The notes below the pieces were generated by a model. The model searched no databases. It was not told where the DNA came from and saw only the letters and a list, made by a program, of their open reading frames with translations. Positions 1 to 64,000 of a DNA stretch of 64,000 bases are shown here, piece by piece. The translations under genes were made by a program, and so were the position numbers. This DNA comes from Thermoleophilaceae bacterium. Lineage in GTDB: Bacteria > Actinomycetota > Thermoleophilia > Solirubrobacterales > Thermoleophilaceae. The DNA lies in NCBI GenBank assembly GCA_030447725.1, contig JAUJOQ010000002.1, positions 329,916 through 393,915 on the forward strand, read 5' to 3'. The number at the start of each line of letters is the position of its first letter. The stretch's first letter is position 1.

Positions 1-39
1 GGGAGGAGCGCAGCCGGAACGTTGTTCCGGCGAGCACCG
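1..39. repeat. Dispersed 39-bp repeat, copy A (palindromic core CCGGAAC-GTT-GTTCCGG)
   Basis: gggaggagcgcagccggaacgttgttccggcgagcaccg matches the reverse complement of 39899-39937 at 38/39 positions; may extend upstream of the window. Confidence 0.85.
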
Positions 40-45
40 GACCTT

Positions 46-438
46 TCACTCAACCCGAAACTCGCCCTCCATGTTCGCGTGGATCGTGCAGCGGTAGCGG
101 ACCTCGCCGGGCTCGTCGAAGGTGTGCCGGTAGGTCTTGCCGGGCCCTATCTCGCCCGAGGTGAACTCGTTGTAGGCGCGATCGCCTTGCGTCACGGTGT
201 GCGCCACCTGGTCGCGGTTGGTCCAGGTGACGGTGGCCCCGCGCGCGAGCTTGACCTGGCGGGGACTGAACTCGATGTCCTTCATGCCGATTCGCACGTC
301 GCTGCGGGCGGGCCCCTCGAACTCCGTGCCGCCCAAGCCCGGCACCGACGTGAAGCCCTCCTTGTCCTCCCCGCAGCCGAGAAGCCCCATCACCAGCGAG
401 AGCGCTCCCGCGACGCCCGCAAGGCGGGCAGCGGTCAC
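46..438 (-). CDS. Cupredoxin/plastocyanin-like lipoprotein
   Basis: C-terminal 130 aa of ORF 46..1131; GTGA overlap with upstream gene; lipobox-like LLGCG; ATVTWTNRDQVAHTVT...YRCTIHANMEGEFRV type-1 copper motif. Confidence 0.85.
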   Translation of the reverse strand: MTAARLAGVAGALSLVMGLLGCGEDKEGFTSVPGLGGTEFEGPARSDVRIGMKDIEFSPRQVKLARGATVTWTNRDQVAHTVTQGDRAYNEFTSGEIGPGKTYRHTFDEPGEVRYRCTIHANMEGEFRVE

Positions 439-1067
439 CCGCCCTCCTCCACGATGAACGGCGCCACGCGGGCGTCGACCTGCTTCATGGTGAGTCCGCG
501 ATCGAACGCACCGGCGGTGATGTCCTCTCCACGCTCGAAGCGCACCCACGCGGCGTGACGTCCCTCGATCTGGACGATCTGCCCGGCGGCGGTGAGGATG
601 TCCTTCTGCTCGACGAGCGGACCCGCTCCGTTGTAGGCGCTCACACCGGTGTCCTCCAGCGTCTGCGCCGTGGCGAGGAAGCGGTCGGTGCTGGCGAAGG
701 AGTCGCCGAAGTCGAACTTGGGGGTGTCCGGCACCGTGGACGCCAGCTGGCGGATCAGCTGTGCCAGCGTCTCGGCGTGCTCGGCCTCGTTGCGGGCCAG
801 CTCGCGAGCGATTCGCAACGCACCGCCGGACAGGCCGGGGACCTCGCGCAGCGCGCGCTCGTAGAAGTTCTGCTCCAGCCGTTCCAGGACGTAGGCGAAC
901 TGCGCGATCTCCGTGTCGATACGCCCCGATTGCGCGAAGGCCTGGCGCACGAGAGGGCCGGCCGCCGCGGCGCCGCCGATCGCAACCGCCCCGAATACGC
1001 CACGCAACAAGAGCTCCTGGCGGGTGAGGCCGGGGACGGCCCCAGAGACGCGCACGGGCACGTTCAT
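435..1067 (-). CDS. Ferritin-like domain protein (Tat/Sec-exported type)
   Basis: FAYVLERLEQNFYERAL...ELARNEAEHAETL ferritin-like helices; twin-Arg-like/hydrophobic N-terminus. Confidence 0.8.
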   Translation of the reverse strand: MNVPVRVSGAVPGLTRQELLLRGVFGAVAIGGAAAAGPLVRQAFAQSGRIDTEIAQFAYVLERLEQNFYERALREVPGLSGGALRIARELARNEAEHAETLAQLIRQLASTVPDTPKFDFGDSFASTDRFLATAQTLEDTGVSAYNGAGPLVEQKDILTAAGQIVQIEGRHAAWVRFERGEDITAGAFDRGLTMKQVDARVAPFIVEEGG

Positions 1068-1645
1068 ACGAGAAACCTCCTGATCCTGCGCTGCACCTCG
1101 CCGCGATCGATGGGGGTGGCGAAGGCCCCATCCGGCACCGGAGAGCGGCCCGCGAGCAGGTTCAGTATCGACGCGTGGCGTGCCTCGACGGTGTGGATCG
1201 CGAGCGCCGAGGCGAGGATGTCGTCGCTGGTGATCTTGGCCGCCTCGGCGAGGTAGGCGCCGGCGCCCGTGCCCTCGAGATCCGCAGCCACGCGGATCAC
1301 CTTGTCGCGACCGCCGGAGATCACCGAGTCGAAGTCGGTGGCGGGCCGGCCGACGGGCTTGCCGAGGTCCTTGGCGACCGCGGCGAGCGCCTGCACGTGC
1401 TCGCTCTCGTTGTCGAGGATCTTCTCGGCCAGCTCCGCCTCCCGTCCGCCGAGTACGCCTGAGCTCACCACTGCCTCGTAGAAGTCCTCCTCCAGGAACT
1501 CCAGCGTGAGCGCATAGTTGACGACATCAAGGTCGCCACGTGGGGGACCGTCGCGGGGCTCGTCCTCGGTTTCCCCGCAACCGCTCGCCAGCAGCGCCGC
1601 GCCGCCGGCGGTCGCCGAGACGAAGGTGCGGCGGGTGAGCGTCAA
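1064..1645 (-). CDS. Ferritin-like domain protein (second paralogue, lipoprotein)
   Basis: C-terminal part of ORF 1064..2674; TTG start overlapping MCE stop (TTGA); RRTFVSATAGGAALLASGCG signal; NYALTLEFLEEDFYEAVV...DNESEHVQAL. Confidence 0.8.
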   Translation of the reverse strand: MTLTRRTFVSATAGGAALLASGCGETEDEPRDGPPRGDLDVVNYALTLEFLEEDFYEAVVSSGVLGGREAELAEKILDNESEHVQALAAVAKDLGKPVGRPATDFDSVISGGRDKVIRVAADLEGTGAGAYLAEAAKITSDDILASALAIHTVEARHASILNLLAGRSPVPDGAFATPIDRGEVQRRIRRFLV

Positions 1646-3156
1646 GGCCGGACGGGCTCCGTGCCCTCGAGGCCGCGGGGCGTGTCCACCTTGGGCGCGC
1701 GGCCACGGCGCAGGCGCGGGTACTTCTGCCCCTGGAACAGCGACGGCGGAGCCACGAAGCACGGGGGCTCGGCGCCCACGCCGAGGAAGTCGAGCGGAGG
1801 CGGCAGCTGCGTGTCCTTGGGGTTGGGCTGCTCGTCCCCGCCCGGGCAGGTGAAGCTCTCGATCACGCCGGCGGCGGGCATGCGCTCGTAGGCGTTTGGC
1901 ACCGGGTAGGCGTTGCCGCGGTCGAAGGAGGGCCTGCTGGGGTTGCGGGAGAAGGTCTGCGAGTCGATCGACGCAAGCTGCGGCAGCCAGTGCTCGGCCC
2001 CGCGGGGGTTTCCACCCTGGTAGCCGCCGGTGCCCTGACCGGCGAGGGTGGCGCCGCCGAGGGTGAGGAACTGCGCCACCTGGAGCTTGCTGAAGCTGAG
2101 GTAGGACAGGATCGGGTTGAGCTCGGGCAGGAACACGTGCAGGGACTCGAACACGGGCTCGGCGCCCCTCAGGAAGCGCGCCCCTTCGGGAAGGCCGCGG
2201 TTGCCGGCCCGGATGAGGGGATCGAGGTCGACGAACAGGCGCTCGAGGTCCGGCGCGAGCTCGCCGAGGTCGCGCACCGTCGGGCCGAGGTCGTCCACCG
2301 GGCCCTTGAGCTGGTTGACCAGTGGGCGCGTGTCGCGGGAGAAGGTCTCCAGCCGGGCGAGCGTGGTCCGGCTCTCGCGCAGGAAGGTGGGAAACACCTC
2401 GAACGTCTCGGCCAGGGCCTCGTCGCGCGAGGCGAGTGCCGCGAAGGTCTGGTTGCCGTTGTCGATCAGGCCGCGCAGCTGGCCCTCCTCGGCGGCGAGG
2501 GCGTTGAACACGCGACCGGTGTTCTTGATGGTGCCGCGGACGGCCCCCTCCTGGTCCTCGAGGATCTCCAGCAGCCTTGCGCCGTCGGTGGCGAAGGGCG
2601 CCAAGTTGCCGATCGCGTCGTTGAGGTCCTCCCCGTAGTCGCCCGAGACCACCACGGATCCCTCCTGGATCCACTTGGCGAAATTGCGGCGCGTGCGCTT
2701 GTCGAAGATCCGGTAGATCTCGTCGAGCTCGACGGTGATGTTCACGTTGGACTTGGCCAGCTGCTCGCCGTCCTCGAGCATGCCGGCGTCCGGATTGCCC
2801 GGCGTCAACTCGACGTAAGTCTCGCCGAGCAGCGTCTTCTGGCGCAGGATGGCGCGGGTGTCGCGCGGGATCGGCGCGTACTTCTCCTCGACCTCCATCT
2901 CCACCACCGTGCGCCCGCTTGCCTTGTCGAGCTCCCTCGTCCTGACCTTGCCGATGTTGACTCCCGCGAGGCGCACGTCGGCCTCCTCGACCAGCGTCGC
3001 GGCCTCGGGGAACTTGGCGGTGAAGCGGTAGCCCTCCGGGCGCAGCGGGATCGACCCTCCGAAGGAGAGCCAGAGAAAGAGCAGCAGGCCGAAGCAGGAG
3101 AGCGTGAAGCCCACCATCGCGGCGATCCGGCCGACGCTTGGGGTGTCCTTGACCAT
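1642..3156 (-). CDS. MCE/MlaD family protein
   Basis: N-terminal TM then YRFTAKFPEAATLVEEADVRLAGVNIGKV MCE domain. Confidence 0.9.
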   Translation of the reverse strand: MVKDTPSVGRIAAMVGFTLSCFGLLLFLWLSFGGSIPLRPEGYRFTAKFPEAATLVEEADVRLAGVNIGKVRTRELDKASGRTVVEMEVEEKYAPIPRDTRAILRQKTLLGETYVELTPGNPDAGMLEDGEQLAKSNVNITVELDEIYRIFDKRTRRNFAKWIQEGSVVVSGDYGEDLNDAIGNLAPFATDGARLLEILEDQEGAVRGTIKNTGRVFNALAAEEGQLRGLIDNGNQTFAALASRDEALAETFEVFPTFLRESRTTLARLETFSRDTRPLVNQLKGPVDDLGPTVRDLGELAPDLERLFVDLDPLIRAGNRGLPEGARFLRGAEPVFESLHVFLPELNPILSYLSFSKLQVAQFLTLGGATLAGQGTGGYQGGNPRGAEHWLPQLASIDSQTFSRNPSRPSFDRGNAYPVPNAYERMPAAGVIESFTCPGGDEQPNPKDTQLPPPLDFLGVGAEPPCFVAPPSLFQGQKYPRLRRGRAPKVDTPRGLEGTEPVRP

Positions 3157-3173
3157 CTAGCTGGGGGTCCTCA

Positions 3174-4535
3174 TCAGAAGTTGCAGATCCCGAATCCGGA
3201 GGTGGTCACGGCATCGATCTCAGAGACGATCTGCTCGAGGGGCACGCCCTCGAGCCCCAGCTCCGTGGCCGCAGCGGTGAGCTGCTCCACCACGGTCGGC
3301 ACGCTGATGCCGCACAGGGTGGTGCGGCGGAAGGGCCCATTCGCGTCGGAGGTGTTGAAGAGCGACACGCCGGTCTGGGAGACCCAGGCCAGCCAGTAGA
3401 GCATGCCCTCCTCGCGCTCGCGGTCGCGGGCCAGGTCGCCCGTCAGGCCTTCGGCCCCGCCCGGGTTGTAGGCGCCGATGTTGAAGAAGCGGTTGAGCTC
3501 GTCGAATGACTTGGTCAGGTCGGGCAGCGCCCGCACGGTGGTCCGGGCCGCGCCGCCGAGGCGGGACACGTAGGGGCGCGTCGCCCGCGTGAAGGGGCGG
3601 ATCTGATCCTCGACGATCGGGGCGGCCTCACGCACGAACGGGAGCACTGCCGCGTTGGTCTCTTCGAGGCGGCGGAACGGCGGGCGCAGAGCGTTCAGCG
3701 CGGGGCCCAGCCGGTTGCCGAAGGCCTCCACCTTGGTCAGCGTGGACTCCGTCTGGCGCAACGCGCCCGGCAGCTTGCGCACGGTGGCGGCCACGTTGGT
3801 GTCCTCCTCGGCGAGCGCAGAGAACACCTCATTCGAAGCGGTGACCAGCTGGGTCAGCTCCTCGTCCTTGCCCCCCAGCTCGTCCACGATCTCGCTGTAG
3901 TCGTGCACGAGCCGCTTGAGGCTCTCGCGGCGCAGGGCCACGGCGGAGTTGAGCCGGTCGAGGTCGCGGTGCAGCGGCTCCAGGCGCTGGAAGGTCTTGC
4001 GCAAGTCCTCGCCGCGCCCTTCGAGGCCCTTGCCGCCGGCGGAGATCAGGAGCTTGAGGTAGTCGCGGGTGTCGGCGTCGAGCGCGGAGAACACCTCGTC
4101 GGGGTCGACGTCGGGGGCGGTGTTGGCCACAGGTATGCGGTCGCCCTCGCCGAGGGCCTTGCCCTGGCCCGGCTCGACCTCCAGGAACATGTCCTTCAGT
4201 GCGGTCTTCGGGCGCAGCAGCGCGGTGGCGTCCTCACGGATCAGCCCCTCGTAGGCCTTGTCGATCTCCATGTCGACGACGGCGATGCCGTCCTCGACCT
4301 CCACGGCGCCGATGCTGCCGATCTTCACCCCGGCCACGCGTACGGTCTGGCCCTGGCCAGGGGTGACCGCCTGGGCGTCCTGGAGCTCCACCCGGATCAC
4401 CTGGGGCTTGTCCTCCACCAGCGGAAAGCGGAACCGCTGCTGATCGAGGATGTAGGCCGCGATCCCGAGCGCGACCACGAACAGGCCGAGGATCGCGAGG
4501 AAGTCGCGGAAGTACTTGCGGATCGCGCGCCTCAT
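3174..4535 (-). CDS. MCE/MlaD family protein
   Basis: N-terminal TM; VRVAGVKIGSIGAVEVEDGIAVVDMEI MCE domain. Confidence 0.9.
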   Translation of the reverse strand: MRRAIRKYFRDFLAILGLFVVALGIAAYILDQQRFRFPLVEDKPQVIRVELQDAQAVTPGQGQTVRVAGVKIGSIGAVEVEDGIAVVDMEIDKAYEGLIREDATALLRPKTALKDMFLEVEPGQGKALGEGDRIPVANTAPDVDPDEVFSALDADTRDYLKLLISAGGKGLEGRGEDLRKTFQRLEPLHRDLDRLNSAVALRRESLKRLVHDYSEIVDELGGKDEELTQLVTASNEVFSALAEEDTNVAATVRKLPGALRQTESTLTKVEAFGNRLGPALNALRPPFRRLEETNAAVLPFVREAAPIVEDQIRPFTRATRPYVSRLGGAARTTVRALPDLTKSFDELNRFFNIGAYNPGGAEGLTGDLARDREREEGMLYWLAWVSQTGVSLFNTSDANGPFRRTTLCGISVPTVVEQLTAAATELGLEGVPLEQIVSEIDAVTTSGFGICNF

Positions 4536-6049
4536 CGGCCGTCCTCCCCGGCGGCCGCGCGGCGGGCGCGGCCTGCTCTCAGGACCTTCTCGAAGCGATC
4601 GCTTTCGAGGAAGCGCCGCATGCGCGTCTGCAGCAGGCGCTTGTCGGCGGGGCTCGCGCCGGGGTCGCTGAACTCCGAGCTGGCGGCGCTGGGGGCGTTC
4701 AGGTTCGGCGGCTCCTGCGTCTCACAGGGCACGTCCGGGCGGTGCGGGGGCGGCAGGCTGGGGTCGCTCGGCGGCACCGGCTGCACCTCGCCGAGGGCGA
4801 TCCTGTCCGGAGCAACGCCCTGCACACGGAAGAACGGCGTGTTGGCATCGTTGGTGCGGCTGTCACCCGAGAGGCCCACGAAGCTGCGGTTGATCTGCTC
4901 GCGCACGAGCTGGCCGCTGTTGCCCTCCTCGCCCGAAGGGATCTCGGATTCGGCGAAGGGCACGAGCACCTCGTTGGTGCATGAGGCCAGCTCGCGTTGT
5001 GAGGCGAGGAATCCGATCAGCCGTCCGTTCAGGCGCACCAGGCTCGGGATCTGGCGGCGCAGCTCGGCCGCCGTGCCCTGGAGCTCCTGCGGACGCATGA
5101 GCAGGCGCGTCTGGCGGATGAACGGCAGGGCGGCGTCGATGGTCTCGTCAGACGAGCGCACCCCCGGCAGCGCATCGACGGCGAACGCGCGCAGCGGCGG
5201 CAGAGCGTCGTTGAGCGAGGCAAGAGCCGGCTCGCCGGCGACCAGGGTGTCGCGCAGGGCGGGCAGCGAGGCCTGCAGCGCGTCGTCCTCGCCGGCCAGT
5301 GCAGCCGCGGTGGTGTTGAGGTTGGTCACCAGGTCCTTCAGCGAGCCCTCGTCGACGGTCAGCGCCGCTGCGGTCCTCTGCTGGCCCTCGAGCAGGCGCT
5401 GCACGTCTTGTGTCGGCTGGGTGCCCAAGAGGGCGTCGTTGACCAGCGAGGTGCTGCGATAGGCGTCCTCGAAGAACGGGATGGCGTCGTTGAAGGCCTC
5501 CGCGCCACCGCCGCCGAGGCCCTTGAGCGAGTACTCCGCCAGCAGCGTGCGCAGGTCGCCGCGCACATCGGCCTTGAGCACGTTCAGGATCTCGCCGAGC
5601 TGGACCGGCTGGGCGGTCTGATCCATCGGGATCGGGTCGTCGTCACTTTCGCGGATCGGGGCGTTGGGCGTGCCCGGGGAGACGTCGACGAAGAAGTTGC
5701 CCTCGAGCAGGATCCGCGGCCGGATCTTCAGCTCGGCGTCCGTGTGGATCGGAAGACCGTCCTCCTCGAGCTCCATGGTCAGCTTCGCGGCGCCCGTCTT
5801 CGAGTCGATCGTCTCGATCTCCTTGACCTTGCCCACGTTCACGCCGGCGATGCGCACCGGCGACTCGGGCTTGATGCTGCTGGCGTTCTCGAACACCGCC
5901 TCGAGCTCATACGGGCTGGCGAAGGGGTTGGCCTTCGTGAAGCCGAAGTACGACCCGACGGCGATCAGGAGCAGGGTGATCAGGCCCGCGGTGAACGGGG
6001 ACATGCCGCCCTCGCCCGGCCGGCGGCGCTTGCGGCGCAACAGCGCCAT
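4532..6049 (-). CDS. MCE/MlaD family protein
   Basis: MALLRRKRRRPG start, TGATG overlap with upstream gene; YELEAVFENASSIKPESPVRIAGVNVGKV. Confidence 0.9.
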   Translation of the reverse strand: MALLRRKRRRPGEGGMSPFTAGLITLLLIAVGSYFGFTKANPFASPYELEAVFENASSIKPESPVRIAGVNVGKVKEIETIDSKTGAAKLTMELEEDGLPIHTDAELKIRPRILLEGNFFVDVSPGTPNAPIRESDDDPIPMDQTAQPVQLGEILNVLKADVRGDLRTLLAEYSLKGLGGGGAEAFNDAIPFFEDAYRSTSLVNDALLGTQPTQDVQRLLEGQQRTAAALTVDEGSLKDLVTNLNTTAAALAGEDDALQASLPALRDTLVAGEPALASLNDALPPLRAFAVDALPGVRSSDETIDAALPFIRQTRLLMRPQELQGTAAELRRQIPSLVRLNGRLIGFLASQRELASCTNEVLVPFAESEIPSGEEGNSGQLVREQINRSFVGLSGDSRTNDANTPFFRVQGVAPDRIALGEVQPVPPSDPSLPPPHRPDVPCETQEPPNLNAPSAASSEFSDPGASPADKRLLQTRMRRFLESDRFEKVLRAGRARRAAAGEDGR

Positions 6050-7569
6050 CAGGGGACGTCCTCGATGTTGTCGATTCCCAGCTCGCGCGCCTTGAAGGTG
6101 CCGCCGTGCCTCGGGCCGGGACCGCCGGGATCGAGCACGACGTTCATGCCGCCCGGCTCGTTGGGGCCGTAGCGGTTGTTCTTCGACAGCCGGCCGGTGG
6201 GGTAGCCGGTCTGGCCGGCGGCACAGTCGGCGTCGCCGTTCTCGTCGATAGCCGGACCGCCGTACTGGGTGTGCAGCGCGGCGGGCGGGTTCGGGCCCGG
6301 TTGGGCGGGGGTCGCGGTGTCCACCGGCCGCGCGCTGTTGCGGCTCCCGAGCCCGTTGAGCTGCTCGCGGTCGGCGGCCTTGAGCAGGACCCGCTCGAGC
6401 GTGCCTCCGCCACCGGGCTGGGAGAGGTGGGTCCCGAGCGGGTTGAGGAAGTAGACGGCGTAGTTGCACACCGTCTGATACGGGGCGATGAACTTGATCC
6501 CCGGCCTGCCGACGTCGACCGCGGTCTTGAGGTCGCGGATCGCCAGGAGGGTGTTCGGGTTGTCCCCGAGGTCCTCCAGGCCGCCGAACAGATCCGACAG
6601 GTCCTCGGTGAGGTCGGGGACGCGCGGCAGGACGTCGGTCCCGGCCTCGAGCGCGGAGTTGAGCGGGGGCAGGGACCGCGGCAGCTCCTGTGCCGCCGGT
6701 CGCAGCCGCCGCGACAGGTCGGCGAAGTCCGCGAGGAAGGGGCGCTGGACGCGGAAGGAGCGGATCGCGACGATCTGGGTCTCAGGGCCCTCGTCGATCG
6801 TCTGCTGAAGCGCGCTCGGGTTGCGCGAGAATGCGTCGAAGGTGTCGGCCATCTCCGTGAAGAGCTGCGCCTGCTCGCGCGCCACCGGCGCAGCCTCGCC
6901 CGCGGCCCGGCCGAGGCCCTCGAAGAAGCCCGCCAGCTCGGTGTCCGGGTCGCTGAGGTTCTCCATCACCGGCTTGAGGTCGCGCAGGAACGGATTGAGC
7001 GAGGCGATCGCCTCGTTGAGCGAGGCCCCACGACCCGCCAGGGCGTCTCCGAAGCCCTCGAGGCCCACGCGAGACGCCTCGCGCGTCTCGGCGTCGAAGG
7101 TCGCGAGCACATCCTCGAGGTCCTCGGGCTGTTCGGTGTCAGCCACCCCGCTGGCCAGTCCCAGCGTGCCGCCGGGCTCGATCGTCTCCGTGGCTACGCC
7201 CGGCGTCAGCTCCACGTACTTCAGACCCAGGGCCGAGCGGGGCCTGACCGCCAGGCCGGTGTCCACGGGCAGCGCCTCCACCGTCTTGTCGAGCTTGAGG
7301 TCGAGGACCGCGATCGAGCGGTCGCCCTCGCGCTTGGCGGTGATCCTGTCGACCACCCCGACGCGGAAGCCGCCGAGGCGGACCTCGTTGCCGCGCACCA
7401 GCTTGGCGGCGTTGGGCACCTCGGCCTTCAGGTCGTACGTGGGCACGAACGGAAGCCCGGAGTTGGCGTTGTAGGCGATGAACACGGCTATCACCGTGAT
7501 CAGCACCGTGACCGCGCCCACCAGCACGGGGCTGGCCACGATCGAGGGTCCTGGGCGTCTTCTGCTCAT
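6049..7569 (-). CDS. MCE/MlaD family protein
   Basis: YDLKAEVPNAAKLVRGNEVRLGGFRVGVVDRI; N-terminal TM. Confidence 0.9.
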   Translation of the reverse strand: MSRRRPGPSIVASPVLVGAVTVLITVIAVFIAYNANSGLPFVPTYDLKAEVPNAAKLVRGNEVRLGGFRVGVVDRITAKREGDRSIAVLDLKLDKTVEALPVDTGLAVRPRSALGLKYVELTPGVATETIEPGGTLGLASGVADTEQPEDLEDVLATFDAETREASRVGLEGFGDALAGRGASLNEAIASLNPFLRDLKPVMENLSDPDTELAGFFEGLGRAAGEAAPVAREQAQLFTEMADTFDAFSRNPSALQQTIDEGPETQIVAIRSFRVQRPFLADFADLSRRLRPAAQELPRSLPPLNSALEAGTDVLPRVPDLTEDLSDLFGGLEDLGDNPNTLLAIRDLKTAVDVGRPGIKFIAPYQTVCNYAVYFLNPLGTHLSQPGGGGTLERVLLKAADREQLNGLGSRNSARPVDTATPAQPGPNPPAALHTQYGGPAIDENGDADCAAGQTGYPTGRLSKNNRYGPNEPGGMNVVLDPGGPGPRHGGTFKARELGIDNIEDVP

Positions 7570-9227
7570 GGCGAGAGGAGGTAGTCGAGGAGGACGGTGG
7601 ACGACTCGTTAGAGGGAGCTCCCCGCAGCCCCGGCGCTCCAGGAAGGGCCGGTGTCTGCTGCGGCGCCCGGGGCAGCGCGGGCACGCCGGGCAGCGCGCC
7701 CAGGAGCTCGCGCACCGCGGGCGGCAGCGTCGGGGCCCCGGAGCGCGGCGCGGAGCGCTCGGAGCCCGGAGCGGAGTCATCGGAGCCCGGCGCGGAGCCA
7801 TCGGCCTCACCGCCGTCGGACACGCGCTTGCCGTCGCGCGCAAACCTGCCATCGCCCGCGTCGCGAGCGGCGCTCGCCGCGGCCTGCGGGTTGTCGGGCA
7901 GCGGGTCGGGGGCGGTGATCCCCGGCTGGTAGGGACCGAGGAACTCGTTGCAGCGGGCGAAGGCCTCCTCCTCGCCTTCGTCGGTGGCGTAGTAGGGCGA
8001 ACAGTCGGGATCCTCGATGCCGATGATCTTCAGCACGTGTCCCACGTCGTCGCGGCCGTTGAGGGCCAGGGTCTGCCAGTAGAAGTAGTTCCACAGCGCC
8101 TCCATCCCGGTGAAGCCGCCGGTGTCGGCGATGTGGGTCTTGTCCGGGGCGGGCGGTCCGGTGGCCTTGGCGCGAGGATCGGGCTCGACCGCACGCTTGC
8201 GGTCGTCGAGGGTCTCGAGCAGCTGGCGCAGCGGCTTGGCGAGGCCCGGCACGTCACGGGCCAGGTCGCGCAGCTCGTTGACCTCGGCCTGAGAGGCGCG
8301 GAACGCGCGCAGGCCGTCGGCAGAGGCCGCGCCCAGGCCGCGGAAGGCGGGGCGGGAGGAGTCCGAGAAGGGCCCGAGACGGGCCAGGAACCTGTCGAGG
8401 TCCGGAGCGGCGGCCTGGAGGTCGGCCAGCGCCGGGATCTGCTCGTCGGCGACGTTGCCGAGCTGGACCATGTAGGGCTCCAACTCGTCGAGGAAGCCGG
8501 GCAGCAGAGCGAAGTTGCGCTTGAGCTCCTCGCGGCGGGTGGCGGTGATCTGCGCCGTCTCCCCCGCCTCGTCGACCCAGCGCGCCACGTCGGCCTTGCG
8601 GTTCTCCAGCTGCTCGGTGACCACCTGGGCGTCGTCGATGAACTTCTGGATCGTGCGGTTCTGGTCGGCCAGGACCCGTAGCGTCCGGCTGGTCTCGCGC
8701 AGACCGGGGTGCGCACGGCGCAGCACCTCGGCAAGGTCCTCGTCGCGACCGGCCAGACCGCTGCCCAACTCGGCGATGATCAGACGCAGCCGCTCGCGGT
8801 ACGGGCGGCGCAGGATGTTGTTCACGAGGTCCACGGGGATCGTCGAGCTGGTCTGCTCGACGGGAATCGTGCCGCCCTCGGCCAGCTTCTCATCCGAGCT
8901 GCCCGGCTGGCAGTCGACGAAGTACTCACCGATCAGCGACTGGGGGCGAATCACGCAACGCGCGTCCTCGCGCAGCTCGCCCACGCCCGGCTCGGTGATC
9001 TCGAACTCGACCACGGCCTTGTGCGGGGACTCGCGCGTGAGCTTGAATCCGGTGGTCTGCCCGGCACGGACCCCGGCGATCTTCAGGTCACCGCCCTCGG
9101 TGAGGCCGAAGGCGTTGTCGAACACCGCGCGGTAGGGCTCACCGGGCCTCTCCCCCCCGGCGGCGCCCAGCACGGCCGCGCCGGCGACCACGAGCACAGT
9201 CAGGGCTATGACCGCCACGCGCCTCAC
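7566..9227 (-). CDS. MCE/MlaD family protein
   Basis: YRAVFDNAFGLTEGGDLKIAGVRAGQTTGFKL; N-terminal TM. Confidence 0.9.
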   Translation of the reverse strand: MRRVAVIALTVLVVAGAAVLGAAGGERPGEPYRAVFDNAFGLTEGGDLKIAGVRAGQTTGFKLTRESPHKAVVEFEITEPGVGELREDARCVIRPQSLIGEYFVDCQPGSSDEKLAEGGTIPVEQTSSTIPVDLVNNILRRPYRERLRLIIAELGSGLAGRDEDLAEVLRRAHPGLRETSRTLRVLADQNRTIQKFIDDAQVVTEQLENRKADVARWVDEAGETAQITATRREELKRNFALLPGFLDELEPYMVQLGNVADEQIPALADLQAAAPDLDRFLARLGPFSDSSRPAFRGLGAASADGLRAFRASQAEVNELRDLARDVPGLAKPLRQLLETLDDRKRAVEPDPRAKATGPPAPDKTHIADTGGFTGMEALWNYFYWQTLALNGRDDVGHVLKIIGIEDPDCSPYYATDEGEEEAFARCNEFLGPYQPGITAPDPLPDNPQAAASAARDAGDGRFARDGKRVSDGGEADGSAPGSDDSAPGSERSAPRSGAPTLPPAVRELLGALPGVPALPRAPQQTPALPGAPGLRGAPSNESSTVLLDYLLSP

Positions 9228-10642
9228 GGCCCGGTCCCCCGGTGTGAGTCGACGCAGTCGAGCTGCTCCTGCTCTTCCGCCGACAGCACGTTGGAGCCGT
9301 CCTCGGCAGCGACCTCGGCCCCGCCGGGGCAGCGCTTGAACTGGCCCTGGCGCACCGGCCCGCCGTTGAGGATCTCGTCGAAGTAGATGCCGGCGCGTGA
9401 GAAGCCGCCCAGGGCGTCGTAGGCGCCCGTTGTCGAGAAGTCATCCAGCCAGCCCACGAAGTCCGGGGTGTACGCGCGGCCGAAGGCGATCTGGGGCGCG
9501 GCTGCCTTGAAGGCCTCGACCGACTCCGGGAAGGCGCCGCGGCGCCGCTCGCCGTTGATCCGGCGGGCATCCAGCGCGGTGCGCGCGAGCGCCGGGAAGC
9601 TGTCGGCGAACTCGATCAGGTCGTTGCCCGATCCGCCGCGGCGGATGGTCACGCTCAGGTCGCGGATGGTTGGCCGGGCGTCACTCGCCAGCCCGCGAGC
9701 CTGGGCCAGGAACGGGCCGAGCCGCCGCGCCACGGGCTCGGACGCCTCCACGAGTGGGTCGACGTCGTCGAGGGCGGCCCGGAGGTTCACGAAGGTGCTG
9801 TTGGCGCGGCGCATGAACGGCGGCAGGCGATCGATCGACTCGGCCAGGGCGCCCTTCTCGTTGCGCAGCGCAGCGAAGGTGGCGTTCAGGTTGCGCACCG
9901 TGCCGGTGAGGTCTGAGCGCCGCTCCGCAAGAGCGCCGACGAGCGTGGACGAGTCTTCGAGGAACTGTTCGAGCAGGACCTCGTCGCGGCTCAGCTCGCG
10001 GAACAGCCGTCCGCCGGTGGAGAGCGTCGGGTTGAGGTACTTCACACCGTTGTTGAGCTGCTGGCCCCGGCCCGCGATCATCTTCCGCGAGCCCTTGAAA
10101 AAGTCCTGCACCGCCACCCGGGCCACCGGGTCGAAGAGGTTGAACAGCTGGTCGAGCTCGACGGCGGTGTCGGTGGAGTCCTCCCCGAGCACGCTCCCGT
10201 CGTCGATCTTCGCTCCGTCGCCATCGCCGAGCTGGATGTCCACAAACCGGTTGGCGATGCCCGACAGCGAGCGCTGCTTGATCACCGCTCGCGTGCCCGC
10301 AGGCAGCGGCGTGAACCGCTCCTCGATCTGGATCGTCACGTCGGCGCGGCCGTCGCTTGAGATCTGGATGTCGTCGACGGTGCCGGCCGGCACCCCGCCG
10401 ATCTGCACCTCGTTGCCTTTGACCAGCTGGGCGGCATTGACGAACCGCGCCGTCACGTTGTAGCCGTCACCACCACCGAAGAAGAGCAGGGCCACGAGCA
10501 CCGCAGAGCCGATTACCGCGCCAAGGGCGGCGACCCGCGCCACCCCGGACCCACTCCGATGCTCCCCACTCCTCACGTGCGCGAGGTTACTGTCCGGTGC
10601 CGAGTCTGGAGCCGGCACCAGCGGTTCCTTAACAGCAGCCAA
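9224..10642 (-). CDS. MCE/MlaD family protein (first gene of operon)
   Basis: YNVTARFVNAAQLVKGNEVQIGGVPAGTVDDI; N-terminal TM; exact start uncertain. Confidence 0.88.
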   Translation of the reverse strand: MAAVKEPLVPAPDSAPDSNLAHVRSGEHRSGSGVARVAALGAVIGSAVLVALLFFGGGDGYNVTARFVNAAQLVKGNEVQIGGVPAGTVDDIQISSDGRADVTIQIEERFTPLPAGTRAVIKQRSLSGIANRFVDIQLGDGDGAKIDDGSVLGEDSTDTAVELDQLFNLFDPVARVAVQDFFKGSRKMIAGRGQQLNNGVKYLNPTLSTGGRLFRELSRDEVLLEQFLEDSSTLVGALAERRSDLTGTVRNLNATFAALRNEKGALAESIDRLPPFMRRANSTFVNLRAALDDVDPLVEASEPVARRLGPFLAQARGLASDARPTIRDLSVTIRRGGSGNDLIEFADSFPALARTALDARRINGERRRGAFPESVEAFKAAAPQIAFGRAYTPDFVGWLDDFSTTGAYDALGGFSRAGIYFDEILNGGPVRQGQFKRCPGGAEVAAEDGSNVLSAEEQEQLDCVDSHRGTGP

Positions 10643-10686
10643 ATCTTCACCACTGCCCGCAAAGCGGCCCTGGCATAGTCCCCGAA

Positions 10687-11541
10687 GTGGGCGAAATGGC
10701 TATCGAGGTCTCCGACCTGCGCAAGAGCTACGGCGCGGTCGAGGCTCTCCGGGGGCTGTCTTTCGACGTCCGCCGGGGGGAGGTGTTCGGCCTCCTGGGG
10801 CCCAACGGCGCCGGCAAGACGACGACCGTCGAGATCCTCGAGGGCTATCGCGCCCGCAGCGGCGGCAGCGTGCGCGTGCTCGGCCGGGATCCCGCCGTGC
10901 GTGACCGCCGCCAGCAGGAGCGGGTGGGCATCGTGCTCCAGAGTTGTGGCTTTCATTCCCACATCACCGTTCGCGAGGCGGTGCAGCACATGGCCAGGGC
11001 CTACCCGCGTCCGCGGGAGGTGGGCGAGACGATCGCGCTCGTGGGGCTCGAGGACAAGGCCGACGAGCGATCCGGGCGCCTTTCGGGCGGGCAGCGCCGC
11101 CGGCTGGACCTTGCTCTCGCCCTGGTCGGTGATCCGGAGCTGTTGTTCCTCGACGAGCCCACCACGGGCTTCGACCCCGCCGCCCGGCGGACGGCGTGGA
11201 CGGTGGTCGGGGCGCTCAGGGACCTCGGCAAGACCGTGCTGCTCACCACCCACTACCTGGACGAGGCGCAGGCCCTGGCCGACCGGGTGGCGATCATCAA
11301 GGACGGCGCGCTCGTGGCGGAGGGCCCGCCGGCGGAGCTGTCTCCCACCACCGCGGGATACCATGTGTCGTACATCTCGGACGGTCGCCGGGTCGAGCAT
11401 CAGACCGACGATCCCACCGACCTCCTGCACCGCCTGACCGGCGACGCGCTTGCCCGCGGCGACCGCCTGCAGGGCCTCGAGGTGGCCCGCCCCACGCTCG
11501 AAGACGTGTACCTCGATCTGACCGCCGAGGACGAGCGGTGA
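10687..11541 (+). CDS. ABC transporter ATP-binding protein (drug/ABC-2 type)
   Basis: Walker A GPNGAGKTT, signature LSGGQRRR, Walker B LLFLDEPTTG. Confidence 0.95.
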   Translation: MGEMAIEVSDLRKSYGAVEALRGLSFDVRRGEVFGLLGPNGAGKTTTVEILEGYRARSGGSVRVLGRDPAVRDRRQQERVGIVLQSCGFHSHITVREAVQHMARAYPRPREVGETIALVGLEDKADERSGRLSGGQRRRLDLALALVGDPELLFLDEPTTGFDPAARRTAWTVVGALRDLGKTVLLTTHYLDEAQALADRVAIIKDGALVAEGPPAELSPTTAGYHVSYISDGRRVEHQTDDPTDLLHRLTGDALARGDRLQGLEVARPTLEDVYLDLTAEDER

Positions 11542-12272
11542 GCCCCGCAACCCTCGCCTGGGAGCAGTTTCGCCTCGAGCGCAAGCTGTTCTGGCGCAAC
11601 CCGAGCGCCGCTTTCTTCAGCTTCGGGCTGCCGCTGATGCTGCTGCTGCTCGTTGCCTCGGTGTTCGCATCGGCCCCCGATCAGCTCCGGGTCGTGATCC
11701 CGGGAATCGCAGGCATGAGCGTGATGGCCACCACCTTCAACGCCCTCGCGATCAACCTCACCTTCCGGCGTGAGGAGGGCCTGCTGAAACGGGTCCGCGG
11801 CACCCCGATGCCGGCCGGGTCCTACTTCGCGGGCTTTCTCGGCAACGCGGTGGTCAACGCCTGCGTGCAGGTGGCGCTGGTGATCCTGATCGGCCACCTG
11901 CTCTACGACGTGACCTGGCCCAGGGATTGGCTCGAACTGATCGTGTTCACGCTCGCCGGTGTGATCACCTTCGGCGCGCTCGGGATCGCGATGTCGCACG
12001 TGATCCCAAACTTCGATTCGGCTCCGGCCTACGTGAACTTCGTCTTCCTGCCGGTGATCTTCATCTCGGGGGTCTTTTACTCGTCCGATGACCTCCCACC
12101 TGTGCTCGACGCGGTGGCCGGGGCGCTCCCGCTCAAGCACCTGATCGATGGGCTGTCAGGGGCGATCGTCGAAGGGGCGGGGCTCGGCGCCGACCTGGGG
12201 TCGCTCGCGATCGTGGCCCTGTGGGGGACGGTCGGGCTGGTGCTCGCCGTGAGGGGATTTCGGTGGGAGTAG
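11538..12272 (+). CDS. ABC-2 type permease
   Basis: GTGA overlap with ATPase; six hydrophobic segments; FNALAINLTFRREEGLLKRVRGTPM. Confidence 0.92.
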   Translation: MSPATLAWEQFRLERKLFWRNPSAAFFSFGLPLMLLLLVASVFASAPDQLRVVIPGIAGMSVMATTFNALAINLTFRREEGLLKRVRGTPMPAGSYFAGFLGNAVVNACVQVALVILIGHLLYDVTWPRDWLELIVFTLAGVITFGALGIAMSHVIPNFDSAPAYVNFVFLPVIFISGVFYSSDDLPPVLDAVAGALPLKHLIDGLSGAIVEGAGLGADLGSLAIVALWGTVGLVLAVRGFRWE

Positions 12273-12282
12273 GAGGGACGCT

Positions 12283-12981
12283 CTAGAGCCGTAGCGATTG
12301 GCCGTTGCGCTTCAGCCACCTCTCCCGGGCCTCGTAGTCGGGAACCCTTCTCTTCAGCTCTGACCAGAAACCCTCTGAGTGGTCGTGCACGCTGAGGTGG
12401 ACCACCTCGTGCTCAATCACGTAGTCGAGGATCTCGGGCGGCGCGAGCAGCAGCCGCCAGTTGAAGCTCATGGACCCGGTCGAGGAGCAGCTGGCCCAGC
12501 GGGTGCGTTGCCCTCTGATCTGAAGGCTCGCGTAGGGGGTCCCCGCGCGGGCCGTCGCTGCGTCGAGGCGGCAGGCGACCTCGTCGCCGGCCTGGCGGCG
12601 ATACCAGCGCTCGAGCGCCTCGCGCAGCGCGGCGGGGCCGCGATCGGCGACCTTCACGTGGAGGGTGCCGCCTCGCCGCGCCACATGCGGGCGCGACCTC
12701 GCCGGCTCCACGCGCACCGCGAGGGTCAGCGTCTCGCCGAGGAATGGGACGTTGCCACTGTCCTCGAGCACCGGCGGCGGGCGCTCGGCCTCGGCCTCGC
12801 GCATCCGCCGCAGAGTGCGCTCGATCCAGGGGCGTTTGTCCTCCACGAAGGGCTCCACCTCGCTCATCGGAAGGCGCCGGGGCACCACGACCTCCACCCC
12901 CTCCGCGGAGACCTGGATGCGCGCGCGACGGGCACGGTCCGAGCGGCGGACGCTGTAGGGCACAGAGCTCACTGCGCACAT
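12283..12981 (-). CDS. YgjP-like (DUF45) M48-type metallopeptidase domain protein
   Basis: YVIEHEVVHLSVHDHSEGFWSELKRRVPDY. Confidence 0.9.
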   Translation of the reverse strand: MCAVSSVPYSVRRSDRARRARIQVSAEGVEVVVPRRLPMSEVEPFVEDKRPWIERTLRRMREAEAERPPPVLEDSGNVPFLGETLTLAVRVEPARSRPHVARRGGTLHVKVADRGPAALREALERWYRRQAGDEVACRLDAATARAGTPYASLQIRGQRTRWASCSSTGSMSFNWRLLLAPPEILDYVIEHEVVHLSVHDHSEGFWSELKRRVPDYEARERWLKRNGQSLRL

Positions 12982-13024
12982 GTTCGTGCACGACCCCGAC
13001 GGCCCGGTCGTCGGCGGCAGCCCG

Positions 13025-13771
13025 TCAGAGGATCACGGGCACTGCGCCACCATCTACCGACCAGGCCGCGCCGGACACATTGGCGGCCAGTGCAGAGCAG
13101 AGCACCACGATGATCCCCGCCACCTCCTCCTCGGTCCCGAAGCGTCCCAGGGGGACCTTCGCGGCCTGAGCCTCCAGCGCCTCCTCACGGGAGATGTCCT
13201 TGGCCGCGGCCACCTGGTCGGCCAGGCCGCCCTCGCTCAGCCACAGTCCGGTTTCGACGGGACCCGGCGCCACGGCGTTCACGAGCACTCCCCTGGCGGC
13301 GTAGGCGTCGGCGAAGGTGCGCGACAGCGACAGCTGCGCGGCCTTGGTCACCGAGTAGGCGGCGTTGGTGAGCGACGGCCTCTTGCCCGACGACGAGCAC
13401 ACGTTGACAATCCGCCCCCTTCCGCGGTCCGCCATCCCGGGCGCGAGGGCGCGCATCAGCCGCATCGGGGCCATCACGTGCAGCTCCCACTGCCGCTGCC
13501 AGTCCCCGTCGGTCAACTCGCCGAGCGGCTTGACCTCGCTCGTGCCGGCGTTGTTGACCAGCACGTCGACCGGGCCGAGGCGCTCCTCGCACTCGGCCTG
13601 TATCCGGCCCGGTGCGGTGGGGTCGGTCACGTCCAGATTCAGGTCGGCTTCCGTGCGGGACACGGTCAACACGCGTGCACCTTCGGCTCCGAGCAGCCGG
13701 GCCACCGCGGCGCCGATCCCACGCGTGCCGCCGGTGATCACGCACACCTTGCCGTCCAGCCCGAGGTCCAT
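13025..13771 (-). CDS. SDR family oxidoreductase
   Basis: VCVITGGTRGIGAAVARLL, NNAG, AYSVTKAA. Confidence 0.93.
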   Translation of the reverse strand: MDLGLDGKVCVITGGTRGIGAAVARLLGAEGARVLTVSRTEADLNLDVTDPTAPGRIQAECEERLGPVDVLVNNAGTSEVKPLGELTDGDWQRQWELHVMAPMRLMRALAPGMADRGRGRIVNVCSSSGKRPSLTNAAYSVTKAAQLSLSRTFADAYAARGVLVNAVAPGPVETGLWLSEGGLADQVAAAKDISREEALEAQAAKVPLGRFGTEEEVAGIIVVLCSALAANVSGAAWSVDGGAVPVIL

Positions 13772-13880
13772 ACCGTCGAGCCGGAGCTACCTGCAGTTGT
13801 ACTTCTCGAACTTCTGGACCTTCTTCTCCGCCGCGCTCGCCACGCGGAGACCCTACCCCACACCCGGCTAGTGTTGCCGG

Positions 13881-14342
13881 ATGAAGTCCCACACCGTCTA
13901 CAAGACGTTCAACACCACGGAACGGCGTGAGTTCGTCCGCCTGACCGGCGACGTGCAGGCCGCCGTCGAGGACTCTGGCATAGCCGAGGGGATGGTGCTC
14001 GTCTCCGCCATGCACATCACCGCGGGGGTGTGGATCAACGACGACGAGCCCGGGATCCAAGAGGACGTGCTCGAGTGGCTCGACAAGATCGCGCCGCCCT
14101 CCTGGAAGGAGCCCGCCAACGACGTGGCGCGTGAGCTCTTGCCGGAACCGGGCGACTACCGCCACCACCGTGGCGGGGAGGACAACGGCGATGCTCACCT
14201 CAAGAACCTGCTCGCCCATCATCAGGTGATCGTGCCGGTCACCGACGGGCGGCTGGACCTCGGACCGTGGCAGGCCATCTTCTACGTGGAGTTCGACGGA
14301 GGACGCGACAAGCGGCTGGTGATCAAGGTCCTGGGCGAGTAG
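13881..14342 (+). CDS. YjbQ family (UPF0047) protein
   Basis: [22 protein letters not shown]...[28 protein letters not shown]...[14 protein letters not shown]. Confidence 0.93.
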
Positions 14343-15255
14343 CTACACGGTGCGGCATCGGGTCGCCGCTCAGGCCGGCCAGCAGGTTGTCGACCGCGAG
14401 GTCGGCCATCGCCTCACGGGCGGCATGCGTCGCCGAGCCCGTGTGGGGCACCACCAGGGCGCCGGGAGCACTCAGCAGCGGGTGGTCGGCTGGAAGCGGC
14501 TCCGGGTCGGTCACGTCGAGGGCGGCGGCCGCGATCTCGCCGGCGCGCAAGGCAGCCTCCAGCGCGGCGGTGTCCACAATCGGCCCGCGGGCGGTGTTCA
14601 CGAGCACGGCGGTGGCTTTCATCGCCGCGAGCTCGGTCGCGCCGATCAGTGCGCGAGTCTGCTCGGTGAGCGGGCAGTGCAGCGACACCACGTCCGCCTC
14701 GGCGAGCAAGGCGGGCAGCGGATCGCCGCGGCCGGCCAACACGACGCGAGCGCGAAAGCCCTCCAGTCGCCGGGCCACGGCCTGCCCGATGCGCCCGGCG
14801 CCGATCAGGAGCACCGTGGCGCCATTGAGGTCGCGTCCGAGCAGGAAGGCGGGCTCCCATGTGCGCCACCCTCCCGACAGCACGGCAGCCTGGCCCTCGG
14901 GCAGCCTGCGCAGTACGGCGAGCGTCAGGGCGAGCGTCAGGTCGGCGGTGGCCTCGGTGAGCACTCCGGGGGTGTTGCCCACCTGGATGGCGCGGGCGGT
15001 GGCGGCCGCCACGTCGATGTTGTCGACGCCCACGGCGTAGTTGGAGATCGCCCGCAGGTCCGGGCAGGAGGCGATCAGCTGGGCGTCGATGGGGTCGGTG
15101 AGCATGCAGAGCAGCCCTTGGGCCGACCGGGCACCGTCGATCAGCCGCTCACGCGAAGGCGGGAACCGGTCCGGCCACACCTCCACCTCGTGGTCGGCCC
15201 GCAGCCGGTCGAGCGCCGCGCCGGGCAGGTCACGAGTGACGAAGCAACGGCTCAC
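14323..15255 (-). CDS. D-2-hydroxyacid dehydrogenase (glyoxylate/hydroxypyruvate reductase-like)
   Basis: [21 protein letters not shown] motif; [31 protein letters not shown]; convergent overlap with YjbQ. Confidence 0.93.
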
Positions 15256-16751
15256 CCGACTAGATCCTCCAGCACCGCGCGGGCGGCGAGCAGGCCCGGG
15301 GCGCCCGTCACCGCCCCGCCGGGGTGGGCGCCCGAGCCCGCCAGGTAGAGCGCCTCAACCCCGCCGAAGCGGCGCCTGTCGGGCCGATCCTCCAGCACCT
15401 GGCCGGGCAGCATCTCTCCGTGGAAGATGTGCCCGCCGGTGATGCCGAAGCGCTCCTCGAGCTGGCGCGGACCGAGCGCCAGGCGATCCACCACCCTGGC
15501 GGGCAGGTCCGGGCACACCTCGGCGAAGCGAGCTATCGCCGAGTCCGCCGCCGCCTCGGCGTCGGCATCTGCCGGGAAGCACTGGCAGAACATCGACAGC
15601 ACATGACTGCCCGGGGGAGCGAGGGAGTCGTCTGTCGCCGTCTGGCAGGCAGCCTCGATCCAGGGGGCCGCCGCCGGGCGGCCGGCGCGCGCGTCGTCGG
15701 CCGCGGCCGTGAGGTCGCCGAGCGTGAAGCCGATGTCGATCGTCCCCCGCCACGGCTCCGGCCCGGGCCAGGACGGGAAGTCCGGCAACCCGTCGAGCAG
15801 CACCATCACCTTCACGACCGGCCCCGACTGGAGCCACCCCCGCAACGGCTCGGTACCGGCCAGGCGGGCCGTGCGCAGGGGATCGGCGTTGGAGAGCACA
15901 GCACGCGCGGCCACCTCGTCACCGCCCTGCAGCGCCACGCCAACCGCGCGCCCGTCCTCGATCAGCACGCGCTCGACGGGAGCCGACAGCCGGACCGAGG
16001 CGCCGGCCGCCTCGGCGGCCGAGCGCAGCGCGTCGCTCACCGCCCCCATGCCACCCCGCACGTAGCCCCACGCCCCCGGCACCCCCGCCGCCTGGCCGAG
16101 GTCGTGGTAGAAGCCGATGAAGGCTGTGCCGGGGTCAGCGGGGCCGGCCAGGGCGCCGATCAGGCCCTGCATCGCGAACGGCACGCGGATCTGCTCGGAG
16201 GGAATGTCGCGCAGCTCGTCGGCCACCGAGCCGTCGAGAATCCCCTTCCCGACGGCGCGGACCCAGCGCTCGCGGTCGGGCGGCTCGCTCATCAGCGGCC
16301 GCGCCCGCCCAGCCGCGCGCTCCCAGCGCTCGGCGAAGGCCGCGTAGCCGTCGGCGTCGGCGCGCGACCAGTCGCGCTCGAGCTGGGCGTGCGTGCGCTC
16401 ACGGCTCGACCAGGTGACCACCCTGCGCCCGTCCGGGAAAGGGGCGAACAGGTAGGGCTCGTGCAGCGCCACCTCCAGTCCGTGACGCTCGAGTGAGAGG
16501 TCGCGGACGATCTCCGGGCGAAGCAGCGAGAGTGTGTACGCGCCGGGGGACGCCCTCACGCCCGGCCACAGCTCCTCGGTCACGCACGCGCCGCCGGCGA
16601 TGTCGCGGCGCTCGAGTACTTGAACGGACAGCCCGGCCCGGGCGAGATAAGCGGCGGCGGTGAGGCCGTTGTGGCCCGCTCCCACGATCACGGCGTCGAC
16701 CCCGCGCAGTTCGTCCACCACGGCCCCCACCGTACCCCCGTGAGCGGGCAT
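15252..16751 (-). CDS. Phytoene desaturase-like NAD(P)/FAD-dependent oxidoreductase
   Basis: AVIVGAGHNGLTAAAYLARAGLSVQVLERR; GVEALYLAGSGAHPGGAVTGAPGLLAARAVL; start chosen at MPAHGG, ORF is open to 16790. Confidence 0.9.
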   Translation of the reverse strand: MPAHGGTVGAVVDELRGVDAVIVGAGHNGLTAAAYLARAGLSVQVLERRDIAGGACVTEELWPGVRASPGAYTLSLLRPEIVRDLSLERHGLEVALHEPYLFAPFPDGRRVVTWSSRERTHAQLERDWSRADADGYAAFAERWERAAGRARPLMSEPPDRERWVRAVGKGILDGSVADELRDIPSEQIRVPFAMQGLIGALAGPADPGTAFIGFYHDLGQAAGVPGAWGYVRGGMGAVSDALRSAAEAAGASVRLSAPVERVLIEDGRAVGVALQGGDEVAARAVLSNADPLRTARLAGTEPLRGWLQSGPVVKVMVLLDGLPDFPSWPGPEPWRGTIDIGFTLGDLTAAADDARAGRPAAAPWIEAACQTATDDSLAPPGSHVLSMFCQCFPADADAEAAADSAIARFAEVCPDLPARVVDRLALGPRQLEERFGITGGHIFHGEMLPGQVLEDRPDRRRFGGVEALYLAGSGAHPGGAVTGAPGLLAARAVLEDLVG

Positions 16752-16788
16752 GGGTGGCGCGCGGGCGCTCGCTAGCCTGTCGGCTCGC

Positions 16789-17553
16789 ATGTCCTCTCAG
16801 GCGAGAGATGCTCGCGCGGAGGAGCGTCGCCTGTCGATTCGCACGCTGGCAATAGCCAGCGCCTCGTCGGCCGTCGCGGCGATCGTGACCTCCCGCCTAT
16901 GGGCAGCCGGCACACCGATTGCCGCGGCGATGACCCCTGTACTCGTCACGATCGTCAGTGAGCTGCTCCACCGCCCTACGGCGAAGATCGTGGAACGCTT
17001 CACGGCGGAGACCGATGCGCTGCCCGAGGCCATGGGCGCCGGTCCGCCGCCGCCGGAAGTGGAGCGAGAGGAGGCCGAGCCCGTACGCGAGCAGCCGCTT
17101 CGCGATCGGTCACCGCGCCCACAGCCCGCGGGCAAGCTGCCCGACGGCGTGCGGGTGTACCGCTCCCAGTCGCGTAGGCCGGCACTGCCGTGGAAGCTCA
17201 TCGCCGCCACCGCCGCGCTTGCATTCGTGATCGGCGTCGTGGTGCTCACGCTGCCCCGGGCGATCGCCGGACAGTCCCTGCTCGAGGGCAGTCCTCCCGG
17301 CTACGGCAGTGCGAGCAAGGAGCGGGACAGGTCCGAACCGGCCGAGGATGGCAGCCGGCAGGCGCCCACCGAGCCCGAGACCACAGCACCTGAGAGCACG
17401 ACCACCACCGAGGAGCCAGAAGCCGAGCCGGCTCCCGAGACCACCGCCCCCGCTCCCGAGGAGGAGCCCCCGGCGGACGCGCCCGCGCCGGGGACGGCGC
17501 CCCAGACCACGCCTCCGGCGACGCCTCAGCAGCAGAGCGCTCCCCAGCCCTGA
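16789..17553 (+). CDS. Membrane protein with Pro/Glu/Thr-rich C-terminal tail
   Basis: Two hydrophobic segments, then PETTAPESTTTTEEPEAEPAPETTAP low complexity. Confidence 0.65.
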   Translation: MSSQARDARAEERRLSIRTLAIASASSAVAAIVTSRLWAAGTPIAAAMTPVLVTIVSELLHRPTAKIVERFTAETDALPEAMGAGPPPPEVEREEAEPVREQPLRDRSPRPQPAGKLPDGVRVYRSQSRRPALPWKLIAATAALAFVIGVVVLTLPRAIAGQSLLEGSPPGYGSASKERDRSEPAEDGSRQAPTEPETTAPESTTTTEEPEAEPAPETTAPAPEEEPPADAPAPGTAPQTTPPATPQQQSAPQP

Positions 17554-17572
17554 TCACAGCGTTTGATCGGCC

Positions 17573-17923
17573 TCAGGGCGGCGGGAAGGCCATCAGCTCG
17601 ACGAGGTTGCCGGCAGGGTCGCGGACGACGGCCCGCGGCGAGCCCCAGTGCTCGCGTCGCGACTCGAGCTCGTGCCCGGCCTCCGCCAGGGACCTGAAGG
17701 TGGCCGGGTAGTCGTCGACCACCACCGCCACGTGGCCGCGCGGCAACGACACAGGATCGTCCACCCAGATCAGGTGAATCTGGGTCGTGCCCCGCTGCAG
17801 CCAGGCGGCGCGATCCGCGAGCGAAGCGGGCGGCTCGACACGCTCGAAGCCCACCAACGCGTAGAAGGCCACACAGGCGTCCACCTGGCCGCGGAGGATC
17901 TCGAGCGTCGCGTGCTGGAGCAT
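17573..17923 (-). CDS. VOC family (glyoxalase/bleomycin-resistance-like) protein
   Basis: LQHATLEILRGQVDACVAFYALVGFERVEPP...HVAVVVDDYPATFRSLAEAGHELE...VRDPAGNLVELM. Confidence 0.9.
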   Translation of the reverse strand: MLQHATLEILRGQVDACVAFYALVGFERVEPPASLADRAAWLQRGTTQIHLIWVDDPVSLPRGHVAVVVDDYPATFRSLAEAGHELESRREHWGSPRAVVRDPAGNLVELMAFPPP

Positions 17924-17931
17924 CAGGGGGT

Positions 17932-18303
17932 GTCTTCATCGCCAGGGAGAGCGGCCGGCCGATCGCCGAGCTGCCCGACCGCGTCGCCGTGTCCGTGGTG
18001 ACGATCGGAGAGCTCCAGCTGGGCGTCCTCGCGACCGGCGACTCCGACCTGCGCGCACGCCGCCCGGACACCCTCGCGCGCGCGCGTACCGCAGACCCGC
18101 GGCCGATCAGCGAACCGGTGATCGTCGCCTGGGCCAGGCTCGTCGCTGACTGCCGCAGCGCCGGCGTCCACCGCACCGTCCGACTGACCGGCGCCCTCAT
18201 AGCCGCAACCGCAGTCGAATACGGGCTCCCCGTCATCACCCAAGACGAACGCTTCGCCAAGATTGCCCGCGCGCATCGCCCGCTCGAAGTCATCCTCGTA
18301 TAG
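17932..18303 (+). pseudogene. 5'-truncated PIN-domain (VapC-like) toxin remnant
   Basis: Open frame VFIARESGRPIAELPDRVAVSVVTIGELQLGV...LIAATAVEYGLPVITQDERFAKI; the N-terminal M..DTS/DAN segment is missing, abutting the VOC gene. Confidence 0.7.
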
Positions 18304-18427
18304 CCCGCCGCGCTCAGGCAGCCGACGCCCGGCGGATGCGAAACGACGGCGCATCGGTCGAGGTTACTTGGCGCGTCAGGCCCGGCGAGGCCGGTTACCG
18401 CCTTTGGCGCTCGGGTATCCGGGGCCC

Positions 18428-19189
18428 ATGCAAATCAAGGGCAGCACGGCACTCGTCACCGGGAGCAACCGCGGCATCGGCCGCGCCATCGCCCAGGCGC
18501 TGGGCGAGAGAGGCGCCGAGGTACTGGGCGGCGTGCGCGAGCTCGACGACGATCACTCAGTCGAGGGGGTGGCCGGCGTGCGGCCCGTCCGCGTCGACCT
18601 CTCCTCGCCCGACTCGGTGGAGGCGGGCGTGCGCGAGCTCGGAGCGGATGCGTCGCGCATCGATCTGCTCGTGAACAACGCGGGCGTGTTCACCGGCGGG
18701 CTGTTTGACCGCACCGATGTGACGAAGGCCTACGAGTTGCTGCAGGTCAACCTGGCGGGACCCATGCACCTGACCCGCCTGCTGCTTCCCGGAATGCTCG
18801 AACGGGGGAAGGGCAAGATCGTGAACAACGCGTCGATCATCGGCCATGCGCCCTTCCCGGGGGCCGTGGTGTACGCCGCGTCTAAGGCGGGGCTGCACGG
18901 CTTCACCGAATCCCTGCGGCGAGAGCTCGACGAGACCGACGTGACGGTACTCGAGCTAATCACGCCGGGCGTTGACACGGACATGATGGACCAGGTGCAA
19001 CGCGAGCTGGACTCACACGCCAACACCGACGGATGGGACCACGTCGATCCGGAGGACTGGGCCGAGAAGGTGGCCGACGCGATCGAGAGCGACGACGACG
19101 AGCTAAACCCGGGCGGAGGCGAGCGGCTGGCCAAGCTGGTGCCGAAGGCGCTGCTCGATCTCGGCGCGAAGCGCAGCTTCAGCCGGTAG
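18428..19189 (+). CDS. SDR family oxidoreductase
   Basis: MQIKGSTALVTGSNRGIGRAIAQALG; NNAG; YAASKAGLHG. Confidence 0.93.
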   Translation: MQIKGSTALVTGSNRGIGRAIAQALGERGAEVLGGVRELDDDHSVEGVAGVRPVRVDLSSPDSVEAGVRELGADASRIDLLVNNAGVFTGGLFDRTDVTKAYELLQVNLAGPMHLTRLLLPGMLERGKGKIVNNASIIGHAPFPGAVVYAASKAGLHGFTESLRRELDETDVTVLELITPGVDTDMMDQVQRELDSHANTDGWDHVDPEDWAEKVADAIESDDDELNPGGGERLAKLVPKALLDLGAKRSFSR

Positions 19190-19203
19190 GGCGCTGTCGG
19201 CAG

Positions 19204-19608
19204 TCAGTGTGGGCCGGGCACGCGCTCCTCGCCCTCCGGAATCCGGCCGTCGCGCCCCACGTAGCCGCCCTTGGCGCCCACGATCACGAGCACTGCCTCC
19301 CCCTCTCCCACGTTCTCCATCTTGCGGTGGGTGGCGGCGTCCACGCGCGCGAGGCCGCCGGCGGTCAGGGTGTGCTTCGAGCCATCACCGAACTCCATCT
19401 CCACCGTGCCCTGGTGGATGAAGTAGAGCTCCTCCTGCTCGTCGTGGAAGTGAAAGCCGGTCTCGACGCCCTCGGGCAGGATGATCGCGTTCACTCCCAG
19501 CTCGGCCACCTCGAGCTCTCGCCGGATCTTGCGGAAGCCGGGGCCCTCGCCGAGGGCTTCGATGCTGCCGACCGCGAAGCCGTCGCCCTTCTGGACGCCG
19601 CCCGCCAT
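19204..19608 (-). CDS. Cupin domain protein
   Basis: PEGVETGFHFHDEQEELYFIHQGTVEMEFGDGSKHTLTAGGLARVDAATHRKMENVG. Confidence 0.9.
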   Translation of the reverse strand: MAGGVQKGDGFAVGSIEALGEGPGFRKIRRELEVAELGVNAIILPEGVETGFHFHDEQEELYFIHQGTVEMEFGDGSKHTLTAGGLARVDAATHRKMENVGEGEAVLVIVGAKGGYVGRDGRIPEGEERVPGPH

Positions 19609-19850
19609 CAGTCCGCGGCGTCCTCGGCCGACTCGCCATGCTCGCTCTCGGCAGTCTGCGCGGCATCGCCCTCATCGCCCGGGTCGGGGACGGCGCCGGG
19701 CACGCTCGCGTCGGCCTGCTTGTGCTCCCAGTCGGCCTTGGTGGCGTCGATGTCCTCCCCGAGCTTGTCGCCCTGCTGCTTGAGATCCTCGGCTTCGCGG
19801 TCGCCCCCGGCGGCCAGCTTCTGATGATCGCTTCCGGTTTCGTCGTTCAT
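19608..19850 (-). CDS. Small acidic hypothetical protein
   Basis: 80-aa ORF, highly acidic, ATGA-type coupling to cupin gene. Confidence 0.6.
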   Translation of the reverse strand: MNDETGSDHQKLAAGGDREAEDLKQQGDKLGEDIDATKADWEHKQADASVPGAVPDPGDEGDAAQTAESEHGESAEDAAD

Positions 19851-19891
19851 GAGGTTCGAGTACCCCTCGCCCCGAGCGCGCTAAACGGCCC

Positions 19892-20674
19892 TCAGCCGCC
19901 CGCCGCCTCCGCTCGCCGCAGGCCGGTGACCGCCCATACGGCCAGCGCCAGCGCCAGCCCGGCCGCGGCTCCGAAGGCGAGCAGCACCTCCGTCTCGGCG
20001 CCCGAGATGAAGCCGCGGCCGGCCTCGATGATGGCTGTCAGCGGGTTCACCCTGGCCGCCGACTCCACCCATCCGCTGAGCAGGTCGATCGGCACGTAGA
20101 CCGGTGCCAGGAAGAGGATCAGGAAGACCGGTGTCTGCATGAGCGGCCCGGCCTGGACCGACCGGATGCGCAGGGCGATGCCCGCCGCCCACATCAGCGC
20201 CGCGAGGTTGACGATCCCGGCCAGCGCGTAGAGACCGAACAGGTCGACGGCGCCACCGCCCACCCCCATCCCCACCACGATGGCGATTGCCGTGAGAAGC
20301 ACCCAGATGAACACCGCGCGGGCGAAGGCAGAGATCGCGTAGCCGGCGAGAATCCCCAGTCGGTTGGGCGCCGCCAGCATCATCCGCCTGCCGAAGCCAG
20401 ACTCGAAGTCGCGGGCCAGCGCGAAGCCGGTGAACACCCCGCCGAAGGCCGATGCCTGCAGGAGCACGAACACGAACTGGAACGCGGTGTAGTCGCCGGC
20501 GAAGTTGAAGCCCGGCGCGCTCGACACCCGTGACAGACCGCCGGCGAACGCCGTGAAGAAGAACAGGGGAAACAGCAGCGCCGGCACGATCAGCACCGGG
20601 TTGGTGAAGAAGTTGTTCAGGTTTCGCCACGTCACCGCCAAGGCGATGCTGCGGGTGCGCGCGAAGCCGCTCAC
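19892..20674 (-). CDS. ABC-2 type permease
   Basis: GTGA overlap; RNLNNFFTNPVLIVPALLFPLFFFTAFAGG...multi-TM. Confidence 0.9.
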   Translation of the reverse strand: MSGFARTRSIALAVTWRNLNNFFTNPVLIVPALLFPLFFFTAFAGGLSRVSSAPGFNFAGDYTAFQFVFVLLQASAFGGVFTGFALARDFESGFGRRMMLAAPNRLGILAGYAISAFARAVFIWVLLTAIAIVVGMGVGGGAVDLFGLYALAGIVNLAALMWAAGIALRIRSVQAGPLMQTPVFLILFLAPVYVPIDLLSGWVESAARVNPLTAIIEAGRGFISGAETEVLLAFGAAAGLALALAVWAVTGLRRAEAAGG

Positions 20675-21447
20675 GTGCGCACCAACCTGGTGCGCAGCCT
20701 GGCCACCGCGAGCGCGAGGAACACCACGCCGATGGCTATTCCGCACCCGAATGCGAGGGCCAGCGCCTCGCCGTCGAAGCCCACGATGAACAGCGAGCGC
20801 ACTCCCTCGAGCAGATAGCTCACCGGGTTGGCGGTGGCGATCGTGCGAAACCACTCTTGCTCGATCAGGTCGCGCGGGAGGGCCATCGAAGAGAGGAACA
20901 GGAACACGAACATGACCGGGAACAGGCCCTGCACCGCCTCCCCGTCGCCGAAGCGAAAGGCGGCGTACACACCCACGCAGCCGAAGGCGAACGCGATCAC
21001 CAGCGACAGCGCGAACAGCACCAGCGCGCCGGCCACGCCCGCCGCGAGCGTCGCCCCCGCGGCCAGGCCGATCGCCAGGTAGACCACCGCGTTGAGCAGG
21101 CCGAGCGCGACCACGCCGGCCAGCTGCCCGGTGATCAACGCCACCCCGCTCATGGGCGTCAGGGCCAGCCGGTCGAGGAAGCCCGTCTCGACGTCGCGCG
21201 CCAGGTCCGCTCCCCCGTTGGATACCGCAAAGATGCCCGACTGGATGAAGGGCACCGCGAGCGCGAACGTCAGGTAGGAGTCGGTCGGGAAGCCGGGGAG
21301 GTCCGTGGCGGCGTCCAGGCCACCCGCGTTGATCGCCAGCAGGAAGAGCGGGAAGGTGATCGTCGGTATCACCTGGGCCGGCTGGCGCAGCGTGCGCACC
21401 AGCGAGCGGCGGGCCAGCTCACGTGTCTGGATCCAGACCGGGCTCAA
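20671..21447 (-). CDS. ABC-2 type permease
   Basis: TTG start overlapping ATPase stop (TTGA); RTLRQPAQVIPTITFPLFLLAINAGG; multi-TM. Confidence 0.9.
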   Translation of the reverse strand: MSPVWIQTRELARRSLVRTLRQPAQVIPTITFPLFLLAINAGGLDAATDLPGFPTDSYLTFALAVPFIQSGIFAVSNGGADLARDVETGFLDRLALTPMSGVALITGQLAGVVALGLLNAVVYLAIGLAAGATLAAGVAGALVLFALSLVIAFAFGCVGVYAAFRFGDGEAVQGLFPVMFVFLFLSSMALPRDLIEQEWFRTIATANPVSYLLEGVRSLFIVGFDGEALALAFGCGIAIGVVFLALAVARLRTRLVRT

Positions 21448-22478
21448 GCCGTTGCCGGTTGGACGGCTGCCACGTTGGGAGCGCCGGTTTCGGCATCGCC
21501 GTCCTCGTCGTCCTGGTCGGCTCCCTCGAGCGTGCGGCCCGTCTTGGCCAGAAACACGTCGTCGAGGGTGGGCGCGTGAAGCTGGAGATGTGCCACCTCG
21601 ATGCCCTCGGCGTCCAGGGCACGCACCACTTCGGCCAGCGAGCCCGAGCCGCCCTTCAGGCGCACAGCGATGCTCTCGTCGGCGTGGTGCGGGCAGTCGT
21701 CGCCACCAAAACGGTGCAGTACACGCATCACGTCCTCGTAGCGGGAGGGGTCCACGGGCACGGCCTCCACGCTCGGCTCGCCGATCTCGGCCTTCAGCGA
21801 CTCCGGCGTGCCTTCGGCCACGATCACGCCGCTGTCGATGATGCCCACCCGGTCCGCCAGCGAGTCGGCCTCCTCGAGGTACTGCGTGGTGAGGAAGACC
21901 GTGACGCCCTCCTGCTTGGCCAGGCGCCGCACCTCCTCCCACAGCGAGCTGCGGCTCTGGGGGTCGAGCCCGGTGGTGGGCTCGTCCAGGAAGAGGATGC
22001 GCGGTCCGTGCACGAGCGCCAGAGCCAGGTCGAGGCGGCGTTTCATCCCGCCCGAATAGCCGCCCACCTTGCGGTCGGCGGCGTCGGCGAGGCCCAGACG
22101 CGCGATCAGGTCATCGCCACGGCGACGGCGCTCGGCCCTAGGGAGGCCATGCAGCGCGGTCTGCAGGCGCATGTGCTCACGCGCGCTGAGGTAGGGGTCG
22201 AGCGCGGCTTCCTGAAGCGCGGCGCCGATGTTCTCGCGCACCCGGGCGCCGTCCTCGCGCACCTCGTAGCCGGCCACGCGAGCGGTGCCGTCGTCGGGGG
22301 GCAGCAGCGTCGTGAGCATGAGCACGGTAGTCGACTTGCCGGCTCCGTTCGGGCCCAGGAATCCGTAGATCTCGCCCGGGTCGACGTGGAGGTCGATGCC
22401 GTCGACCGCGCGCGGGCCCTTCTTGAACTCCTTCACGAGGCCCTCGACCTCGATGCTGGCCGGGCGTTGATCGCTCAT
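21444..22478 (-). CDS. ABC transporter ATP-binding protein (daunorubicin-resistance type)
   Basis: GPNGAGKSTTVLMLTTLL, YSGGMKRRLDLA, ILFLDEPTTGLDP. Confidence 0.95.
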   Translation of the reverse strand: MSDQRPASIEVEGLVKEFKKGPRAVDGIDLHVDPGEIYGFLGPNGAGKSTTVLMLTTLLPPDDGTARVAGYEVREDGARVRENIGAALQEAALDPYLSAREHMRLQTALHGLPRAERRRRGDDLIARLGLADAADRKVGGYSGGMKRRLDLALALVHGPRILFLDEPTTGLDPQSRSSLWEEVRRLAKQEGVTVFLTTQYLEEADSLADRVGIIDSGVIVAEGTPESLKAEIGEPSVEAVPVDPSRYEDVMRVLHRFGGDDCPHHADESIAVRLKGGSGSLAEVVRALDAEGIEVAHLQLHAPTLDDVFLAKTGRTLEGADQDDEDGDAETGAPNVAAVQPATA

Positions 22479-22500
22479 GTCGAGCAGGCTAGGCCGAATA

Positions 22501-22515
22501 GTTGACCTTGTCAAC
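22501..22515. promoter_or_regulatory. Candidate MarR operator GTTGAC-CTT-GTCAAC between divergent ABC exporter and marR
   Basis: Perfect 6-bp-arm inverted repeat in the 74-bp divergent intergenic region; overlaps a possible -35 TTGTCA (22508-22513) with -10 TATGCT (22532-22537), 18-bp spacing. Confidence 0.6.
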
Positions 22516-22552
22516 CATTGTCTCTTTCAATTATGCTGGCTACGTGGGCACC

Positions 22553-22981
22553 ATGACGAGCAAGGACCCCGCGACCGAGGCATGGAAGCTCCTCCTGGAG
22601 CTGTGGTGGTCAGAGCGCCCTCCCCGCTTTCCGGCAGTGGCCGGTGAGTTCGGGCTCTCCCCGATGGCGCTCGGTCTGCTGAAGAGCCTCGAGCCCGGCA
22701 CCGAGCTGCCGATGAGCACGATGGCCGAGTGGCTGTTCTGCGACGCCTCCAACGTGACGTCCATGGTCGACCGCCTCGAGGCCCGTGGGCTCATCGAGCG
22801 CCGCGACCGCCCCAAGGACCGGCGGGTCAAGCTGCTCGCCCTGACCGCCGAGGGCGAAGCCCTGCGCGAACGCGCTCTCCAACGCCTGCACGAGCCACCC
22901 GAGGCACTCGCCTCGCTGTCTGTGGCCGACCAGCGGGTGCTGCGCGACACGCTGCGTCGCGCCCTGTCGACCGGGGGTTAA
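22553..22981 (+). CDS. MarR family transcriptional regulator
   Basis: MSTMAEWLFCDASNVTSMVDRLEARGLIERRDRPKDRRVKLLALTAEGEAL winged helix. Confidence 0.93.
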   Translation: MTSKDPATEAWKLLLELWWSERPPRFPAVAGEFGLSPMALGLLKSLEPGTELPMSTMAEWLFCDASNVTSMVDRLEARGLIERRDRPKDRRVKLLALTAEGEALRERALQRLHEPPEALASLSVADQRVLRDTLRRALSTGG

Positions 22982-22991
22982 CCTGGGCCCG

Positions 22992-23789
22992 ATGGCGACA
23001 GGCGATCAGGCCCCCGAGCAGCTCATCCGGCGCTGGCTCGACGAGCACGGCCCGGCCACCGTCGGAATGGGAGCGCTGGCGCAGTCCTGGGAGCTGGAGA
23101 GCCTCGAAGACGCCGACCGGCGGGCGATAGCCGGAGCCCTTCGAGAGGCCGGAGTCGCAGTCGACCCGCCCCTGGAAAGCGCGGAGGGCACGGACAGGCT
23201 CTCGTTGAGGGTGGCGGAGGCGGCGGGGGCAGCCGCGTCGCATCCGGTCGGTTTGACCCCGCATATAGGGGTCAAACCGACCGAGAAGAGCGAGCCGGCC
23301 TTCCCCGCGCCCGCCACTGGCGACAGCTCCCCCGATACCGAGACAGCGCGCGCGCCGTACCACTCAGAGGCACGACGGGCCGAGCCGGCGAACCGTTCCA
23401 GAAGCGACACGGAGCCTGGGCCTGGGCTTGCTCTCGCGATGCGCCTCGTCCCGATCGCCCTCGCGCTGATGGTGTTCGGATCGCTGGGTCCTTGGGCCAG
23501 GGATGTCTTCGTGACCGACTACGGGATCGACCGGTCCGGCTACGCAATCCTCGCGATCACACTCGTGGCCGGCCTCCTGCTGGCCCTCCACGCACGGCGC
23601 GGCAGACGCTCGCTTCTGCCCCTCGCTGCCGCGCTGCTCGCCACCGCCGCCCTCGTGATACTGGCGGCCGACTTCCGCGAGCTGGTGGACGACGGGCTCG
23701 TGAGCCCGGCGTGGGGACTCTACCTCGCGTTCGCCGGGTCGGCGGCCCTGGTGGCGCTCTCGATGGCGCTGCTCACCGACCGCCGCTGA
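22992..23789 (+). CDS. Hypothetical membrane protein
   Basis: Cytosolic N-terminus then four hydrophobic segments; contains palindrome-encoded VGLTPHIGVKPT. Confidence 0.7.
   Translation: MATGDQAPEQLIRRWLDEHGPATVGMGALAQSWELESLEDADRRAIAGALREAGVAVDPPLESAEGTDRLSLRVAEAAGAAASHPVGLTPHIGVKPTEKSEPAFPAPATGDSSPDTETARAPYHSEARRAEPANRSRSDTEPGPGLALAMRLVPIALALMVFGSLGPWARDVFVTDYGIDRSGYAILAITLVAGLLLALHARRGRRSLLPLAAALLATAALVILAADFRELVDDGLVSPAWGLYLAFAGSAALVALSMALLTDRR
23245..23283. repeat. Perfect inverted repeat, 16-bp arms / 7-nt loop, inside CDS
   Basis: CGGTCGGTTTGACCCC-gcatata-GGGGTCAAACCGACCG. Confidence 0.97.
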
Positions 23790-23842
23790 GCGAGCTCTAC
23801 CAACCGCCTGCGCCTCCGCGGCCCCGCGCCACGCCGCTGCGG

Positions 23843-24718
23843 CTAGCCGTTCACGACTGAGCCTCCGTTGGGATGCAGCACCTGGCCGCTCATGAATGCC
23901 GAGTCCTCGCTGGCGAGGAAGACGTAGGACGTCGCGATCTCACCGGGCTGGCCCACGCGTCCCATCGGCGTCCCCTCGCCGAAGCTCTCCACCGCGTCCG
24001 CCGGGAAGGTCGCCGGGATGAGCGGCGTCCACACCGGACCCGGCGCCACCGCGTTCACCCGTATCCCCTTCTCGACCAGCTCGTTGGACAGGCCGCGGGT
24101 GAAGGCCACGATCGCACCGTTGCTGGCGGTGTAGTCGATGAAGGTCGGGTTGCCCTGGTAGGCGGTGACCGACGTGGTGTTGACGATCGCGCTGCCCTCG
24201 GAGAGGTGGGGCAGTGCGGCCTTGACGAGGTAGAACATCGAGAACACGTTGGTCTCGAAGGTGCGCTGCAACTGGTGGGCGGTGATGTCGGCGATCGAGT
24301 TGCGAGGGTGCTGCTCGCCCGCATGGTTGATCAGGACATCCAAGCCCCCGAGCGCGTCGACCGTGCGGCTGACGGCCGTCTGGCAGTTGTCCTCCTCGCG
24401 GATGTCACACGCGATCGACACGCCCTGGCGGCCCTCCGCCTCTACCATGCTCACGGCTTCCTCGGCGTCGTCGTGCTCGTCGAGGTAGACGATCGACACG
24501 TCGGCCCCTTCCCTTGCGAAGAGCACGGCCACCGCGCGACCGATGCCGCTGTCGCCGCCTGTGATGAGCGCGCGGCGGCCGTCGAGCTTGCCCGAGCCCG
24601 CGTAGTTCTCGGGCACCGTGACAGGGCGGGGCTCCATCTCCGCCTCGATGCCCGGCTGGCGAGGCTGGTGCTGCGGCGGGCGCTGTTTCTCGGAGGCGTC
24701 CGCATCGGAAGTTGTCAT
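23843..24718 (-). CDS. SDR family oxidoreductase (YghA/general stress type)
   Basis: KLDGRRALITGGDSGIGRAVAVLFAREGADVSIVYL; INHAGEQHPRNSI; YTASNGAIVAFTRGLS. Confidence 0.93.
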   Translation of the reverse strand: MTTSDADASEKQRPPQHQPRQPGIEAEMEPRPVTVPENYAGSGKLDGRRALITGGDSGIGRAVAVLFAREGADVSIVYLDEHDDAEEAVSMVEAEGRQGVSIACDIREEDNCQTAVSRTVDALGGLDVLINHAGEQHPRNSIADITAHQLQRTFETNVFSMFYLVKAALPHLSEGSAIVNTTSVTAYQGNPTFIDYTASNGAIVAFTRGLSNELVEKGIRVNAVAPGPVWTPLIPATFPADAVESFGEGTPMGRVGQPGEIATSYVFLASEDSAFMSGQVLHPNGGSVVNG

Positions 24719-24753
24719 GTCGCCCTGCTCGAGGTTTGGCTCATGGGAGAGGG

Positions 24754-25461
24754 CTACCCGAGGCCGCCGCGTCCATGCCCCACTTGGCGCTTGAGGAGGC
24801 GATGCACGGTGATGCGGGGATCGTCGCGGGTGGAGACCTCGGTCAGCTCCCATGCCGATTCCGCACCCTCGAAGAAGGCCTGTGCGGGCGCGCGGCCGGG
24901 CTCCGACAGCAACACGGTGTCCGAGAGGCGCGGCAGCAGCTCGAGGAGCGTCCGCGACTTCGGCCGCTCGTAGAGCACGTCAGCGGCCAGCACCAGATCC
25001 CAGGGGGCCCCGTCGACGAGAACACCGGGATCGTTCCAGTCAGCTGCCACCGTGCGGACCTCCACGCCGTTGCGAGCTGCATTGGCGGCCGTGGCACGCA
25101 CCGCTTGCGCCGACCAGTCGGATGCAGTCGCGCGCGCTCCTCCCCGGGCCGCGGCGATGCTCGGCAGTCCGAGCCCGCAACCCAGCTCCAGCACCCGCCG
25201 GCCGCTGACGTGCTCACGCGCCACCGCCTCTGCCAGAGCCACGGCGCTGCCCCACAGGTGCGCCCAGTAGGGCAGCAGCTCCTCACGCTCGAAGGCCTCC
25301 TCGGTGAGCAGGCTCTCCCACTCGCGCGGTCGCAGGAGCACGATGTCGCGCCCGGCGATGCATACCCGTTCCTCGACGACGTCGCGACCCGCGTCCACCC
25401 CGAGCCGATACCCGCGTCCGGCCGCTTCTGCTCCCACACCGGCGCTCACGAGCGGCGACAT
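24754..25461 (-). CDS. Class I SAM methyltransferase (METTL/nicotinamide N-methyltransferase-like)
   Basis: VSGRRVLELGCGLGLPSIAAARGGARATASDWS; WDLVLAADVLYE. Confidence 0.88.
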   Translation of the reverse strand: MSPLVSAGVGAEAAGRGYRLGVDAGRDVVEERVCIAGRDIVLLRPREWESLLTEEAFEREELLPYWAHLWGSAVALAEAVAREHVSGRRVLELGCGLGLPSIAAARGGARATASDWSAQAVRATAANAARNGVEVRTVAADWNDPGVLVDGAPWDLVLAADVLYERPKSRTLLELLPRLSDTVLLSEPGRAPAQAFFEGAESAWELTEVSTRDDPRITVHRLLKRQVGHGRGGLG

Positions 25462-25540
25462 GGCCTGACTGCCCTACCCTGCACGAGATCTTGCGAGCGC
25501 CACGTCGAGTGGCGAGCGCCGTTAGGACTGAACGACCGCC

Positions 25541-26707
25541 GTGCATCGAACATTCGCCACCCTGCTGGCGACGGCCGCCGCCGCCGTCTGCCTGCTCGCC
25601 TTGCCCGGCGCAGCCTCGGCCGCCGCCGTCGACGGCGACGGCATGTGGATCTGGTACGTGAGCAAGTCCAGTGGCGGCACCCCTGCGGGGATCGCCGCCA
25701 AGGCGGCCAGGCACGGGGTGAGCACCGTCTACATCAAGGCGGCCGACTCAGGCAGCGTGTGGAGCCAGTTCTCGCGCCCCTTCGTGCGCCAGCTGAAGGC
25801 CCGTGGCCTGCGGGTGTGCGCATGGCAGTTCGTGTACGGCAACTACCCGATCGCGGAGGCCGAGGCCGGCGCCGCCGCCAAGCGCAACGGCGCCGACTGC
25901 CTGGTGATCGACGCCGAGAGCCACTACGAGGGCAAGTACGCGTCGGCTCAGACCTACATGAGGCGCCTGCGCGTGCGGGTCGGGCCCGACTTCGAGCTGG
26001 CCCTGACCAGCTTTCCCTACGTGCACTACCACCCCGGCTTTCCGTACTCGGTGTTCATGGGCCCCGGCGGGGCTCAGTCCAACCTGCCTCAGATGTACTG
26101 GAAGGACATCGGCGTCTCGGTCGACAAGATCTATGAGATCACCTGGACATACAACTCGGTGTACGGACGGCCGATCTACCCGCTGGGGCAGACCTACTCC
26201 AACCCCCGCTCCGCCGAGGTGCGCCGCTTTCGCAAGCTGGCCACCGCCTACGGGGCCACGGGCCTGTCGTGGTGGGTGTGGCAGCTGGCTCAAGACAGCC
26301 AGTGGAATGCCCTCGGGTCGCCCTTCGAGGCCATAGGCCTGCCGCGGCGGCGCGACACGCTGCCGCTCCTGGGCCGCAGGGCGCGCTCGGACCTCGTGGT
26401 ATGGGCCCAGCAGCACCTGCTCCGGCTCAGGCTGCTGACCACGGTGAACGGCGACTTCGGCGCGGGTACCGTGCGGGCGGTGAAGACCTTCCAGCGCGAC
26501 CGCGGCCTGCCGGTCACCGGGCAGATCAACGCCGCCACCTGGAAGCTGCTGCTGCCGACCGGTCCCGCGCGCGTGCGCTGGCGGGCCTCACGCAACTCCG
26601 CCACGGCGGCGACGCGCCGCGGCGGGGCCGGCCGCGCCACCCCCGCGCCGCTGAATGCCGATCAACCCGCTCGCCGCAACGAGCTCGCGGGCAAGCCCGG
26701 CACCTAG
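25541..26707 (+). CDS. Secreted protein with TIM-barrel-like domain and C-terminal peptidoglycan-binding (PG_binding_1) domain
   Basis: Signal peptide; GDFGAGTVRAVKTFQRDRGLPVTGQINAATWKLL. Confidence 0.85.
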   Translation: MHRTFATLLATAAAAVCLLALPGAASAAAVDGDGMWIWYVSKSSGGTPAGIAAKAARHGVSTVYIKAADSGSVWSQFSRPFVRQLKARGLRVCAWQFVYGNYPIAEAEAGAAAKRNGADCLVIDAESHYEGKYASAQTYMRRLRVRVGPDFELALTSFPYVHYHPGFPYSVFMGPGGAQSNLPQMYWKDIGVSVDKIYEITWTYNSVYGRPIYPLGQTYSNPRSAEVRRFRKLATAYGATGLSWWVWQLAQDSQWNALGSPFEAIGLPRRRDTLPLLGRRARSDLVVWAQQHLLRLRLLTTVNGDFGAGTVRAVKTFQRDRGLPVTGQINAATWKLLLPTGPARVRWRASRNSATAATRRGGAGRATPAPLNADQPARRNELAGKPGT

Positions 26708-26713
26708 ACCCGG

Positions 26714-27379
26714 ATGGCCGGCTCGGTCGCGATGCGCGTGCTCGGCTCCGGGCCGGCGGTGATGCTGGTGCACGGCGAGGTGGCGCCCGGGCCCACCTGG
26801 AAGGCCCAGGAGGAGATGGCCTCGCGCTGGCGGCTGGTGATGGTCACCCGCCGCGGCTTTCGCCCGAGTCCGGCCGCCGACCGTCAGGACTTCGCCGCGG
26901 ACGCACGCGATCTCGAGAAGCTCCTCGCCCGAGAGCCCTCTCACTGCGTGGGATTCTCCTACGGCGCAGTCGGCGTGGCGGTCGCCGCAGGCATGTCGCC
27001 CGAGCGCTTCCGATCCCTCACCCTGATCGAGCCACCATTGTCGCGGACGGCCTTCGAGCACCTCGCGGCGGCGACCGGCAGTGAGCCCGAGGACGAAGGG
27101 GCGGAGGACCGCGAGGCGGCCCTGCGCCCGCCCTGGGAGGCCGAGCCCGACCTCGAAGCGGTGGCCGGCGCGGGCGTCCCGTCCCTGGTGCTGTCGGGCG
27201 ATCACCACCCCAAGCTCGAGGAGGTTTGCGATGCGCTCGCATACCGGCTGGGAGCCCAGCGCGACCGGCTGCCCGGGGCGGGGCACGCGGTGCAGCGCTC
27301 GCCGGAGTTCAACCGCCGCCTCGAACGGTTCCTGTTCGCGGCGGAGTCGGGCGACCGCGCGCGGTCCCTCGCCGGCTAA
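26714..27379 (+). CDS. Alpha/beta hydrolase
   Basis: VMLVHGEVAPG, HCVGFSYGAVGVAVAA, GAGHAVQRSPEFNRRLERFL. Confidence 0.85.
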   Translation: MAGSVAMRVLGSGPAVMLVHGEVAPGPTWKAQEEMASRWRLVMVTRRGFRPSPAADRQDFAADARDLEKLLAREPSHCVGFSYGAVGVAVAAGMSPERFRSLTLIEPPLSRTAFEHLAAATGSEPEDEGAEDREAALRPPWEAEPDLEAVAGAGVPSLVLSGDHHPKLEEVCDALAYRLGAQRDRLPGAGHAVQRSPEFNRRLERFLFAAESGDRARSLAG

Positions 27380-27831
27380 TCGGTCTCAGCGCCCCGATGC
27401 AGCCCCTCCTCCGCCGCTGCGCGCATCAGCTGCTCGGCGAGCTCCCCCTGCTCGACGGCGAGGCGGATGTGCGAGTGCCGGCCCAGCGAGCGCGGGCTGA
27501 CGCCGATGTCGCGCAGCTCAGGCGCCAGTGACAACCGCGGCACCCAGACCACCGGCTGTACCTCCACCACCCAGGGCCATCGCTCGTGGCCACCGGCCTC
27601 GGGCTCTTCGGAGAGAACCTCCTCGACGAGGTAGATGCGACCCCAGCCAAACGCCCGCGCCGACCCCACCGCGTAGTTGACCAGCCGGTCACCCGCCTGA
27701 ATACGTGGCCGTCGCGGAAAGGCGCTGATCGGTCCGTGCTCGCGGCGCCATGCGCGGTGGCGCGGCATCCAGTCGTCGGCCTCCATGGGACTCGACGACG
27801 TTCCTGAACACTTGATCCAGTGCTGCATCAC
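27376..27831 (-). CDS. Hypothetical protein, possibly EVE/PUA-like
   Basis: GDRLVNYAVGSARAFGWGRIYLVEEVLSEEPE...WPWVVEVQPVVWVPRL; fold assignment tentative. Confidence 0.55.
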   Translation of the reverse strand: MMQHWIKCSGTSSSPMEADDWMPRHRAWRREHGPISAFPRRPRIQAGDRLVNYAVGSARAFGWGRIYLVEEVLSEEPEAGGHERWPWVVEVQPVVWVPRLSLAPELRDIGVSPRSLGRHSHIRLAVEQGELAEQLMRAAAEEGLHRGAETD

Positions 27832-27849
27832 GCGAGGGGGGCGGCGCGC

Positions 27850-29672
27850 TCAGCGTAGGCCGGCGCGGCGCACGTAGCGGCGCAGCGCACGGGGGGCGTG
27901 CACCAGGCGCCGGTCGGCGACCGCGACGCAGCGGACCTTGCCCCGGCGGATGCCGAAGATGCGCGGACTGTGTGGACCCGCCCGCAGCAGCCCGGGTGCG
28001 AGGCGGCTGGAGTTCGGAAAGCGCCGCGCCAGTCGCGCGACCCCCACGCCGCGCCCCACCGCGCGCGAGCGGTCGCTCCGAGCAGTGGTCGCCACAAGGC
28101 GCACGCGACCCTTTCGGCTGAGCGGCTCGAGAAGACCGCGGTCACGAGCCCGGCGGAGCGCCTCACGCACCAGCGGTAGACGAACCTCCCGCGCCTGACC
28201 GGCCGCGGGTCGATCCGCCGCAGTGCGCGGGGGCGGGTGTAGCCGAGGCGCACGCGGCCGATGTTGCGCCGCCCGACAGTGGAGCGCCGGGCCAGGCACC
28301 GGCGAGGCGCCTCGCTCCCGGCCCTGAAAGGCCACACACCGTCGGCCACCCGCACCGCATAGAAGCCGGTGTTGCCGTCGGAGTACCAGATCTCCCCGCG
28401 CTCGGGCGCGCGAACGCCGGGCTCGACATCGCGTAGTTGCTGGGAGGGCCGGCGGTGGCACTGGGGCCCGCCGGCGCGACGAAGTAGGCCAGCTCCTTCG
28501 GCTCCTCGGGGTCGCGGATGTCGAACACCCTCAGCCCAGACGCGATGAACGAGCACGCCACGATGCCGGGGTCCTCGCGCCGGGGCACCGAGCAGTAGTG
28601 GCCGGCGTAGCCCTGCACCGGGCTGGCGGCCCCCGGGTCGCCACCGATCTCGGCGCGGTTTTCGGGCTGGTGCACCGCCAGTCGGATGTCTGACACCACC
28701 CTCGGCGGACTCGTCGATCTCGACCAGGTAGGGCCTGCCGTCGATCGTGACCGGCGGGGCCACCTGCGGAATCGTCAGCGTGTCCCAGGTCAGGCGGCTG
28801 ATCTCGCGGATCCTGGGGTTGGGCCTGCGGGCCTGAACCTCGCTCAGGTCGATGATGATCAGCCCCGAGCTGGCGGCCACGTAGCCGCGGTTGCCGTCGT
28901 CGCTCACCGTGAGCCCGTGCGACTTGTAGTTGGCCACGGCCAGGGTCCTGGGCAGCTTCGGATTGGTGACGTCGACGGCGGTGACCTGCCCGGTGCTGAT
29001 CGAGGTGGCGTAGAAGGTGTTGCCGTCGGGGGCGAAGCCGCTCTCGTGCCCCAGCAGGCCCACCGGCAGGCTCGACTGCAGCGCCGGCTTGCGGCAGTCC
29101 TCGTTGAGGTCGTAGATGTCGACTACCCCGGGGGCGAACAGGGGATTGCCCATCACAGCCACCAGCAGCCCGCGCTTCTCGTTGAGCAGCAGCGACTCGT
29201 GGGGCGACAGCATCGACGGGGTGATCAGCGACGCGGTCTGCACCGGCTTCGCCGGATCGGCCATGTCGAGCACCGTGACCCCGGTGCGCTCGGCGCTGAG
29301 GAACTGCGCGTTGCTGGGAAAGAGCAGCGTGCTGTCGTAGTAGGCGCACTCGTAGCCGCCGGCCCTGCCGTGGTGCGAGAGCAGCGCCGTGGTGTTGCAG
29401 GTAAAACCCGCGTCGGACTCGCCTCCGGGCACGCGGCCCTGCATGCCGGTCTCGGGCCTCGAGCCGGGGCCGCACACCGGCCGCGGCGTCGTGGGCGGCG
29501 TAACGGCGGCGTGGGCCAGGCTCTGCCCTCCACGCTGCGTGAGCTGGGCGGTCCCGGGCCAGAGCCCGCCGCCCGAATCGTCACCCGGATGCGCGGCGCT
29601 CGGCCTCGCCGCGCCGAGCCCAGCCGAGAAGGCCACCGCCAGCCCGACTCCCACGCCACGAACGAAGCTCAC
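27850..29672 (-). pseudogene. LVIVD-repeat/beta-propeller secreted protein split by apparent frameshifts
   Basis: Homology-like continuity passes from ORF 27828..29753 to 28163..28699 (~28690), back (~28410), then to ORF 27850..28461 (~28110); GTG start at 29672 with signal peptide. Confidence 0.7.
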
Positions 29673-29749
29673 CCGTTCGAGGCTACAACGGCCCAGGGGC
29701 GGGGCGCCCCGCCAAGACCCCGGCGGGAAAGGCCGGATCGGACTCCCAA

Positions 29750-29788
29750 ACACAGAGAAGCCGCCCCGGCTGGGCGGCTTCTCTGTGT
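29750..29788 (-). terminator. Rho-independent-type hairpin 3' of tmRNA
   Basis: CACAGAGAAGCCGCCC-cggct-GGGCGGCTTCTCTGTG, perfect 16-bp arms (29751-29766/29772-29787), extendable by one A-T pair. Confidence 0.88.
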
Positions 29789-29790
29789 GA

Positions 29791-30158
29791 TGGAGACGGT
29801 GGGAATCGAACCCACGTCCGCGGGCGCGTGAAGAGCAGCGTCTACGAGCGTATCCGGCCCTCTGTTCTCGTCCTCAGGTCGCCTGGCCGGCGGGGTTGCT
29901 GGGGACCAGCCTCTGTGAGAAGTCCCCCCTTCGCCAGAGGCGCGCGAAGGGGGCGAGCCCACTGATTGATCTCGGACATCTCCCCCGCGGGCGAGGGGAG
30001 GCCAAGAGCACCGCTGGCTAGCTTTTGCTAGGCAGCGAGCGCGAACGAGTGATTCTCATCCGCATTTGTGTTTTTGCCGGTTGTTTTACGAGGCCGACCG
30101 GCAACCTCGACTCGCAACTGCCCCCACGGAAACGTCCACGTCGAAGCCTGTCGTCCCC
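29791..30158 (-). ncRNA. ssrA: tmRNA
   Basis: 5' GGGGACGACAGGCTTCGACGTGG; tag frame ...NADENHSFALAA-UAG (stop at 30030-30028) followed by CUAGC-AAAA-GCUAG hairpin; 3' GGACGTGGGTTCGATTCCCACCGTCTCCA T-arm/acceptor. Confidence 0.96.
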
Positions 30159-30237
30159 ATGTGAAGCATCCGCGAGTCTACCGCCTGCGGGGCGCGGGTC
30201 AGCGCGCCCGTCTCGGCGCATCGGCATCATCATCGCT

Positions 30238-30714
30238 GTGGCTCGGGGTCCCCACAGAGCCGGCGCGCTGGCGGTCGCCTTCTTCGCCGTACTGCTGGCG
30301 CCCGGATGCGGCTCTTCGCCGGAGCCCCGGCTCAGCGCCACGGCGGCCAGTCAGTTGCAACGCGGGCTGTCGGACGTGCGCGCTGCCGCAGAGGATGGCG
30401 ACGAGACGGAGGCTCTGCGCGCGCTCTCATCGTTCTCGGCGCTGGTGAGCCGCGAGTCGCGCGCCGGCAACCTGTCCGCGGGGCAAACTCGTGGGTTGAA
30501 GACGGGAATCGCCCAGGCGCGGCGGCGTATCGAGCTCGAAGTCGACGCCCCAGCGCCGGCGCCGACACCTCCACCGACGTTGACGACCCCGCCGGTCCCA
30601 GCCCCCGAGCCGGCCCCGGAAGAGCCGGAAGACGAGGAAAAGGAGAAAGAGGAGAAGGACAAAGAGGAAAAGGGAAAGGGAAAGTCCAAGGGCAAGGGGG
30701 GCAAGGAGGATTGA
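30238..30714 (+). CDS. Lipoprotein with Pro-rich linker and Glu/Lys-rich tail
   Basis: GTG start, AVLLAPGCGSS lipobox; EEKEKEEKDKEEKGKGKSKGKGGKED. Confidence 0.7.
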   Translation: MARGPHRAGALAVAFFAVLLAPGCGSSPEPRLSATAASQLQRGLSDVRAAAEDGDETEALRALSSFSALVSRESRAGNLSAGQTRGLKTGIAQARRRIELEVDAPAPAPTPPPTLTTPPVPAPEPAPEEPEDEEKEKEEKDKEEKGKGKSKGKGGKED

Positions 30715-31751
30715 AGCTCGCCCCCCACGAGAGCTTGAGTGACGGCAGGTACCGGCTGGAACGCCTCCTGGGCAGCGGCGGGATGGCCTCTGTGTGGCTG
30801 GCGCACGATGACCGGCTCAACCGCGCGGTCGCCATCAAGGTGATCTCGGACTCGCTGGCGGTGGACGACGCCTACGTCGCGCGCTTCGAGCGCGAGGCGC
30901 GCGTAGCGGCCGGGCTCTCCCACCACAACCTCGTCAAGGTCTTCGACTACGACGCCGAGTCAGACCGCCCGCTCTTGATCACCGAGTACGTGGACGGGGG
31001 CACCCTGGCGGAGCGCCTCAAGGACGACGGAGGGCAGCGGCTGGACTTCGAGCGGCTGGCACTCGACCTGCTCGCGGCGCTCGACCATATCCACGGCGCA
31101 GGCATCGTGCACCGAGACGTGAAGCCGGCCAACATCCTCTTCGCTGAGGACGGCCGCGCGCTGCTCACCGACTTCGGCATCGCGCACCCTGAGGACGCAA
31201 CCCGGCTGACCCAGACCGGCCAGGTGATCGGAACGCTCAGGTACCTGGCGCCCGAGGTGGCCGAAGGCCGTCCGGCGACGCCGCGCAGCGACCTGTTCTC
31301 CTGCGGCGTCCTGCTGCGCGAGGCTGCCGGGGAGCAGATGCCCTCTCGTCTCTCAGGGCTGGTGGAGCGGCTGACGGCGACAGACCCGGTTCGTCGGCCG
31401 GCTTCGGCGGCGGAGGCGCGGGCGTCGATAGAGGCGCCGACACAGAGGAAGACTCCGCTCCCGCCGGCGATCCCGGAAGGGCCGGCCGGGGAGACCGCGC
31501 CCACGCGGCTGCTGGATACGCCGGCTGCCACGACCCGGAAGCTCGAGATCCGGGTGGCGCCACGCACGGCGCTTCTAGCGGGGATCGCCGCGGTGCTGAT
31601 GCTCGTTGGCGTGATCTTGAGCGCCGGTGACGGAGGGCAAGCGCCCTCCTCCCCGCCGCAGGCGACACCCGCCCCCCGCGATGCGCCGCTGGACCAGCAG
31701 CTGAACGCGCTGGAGCGGGCGGTCCGGGCGGCCGGGCCAGGGGCCGAGTAA
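30711..31751 (+). CDS. Serine/threonine protein kinase (PknB-like), C-terminal TM
   Basis: TTG start overlapping upstream stop; YRLERLLGSGGMASVWLAHDDRLNRAVAIKVI, IVHRDVKPANILF, LTDFGIA. Confidence 0.93.
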   Translation: MKLAPHESLSDGRYRLERLLGSGGMASVWLAHDDRLNRAVAIKVISDSLAVDDAYVARFEREARVAAGLSHHNLVKVFDYDAESDRPLLITEYVDGGTLAERLKDDGGQRLDFERLALDLLAALDHIHGAGIVHRDVKPANILFAEDGRALLTDFGIAHPEDATRLTQTGQVIGTLRYLAPEVAEGRPATPRSDLFSCGVLLREAAGEQMPSRLSGLVERLTATDPVRRPASAAEARASIEAPTQRKTPLPPAIPEGPAGETAPTRLLDTPAATTRKLEIRVAPRTALLAGIAAVLMLVGVILSAGDGGQAPSSPPQATPAPRDAPLDQQLNALERAVRAAGPGAE

Positions 31752-31781
31752 GAAGGCGCTGCACGGGGTAGTGAGGCCGAA

Positions 31782-32333
31782 GTGTCCGCTGCAGCCCGTG
31801 GAGGGAGACCAGGCAGGATCGAGGTGGGCTGGCTGCTGGCAGGCGCCGGAGCCATCCTGTTGCTGATCTCGTTGTTCTTGGACTGGTACGAGCCGGGCCT
31901 CACCGGGTGGACCGTCTTCGAAGCGCTGGACCTCGTGCTGGCGGCCGCCGCCCTCACGGTGCTTGCCGTCACGGCCCGGGCGTTCGGCTTTGGGGCCGTC
32001 GGCGAGACAGCCGGCACGGCAGCCGCCGTGGCCGCCTTCGTGGTGGTCGTCTCCCAGCTGATCAACCATCCGCCCGCAGCCACCGGGGCGGACATCGATA
32101 TCGGGGGATGGCTGGCGCTGGCAGGCGCGCTGCTCATGGTCGTCGGCGCGCTGATGAGGCGCGCTGGGGTTTCCTTTGCTGTCGTCCTCGAAGACTCCGA
32201 TCAGCGCGCTCCGGTCGATGGCCGAACCCAGCGTGCGGGATCACCGCCCGAACCTGGCGGGGGCACCACGTCCCCCGCCTCGGGCGCCGGCGAGGGGCAG
32301 ACCGTTCCGATGCCGCCCGAAGAGTCGCGCTGA
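31782..32333 (+). CDS. Four-TM hypothetical membrane protein
   Basis: Four hydrophobic helices, disordered C-terminus. Confidence 0.7.
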   Translation: MSAAARGGRPGRIEVGWLLAGAGAILLLISLFLDWYEPGLTGWTVFEALDLVLAAAALTVLAVTARAFGFGAVGETAGTAAAVAAFVVVVSQLINHPPAATGADIDIGGWLALAGALLMVVGALMRRAGVSFAVVLEDSDQRAPVDGRTQRAGSPPEPGGGTTSPASGAGEGQTVPMPPEESR

Positions 32334-32339
32334 CGCAGT

Positions 32340-34082
32340 TCAGCGGGCCGGCACGGCATTCGCCGCGGAGTCCTTTGCGTCCCCCCGCCCACTGAGCGCC
32401 TTGAAGAGCGCGTCCACCACGCGGGCGTCGAACTGCTTGCCGGCGTTGTCGCGCAGTTCTTGCCGGGCCGCCTCGGCGCCGATGGCGCGGCGGTACACGC
32501 GGTCGCTGGTCATAGCCTCGTAGGCATCGCCCACCGCCAGGATCCTCGCCTGCAAGGGGATGTCCTTGCCCGTCAAGCCGTAGGGGTAACCGCGCCCGTC
32601 CGGGCGCTCGTGGTGGGCAAGGATCCAGCTGCGGATGTCGTCGAGGCCCGACCCGCCCAGGATCCGCGCTCCGATCTCGGGGTGCTTCTTCATCGCCTCG
32701 TACTCCTCGTCGGTCAGAGGGCCGGGCTTGCAGAGGATGGAGTCGGCCACCCCGATCTTGCCGATGTCGTGCAGCACCCCCGCAACGCGCACGCGGTCGA
32801 CCTGCTCGCGAGTGAGGCCCAGCTCGCGGGCCATCAGCTCGCAGTGGCGACCGACGGTCTGAGAGTGGCGGGCCGTGCCGGTGTCGCGCATGTCGAGCGC
32901 CTCTGCCAGGTTGAGCACCGTGGCGAGCTGGGCCTGCTCGCGCGGGTTGATCGCGTCGCGGTCGGAGGAGAGGATGCCCGCGATCTCGGGGCTGTGGAGC
33001 ACGCAGCGGTCACGGCCGAGAGCCTTGGCGGCGTACAGGGCGTCGTCGGCGGCGCGCAGCAGCCCGTCCAGGGTGGTGGCGTGGGCGGGATACGTGGCCA
33101 CGCCGACGCTCATGGTCAGCGGCTCGGCCTGATCGGCGAACGACTCGGAGATGCGGGTGCGCAGGCGCTCGGCCACCATGTAGGCCTCCTGCTGGTCGGT
33201 CTGGGGCAGCAGCACGGCGAACTCCTCACCGCCGATCCGAGCGACCACGTCGTAGCGTCGCCGGTCAGCCTCGAGCATCCACCCGATAGCCACCAGAGCC
33301 TCGTCGCCGGCGGTGTGACCCAGCCGGTCGTTGAGGTGCTTGAAGAAGTCGCAGTCGGTGTGCAGCAGGCTGAAGCGCTGCTCGCTGCGCTCCGCGCGGG
33401 CGAGCTCTGACTGCGCCGCGTGGTGAAAGCCGCGGCGGCTGAGCAGACCGGTGAGGGGATCGCTGCCGGCGACGGTGGCAAGCTGGCTGATCAGGGACCT
33501 GACGCGCTCGCGCAACAACACGACGAAGGCTCCGGCCACGAACACCGTGCCCGCCAGCAGCACCATCGCGGGGACGTCCTCGTTGGCCTGGACGGCGTTG
33601 GCCTCGAAGTGACCGATGCGAAAGCCTGCGATCACTCCGGCGTAGCTGGCGATCGTAAACAGGGCGAGGGCGATCGCCTCACGCCACGACAGAAAGCAGA
33701 AGGCGTACAGGGCGACCCACAGGTAGAAGAACAGGTAGGCGCTGGTGGCCCGGCCGCTGAGGAGGAGCACGATCGCCGTCGCCGCGGCCGCGCCGTAGGG
33801 GGCGGCTCGCCTGAGCCACTCCGGTACCCGCTCGCCGAAGGCGAGCAGGAGCGCGCCGACAGCCACAGAGCCGATCAGCACGGCGAGCATCCACTGCTCG
33901 TTGAAGCTCTCCGGGTGAGGCAGCAGCACGGTGAGCGCTCCGAGCAGACCGGCGGCGATGAAAAGGTACGCCTTCGAGGCCAGGTCGGGGGTCAGCGGCG
34001 GCACCCCGGTTGTGCTCCCGCGAAGGCCGGGCGCTCTGGCCTCTGAGCTCCCTTGCCCGAAACGACGTGCTAGCGAAGCCAT
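32340..34082 (-). CDS. Membrane GGDEF + HD-GYP c-di-GMP protein
   Basis: IGGEEFAVLLPQ; LHDIGKIGVADSILCKPGPLTDEEYEAMKKHPEIGARIL...HHERPDGRGYPYGL. Confidence 0.95.
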   Translation of the reverse strand: MASLARRFGQGSSEARAPGLRGSTTGVPPLTPDLASKAYLFIAAGLLGALTVLLPHPESFNEQWMLAVLIGSVAVGALLLAFGERVPEWLRRAAPYGAAAATAIVLLLSGRATSAYLFFYLWVALYAFCFLSWREAIALALFTIASYAGVIAGFRIGHFEANAVQANEDVPAMVLLAGTVFVAGAFVVLLRERVRSLISQLATVAGSDPLTGLLSRRGFHHAAQSELARAERSEQRFSLLHTDCDFFKHLNDRLGHTAGDEALVAIGWMLEADRRRYDVVARIGGEEFAVLLPQTDQQEAYMVAERLRTRISESFADQAEPLTMSVGVATYPAHATTLDGLLRAADDALYAAKALGRDRCVLHSPEIAGILSSDRDAINPREQAQLATVLNLAEALDMRDTGTARHSQTVGRHCELMARELGLTREQVDRVRVAGVLHDIGKIGVADSILCKPGPLTDEEYEAMKKHPEIGARILGGSGLDDIRSWILAHHERPDGRGYPYGLTGKDIPLQARILAVGDAYEAMTSDRVYRRAIGAEAARQELRDNAGKQFDARVVDALFKALSGRGDAKDSAANAVPAR

Positions 34083-34223
34083 CTAGGGCGCTATCGGCCG
34101 ATTGGGCACTTTCCTTACCCGGGCGCGATCCGACATACGTCCGCTCAGCCGCCGCAAGGCTCGTTGCAGCATTGTGCCCATGTGACCCACCTCACGGTTG
34201 GGATCACGTCTGGCTGCTGACCT

Positions 34224-34334
34224 AGAGGGAGTCCTGAGCGCCCTCGTGGGCGCTCGTTGCTTTCAAGGTCCCTCTTTTCTTCGGCCGGCTGGCCCACGTC
34301 GGCGCCGAAACGGGAGTCGCGCCGACGCGTGGCC
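34224..34334 (+). promoter_or_regulatory. Structured 5' leader of 34369..34980 (class unassigned)
   Basis: AGAGGGA(34224-34230)/TCCCTCT(34269-34275) enclosing GAGCGCCC-tcgt-GGGCGCTC; second hairpin CGTCGGCGC(34297-34305)/GCGCCGACG(34319-34327). Confidence 0.55.
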
Positions 34335-34368
34335 CGGGGGACCTTCCAGACACTTGGAGGTTTGATCC

Positions 34369-34980
34369 ATGCGCGAATATTTTGCGCGCGCGGTGCCCGT
34401 CTGCGCCCTGGCCTGCTCGGCCATTGCCGGTATACCGCCCGTCGCCGAGGCCCAGGCTGAGGCTCCCGCAGCCGACCAGCCCGCCCAGCTCGAGGTTGCC
34501 GCCCCAGTTCACGTGACGAAGGTGAGATCGGTTCGCCCCCCACGCCGCAAGGTGGTGCACAAGAGGTTCAAGCCCGCCGCCAGGCCCGGTCCGCGGGGGG
34601 TGCGCCGGATCATCCACCTGGAGGCTCGCCGCTGGAACATCAGTCCGAGCAGCCTCTCGCGCCGCGTGGCTTGCGAGTCGAACTACCGCTGGTACGCCGG
34701 CAACGGCGCCTACCAGGGGCTGCTCCAGTTTGCGTCGAGCACCTTCTACCGCGGCCTGCGCTCGATCCGCAGCCGCAAGGTGAAGTTCGTGCGAGAGCGC
34801 AGGCGGATGGTGCGCGGGCTGAGGATCTTGCACTACTCGGACGCATTTGTGAAGCGCAAGCGGGGCATGAAGCGCCGGCAGAAGGTCGTGACCGTCTACC
34901 GCGGCACGCTGCCACGCAATCCGGCGGTGACACATGCTTGGACCAGTTGCGGATCGGCTCCCAGGCGATCCGCGGATTGA
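34369..34980 (+). CDS. Secreted lysozyme/transglycosylase-like protein
   Basis: Signal peptide; LEARRWNISPSSLSRRVACESNYRWYAGNGAYQGLLQFASSTFYRG. Confidence 0.8.
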   Translation: MREYFARAVPVCALACSAIAGIPPVAEAQAEAPAADQPAQLEVAAPVHVTKVRSVRPPRRKVVHKRFKPAARPGPRGVRRIIHLEARRWNISPSSLSRRVACESNYRWYAGNGAYQGLLQFASSTFYRGLRSIRSRKVKFVRERRRMVRGLRILHYSDAFVKRKRGMKRRQKVVTVYRGTLPRNPAVTHAWTSCGSAPRRSAD

Positions 34981-35085
34981 GCGCCGTCGGGTCGAGCGAG
35001 TGGGCCTGCCCGGCCTGAGCCTGGTGTGGCAGAGCCCGCCGTGAGGTGCGCCCCGCTTGGCGCGTCCGAGCTATGTTGGGTCGCG

Positions 35086-35460
35086 GTGAACCGCGTCGAC
35101 ATCGCTCACGAGGTGTGCCACGCGTGGAACACCGGGAGCTACGACCAAATCTGGCGGCATCTCAGTGAGGACGTTGTCGTGCGCCCGACGGAGGTCACCT
35201 TCCAAAGCTTCCAGGGCCGAGAGGAGATCGAGCATCTGCGTTCCGATCTGGAGAACCTCGGGATCGCGGTCGCCAGCCGTTCGTTCTCGTGGGAAGAGCA
35301 TGGTGAGGACGTGATCGTCCAGGGATGGGGGCGCGTCATACAAGGTGACCACGATGACGAAATGCAGCTGGCCTGGCTGCTTCGTTTCCGTGGCGGGAAG
35401 GTCGTGCTGATCCAGACGTTCCTGAGCTACGAGAGCGCGCTGGAGTTCATCGAGGGCTAG
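35086..35460 (+). CDS. SnoaL-like/NTF2-like protein
   Basis: HEVCHAWNTGSYDQIWRHLSEDVVVRPTEVTFQSFQGREEIEHLRSDL; GTG start inferred. Confidence 0.75.
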   Translation: MNRVDIAHEVCHAWNTGSYDQIWRHLSEDVVVRPTEVTFQSFQGREEIEHLRSDLENLGIAVASRSFSWEEHGEDVIVQGWGRVIQGDHDDEMQLAWLLRFRGGKVVLIQTFLSYESALEFIEG

Positions 35461-36974
35461 GCGAGGATCGCGGGGCGTCCGATGTGAAAGCCCTGGGCGT
35501 AGTCGACTCCGAAATCGCTCAGCAACTGCAGCGTCTCTTGGTCCTCGACTCCCTCCGCGACGGTCTGCTGGCCGTAGTCCTTGGCCAGTCTGACGATGCT
35601 TTTCACGACCCGCTGGTCGGCCTCGCTGTCGGCCATGTCCCGCACGAAGGAGATGTCGATCTTCAGGTACTGCACGACCAGCTGTCGCTGGTAGGTGAGC
35701 GAGCCGTATCCGGTGCCGAAGTCATCGAGCGCGCACTTACAGCCCACCCGCGCTATCCGCTCCGAGAAGTCTCGCGCGGCGTCGATGTCCTCGACCGCTG
35801 CCGTCTCGGTGATCTCGAAGACGACCTTGGAGGGGTCGGCGCCGGACGTGTGAAGCTCTCGCTCGATCTCGCGGGTAAGCACTCGGTCACCGATCGACTG
35901 GCCTGAGAGGTTGATCTCGACCGAACGGCCTTCGGCGGCGAGGGCGATGCCGCGGTTCACCATGAAGCGGTCGATCTGGCCCATCAGCCCGAAGCGCTCG
36001 AACTGCGGCAGGAAATCGCCAGGTGAGATGACGTCATCGGGTCCTCCGTCGCCTTGCATCCGGACGAGCAGTTCCTCCTGCACGACCGCGCCGGAATGCA
36101 GGTCTACGATCGGTTGCGCGTATACGAGCAGGCGGTCTTCATAGATAGCCATGCGAATGCGCTCTTCCCATTCGAGGCGTTCGCTCAACTCCGCCTCGCG
36201 GAGCTTTCGGTCGGTGATGTCCGTCGAGATGCCGCACAGCGCGTAGGGCTCTCCGCGCTCGTCGCGCAGCGGGAACTTCAGCGTGATGTATGTCCGTAGC
36301 CCCGCGGCGACTTCGACCTCCTCCTCCAGCGATATCTCGACCCCCTCCTCGACCACCCGGCGATCGGTCTCGCGCGACGCCGGAAGGGCCTCCGGGGGGA
36401 GCACGTCTTCATCGCGCAAGCCGACAGCCGTTCCCGGCTCGAGGCCTAGGAGACGCTCGAACTCCGGGTTGCCCAGCAGGTAGCGGTAGTCGCCCCTTCG
36501 CTTGACATAGATAGCGGCGCTCGTGTTCTCGATGATGGCCTTCAGCTGCGCCTCGCTCGCGCGAAGCGCCCACTCCGCCCGCTTGCGTTCGGCGATGTCC
36601 GTGAACACGACCACGGCTCCTGTCTCCCCGTCGGGCAGCTCGAAAGGGGCCGAGGTATAGGAGACCTGCAGGGGCGACCCGTCCCGGCGGTAAAAGACAT
36701 CTTCGTCCACCCGCGCCGTTTCGCCCTCGAAGCGGACGGCCATGAGCGGACACTCCTCGATCGGGTAAGGAGACCCGTCCGGACGGCGATAGTGGGACAT
36801 CTGGTGAAGGTTTGCCCCGAGTAAGTCGCCAGATCCCCACCCCAGCCGCTGCTCAGCGATGGCATTCATGTAAAGAACCGCGCCGGACTGATCGACTGTG
36901 ATCAAGCCCTCGCCCATGCTCTCCACGACCGCCTCGAGGTACTCGGGCGAGGGTTGTTTGTCGGCTAAAGACAC
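35457..36974 (-). CDS. PAS-PAS-EAL domain c-di-GMP phosphodiesterase
   Basis: Two PAS units; LLVYAQPIVDLHSGAVVQEELLVRM, KCALDDFGTGYGSLTYQRQL, GVEDQETLQLLSDFGVDYAQGFHIGRP. Confidence 0.94.
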   Translation of the reverse strand: MSLADKQPSPEYLEAVVESMGEGLITVDQSGAVLYMNAIAEQRLGWGSGDLLGANLHQMSHYRRPDGSPYPIEECPLMAVRFEGETARVDEDVFYRRDGSPLQVSYTSAPFELPDGETGAVVVFTDIAERKRAEWALRASEAQLKAIIENTSAAIYVKRRGDYRYLLGNPEFERLLGLEPGTAVGLRDEDVLPPEALPASRETDRRVVEEGVEISLEEEVEVAAGLRTYITLKFPLRDERGEPYALCGISTDITDRKLREAELSERLEWEERIRMAIYEDRLLVYAQPIVDLHSGAVVQEELLVRMQGDGGPDDVISPGDFLPQFERFGLMGQIDRFMVNRGIALAAEGRSVEINLSGQSIGDRVLTREIERELHTSGADPSKVVFEITETAAVEDIDAARDFSERIARVGCKCALDDFGTGYGSLTYQRQLVVQYLKIDISFVRDMADSEADQRVVKSIVRLAKDYGQQTVAEGVEDQETLQLLSDFGVDYAQGFHIGRPAILA

Positions 36975-37001
36975 ACGATGCTCCCGATGGCTACGCGCAC
37001 G

Positions 37002-37739
37002 TCAGCGGATGTGGACCGGTGTTCCGACTGGCATGAGCCTCGCGAGTCGCCTGACAGCGGAGTTCGGGACGCGGACGCAGCCGTGGGAAGGTCTGCCCGG
37101 GATGAGCCAAGGCTCGTTGGTTCCATGGATGCCGATCACTCCCCCGCCGGGCCAGTCGCTGAGCACCGAGTACCCGGCGGTTCCGAACGCCCACGGCCCA
37201 TAGAGCCCCCCGGGGTCCGTGACCCTGAACTTCTCGCGGATCCAGAATCGGCCGGCCGGGGTAGGGGTGCCCGCCGCTCCGACACCGATCGGAGATCGCC
37301 AGATCCGCCGGCCAGAGCGGTAGAGGGTCGCGCGCAGGCGGCCGCGTTGGACCACCAAGCGGGTGCGGACGCGGTACAAGGGACCAAGAGCGGACTCCCG
37401 GACCCACCCCGTGCGCGCGTTCGGGCGCATCGGGATGCGGACGCGAAGCCAGCTGCCCCCGTGGCGATCGGTGAGGCGTCGCAGGACCGGGTAGACCTCG
37501 GGGAACCCGTCCTCGGTGAGGAGGTGAATCCGCGCGATCCGGCGCGAGGCCGGCGACGGCAGCCGCCTGACGGGTAACCGCTCTACGGGGTGGGCCCAGT
37601 GCGCGAAGCTCTCCCCGCCGGTGAGTCGCACGCTGTCGGCGGGCTGAGGAGCATCGGCGCTCGACGACGCCGGCAGCCCGACCGTCACCGCCACGGCGAG
37701 GAGCACCTGGATCCAGGGCGTGCACTTGGCACATCTCAT
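37002..37739 (-). CDS. L,D-transpeptidase (YkuD)
   Basis: IGIHGTNEPWLIPGRPSHGCVRVPNSAVRRLARL; start at MRCAKC avoids overlap with next gene. Confidence 0.93.
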   Translation of the reverse strand: MRCAKCTPWIQVLLAVAVTVGLPASSSADAPQPADSVRLTGGESFAHWAHPVERLPVRRLPSPASRRIARIHLLTEDGFPEVYPVLRRLTDRHGGSWLRVRIPMRPNARTGWVRESALGPLYRVRTRLVVQRGRLRATLYRSGRRIWRSPIGVGAAGTPTPAGRFWIREKFRVTDPGGLYGPWAFGTAGYSVLSDWPGGGVIGIHGTNEPWLIPGRPSHGCVRVPNSAVRRLARLMPVGTPVHIR

Positions 37740-37752
37740 GGTCCCTCCGGGT

Positions 37753-39087
37753 TCAGCCCGTGAAGCGCGGAGCCGGCAGGGCGAACGCACAGCGCCCGAA
37801 GCGACGCGTCGTCACTGACCGGTTGCCCTCGCGGTCACGCGCTACGACCCTGATCCGGTGAGGACCTACACGCAGTCCGCGGACCGTGACACGAAGTGAG
37901 AACCGCCTCAGGGTGGTCCCCTTCAGCAGCTTGCCGTCAAGGAAGACTCTCACCCTCCGGATCCCGTCACTGTCACGAACCCTGATGCGCGCCGTGAAGT
38001 CGCGCGTGGTGCAGACGGTGCCGGCAGGAGCCCGACGAGCGCCCGGCCTGCGAACCGGCGGTTGGCGAAGGCCGGGCAGGCCGAGAATCTTTACCAGCGG
38101 GCCCGCACCGGGGGCCCCCGAGCCGGGCCCCCCCGAGCCGGGGCCGCCGGTGCCGCCGGTGCCTGGGCCGTCGGAGCCGGGGCCGTCACCGCCGGGGCCG
38201 TCGGCGCCGGGGCCGTCGGCGCCGGGGCCGTCGCCGCCGGGTGGGGTCGGGCCGGGCTCCGTGCCCGGGGGGGTGGGGCCGGGGCCGGGCCCGGGACCGG
38301 GACCGGGGCTCGGCCCGGGCTCCGGGCCTGCCGCCGCGCACCGGGCACGCGTAACCGTGTCGTTGATCAACGTCACGGCGCCGTTGCGGGCCAGGAGCCG
38401 GCCGTCGACCGTCACGGCGTCATTCACAGAGATCGACGTCAACGCAAGGATGTTGCCCTTGAACGCAGTTCTCGTTCCGAGCGTCGCGGAACTGCCCACC
38501 TGCCAGAAGACGTTGCACGCTTGAGCGCCATTGATGAGGTTCACCCTGCTGTCGGTTGCCGTCGTGAGGGTCGACTCGATCTGGAAGATGAAGACGGCAT
38601 TGGGATTGCCCTGCGCGTCGAGCGTCAGGGGCCCCGTCAGCCCAAGCGAGGGAACCGACCCCGTCCTATAGACGCCAGGGGTGAGAATTCGCCCGCCGAC
38701 GTCGGGCGGCAGCGTCGCCGTGAACGGCCGTCCGGCGGCGTCGTTGTACGCGGTCACCAGGTCGACCTTCGCCTGCCGGGCCACAGCGTTGTTCACATGC
38801 CTCGCGCCATTCACCGTTCCCGGCGGAAACCCCGTCACCTCAGTGCCCGGATCCAAGCCCAGATCGCCGTTGATCACCGAAGGGCCTGTATTCGTGATCG
38901 TGCTTCCCGCCAGAACCGCGAAGGGTTCGGCCGTTCCAAGGCCCACCGGCGCCTGCGCCATCGCAGTACCGGCAAACGCCAGCGTCAACAGTGACGCTAG
39001 CCCAACAGCAAGGATGATGCGACGGGTGCACCGATGGAACACCAGAGCCCAACTCGAGGGACTCTCCGACCTGTGAGGGACAAGCAT
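37753..39087 (-). CDS. Ice-binding family (DUF3494) protein with Gly/Pro-rich linker and Ig-like C-terminal domain
   Basis: FAVLAGSTITNTGPSVINGDLGLDPGTEVTGFPPG...AVFIFQIESTLTTATDSRVNLINGAQACNVFWQVGSSATLGTRTAFKGNILALTSISV. Confidence 0.93.
   Translation of the reverse strand: MLVPHRSESPSSWALVFHRCTRRIILAVGLASLLTLAFAGTAMAQAPVGLGTAEPFAVLAGSTITNTGPSVINGDLGLDPGTEVTGFPPGTVNGARHVNNAVARQAKVDLVTAYNDAAGRPFTATLPPDVGGRILTPGVYRTGSVPSLGLTGPLTLDAQGNPNAVFIFQIESTLTTATDSRVNLINGAQACNVFWQVGSSATLGTRTAFKGNILALTSISVNDAVTVDGRLLARNGAVTLINDTVTRARCAAAGPEPGPSPGPGPGPGPGPTPPGTEPGPTPPGGDGPGADGPGADGPGGDGPGSDGPGTGGTGGPGSGGPGSGAPGAGPLVKILGLPGLRQPPVRRPGARRAPAGTVCTTRDFTARIRVRDSDGIRRVRVFLDGKLLKGTTLRRFSLRVTVRGLRVGPHRIRVVARDREGNRSVTTRRFGRCAFALPAPRFTG
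38095..38335. repeat. Low-complexity GC-rich region encoding GPGPGPG / GADGPG repeats
   Basis: Short imperfect GGG/CCG-rich tandem units in DUF3494 linker. Confidence 0.85.
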
Positions 39088-39240
39088 GTAAAACCGCCTT
39101 CCGACGACGCTTTAGGCCGAGCAGGCCACGGACCAATGCTCGAGAACGACGCGCCCGCACGGAAGCCCTCGCGAGGATCGTAGCCTGTTCGGGCGCCAGA
39201 AGACAAGCGCTTGCAAGTTGACACCCGCGCCCCGCGAGTT

Positions 39241-40623
39241 TCAAGCTTTGTTCTGAACGACCCGTACGCCCCGCCTTGGCACGAAGGTGACCCCCCTCCG
39301 CACACCCCGGTCTGGCTGGCGCCCCACCGGCCCGAGCTCCGCGCGCTCCAGCACCCGCCGGATCACCACCCGCATCTCGAACTCCGCGAAGCTCGCCCCC
39401 AGGCACCGCCGTGTCCCGCCGCCGAACGGCAGCCACGTGTAGGTGTCCGGCGGGTCGGAGCCAAGGAAGCGCTCGGGGCGGAACTCGGTGGCCGCTGGGT
39501 ACCGGTCCGCCCGCCGGTGGATCGCCGCGATCGACGGGTTGATCTCCACTCCCGGCGGGATCGCAAAGCCGCCTACCTCGAACGGCTCCTGGCCGCGCAC
39601 CACTCGCCCGATGCCCGAGATCACCGGGCGGATGCGCAGCGTCTCCTTCACCACCGCGCCGAGGTAGGCCTCGTCTCCCGATGCCAGCGACGCCCGAAGC
39701 CGAGCCAGCACCGGCGGATTGTGCAGCAGCAGGTCGAACGCCCACGCCAGCGCCGTCGCCGTCGTCTCGTGCCCCGCGACCAGCAGCGTCAGCAGCTCGT
39801 CGCGCAGCTCCTCGTCGGTCATCGGGCTTCCGCCCTCGTCGCGCGCCAGCACCAGCATCGACAGCACGTCCTCGCGTGAGGCCAGAGAATCTCCGGTGCG
39901 GTGCTCACCGGAACAACGTTCCGGCTGCGCTCCTCCCGAGCCCACCTCACCGCGCCGCGCGGCGATCTCCTCGTAGATGAGCTCGTCCACCGCTCGCCTG
40001 TGCTGCGCGAACTCCTCACCCGCCCCACTTCCGCGCCGCCCGCCCGTCAGCACCAGCATCAGCACGCCGGCCCGCGAGGCCACCGGGTCGATCATCGCCC
40101 GCAGCCTTCGCCTGAGCTCGAGAGAGCGCGACTCGTAGGTCACCCCGAACACCGCCCGCACGATCACGTCCAACGTCAGCGCCTGCATCGACCCCAGCAG
40201 CGCGAACTCCTCCCCGACCGGCCACGACTCGATTGCCCGGTCTGCCGCCTCGACCATGACCTCCTCGTACGCACGCATCCGCTGCCCGTGAAACGGCGGC
40301 AGCAGCAGCTTTCGTTGGCGCAGATGCTCCGCTCCGTCGAGCAGCAACACCGACCGCTCCCCCACCACTGGCCCCAGCAGCGCGTTCGCCTCTCCGGCCC
40401 GCAGCCGATCGGGCGAGCCGCGAAGCACCTGCTTGACCTGATCGACATCGAAGACCATCACGAACTGCGGGTCGAACAGGCTGCCAAAGATGACCACGTC
40501 CCCGTAGCGACGCCGGCAGAACTCGATCCACGGCGCCGGGAAGAAGAGAAACCCGGCCGTCTGCACCCAACGCGGCAGCCGCGGGCCAGGAGGAAGCGCT
40601 TGAACGCGTGCGCCAGCAGCCAT
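39241..40623 (-). CDS. Cytochrome P450
   Basis: LLVAGHETTATALAW, ETLRIRP, FRPERFL, FGGGTRRCLGASFAEFEM heme loop; start MAAGARVQ (ORF track over-extends 5'). Confidence 0.96.
   Translation of the reverse strand: MAAGARVQALPPGPRLPRWVQTAGFLFFPAPWIEFCRRRYGDVVIFGSLFDPQFVMVFDVDQVKQVLRGSPDRLRAGEANALLGPVVGERSVLLLDGAEHLRQRKLLLPPFHGQRMRAYEEVMVEAADRAIESWPVGEEFALLGSMQALTLDVIVRAVFGVTYESRSLELRRRLRAMIDPVASRAGVLMLVLTGGRRGSGAGEEFAQHRRAVDELIYEEIAARRGEVGSGGAQPERCSGEHRTGDSLASREDVLSMLVLARDEGGSPMTDEELRDELLTLLVAGHETTATALAWAFDLLLHNPPVLARLRASLASGDEAYLGAVVKETLRIRPVISGIGRVVRGQEPFEVGGFAIPPGVEINPSIAAIHRRADRYPAATEFRPERFLGSDPPDTYTWLPFGGGTRRCLGASFAEFEMRVVIRRVLERAELGPVGRQPDRGVRRGVTFVPRRGVRVVQNKA
39899..39937. repeat. Dispersed 39-bp repeat, copy B (inside P450 CDS)
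   Basis: cggtgctcaccggaacaacgttccggctgcgctcctccc; 38/39 to reverse complement of 1-39; translated as GGAQPERCSGEHR. Confidence 0.9.
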
Positions 40624-40660
40624 CGCCGCCGATCCTGACAGCACGGGCACTCTAGGCTCG

Positions 40661-41443
40661 ATGGCCATGGACCTCCACCACATCCGCAGGGGCGAAGGCA
40701 GGCCCCTCGTGCTGATCCACGGACTCGGCTCCGACCACGGCAACTGGTCGCGCGTGCTCGCCCCGCTGGCCGACCAGCGGGAGGTGATCGCCCCCGACCT
40801 GCCCGGCTTCGGCGACAGCCCACCCCTGGCGGGGGAGCCGACCATCGCGGCGCTGGCCGACGCCCTCGAGGCCTTCTTCGCCCGGCATGACCTCGACGGG
40901 CCCGACGTGGTGGGCAGCTCCATGGGCGCCCGACTGGCGCTCGAGCTCGCGCGCCGCGGCAAGGCAGGCGCCACCGTGGCGCTGGCCCCCGGCGGGTTCT
41001 GGACCGAGAACGAGTTGCGCTTCTTCAGGGTGACCGTAGGCACCTCGATCAGGCTGGTCCGCGCTCTGGCGCCGGTGATGCCCCAGATCACGGGCAACCG
41101 GGTGGGGCGTGCGGCCCTGCTGGCCCAGTTCTCTGTCAGGCCCTGGGCGCTGCCCGCCTCGGTGGCCCTCCACGAGACGCAGTCCATCGCGCAGGCGTCC
41201 GCGCTCGACGAGACATTCCGCGCCCTCGTCGACGGCCCGCTTCAGGACGGCGCCGCCGACACTCCGGGCCGGGTCACGATCGGGTGGGGCCGCCAGGACC
41301 GCGTGCTCTTTCCCAGCCAGGCAGAGCGAGCCCGGGCCAGGTTCCCCAACGCCGAACTGCACTGGTTCGACAGGTGCGGCCACTTCCCGCAGTGGGACCA
41401 GCCGGAGGAGACCGCGGGGCTGATCCTGAGCCGCACCGGTTGA
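40661..41443 (+). CDS. Alpha/beta hydrolase
   Basis: LVLIHGLGSDHGNWSRVLAPLADQREVIAPDLPGFG; VVGSSMGARLALELA. Confidence 0.92.
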   Translation: MAMDLHHIRRGEGRPLVLIHGLGSDHGNWSRVLAPLADQREVIAPDLPGFGDSPPLAGEPTIAALADALEAFFARHDLDGPDVVGSSMGARLALELARRGKAGATVALAPGGFWTENELRFFRVTVGTSIRLVRALAPVMPQITGNRVGRAALLAQFSVRPWALPASVALHETQSIAQASALDETFRALVDGPLQDGAADTPGRVTIGWGRQDRVLFPSQAERARARFPNAELHWFDRCGHFPQWDQPEETAGLILSRTG

Positions 41444-41444
41444 C

Positions 41445-42632
41445 TTGAGAGTGGCGACCATCGAGCAGGCCGCCGAGGCCCAGGAGAAGGACGAGGGCCA
41501 GGCCGCGGCCGAGCAGGCGGTGACCCCGCTCGAGCTGTTCTTCGACCTCGTGTTCGTGTTCGCGATCACCCAGGTCACCCAGTTCATCGCCGACGACCCG
41601 ACTTGGGAAGGCCTGGCGCGTGGGCTGCTGATCCTGGCCGCGGTGTGGTGGGCGTGGGTGGGCTACTCCTGGCTCACCAACTGGCTCGACACCGAGGAGG
41701 ACCTCACGCGCGTGGGCATCTTCGTCGCGATGGCCGCGATGTTCGTGGTGTCGCTGTCGATCCCCACCGCGTTCAACGAGCACGGCCTGCTCTTCGCCCT
41801 CGCCTACGCGGCGGTGCGCGTCGTCCACATCCTGCTCTACGGCTACGCCGCCAACGACGCCGACGTTCAGGAGGCCGTGCGCCGGTTCGCGCCCCCTGTG
41901 ACCGTGGCGGTGAGCCTGCTCGTGCTGGCCTCGTTCTTCGACGGCGCCGCGCAGGGCGCCATCTGGGCCGTGGCCATCGCCCTCGACTTCAGCGCCGCGC
42001 TGCTGGGCCGCGGCCAGAAGTGGAAGCTGCACCCGGGGCACTTCGCCGAGCGCCACGGGCTGATCGTGATCATCGCCTTCGGCGAGTCGATCGTGGCCAC
42101 CGGCCTGGGCGCCCAGGGCACGGGCCTGACAACCGCGGTGGTGATCGCCGCCCTGCTGTCGATCGTGCTTGCCGCCGCGCTGTGGTGGGCCTACTTCGAC
42201 GTGGTGGCAATCGTGGCCGAGCGCCGCCTCCGACAGGCGGGGCGCGTGGAGCAGGCGCTGATGGCGCGCGACTCCTACAGCTACATCCACCTGCTGATGA
42301 TCGCCGGGATCGTGCTGGTGGCGCTGGGGGCAAAGAAGACGATCGCCCACGTGGACGAGCCGCTGAAGATCGTGCCTGCCGTGGCGTTGTGCGGCGGCGT
42401 GGCGCTGTACCTGGTCGGCCACATCCTCTTCCGGCTGCGCAACGTGCGCACCTTCAACCGCCATCGATCCGTGGCGGCGGTGCTGGCGCTGGCCTGCATC
42501 CCACTGGCGGTCGAGATCGACGCCCTGGCCACCATGGCCCTGATGGCCGCCCTCACGGCGGGGCTGATCGGCTTCGAGGTGATTCGCTTCCGCGAGGCCC
42601 GCGGGCGCCTGCGGGCCTCCGTGCACGCGTAG
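41445..42632 (+). CDS. Low temperature requirement protein A (LtrA) family membrane protein
   Basis: VTPLELFFDLVFVFAITQVTQFIADDPTWEGLARGLLILAAVWWAWVGYSWLTN. Confidence 0.93.
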   Translation: MRVATIEQAAEAQEKDEGQAAAEQAVTPLELFFDLVFVFAITQVTQFIADDPTWEGLARGLLILAAVWWAWVGYSWLTNWLDTEEDLTRVGIFVAMAAMFVVSLSIPTAFNEHGLLFALAYAAVRVVHILLYGYAANDADVQEAVRRFAPPVTVAVSLLVLASFFDGAAQGAIWAVAIALDFSAALLGRGQKWKLHPGHFAERHGLIVIIAFGESIVATGLGAQGTGLTTAVVIAALLSIVLAAALWWAYFDVVAIVAERRLRQAGRVEQALMARDSYSYIHLLMIAGIVLVALGAKKTIAHVDEPLKIVPAVALCGGVALYLVGHILFRLRNVRTFNRHRSVAAVLALACIPLAVEIDALATMALMAALTAGLIGFEVIRFREARGRLRASVHA

Positions 42633-42656
42633 CGCCCCTGCCACAATCCACAGGGC

Positions 42657-43520
42657 ATGGAACCTACCCGCGTACCCGTCCCCGATCCCCAGTCGCCCGC
42701 CGGCTACTACCCGCCCGCCTACGCTCCGGAGCCGGCTGACAAGCCTCCCGTCTGGAAGCGCGCGGGCGGCCTGATCCTGGCTGCCGGCCTGCTGCTGCTC
42801 AAGTTCGGGGCCAAGCTCAAGGGGCTCCTTCTGCTGCTGCCGAAGCTGAAGATCCTGACCACCAGCGCCTCGATGCTGGTGTCGATCGGCGCCTACACGC
42901 TGATCTGGGGCTGGCGGTTCGCGGTGGGCTTCGTAGTCCTGCTCTTCGTGCACGAGATGGGGCACGTGTTCCAGCTGCGCCGCGAGGGGATCAAGGCCAG
43001 CGCGCCGATGTTCATCCCCTTCGTCGGAGCGCTGGTTGCGATGAAGGAGCTGCCCAAGGACGCCGCTGCGGAGGCGCGCGTTGGCCTGGCCGGGCCGATC
43101 CTGGGCTCCCTCGGCGCTCTCCTTCCACTGGGGGTCTACGCACTCACCGGCAACGAGCTGTTCCAGGCGCTGGCGTTCGTCGGCTTCTTCCTCAACCTGT
43201 TCAACCTGTTGCCGGTGCTGCCGCTCGACGGCGGGCGCGCGATGGCGGCGCTGTCTCCCGCGATGTGGCTGGTGGGCTACGGGCTGCTGATCGCGGTCAC
43301 CTTCGTCGCCCCCAACCCGATCATGATCCTGATTCTGCTGCTCGGTGGCTTCGAGACGTACCGGCGCTGGAAGGCGCGCAGAAGCCACGAGGCGCAGGAG
43401 TACCACCGCGTGCCGCGGCTCACCCGCTTCAAGGTGGCGGGCGTCTATGTCGGCCTGGCGGTGCTGCTGGCCGTAGGCATGGACGCCACCTTCCTGGAGC
43501 GTGACTTCTCGGACGTGTAG
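42657..43520 (+). CDS. Site-2 protease (M50) family protein
   Basis: LLFVHEMGHVFQLRREG; NLFNLLPVLPLDGGRAM. Confidence 0.93.
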   Translation: MEPTRVPVPDPQSPAGYYPPAYAPEPADKPPVWKRAGGLILAAGLLLLKFGAKLKGLLLLLPKLKILTTSASMLVSIGAYTLIWGWRFAVGFVVLLFVHEMGHVFQLRREGIKASAPMFIPFVGALVAMKELPKDAAAEARVGLAGPILGSLGALLPLGVYALTGNELFQALAFVGFFLNLFNLLPVLPLDGGRAMAALSPAMWLVGYGLLIAVTFVAPNPIMILILLLGGFETYRRWKARRSHEAQEYHRVPRLTRFKVAGVYVGLAVLLAVGMDATFLERDFSDV

Positions 43521-43554
43521 GCATGCGAGCAGCCAAGGCGGGTAACCCCCGCTG

Positions 43555-44862
43555 ATGGTGAGAGCCACAGCGTCCCTCCTCCTCCTCGGCCTGCTGCTCA
43601 ACTGCCCCTCCGCGATGGCGCAGGAGACCGTCACGGGCAGCTCGCTGTCGCAGGCGGCCCAGGCGCTGTCTTCGAGCACGGTCTACGTGGATCCCCAGGC
43701 CGAGATGGCCATCAGCGAGGCGGAGGCGGAGCGCCTGCGCGACCGGATCCGAAGCGCCGGCGCCGGGCCGCTCAGGATCGCGATCCTCCCAGCGCGGGCG
43801 GCCGACGAGGCCGGCGGGGATCCGAGCGCGGCTCTCGAAGAGGTCGCGAACGAGATCCGCGAGCCGGGAACCTACGCGGCCCTGATCGGCTCCTCCTTCC
43901 AGGCCGGCTCGGCCGGGGGCGATCTGCCCCCGGGCACGGCGGCAGGGCTCGTGCGCGAGGCCCTCGAGGCCCGCCGGGCGCAGGGCACGAACGCGGTGCT
44001 GCTGGACTTCGTCGACCGCCTTGGCGACGCCCGCCGGGGCGACTCGAGCTCCGGTGGGGGCGGCGAGGGAGGGGGCGGGATCGGAACCGGTGCCTTCCTC
44101 CTGCTGCTGCTAGGCATCCCTGCGGCGCTGCTGGGCATCGGGCGCCTGCGCCGCCGGCGCCGGGAGCGCGAGGAGCTCGAGGAGGTGAAGGCCTTCGCCC
44201 GCGAGGACCTGGTGGCTTTGGGGCAGGACATCCGCGCGCTGGACCTCGACGTGGAGATGCCGGGTGTCGACCCCACCGCGAAGGCGGACTACGACCTGGC
44301 GGTCGAGCGCTACGGGCAGGCAGACGACGCCTGGGATCGCGCTAGCCACGTGGAGGACATGGAGGGGGTGGCCTCGTTGCTCGAGGAGGGCCGGTATGCG
44401 ATGACCTCCGCGAAGGCGCGACTCGATGGCCGCGAGGTGCCCGAGCGCCGGCCACCGTGCTTCTTCGACCCGCGTCACGGTCCGTCAGCCGGCGAGGCGG
44501 AGTGGGCGCCGCCCGGCGGCAGCCCCCGGCCGGTGCCGGTGTGCGCCGCCGATCTGCAGCGGATCGAGGACGGACTAGACCCCCAGGCCCGCAACGTGAC
44601 GGTGAACGGCCAGGAGGTGCCCTACTGGAACGCGGGTCCCGCCTATATGCCGTGGGCCGGGGGCTTCTTCGGTGGCGGGTTGCTCCCCGGACTGTTCATA
44701 GGGTCGATGATGGGTGGCGGCTTCGGGCTCTTCGGCGCAGGGTTCGGATCAGACGCCATGGCAGGAGACGGCGGCGACTTCGGAGGAGGCGACTTCGGGG
44801 GCCTCGATGACATCGGCGGCGGGGACTTCGGCGGCGGTGACTTCGGGGGAGGCGACTTCTAG
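43555..44862 (+). CDS. TPM-like secreted/membrane protein with Gly-rich C-terminus
   Basis: Signal peptide, TM IGTGAFLLLLLGIPAALLGIGRLRRRR, C-terminal GGGDFGGGDFGGGDF. Confidence 0.65.
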   Translation: MVRATASLLLLGLLLNCPSAMAQETVTGSSLSQAAQALSSSTVYVDPQAEMAISEAEAERLRDRIRSAGAGPLRIAILPARAADEAGGDPSAALEEVANEIREPGTYAALIGSSFQAGSAGGDLPPGTAAGLVREALEARRAQGTNAVLLDFVDRLGDARRGDSSSGGGGEGGGGIGTGAFLLLLLGIPAALLGIGRLRRRRREREELEEVKAFAREDLVALGQDIRALDLDVEMPGVDPTAKADYDLAVERYGQADDAWDRASHVEDMEGVASLLEEGRYAMTSAKARLDGREVPERRPPCFFDPRHGPSAGEAEWAPPGGSPRPVPVCAADLQRIEDGLDPQARNVTVNGQEVPYWNAGPAYMPWAGGFFGGGLLPGLFIGSMMGGGFGLFGAGFGSDAMAGDGGDFGGGDFGGLDDIGGGDFGGGDFGGGDF

Positions 44863-44867
44863 GCCCT

Positions 44868-45344
44868 TCAGCGCTCCGCCAGCGCCCGCTGGATCTCGCG
44901 CTGCTGGTCCTTCTCCTTCAGGGAGCGGCGCTTGTCGAAGTGGTCCTTGCCGCGCGCGAGCGCGATCTCGACCTTGGCCCGTGAGCCCTTGAAGTACAGC
45001 CGCGTGGGCACCAGCGTGAGGCCGCGCTCGGCGAGCGAGCCGGTGAGGCGCTCGATCTCCCTGCGGTGCAGCAGCAGCTTGCGGGTGCGCTCGGGCTCAT
45101 GGCCCTCCCGCGCGGCGGGCTGGTAGGGCGCGATGTGCACGTTGTGCAGCCACAGCTCGCCGTCCTCGAGCGCCGCATAGCCGTCCTTGAGCTGCACGCC
45201 GCCGTCGCGGATGGCCTTGACCTCAGAGCCCTGCAGTTGGATGCCGCACTCCCACCTGTCGAGCAGGTTGTAGCGGTACGCTGCCTGGCGGTTGCTGGCC
45301 ACGTCGCCGGCCTCCGCCTTGCGCTTCTTGCCCTTCTTGGCCAT
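44868..45344 (-). CDS. smpB: SsrA-binding protein
   Basis: NRQAAYRYNLLDRWECGIQLQGSEVKAIRDGGVQLKDGYAALEDGELWLHNVHIAPY. Confidence 0.98.
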   Translation of the reverse strand: MAKKGKKRKAEAGDVASNRQAAYRYNLLDRWECGIQLQGSEVKAIRDGGVQLKDGYAALEDGELWLHNVHIAPYQPAAREGHEPERTRKLLLHRREIERLTGSLAERGLTLVPTRLYFKGSRAKVEIALARGKDHFDKRRSLKEKDQQREIQRALAER

Positions 45345-45376
45345 CGCTCGGACTCTAGTGCCGGGTGAACCGCGCC

Positions 45377-47110
45377 CTAGGCGGCGGGCACGAGGTCGAC
45401 GCGCCCGCGGGGGGCGTCGACCCGCTCGACCGCCACCGTGATCGAGTCGCCGATGCGCAGGGCGCGGCCGGAGCTCTCCCCGATCAGGGCCGTGCCCTCC
45501 TCGTTGAGCGTGTACCAGTCGCGCAGTCGTCGCGCTCCCAGAAAGCCCTCGAAGCCCTGCTCGCCGAAGCGGATGAACGCCCCCTTTGCCACCAGTCCCA
45601 CGATCTCGCCCTCAAGTGAGGGCGGTTCGTCCCCGCCGGCCTCGGCGAGAAAGCGCTCCAGGAGGAAGGCAAGGCAGACGTCGTCCGCCGAGCGCTCGAT
45701 CTTCATCGCCTCGCGCTCGCGCGCACTGGCCTCGACGCCCGCCTCCTCCAGCTCCCCGGCCCTGGGAGCCACCGCGTCGAGCCCTATCGAGCTGAGCAGC
45801 GCGCGGTGCACCACGAGGTCGGGATAGCGGCGGATCGGCGAGGTGAAGTGGGCGTAGTGCGCGCTTGCCAGGCCGGCGTGGCCGAGGTTGCGCGGCGTGT
45901 AGTAGGCCTGCTTGAGCGAGCGCAGCACCAGCGAGCTGAAGGAGAAGCGCCCGCGGCCGGAGGAGCGCACGAAGGCGGCGGCCATCCGCGACGCCTCGGC
46001 GGCCACATCGGCCGCCTGCTGGGGGCTCATCTGCTTCGGCACCGCGGGCGTGGGGATGTCAAGCGAGGCCAGCCGCGCCACCATGAACTCCACCGACTGG
46101 GGATCGGGCCGCTCGTGCACCCGGTAGAGGGTCGGCAGACGCCGCTGGGCCAGGTGCCCGGCCACCTGCTCGTTGGCCAGGATCATCAGCTCCTCGATCA
46201 GCGTGTGGGACTCCGTCGCCTGCTCGTAGCTCACGCCGGTCACGTCGCCGTCTTCGTCCCAGTCGAAGGAGGGCTCGAGCGAGTTGACCTCCAGCGAGCC
46301 ACGCTGCTCGCGGCGCTCGCGCAGGGCGCGGCTCACCCCGCGGGCGGCCTCGAGCGGCCCACCCCATGGGTCCTCCGCGCGGACGCGCCCGCAGAACACC
46401 TCGTCCACCTGCCCGTAGGTGAGCCGGGCGTCAGACCGGATGAGCGAGCGGTGAAAGCTCACCCGGCGCACGTCGGTGTGGGCGATGTCGATCTCCACGG
46501 TCACGGCGAGCTTGTCCTCCCCGGGCCGCAGTGAGCAGGCACGGCTCGACAGCGCCTCGGGCAGCATCGGCTCCACCGCGCCGGGGACGTAGACGCTGGT
46601 CGCCCGGCGCTCGGCCTCCCCATCGACCGCCCCGCCCGGGCGCACGTAGGCCGACACGTCGGCGATGTGCACCCACAGGCGCACGAACCCGTCATGGCGC
46701 TCGGCCGAGATGGCGTCGTCGAAGTCCTTCGCGTCGTCGGGATCGATGGTGAACGTGGCCCGGTCGCGCAGGTCGACGCGCGAGGCCTCGTCGCCCGCCG
46801 GCTCTGACTCCGCGGCCTCGGCCTCGGCCTTGCGGGGAAAGCTGCGCCTCAGGCCGCGGTCGAGCATCAGCCCCTCGAGCACATCGCGGGCCACCCACGG
46901 CTTGCCGAGCGTCCTCAGGACCCGGGCGCCGCGTTTGCCCGCGCCCACGAGCACGAGGTCGCCCACCGAGCCGCGAGGGTCCTCGAGGGCCACCTTCTCC
47001 CGACCCGCTCCGAACAGCGGCTCGGCCGCCAGGAAGCGCCCCTGCTTACGCAGGACGCCGACCATCGGAGAAAGGAACGGTGCCGGGCGGCGCCGCGCCC
47101 GGACGCTCAC
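45377..47110 (-). CDS. rnr: RNase II/R family exoribonuclease
   Basis: TIDPDDAKDFDDAISAERHDGFVRLWVHIADVSAYV; YAHFTSPIRRYPDLVVHRAL; C-terminal S1; start may be the ATG at MVGVLRKQG. Confidence 0.92.
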   Translation of the reverse strand: MSVRARRRPAPFLSPMVGVLRKQGRFLAAEPLFGAGREKVALEDPRGSVGDLVLVGAGKRGARVLRTLGKPWVARDVLEGLMLDRGLRRSFPRKAEAEAAESEPAGDEASRVDLRDRATFTIDPDDAKDFDDAISAERHDGFVRLWVHIADVSAYVRPGGAVDGEAERRATSVYVPGAVEPMLPEALSSRACSLRPGEDKLAVTVEIDIAHTDVRRVSFHRSLIRSDARLTYGQVDEVFCGRVRAEDPWGGPLEAARGVSRALRERREQRGSLEVNSLEPSFDWDEDGDVTGVSYEQATESHTLIEELMILANEQVAGHLAQRRLPTLYRVHERPDPQSVEFMVARLASLDIPTPAVPKQMSPQQAADVAAEASRMAAAFVRSSGRGRFSFSSLVLRSLKQAYYTPRNLGHAGLASAHYAHFTSPIRRYPDLVVHRALLSSIGLDAVAPRAGELEEAGVEASAREREAMKIERSADDVCLAFLLERFLAEAGGDEPPSLEGEIVGLVAKGAFIRFGEQGFEGFLGARRLRDWYTLNEEGTALIGESSGRALRIGDSITVAVERVDAPRGRVDLVPAA

Positions 47111-47155
47111 GGCGTCTCGAACCGGGCCGGGCGCCGCTGCGCCCGGACGCTCACG
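47082..47155. repeat. Two 30-bp direct repeats (28/30 identical), 44-bp period, each a GC hairpin
   Basis: gccgggcggcgccgcgcccggacgctcacg (47082-47111) and gccgggcgccgctgcgcccggacgctcacg (47126-47155). Confidence 0.93.
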
Positions 47156-48332
47156 TGGCCGCGGCCTTCTCGGCCAGCGTTCGCAGCGCCTTGGGCAGAG
47201 CCTCGTCGCGATCGGTCTCGGGATCGTCTTTGGCCTTCACCGTGGGCACCACGCCCTTCTTGCCGATGTTCTCGCCGCTGGGCAGGAAGTACTCACCGAC
47301 GGTGATGTCGAGCACGCCGCCGTTGGACAGCTTCTCTAGCTCCTGGAAGACGCCCTTGCCGAACGTGCGCGTGCCAACGACGGTGGCGCGCTTCGAGTCG
47401 CGCAGGGCGCCGGTGACGATCTCGGAGGCCGAGGCGCTGCCACGGTCGACGAGGACCACCACCGGAATGTCGCCGTCGATGGCCTCTCCCTCGGCCTCGA
47501 ACTCACGCCGCGGGCGCGTGCGGCCCTCCGTGAACGTGATCAGGCCGTCCTCGACGAACTGCGAGGACACCAGCACCGCCTCGCGGAGCAGCCCGCCGCC
47601 ATTGCCGCGCAGGTCGAGCACGATTCCCTCGGCGCCCTTCTCGAGCAGACGGTCCACCTCCTGGCGCACCTTGGCGTGGGCGCCGTCGCTGAAGGTGGTG
47701 AGCGCCACGACTCCGTACTTCTCGCCGTCCACCCTGCGGATCCGGCCCTCGACCACGGGCACCTCGATCTTGGCCCGGGTCAGCTTGATCGTGCGCGGGG
47801 TGCCTTCGTCGGGATCCACCACCTCGAGCTTGACCTTCGTGCCCGCCTCGCCCTTGATGAGCGCGGTGGCCACGTCGCTGGACAGGCCGGCGAGCGACTT
47901 GCCGTCGACGGCGGTGATGAAGTCGCCCTGCTTGATGCCGCCCTTCTCGGCGGGGGAGCCCTCGAACACGCGGATCACGCGCAGGCCGCGGCGGTCCTCC
48001 TCGACGTTCATGCCCACGCCTTCGAACTCGCCCTGCACGGCCTGCTGGAACTGCTTGGCCTCCTCGGGCGAGAGGTAGTGCGAGAACTGGTCGCCGAGCC
48101 CTTCGACGATCCCCTTCAGCGAGCTCTCCTGGATGTCGGCCTCGTCGGTCTGCTTGTAGAAGTTGTCCTTGATCGAGTCGACGATCTCAGCGCGCAGGGC
48201 GCGGTCGTCGTCGACCAGCGTGTCGCGAGCGAGGTCGGGTAGCCGCTCGGGGTGGCCGCCCATCCAGATCCCGCCCAGGAACAAGAGCAGCCCGCAGGCT
48301 ACGGCGATCACTGTCTTGGAGAGTGAGGTCAT
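47151..48332 (-). CDS. S41 family C-terminal processing peptidase
   Basis: PDZ (GVGMNVEEDRRGLRVIRVFEGSPAEKGGIKQGDFI); VLVDRGSASASEIVTGALRDSKRATVVGTRTFGKG. Confidence 0.96.
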   Translation of the reverse strand: MTSLSKTVIAVACGLLLFLGGIWMGGHPERLPDLARDTLVDDDRALRAEIVDSIKDNFYKQTDEADIQESSLKGIVEGLGDQFSHYLSPEEAKQFQQAVQGEFEGVGMNVEEDRRGLRVIRVFEGSPAEKGGIKQGDFITAVDGKSLAGLSSDVATALIKGEAGTKVKLEVVDPDEGTPRTIKLTRAKIEVPVVEGRIRRVDGEKYGVVALTTFSDGAHAKVRQEVDRLLEKGAEGIVLDLRGNGGGLLREAVLVSSQFVEDGLITFTEGRTRPRREFEAEGEAIDGDIPVVVLVDRGSASASEIVTGALRDSKRATVVGTRTFGKGVFQELEKLSNGGVLDITVGEYFLPSGENIGKKGVVPTVKAKDDPETDRDEALPKALRTLAEKAAAT

Positions 48333-48338
48333 TCCATG

Positions 48339-48364
48339 AAAAACGGGCCGCGAGGACGGCCCGG
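48339..48364 (-). terminator. Intrinsic terminator downstream of ftsX
   Basis: Minus strand CGGGCCG-tcctcg-CGGCCCG-TTTTT. Confidence 0.8.
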
Positions 48365-48409
48365 GCGAAGGGTAGTGGGCGCCGAGCGCCGGGCACCCGG
48401 TGCGTGTCG

Positions 48410-49315
48410 TCAGACGCGCAGGAAGCGGCGCAGCGTGAGTGCGCTGCCCGCGGATGACACCGCGATGCAGGCCAGCAGCAGGAGCCCTATCAGCAGACCG
48501 AAGTCAATCGTCTCCGGCGCGGCCAGGAGGGCGAAGCGGTCCTCGAGCGGGTCGATGAACGTCTCCTTGGCGATCGTGAGCAGCAGCACGGCCAGCACGC
48601 CGCCCATGAAGCCCACGAACACGCCCTCGATCACGAACGGCCAGCGGATGAACCAGTTGGTGGCGCCCACGAGCTTCATCACCTCCACCTCGCGGCGGCG
48701 GGCGAAGATCGAGAGCCGGGTGGTGTTGGCCACCAAAGCGACCGAGGCGAAGATCAGCAGCGCCGCCAGGCCGGCGGTGAGGATCTTGACCAGGCTGGTG
48801 GCCGACAGGATCTTCGCGGTGTCCTCCTCCTTGTTTCGTACCTCGTCGATCGCGGCGAGGGAGGGAACGCGCACCCCATCGGCGTCCTTGGGCGCCAGGC
48901 GGTCGATGATCCCCGCTACCTCGCCCGGATCGTCGGGCACCACGCGAAAGGTGTCGGGCAGGGGGTTCTCGCCCAGCAGCTCGGCCCCCTCCTCGAAGGC
49001 AGCCGGGTTCTTCTCGCGCGCCGTGGCGAGACCCTCGTCCTTTGAGATGAACTCGACCGACTTCACGTTGGCGGTGCGTTCGATGGCGGTGCGCAGCTCG
49101 GTGCGCTCGGCCTCGGTGGAGCCGTCCTTCACGTAGACGTTGACCACCACGCGGTCGCGCACCTCGTTGGCCGTGCCGGTGGTGGCCTGCACGATCGGGA
49201 TGAACACTCCTAGCACCAGCGCGGTGAGCATCACCGTGAGCAGCGCCGCCAGAGCCGGCGCCGAGTTGCGCGAGAGGCCACGGATGGCCTCCTTGAGGAA
49301 GAACCCGAAGGGCAT
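48410..49315 (-). CDS. ftsX: Cell division protein FtsX
   Basis: Adjacent to ftsE; VVNVYVKDGSTEAERTELRTAIE; RREVEVMKLVGATNWFIRWPFVIEG. Confidence 0.95.
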   Translation of the reverse strand: MPFGFFLKEAIRGLSRNSAPALAALLTVMLTALVLGVFIPIVQATTGTANEVRDRVVVNVYVKDGSTEAERTELRTAIERTANVKSVEFISKDEGLATAREKNPAAFEEGAELLGENPLPDTFRVVPDDPGEVAGIIDRLAPKDADGVRVPSLAAIDEVRNKEEDTAKILSATSLVKILTAGLAALLIFASVALVANTTRLSIFARRREVEVMKLVGATNWFIRWPFVIEGVFVGFMGGVLAVLLLTIAKETFIDPLEDRFALLAAPETIDFGLLIGLLLLACIAVSSAGSALTLRRFLRV

Positions 49316-49318
49316 CGG

Positions 49319-50143
49319 CTAGTTGGGGTGACCCTCGGGGCCCACGCCCAGCTCGCCGCGCAGACGCACGGCGAACTCGGTGGTGGACTCGTCCGGGCGG
49401 TAGAGCCCGGAGAGCTCGTCGCGCACGATCCGGCCCTCGCGCAGCTCGATCACGCGCCGGCGCATCTTGTCCACCATCTCGTTGTCGTGGGTGGCCACGA
49501 CGACGGTGGTGCCCGTGCGGTTGATCCGGTAGATCAGCTGCATGATCCCGATCGAGGTCTCGGGATCGAGGTTGCCGGTCGGCTCGTCGGCCAGCAGCAG
49601 CGGCGGGTGGTTCACGAACGCGCGGGCGATCGACACCCGCTGCTGCTCGCCGCCCGACAGCTCGTCGGGAAAGTTGTGGAGCTTGGTGGAGAGGCCCACC
49701 AGGCGCAGGATGTCGGGCACCTTGCGGCGGATGTCGGTGCGCGGCTCGCCGATCACCTGCAGGGAGTACGCGACGTTGTCGTACACCGTGCGGTTTGGCA
49801 GCAGCTTGTAGTCCTGGAAGACGGTGCCGATGTTGCGCCGCAGCAGGGGGACCTTGGACGGGCTCACGTCGCCGAGCTTCTTGCCGGCGATCAGGATGTC
49901 GCCCGCGGAGGGGTCGAGTTCCTTGGTGAGCAGACGGATGGCCGTCGACTTGCCGCAGCCGGTGGGGCCCACGAGAAAGACGAACTCGCCGCGGCCGATC
50001 CTCGTCGAGGCCCGGTCGAGGCCCACGGAGCCGCCGTCGTAGATCTTCGACACCTCACGGAGCTCCACGACGGGCACGCCGACGCCCGGCGCGCCGGAGG
50101 GCGAGCGCTCGGCAATGGGTCGAGTGCGGAGTCGTGTGGCCAA
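49319..50143 (-). CDS. ftsE: Cell division ATP-binding protein FtsE
   Basis: [96 protein letters not shown]. Confidence 0.97.
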
Positions 50144-50238
50144 GGGGACGTCACTTCATAGCGCACGGAGTCGGTCCAGGAGAAGGCGTGCAACGCCGTA
50201 TGCAGGGGTTTCCCGCGGTTATCGGGCGGTGCTCTTCG

Positions 50239-50976
50239 CTAGCGGATGCGCCAGCGGGCGAAGAGGTCGCCCTCCGCCTCGTAGAGCCACACCAGCTCCG
50301 CCTTCGCGGGCTCGAGCAGAGACCGCCCCTCCACCATCGCCGGCTCGCTGCCTCCTCCCACGATCTGGGGCGACGTGCAGTGAAAGAGCTCGTCCACCAC
50401 GCCCGCGGCCAGCAGGTGGGAGTTCAGCGTGGGCCCGCCCTCGCAGAGCACCGACCGCACGCCGTGCTCCTCGCGCAGGCGAGCGAGCAGCAGCGGCAGG
50501 TCATCGCCCGTGCGCAGGTACTGCACCTGGGCCGCCACCCCCTCGAGCTCGTGCTGGGCGGCGGTGGCCACGATCACGCGCGCCTCGGCCTCCTGCAGGA
50601 TCGGCAGGTCGGCGGGCAGGTTCAGGCGGCCGCTCACGATCACGGTGACCGGCTCGGGCTCGAGGCCCTCCTCCTCGCGCTTGGCGCGCAGCTCCTGGCT
50701 TTTCGTCGCCCGTCCGTAGCGCTCCACACGCACGGTGCCGGCACCAACCAGCAAGGCGTCGGCCTGGGTGCGCAGGTGGTGGAAGACGAGCCGGTCGGCC
50801 TCCCCCCCGAGCCCTCTGGTGGCGCCCTCGAGGGCGGCGCGACCGTCGATCGAGGTGACCATGTTGAGCACGAGGTACGGCCGGGGGCCCGTGGCCCGGG
50901 ACCCGAGTTCGAGACCCGAGATGAGCTGCTCGGGAGTGGTCTGGCCGGGGCGGGGATAGAGGCGCTGGAGTTGCAC
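50239..50976 (-). CDS. RibD C-terminal/pyrimidine reductase family protein
   Basis: RPYLVLNMVTSIDGRAAL; ADALLVGAGTVRVERYG; RSVLCEGGPTLNSHLLAAGVVDELF. Confidence 0.9.
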   Translation of the reverse strand: MQLQRLYPRPGQTTPEQLISGLELGSRATGPRPYLVLNMVTSIDGRAALEGATRGLGGEADRLVFHHLRTQADALLVGAGTVRVERYGRATKSQELRAKREEEGLEPEPVTVIVSGRLNLPADLPILQEAEARVIVATAAQHELEGVAAQVQYLRTGDDLPLLLARLREEHGVRSVLCEGGPTLNSHLLAAGVVDELFHCTSPQIVGGGSEPAMVEGRSLLEPAKAELVWLYEAEGDLFARWRIR

Positions 50977-51034
50977 GCAGCCGCAGGCTAACCGCAGCCG
51001 AGCTGGGGGCTCCGAGCCGGTAGGGTCGCGCCGC

Positions 51035-52009
51035 ATGCGAGCGCTCCAGGTACACGAGCCAACCGGTCCCGGCGCCCTGCGCCTCACCGACGACGCCCCG
51101 GAGCCGAACGCCAGCGACGGCGTGCTGATCGATGTCGAGGCCGCGGGAGTCGCCTTCCCCGACCTGCTACTGAGCAAGGGCCTGTATCAGATCAAGCCCG
51201 AGCCGCCCTTCATCCCGGGCACCGAGGTGGCCGGCACGGTGCTCGAAGCCGCCGCCGGCTCGGGCTTCGCCGCCGGCGACCGCGTGATGGCGCTGCTGTT
51301 CGCCGTGGGGGGATGGGCCGAGCGGGCCGCCTCGGCCCCCTGGGCCACCTTCGAGCTTCCGGAGTCGTTCAGCGTCGAACAGGGCGCAGGCTTCGTCATG
51401 AACTACCACACGTCGCACTTCGGCCTGATCCACCGGGGCAGGCTAGCCCAGGGCGAGACGGTGCTCGTGCACGGCGCCGCCGGCGGCGTGGGCACGGCGG
51501 CGATCCAGATCGCTAAGGCCACCGGTGCGAGAGCGATCGCCGTTGTCTCCTCCGACGAGAAGGAGGCGGTGGCACGCCAGGCGGGTGCCGACGAGGTGTT
51601 GCGCTCCGACGGAGAATGGCTGGCGCGGGTGAAGCAGCTGACCGGCGGCCGGGGGGTCGACGTGGTCTACGACCCGGTGGGCGGCGACCGCTTCACCGAC
51701 AGCGTGCGCGCACTGGCCCCCGAGGGCCGCCTCCTCGTGATCGGCTTCACCGAGGGTCAGATCCCCTCCGTGGCCGTGAACCGCCTGTTGCTCAAGAACG
51801 TGGCCGTGGTCGGCGTGGGCTGGGGCGCCTTCGTGTTCGACAAGCCCGGCTTGGTGGCCGAGATCGCAGCCGACCTCGAGCGGATGGCGCACGAGGGCTT
51901 GGTGGTGCCGATCGTGGGCGGCAGCTACCCCCTCGAGGACGGCGCGCAGGCCCTCCACGAGCTCGAGCAGCGCCGCGCCACGGGCAAGCTCGTGCTCACC
52001 CTGCGCTGA
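51035..52009 (+). CDS. Zinc-binding dehydrogenase/quinone oxidoreductase family (MDR)
   Basis: PFIPGTEVAGTVLEAAAGSGFAAGDRVMAL; GETVLVHGAAGGVGTAAIQIAKATGA. Confidence 0.93.
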   Translation: MRALQVHEPTGPGALRLTDDAPEPNASDGVLIDVEAAGVAFPDLLLSKGLYQIKPEPPFIPGTEVAGTVLEAAAGSGFAAGDRVMALLFAVGGWAERAASAPWATFELPESFSVEQGAGFVMNYHTSHFGLIHRGRLAQGETVLVHGAAGGVGTAAIQIAKATGARAIAVVSSDEKEAVARQAGADEVLRSDGEWLARVKQLTGGRGVDVVYDPVGGDRFTDSVRALAPEGRLLVIGFTEGQIPSVAVNRLLLKNVAVVGVGWGAFVFDKPGLVAEIAADLERMAHEGLVVPIVGGSYPLEDGAQALHELEQRRATGKLVLTLR

Positions 52010-53021
52010 CGCCTGAGATCGACACCATCCGCTCGATCGGAACCCGAGCGCGTTCGGCGATCTCGGCCGGCACCTGCACCACCGGCGAGAGGTCCCGCAG
52101 GCAGTCCCGCAGCTTGGGCAGGGTGATCATCTTCATGAACTGGCAGACCGCCGCGCGGTTGGCCGGCACGAAGCTCTTGCCGGGGTTCTCCTGCTCGAGC
52201 GGGTGCAGCATTCCGGTCTCGGTCGCGACGATGAAGGTGTCGGCCTCGGACTCGCGTGCGTGCCTGAGCATGCCTCCGGTGGAGAGCATGTGGGTGTTCT
52301 CGGCGTCGACGTCGCCCGCCGCCACGTACTCCATCACCGAGGTCGAGCAGCCGCACTCGGGGTGGATCAAAAAGTCCGCGCCGGGGTTCTCCTCGCGCAC
52401 CTGCGCGATGTCCGCCGGCCGGATGCCGGCGTGCACGTGGCACTCGCCCGTCCATACGTTCATCCGGCGGCCGGTCACCTTCTCCACGTAGGCGCCGAGG
52501 AACATGTCGGGGCCGAAGAGGATCTCGGTGTCGGGGCCGTGCTCGCGCCAGATGTGCTCGACCACCTGCACGGCGTTGGAGGAGGTGCAGCAGTAGTCGG
52601 TCTCGGCCTTGACCTCGGCGGTCGTGTTCACGTACATCACCACCACCGCGCCGGGATGCTGGGCCTTCCAGGCGCGCAGCTCGTCGGCGGTGATCGAGTC
52701 GGCAAGGGAGCAGCCTGCGTCCAGGTCGGGTAGCAGCACGGTCTTCTCAGGGCAGAGGATCGAGGCGGTCTCGGCCATGAAGTGCACCCCGCAGAAGGCG
52801 ATCACGTCGCCGCCCGCCTCAGCCGCCTGGCGGGACAGCCCCAGTGAGTCGCCCACGTAGTGAGCCACGTCCTGCACCTCGGGCACCTGGTAGTTGTGGG
52901 CCAGGATCACGGCTCTGCGCTCTTCGGCGAGCGCGCGCACCTCGCGCTTGAGAGCAGGGATGTTCTCCAGCTCCAGGGGTGCGTGGGCGGGTCCCGCGGG
53001 GGGAGTCGTTTGGACCGGCAT
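51996..53021 (-). CDS. nadA: Quinolinate synthase
   Basis: AVILAHNYQVPEVQDVAHYVGDSLGLSRQAA; CGVHFMAETASILCPEKTVLLPD; ECGCSTSVM. Confidence 0.98.
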   Translation of the reverse strand: MPVQTTPPAGPAHAPLELENIPALKREVRALAEERRAVILAHNYQVPEVQDVAHYVGDSLGLSRQAAEAGGDVIAFCGVHFMAETASILCPEKTVLLPDLDAGCSLADSITADELRAWKAQHPGAVVVMYVNTTAEVKAETDYCCTSSNAVQVVEHIWREHGPDTEILFGPDMFLGAYVEKVTGRRMNVWTGECHVHAGIRPADIAQVREENPGADFLIHPECGCSTSVMEYVAAGDVDAENTHMLSTGGMLRHARESEADTFIVATETGMLHPLEQENPGKSFVPANRAAVCQFMKMITLPKLRDCLRDLSPVVQVPAEIAERARVPIERMVSISGVSAG

Positions 53022-53072
53022 GTTTCGAACCTCGCTAGGTGTCGAAATGATGCCCGCGGGCCAAGGCCCGTG

Positions 53073-53095
53073 AGCGCTTTACAAAGTGTAGCGCT
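53073..53095. promoter_or_regulatory. Gapped palindrome in nadC-nadA spacer
   Basis: AGCGCTttACaaaGTgtAGCGCT. Confidence 0.4.
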
Positions 53096-53111
53096 GCCTA
53101 CCGCACCGGGC

Positions 53112-53945
53112 TCAGGCCGGCTCGAGCAGCAGGCTCACGTCGAGAGCCGGCGCTGAGTGGGTGAGCGCCCCGACGCTGATGAAGTCGACGCCCGTCTCGG
53201 CCACCGCTCGCACCGTGTCGAGCGAGATCCCGCCGGAGGCCTCGATCCTGGCGCCCGTTCCGCGGGCGCGCTCCACTGCCGAGCGCATCTCGGCCGGGCT
53301 CATGTTGTCGAGCAGCACCCGGTCCACGCCCGCGGCCAGCACCTGATCGAGCTCCTCCAGAGTCTCCACCTCGATCTCTATGGAGCTCGCGCCGGCCGAG
53401 TTGGCCAGCGCCAGGCGTGCGGCCTCCCCCACCCCGCCGGCGAGCAGGGCATGGTTCTCCTTCACGAGGATCGCGTCGTAGAGGCCCGAGCGGTGGCAGG
53501 CTCCGCCGCCGTGGTTCACCGCCCGCTTCTCCATCGCCCTCAGGCCAGGGGTTGTCTTGCGGGTGTCGAGGACGGTGGCGCCGGTGCCCTCTACGGCGCG
53601 CACGTAGGCGGCGGCCATGGTGGCCACACCCGACAGATGGCCGAGCAGGTTGAGCGCCACCCGCTCGCCGGCCAGGATCGCGGCGGCGTCCCCTTCGATC
53701 ACGGCCACGTCGCCGGGCTCGCGCCAGGCGCCCTCGCGGGCGAGCGCCTCGAAGCGCAGCTCGGGGCCGGTCTGTGCGAACACCTCGCGCGCGGCATCGA
53801 GGCCCGACAGCACCCCGGCCGCGCGCTGCTCTATCCGGGCCACGGCGAGAGCGCCGGCGGGCACCACGGCGGCGGTGGTCAGGTCACCGACGCCCAGATC
53901 CTCGGCCAGGGCCCGCGCGACCACTTCGTGGATCTCGCGGGTCAG
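53112..53945 (-). CDS. nadC: Nicotinate-nucleotide pyrophosphorylase (carboxylating)
   Basis: ALAEDLGVGDLTTAAVVP; ATVLDTRKTTPGLRAMEKRAVNHGGGACHRSGLYDAILVKENH; start uncertain (CTG overlapping upstream TGA, or internal GTG). Confidence 0.96.
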   Translation of the reverse strand: MTREIHEVVARALAEDLGVGDLTTAAVVPAGALAVARIEQRAAGVLSGLDAAREVFAQTGPELRFEALAREGAWREPGDVAVIEGDAAAILAGERVALNLLGHLSGVATMAAAYVRAVEGTGATVLDTRKTTPGLRAMEKRAVNHGGGACHRSGLYDAILVKENHALLAGGVGEAARLALANSAGASSIEIEVETLEELDQVLAAGVDRVLLDNMSPAEMRSAVERARGTGARIEASGGISLDTVRAVAETGVDFISVGALTHSAPALDVSLLLEPA

Positions 53946-54364
53946 GGAATGCGCCACCGCAGGCCCTCGAAGCGCCCGAAGTCGCGGTCGAAGGACACGA
54001 TCTCGGCGTCGTGCTCGAGCGCCAGGGCGGCGAGGTGGGCATCGCCCACGAGGTTCCCTGCCGTGCCAACGCCGGTCAGTAGACCGCGCACCAGGCGGAG
54101 GTGGCGCCTCGTCGGCTCGACGACGGTGACCCCTGGCTGCTCGAGCCAGCTCTCCACAGCCTCGGCCGCCTCCTCGACCGCAAGGGGGCGCTCGAACAGG
54201 GCAGCCTGGGTGGTCAACCTGAAGAACGCCAGCAGCACGGTCCAGGTGAAGCCGAGCGTCTCCTGGCCGGCGAGCGCAGCATCCAGCCACGCACCTGCCG
54301 GACGATGGTGCGCAGAGCTCTCGTCGACCGCATAGACGAGCACGTTGGCATCGACGATCTGCAC
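53942..54364 (-). CDS. vapC: PIN-domain toxin (VapC family)
   Basis: MQIVDANVLVYAVDESSAHHRPAGAWLDAAL; GNLVGDAHLAALALEHDAEIVSFDRDFGRF. Confidence 0.93.
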   Translation of the reverse strand: MQIVDANVLVYAVDESSAHHRPAGAWLDAALAGQETLGFTWTVLLAFFRLTTQAALFERPLAVEEAAEAVESWLEQPGVTVVEPTRRHLRLVRGLLTGVGTAGNLVGDAHLAALALEHDAEIVSFDRDFGRFEGLRWRIP

Positions 54365-54367
54365 GCG

Positions 54368-54622
54368 CTACTTGCCGCGTTGGAGCTCGCGAACGATCTC
54401 CTGGTCCTCGAGCTCGCCGGCGAGCTGCAGCGCCTTGTCGAGATTGACCCCCGGTCTGACGCCGAGGTTGTAGGTGCGGGTGCGGAACGGCTTGCCTTGG
54501 GCCGGTGTCAAGCCGGCCCGGATCGCGTGGTTCACCGCCTGCTTGAACGACATCTCGCGCTCACGCATCAGCCGCTTGACGAGTGCCTCGGCGTCCGGCT
54601 CCAGGGTCACCGTCGTTCGCAC
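54368..54622 (-). CDS. vapB: VapB-type (RHH) antitoxin
   Basis: MRTTVTLEPDAEALVKRLMREREMSFKQAVNHAIRAGL directly upstream of toxin. Confidence 0.88.
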   Translation of the reverse strand: MRTTVTLEPDAEALVKRLMREREMSFKQAVNHAIRAGLTPAQGKPFRTRTYNLGVRPGVNLDKALQLAGELEDQEIVRELQRGK

Positions 54623-54670
54623 CTCTGCATCATAGCATCAAGTTCGATGATGTAGTGATTCCACCGGAAA

Positions 54671-56652
<1,982 letters not shown>

Positions 56653-56656
<4 letters not shown>

Positions 56657-57743
56657 GAGTAGTCAGGGGTGAGAGCGCCCGCTCGCCGCAGCAGCTCCGC
56701 GCGCACGAACTCGTTCAGGTCGCCGTCGAGCACGCCGGCGACGTTGCCCACCTCGACCCCCGTGCGGTGGTCCTTGACCATCGTGTAGGGATGAAGGACG
56801 TAGGAGCGGATCTGCGAGCCCCACGCCGCGTCCTGGGCCTCGCCCTTCTCCTTCGCGATCTCCGCCCGGCGGCGCTCCTCCTCGAGCTCGATCAGCTTGG
56901 AGGTGAGCATGGCCATGGCGGTCTGCTTGTTGGCGGTCTGCGAGCGCTCATTCTGGCACTGGACCACGGTGTGAGTGGGCTTGTGCGTGATGCGAACGGC
57001 TGAGTCGGTCTTGTTCACGTGCTGGCCGCCGGCGCCGGAGGCGCGGTAGGTGTCGATCTGAAGGTCGTCGGGCTCGATCTCGATCTCGCCTGCGGTCTGG
57101 AGAAATGGAGCCACCTCGAGGCCGGCGAACGCGGTGTGGCGCCGGGCGGCGGAGTCGAACGGGGATATGCGCACAAGCCGGTGCACCCCCTTCTCGGCCG
57201 AGAACAGGCCGTAGGCGTTCTCACCCCTGGCGAGGAAGGTGGCCGACTTGATGCCGGCCTCTTCGCCGGCCGAAGCTTCCATCAGCTCGACCGCCAAGCC
57301 CCGCCCCTCGGCCCAGCGCATCTCCGTGCGGAGAAGCATCTCCGCCCAGTCCTGGGAGTCGGTGCCCCCCGCTCCGGCGTTCACGGTGACCACCGCGTCC
57401 CCGGCGTCGTAGTCGCCGGCGAACAGGCGCGCCTCTTCGAGAACGGCGAGACGGCTCTCGATCGAGGAGCGCTGGGCCTCCACCTCGGCCGCGATCGTCT
57501 CGTCCTCGGCGGCCATCTCCTCGAGCTCTGAGAGGTCGGCCACGTCGCTCTCCAGCGAGCGGAACTGATCGAGGCGACGCTGCGTGCGGGAATGCTCGGA
57601 GGAGACCTTGGCGGCCCGCTCTGAGTCGTCCCAGAAGCCGGTCTCTCCCATCTCGCGCTCGAGCTCGGCCGCGCGCGCCTCTAGCCGTGGGGGGTCAAAG
57701 ATAGTCCGCGAGCAGCTTCAGCTGGTCGCGGAGGTCGGTGGCG

Positions 57744-57754
<11 letters not shown>
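56653..57754 (-). CDS. prfB: Peptide chain release factor 2 with programmed +1 frameshift
   Basis: Frame 0: ATG at 57754, [19 protein letters not shown] then TGA (57697-57695) in TATCTTTGAC; +1 frame: [24 protein letters not shown]...[24 protein letters not shown] track shows only 56653..57651. Confidence 0.95.
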
Positions 57755-60617
<2,863 letters not shown>

Positions 60618-60644
60618 CCCATCGAGACTAGCAACGGATGAGCC

Positions 60645-60784
60645 GGCCTACGCATGGTCCGCGCGTAGGCGCTGACGAGCGAAAAGCAAGGCTGGCAAGG
60701 AAGAGGTGGCCGACGTGTGCGAACGCACACGAGGCCGCCGATGACACAGCCAGGCGCCGCTTTGCAGCCGTCAGCGCCTACGCG
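60645..60784 (-). promoter_or_regulatory. Structured hpf-secA intergenic element with alternative pairings
   Basis: 16-bp IR CGCGTAGGCGCTGACG (60662-60677)/CGTCAGCGCCTACGCG (60769-60784); inner GTGTGCG-AA-CGCACAC (60715-60730); competing GGCCTACGC (60645-60653). Confidence 0.7.
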
Positions 60785-61113
60785 ACGCGGGGGGAGGCGT
60801 GATGAGCCTCGCGGCGCTTGCGGCGCTTGTCGCGGTGGCGCTTGACCTGCCGGGCGAGGTCCTCGGCGACCAGGTTGATCGAGTGGGCCATGTCCTCCGA
60901 TGCCTCACGGGCCCGGAGCGTCACGCCCTTGAGGTGGAGGGTGACCTCGGCCACCTGTGACTTGCGTATCGAAGGGTTGCGCTCTTCGATCAGCTCGACC
61001 TCCATATCCGCGAGCGTGGACACCTGCCTCGCGATCTTGGCGAACTTCTTGTCCACCCTCTCCCTTAGCTCGTCGCTGACCGGAACGTTGCGGCCCTTCA
61101 CGCTGATGCGCAT
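60778..61113 (-). CDS. hpf: Ribosome hibernation promoting factor (short HPF/RaiA-like)
   Basis: MRISVKGRNVPVSDELRERVDKKFAKIARQVSTLADMEVELIEERNPSIRKSQVAEVTLHLKGVTLRAREASEDMAHSINLVAEDLARQVKRHRDKR. Confidence 0.95.
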   Translation of the reverse strand: MRISVKGRNVPVSDELRERVDKKFAKIARQVSTLADMEVELIEERNPSIRKSQVAEVTLHLKGVTLRAREASEDMAHSINLVAEDLARQVKRHRDKRRKRREAHHASPRVA

Positions 61114-61205
61114 GCGATCTCCTCGGGTGTGCGGTTTTTGCTGCCTGGTCTGATAGTAGACCCGCGAGCGGCGGACTGCCAAGCCCTCGCACGATGGATC
61201 TTCGA

Positions 61206-61850
61206 TCATCTCCCCAGGGTCCGGGCAAACGCGACGGCCACCACGCGGCAGGCGCCCGCACCGCGCAGGGCGGCGGCGCAGGCGGCTAGGGTGGCGCCCG
61301 TGGTGGCCACGTCGTCGATCAGCACGACGCGGCCCGGCACCGGCCGACCGGTGCGCAACGACACGGCACCGGCGGGGCCCTCGAGGCGCTCGTCGCGATC
61401 GCGCCCGACCTGACGGGTGGCCGATCCGCGGCGCTGCAGGCAATCGCAGGCCGCGAGGCCGGTGCGGAGGGCCAGCGCACTGGCGAGACGCTCCGCCTGG
61501 TTGAACCCGCGGCGGCGCATCCGGGCGGGGTGCAGGGGCACGGGCACGAGGGTGTCCCCGGCGCGGAGGAGCCCGGGTGGCGCGTTGGCGGCCATCTGCG
61601 CAGCCATCGGGCCGGCCAGCGCCACGGCGTTGCGGTACTTGAGGCCGCGCACCAGCGCTCGCGCGCCGCCCTCGTAGGCCAGCGGCGCCCATGCCTCTAC
61701 ACCGGCGAGCACCACCCGCTCCGGTCCGAGCCGGTGCAGACGTGCTCGGCATCCTCTGCATAACGGGTCGTGCCGGCGCGCCGGTGCCCCGCACGACCAG
61801 CACAGCGGCGGAGCGACCAGGGAGATCAGATCCGCGGGGGCGAGGGCCAT
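61206..61850 (-). CDS. ComF family amidophosphoribosyltransferase-like protein
   Basis: CWSCGAPARRHDPLCRGCRARL zinc ribbon; RGFNQAERLASALA; VVLIDDVATTGATLAACAAALR. Confidence 0.95.
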   Translation of the reverse strand: MALAPADLISLVAPPLCWSCGAPARRHDPLCRGCRARLHRLGPERVVLAGVEAWAPLAYEGGARALVRGLKYRNAVALAGPMAAQMAANAPPGLLRAGDTLVPVPLHPARMRRRGFNQAERLASALALRTGLAACDCLQRRGSATRQVGRDRDERLEGPAGAVSLRTGRPVPGRVVLIDDVATTGATLAACAAALRGAGACRVVAVAFARTLGR

Positions 61851-61925
61851 GGGCCAGGTTCGCGGTCTACGTGTGACCGGAGGCCATCCCGCTGCGACAA
61901 TCGAGACCGTGTTGGGTGACGATCG

Positions 61926-62777
61926 GTGACCGTGCTGCTCGCCGCGGATCCCCAGATCCACTGGGATCTTCTCCCCCTGGCGCCGATCTCGGTGCTCGTG
62001 GCGATCTACGTGCGCCGCTTCCGGGAGGCCCGCAGCGAGGGACGCAGGCCCCGCGGCCGGGTGCGCGGGGCGGGCGCAGCACAGGCCGCGGCCTTCGCCG
62101 CAGGCGTGGCTGCGCTCGTGGCGGCCCTGGCCACGCCACTCGACGGCCTCGGCGAGGACTACCTCTTCTCCGCCCACATGCTTCAGCACGTGTTGCTCGG
62201 CGACATCGCGCCGGCACTGCTGCTGCTGTCGCTCTCGCGGGTGATCATGCGCCCGGTCACGCGGAGGCTGATGGGCGTCGAGCGCGCGCTCGGTCCTCTG
62301 GCCAGCCCGTGGACGGGGATCGCACTGTGGATCGGGCTGATGTATCTCTGGCACGTGCCCGCCATGTACGACGCCGCGCTGCGCAACCCGGTGATCCACC
62401 TGGTCGAGCACGCCTCTTTCTTCACCGCCGGCCTCGCGGTCTGGTGGCCGCTGATCTCGCCGGTGCCGATGCGCCGGCGGCTCACCGTGGCCTACATCGG
62501 GACTGCCAAGTTCGGCCTGGCTGCACTTGGCCTCTACCTCACCTGGTCGAACAGCCTGCTCTACGAGCACTACGCCGACGTGCCGCGGATCTGGGGGCTC
62601 AGCCCCGTGAGCGACCAGAACGCTGGGGGCGCGATCATGATGGTCGAGCAGTCGTTCACCTTCGTGATCGCCCTGGTGGTGCTCTTCGCGGCGATGCTCA
62701 CGCAGTCGGATGCCGACGAGTCGCGCAGAGAGCGCCTCGAGGATGCCCCCCCGGCACCCGGGCCGAGCTCCGCGTGA
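61926..62777 (+). CDS. Cytochrome c oxidase assembly protein (CtaG/caa3 type)
   Basis: ATPLDGLGEDYLFSAHMLQHVLLGDIAPALLLL; LWHVPAMYDAALRNPVIHLVEHASFF. Confidence 0.93.
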   Translation: MTVLLAADPQIHWDLLPLAPISVLVAIYVRRFREARSEGRRPRGRVRGAGAAQAAAFAAGVAALVAALATPLDGLGEDYLFSAHMLQHVLLGDIAPALLLLSLSRVIMRPVTRRLMGVERALGPLASPWTGIALWIGLMYLWHVPAMYDAALRNPVIHLVEHASFFTAGLAVWWPLISPVPMRRRLTVAYIGTAKFGLAALGLYLTWSNSLLYEHYADVPRIWGLSPVSDQNAGGAIMMVEQSFTFVIALVVLFAAMLTQSDADESRRERLEDAPPAPGPSSA

Positions 62778-63356
62778 GCCTCAAGCGTTCAGTCTCCGCG
62801 GCGATACCACCGGTACAGCCCCTTCCGAGCAAGCCGGCCGAAGGGGAGCACCGCCCCCCTCTGCAACCCCCTCGACCTCTCATCCAGACGCTAGCCAACA
62901 CTGTCTCAACCGTCGAAGCGCTGGCCGCCGTCCGGCGGCTGTCGTTTGCCGTGCTCGAAGCGGCGGAGTCCCCCGTCATCTACTCCGCCCTGGCGTCGGA
63001 GTTGTTCACGGTCTTCGGGGTGGACCAGGTTCACGTGACCCGGGTGTCCCAGGACCGCAGTGTGGGCCGAGGCAACGGCTACCGGCTGGGCGACGACGGA
63101 GTACCTGAGGCGGGACCGGAGCTACCTGCACCACTTCAAGGAGATGTCCGCCGTCAGGCTCGTGATGGACACGCACGAGCCCTTCAACGAGCCGGACGCC
63201 AGGAACTTCCTCGACGATGGACCAGCGCCTGACCGAGCGCTTCAACGCCAGAGCTCGCGCCGATCGCGCCGATGGTGCGCCATGAGCACGAGCGCTGGGA
63301 CGGCGGCGGCTACCCCGACGGCCTGCACCAGACCGCGAAGCCGGTGCCCGCTTAGG
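62774..63356 (+). pseudogene. GAF / HD-GYP sensor protein remnant
   Basis: GAF-like RLSFAVLEAAESPVIYSALASELFTVFGVDQVHVTRVSQD, frame change ~63095, then isolated VRHEHERWDGGGYPDGLHQTAKPVPA* HD-GYP motif in another frame. Confidence 0.7.
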
Positions 63357-63385
63357 GATGCATTCGTGCCTCTACGCTTTCCGCG

Positions 63386-63849
63386 TGAGCGCCTTCGACA
63401 TCTCGGTCGTCGGCGAGGCAGACCTCCAGGACCTGCTCCCGCTCGTGCGCGGCTACCTCGACTTCTACGAGGTCGATCCACGCGACGAGGCCGTTCTGGC
63501 GCTGTCGCGCGCGCTGATCGCCGATCCCGAGCGTGAGGGCGTGCAGCTCGTCGCTCGCACCGCTGACGGCCGGGCGATGGGCTTTGCGACGATCTTCTGG
63601 TACTGGTCGACCCTGAGCGCCGCCCGGATCGCGCTCATGAACGACCTGTTCGTCGATCCGGACGCACGCGGCGCGGGTCTGGCCGACGCGCTCATCGAGC
63701 GCTGCGTCGAGGTCTGCCGGCAGCGAGGCGACATCGCCTCGCTCTGCTGGCAGACGGCCAAGGAGAACCACCGCGCGCAGGCCGTCTACGAGCGCGTCGG
63801 CGGGGTACGCGGGGAGTGGCTCGACTACTCGATCGCCATTCGCGGGTAG
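63386..63849 (+). CDS. GNAT family N-acetyltransferase
   Basis: LMNDLFVDPDARGAGLADALIERCVEVCRQRG; ENHRAQAVYERVGG. Confidence 0.92.
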
Positions 63850-63877
63850 CCCGCGGGGGTTGAGCTCGCCCGGGGGA

Positions 63878-64000
63878 TCAGCCCCAGCTGTCCAGATACT
63901 CCTGCTGCTCGGAGGTCAGCGCGTCGATCTCCACCCCGAGCGCGGCCAGCTTGAGCCGGGCGACCTCGTCGTCGATCCCGTGGGGCACATCGAGCACCCG
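63878..64000 (-). CDS. ahcY: Adenosylhomocysteinase, 3' end only
   Basis: [40 protein letters not shown] resembles SAHH C-terminus; runs off window. Confidence 0.75.

Follow-up and report, generated by a model that had tools for sequence, protein, structure and literature searches.

The 64,000-nucleotide window analyzed here comes from the genome of a Thermoleophilaceae bacterium (G000; 3.17 Mb in 13 contigs) and contains two complete copies of a 43-bp hairpin unit. Copy A occupies positions 1 to 43 on the forward strand and has the stem CCGGAAC/GTTCCGG with the loop GTT (71.8 bits with the covariance model R1). Copy B occupies positions 39,895 to 39,937 on the reverse strand (69.3 bits with R1) and lies in frame within a cytochrome P450 gene (39,241 to 40,623, reverse strand; PF00067, E = 4.6e-55). 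In agreement with the original prediction, positions 1 to 39 are identical to the reverse complement of positions 39,899 to 39,937 at 38 of 39 positions, and both copies share the core CCGGAAC-NNN-GTTCCGG, a perfect palindrome of 7+3+7 positions; in copy B an exact pattern search places it, as CCGGAAC-AAC-GTTCCGG and without strand assignment, at positions 39,908 to 39,924. Within the window, this exact core is found in copies A and B only. The repeat that had been described as a 39-bp element is thus real, but the conserved unit is 43 bp long. Copy A is the final unit of a larger cluster, which lies mostly upstream of the window (contig C5 from position 329,589 onward; locus L023), and a 100-N assembly gap just upstream of the window start (L023, ∼3167 to 3266) parts it from the other units of this cluster. 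The sole match in an Rfam scan of the window at the gathering threshold was a tmRNA, so the hairpin element is without a known RNA family. The tmRNA gene itself is full length (29,788 to 30,158, reverse strand; RF00023, 171.9 bits).

Comparison with related proteins demonstrates that the P450 gene has been interrupted without loss of its reading frame. The extra segment comprises exactly 18 codons (54 bp; SGGAQPERCSGEHRTGDS) and extends from position 39,886 to 39,939 on the reverse strand, as determined by protein alignment and with its bounds set by comparison with orthologue DNA. It is missing from all 29 aligned homologues (44 to 73% identical in the search table). Hence, the insertion is clean and in frame as anticipated, while its length had been underestimated at 13 residues. 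The P450 gene is not the only gene affected. MurC carries an independent 54-bp (18-codon) insertion with the element on the other strand, and the aligned orthologues are without it. HemB is encoded by the only ALAD-family gene that was detected in G000. It contains a 210-bp insertion of ∼70 extra residues, made up of a nested pair and two further units and positioned between two conserved segments, HCG and VDND; this insertion is missing in the sister genome G006 (MAG Thermoleophilaceae bacterium MGR_bin92) and in the other aligned genomes. Moreover, HemA of G000 has a unit in its C-terminal tail, and the Lhr helicase of the congener G007 has one in a length-variable loop. In a second congener, G005, the same Lhr loop (L256) reads GAGEHRTE where G007 shows the element-encoded SGEHRT, and may be the degraded remnant of a former copy. 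At the sequence level, the reading frames of the interrupted P450, MurC, HemB, HemA and Lhr genes are all open. Together with ∼96 copies in the genome, these genic insertions support the suggestion of a REP/MITE-like or copied element that tolerates insertion into genes; the two observations that had been named as counting against it, a lack of further copies and the presence of the segment in orthologous P450s, both turned out otherwise.

The 43-bp unit is laid out as GGGAGGAGCGCAG, a 7-bp stem arm, a 3-nt GNY loop, the complementary arm and CGAGCACCGCACC; the stem has 8 bp if the flanking G-C pair is included, and CGAGCACCGCACC is followed by 6 to 8 variable bases and then usually by TCTC. 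On the 5' side, GGAG is invariant in alignment A2 and is located 4 nt away from the stem. The flanks are constant and the stem drifts with compensatory changes. First, among the matches listed, all seven stem pairs are intact in 110 of 121 exact-flank matches (71 of 78 in G000, 34 of 38 in G006, and 5 of 5 in G005), with 13 different stem sequences. Second, 13 of 24 distinct arm pairs are perfect, compared to 1.3 on average and at most 7 for shuffled arms. Third, 99.1% of cells are paired in alignment A2 (54 sequences), and both sides have changed in 47 cells, compared to 11.2 for shuffled and at most 6 for slid structures. Because the A2 sequences were chosen for palindromy, the cleaner evidence for covariation comes from a flank-only scan, in which 17 free bases were placed between the flanks, one mismatch was allowed, and no palindrome was required. 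The stems drift yet stay paired, and selection therefore acts on the hairpin and its flanks and not on the stem sequence. With flanks that are fixed and a stem that is free, a mobilizer would probably recognize the flanks together with the folded hairpin, either as single-stranded DNA or as RNA. The consensus is also stop-free in all six frames; at ∼72% G+C this is unremarkable, and we rejected the idea of a special openness of the element.

The family is abundant in one lineage and scarce elsewhere. A chance match was rejected, since the 17-mer core pattern has 51 exact places in G000 and its reversed control has none. The flank-only scan gave 96 places in G000, a few of them counted twice, 48 in G006, 8 in G007, and 7 in G005, compared to 0 to 2 for the reversed pattern; the single match in G004 is non-palindromic. 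The double counting arises at the end of contig C1 (L016) and the start of contig C13 (L036), which are identical over ∼2 kb and both match one stretch of G006, and these contigs thus overlap. N runs and contig ends fall within arrays, and C1, for instance, terminates inside a unit; the repeats therefore seem to disrupt the assembly, and copy numbers may be underestimated. The covariance model detected members in 9 of the 399 class genomes: G000 has many, G007 has 10, G019 and G009 (same family) and G167 (another family of the order) each have a single good match, and the remaining matches are weak. The unit in G167 (L148, 1997 to 2039) has a new stem, CCGGGGC/GCCCCGG, and the loop GAA, and suggests a wider, low-copy occurrence of the element. 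Among the matches listed for 397 genomes of the phylum, none outside G000 has exact flanks, and the one-mismatch flank matches seen in these genomes are non-palindromic, which led us to reject a widespread family. Likewise, single 19-mer matches in other phyla lack the palindrome, and a viral carrier was rejected because the 19-mer occurs in none of the viral contigs of the collection searched. The favored stem is CCGGAAC in G000 and G006 and CCCGATC in G007 and G005; these lineage-specific preferences suggest separate bursts in each lineage.

G000 and G006 are 85 to 93% identical over shared loci, and their orthologous sites differ in the presence or the depth of arrays. One site (L037/L089) reads LLLRRR in one genome and LR in the other, where L and R are left and right halves of the unit; a second (L016/L064) has a six-level array in one genome and is empty in the other; and the HemB site is empty in G006. 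In G006, L064 also contains a degenerate hairpin-like sequence, GGAGGAACGCAGCGCCTCGGGAGGCGCGCACTC (3110 to 3240), where G000 reads LRLR; it is perhaps a decayed or divergent copy.

The arrays have a regular internal order. Of 103 cores, 41 (∼40%) are nested with at least one outer level, with no outer level in 62, one in 26, two in 14, and three in 1. The spacing is 25 bp between left halves (46 of 57 levels) and 26 bp between right halves (52 of 57 levels), and each nesting level thus adds 51 bp, i.e., 17 codons. The outer arms are paired at 5 of 5 tested positions in 49 of 57 levels, compared to a shuffled mean of 27.8 and maximum of 38. Many arrays are of the type left-left-right-right or deeper, with equal or similar numbers of left and right halves; some are lopsided, e.g., with 7 left and 3 right halves. 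The outer 3' arm reads TCTCCGG as opposed to GTTCCGG in the free unit, indicating that insertion into the loop comes with a constant small change. Stem types can alternate within a single array (a-b-a), and the arms of each level match, rare variants included; in one array the outermost pair is CGGG/CCCG on both sides. Nesting is either a very precise event or the outcome of a few composite elements having been copied many times, and the near-identical a-b-a arrays at several loci would favor some copying of composites. It has also to be considered that the nesting stems from hairpin-templated copying or slippage, which would extend both arms of an existing palindrome without repeated insertion. 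The regular 25- and 26-bp repetition of the half-units, the lopsided arrays, and the site with LR in one species and LLLRRR in the other fit this mechanism. However, simple copying of one arm would not yield a-b-a stems with matching arms, including the CGGG/CCCG outermost pair, and we regard it as a rather doubtful account of the nesting as a whole. Because some arrays are lopsided, part of the nesting could nevertheless reflect slippage between tandem half-units of 25 and 26 bp. We favor an origin in which a unit inserts into the loop of a copy already present, or in which such composites are themselves copied.

By a rough, approximate gene call, 19 arrays of G000 lie in co-directional intergenic regions, 10 in convergent and 5 in divergent ones, and 7 are inside open frames. 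Counting outward from the 3' end of the element, stop codons on the opposite strand occur at distances of 6, 7, and 8 nt in 8, 11, and 7 of 78 arrays, compared to a background of 1.06 per offset, a count for which no gene call is needed; on the other side of the element, stop-codon enrichment is a weaker signal. This marked excess of stop codons, together with the strong compensatory changes in the stem, is what would be expected if the elements were selected, non-moving 3'-UTR hairpins that function in regulation, i.e., in transcript end formation, mRNA stability, or ribosome stalling. By contrast, the in-frame copies in P450, MurC, and HemB, the empty orthologous sites in the sister species, and the near absence of the element elsewhere in the class and phylum are at odds with this explanation and make it improbable. 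The variable positions of copies between the sister genomes refute it as the whole story; the hairpins may have a secondary regulatory effect. We suggest instead that the vicinity of stop codons and the surface loops of proteins would be the main places where copies survive, because they are tolerated there. A single insertion (54 bp) and a nesting step (51 bp) are each a multiple of three in length, and in-gene copies would thus be survivable with frames kept open.

The insertion sites were also analyzed for a target-site duplication. MITEs are characterized by a constant target duplication and by terminal inverted repeats that they have in common with a resident transposon; possible 3-bp duplications are present at some sites, and a systematic test over 75 arrays gave no significant offset. 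The MurC insertion, like those at two other sites (L006 and L007), fits the reading CTC-[51 bp]-CTC, and no target duplication is visible at the P450 site. An insertion of 51+3 bp and one of 54+0 bp are both compatible with these sequences. One 0.4-kb array coincides precisely with an ATGA stop/start overlap and is bordered by ATG(A) at either end, as would be expected if the elements spread in the manner of MIRUs by targeting overlapping stop and start codons. However, only this single site of the kind was seen, and MIRUs are tandem repeats and not covarying nested hairpins; we consider this route very unlikely. The resemblance is one of description and lies in a small mobile repeat of actinobacteria, mycobacterial MIRUs having been described to insert at stop/start overlaps and at start codons with a −4 nt spacing (PMC12548453).

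REPs provide a closer comparison. They are short hairpins with a fixed flank that are located downstream of genes and form subfamilies with complementary stem changes; intragenic copies are known, some REPs lie inside other small palindromes, and REP termini can provide stop codons (PMC3733652). The element described here shares the high copy number and the complementary stem subfamilies, and the possibility that it is an ordinary REP, mobilized by a RAYT whose gene has since been lost or lies in the portion of the genome that is missing, draws further on its conserved flank with the invariant 5' GGAG, its clustering, its intergenic placement and placement at stop codons, and its occasional intragenic copies, all of which are known for REPs (PMC3733652). 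We nevertheless judge this possibility unlikely. First, the RAYT/TnpA_REP transposase proposed in the original prediction did not materialize: Y1 transposases (PF01797, RAYT/IS200-type) were not detected in the 31 family genomes searched, of which 12 are at least 90% complete. Second, there is no terminal unpaired GTAG tag by the stem as in the GTAG superfamily, and GGAG is instead placed 4 nt away. Third, REPs form inverted dimers, whereas the units here are arranged head to tail and are nested, a geometry that is not described for REPs in their survey (PMC3733652). REPs of the CGTC superfamily have no dedicated transposase and are defined by a CGTC tag, an 8- to 9-bp stem, and a CCA tail (PMC3733652); the stem here has 8 bp, but there is neither a CGTC at the end nor a CCA tail. 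Actinobacteria are not mentioned in the text of the survey (PMC3733652).

Altogether, we consider it likely that copies A and B are members of a non-autonomous, REP/RPE-like family of mobile palindromes that has spread in one lineage of the Thermoleophilaceae in a lineage-specific burst and with an unusual self-nesting. With Y1 transposases absent from the 31 family genomes, we infer movement from the distribution of copies only. More tentatively, the family might represent a novel class of mobile hairpins in bacteria that are directed with a fixed geometry to the loops of their own copies, stay translatable within genes by virtue of 51-bp (17-codon) steps, and are moved by a non-Y1 enzyme; on balance we would not expect all of this to hold.

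Judged by description, the closest systems in function are the Rickettsia palindromic elements (RPEs) (PMC10969869) and REPs (PMC3733652). RPEs are small palindromes of ∼150 bp that are inserted in frame in unrelated protein genes, are tolerated in core genes, each encode a conserved peptide, and comprise several families (PMC10969869, PMC3733652). The in-frame insertions relative to homologues in P450, MurC, and HemB resemble them in description. By contrast, the unit described here measures 51 to 54 bp and is actinobacterial; its reading frame and orientation differ between the genes that carry it, and it is for the most part intergenic and nested. Palindromes inserted in one another have been described for the organelle genomes of Volvox (PMC2670323); these lie in noncoding regions of organelles, a fixed 51-bp step is not reported for them, and there are no in-frame gene insertions. 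Within the open-access literature searched, bacterial hairpins with a regular nesting were not found to have been described.

Palindromic selfish elements inserted in frame have been discussed mainly in Rickettsia, and the family described here provides an independent case in Actinomycetota. Sister species at 85 to 93% identity make filled and empty sites visible, including those in the core genes MurC and HemB, and the regular nesting is a readable record of successive events. The drifting stem between fixed flanks points to the folded hairpin as what is probably recognized. The family thereby makes testable both REP/RPE-like movement without a RAYT and the entry of new peptide segments into proteins.
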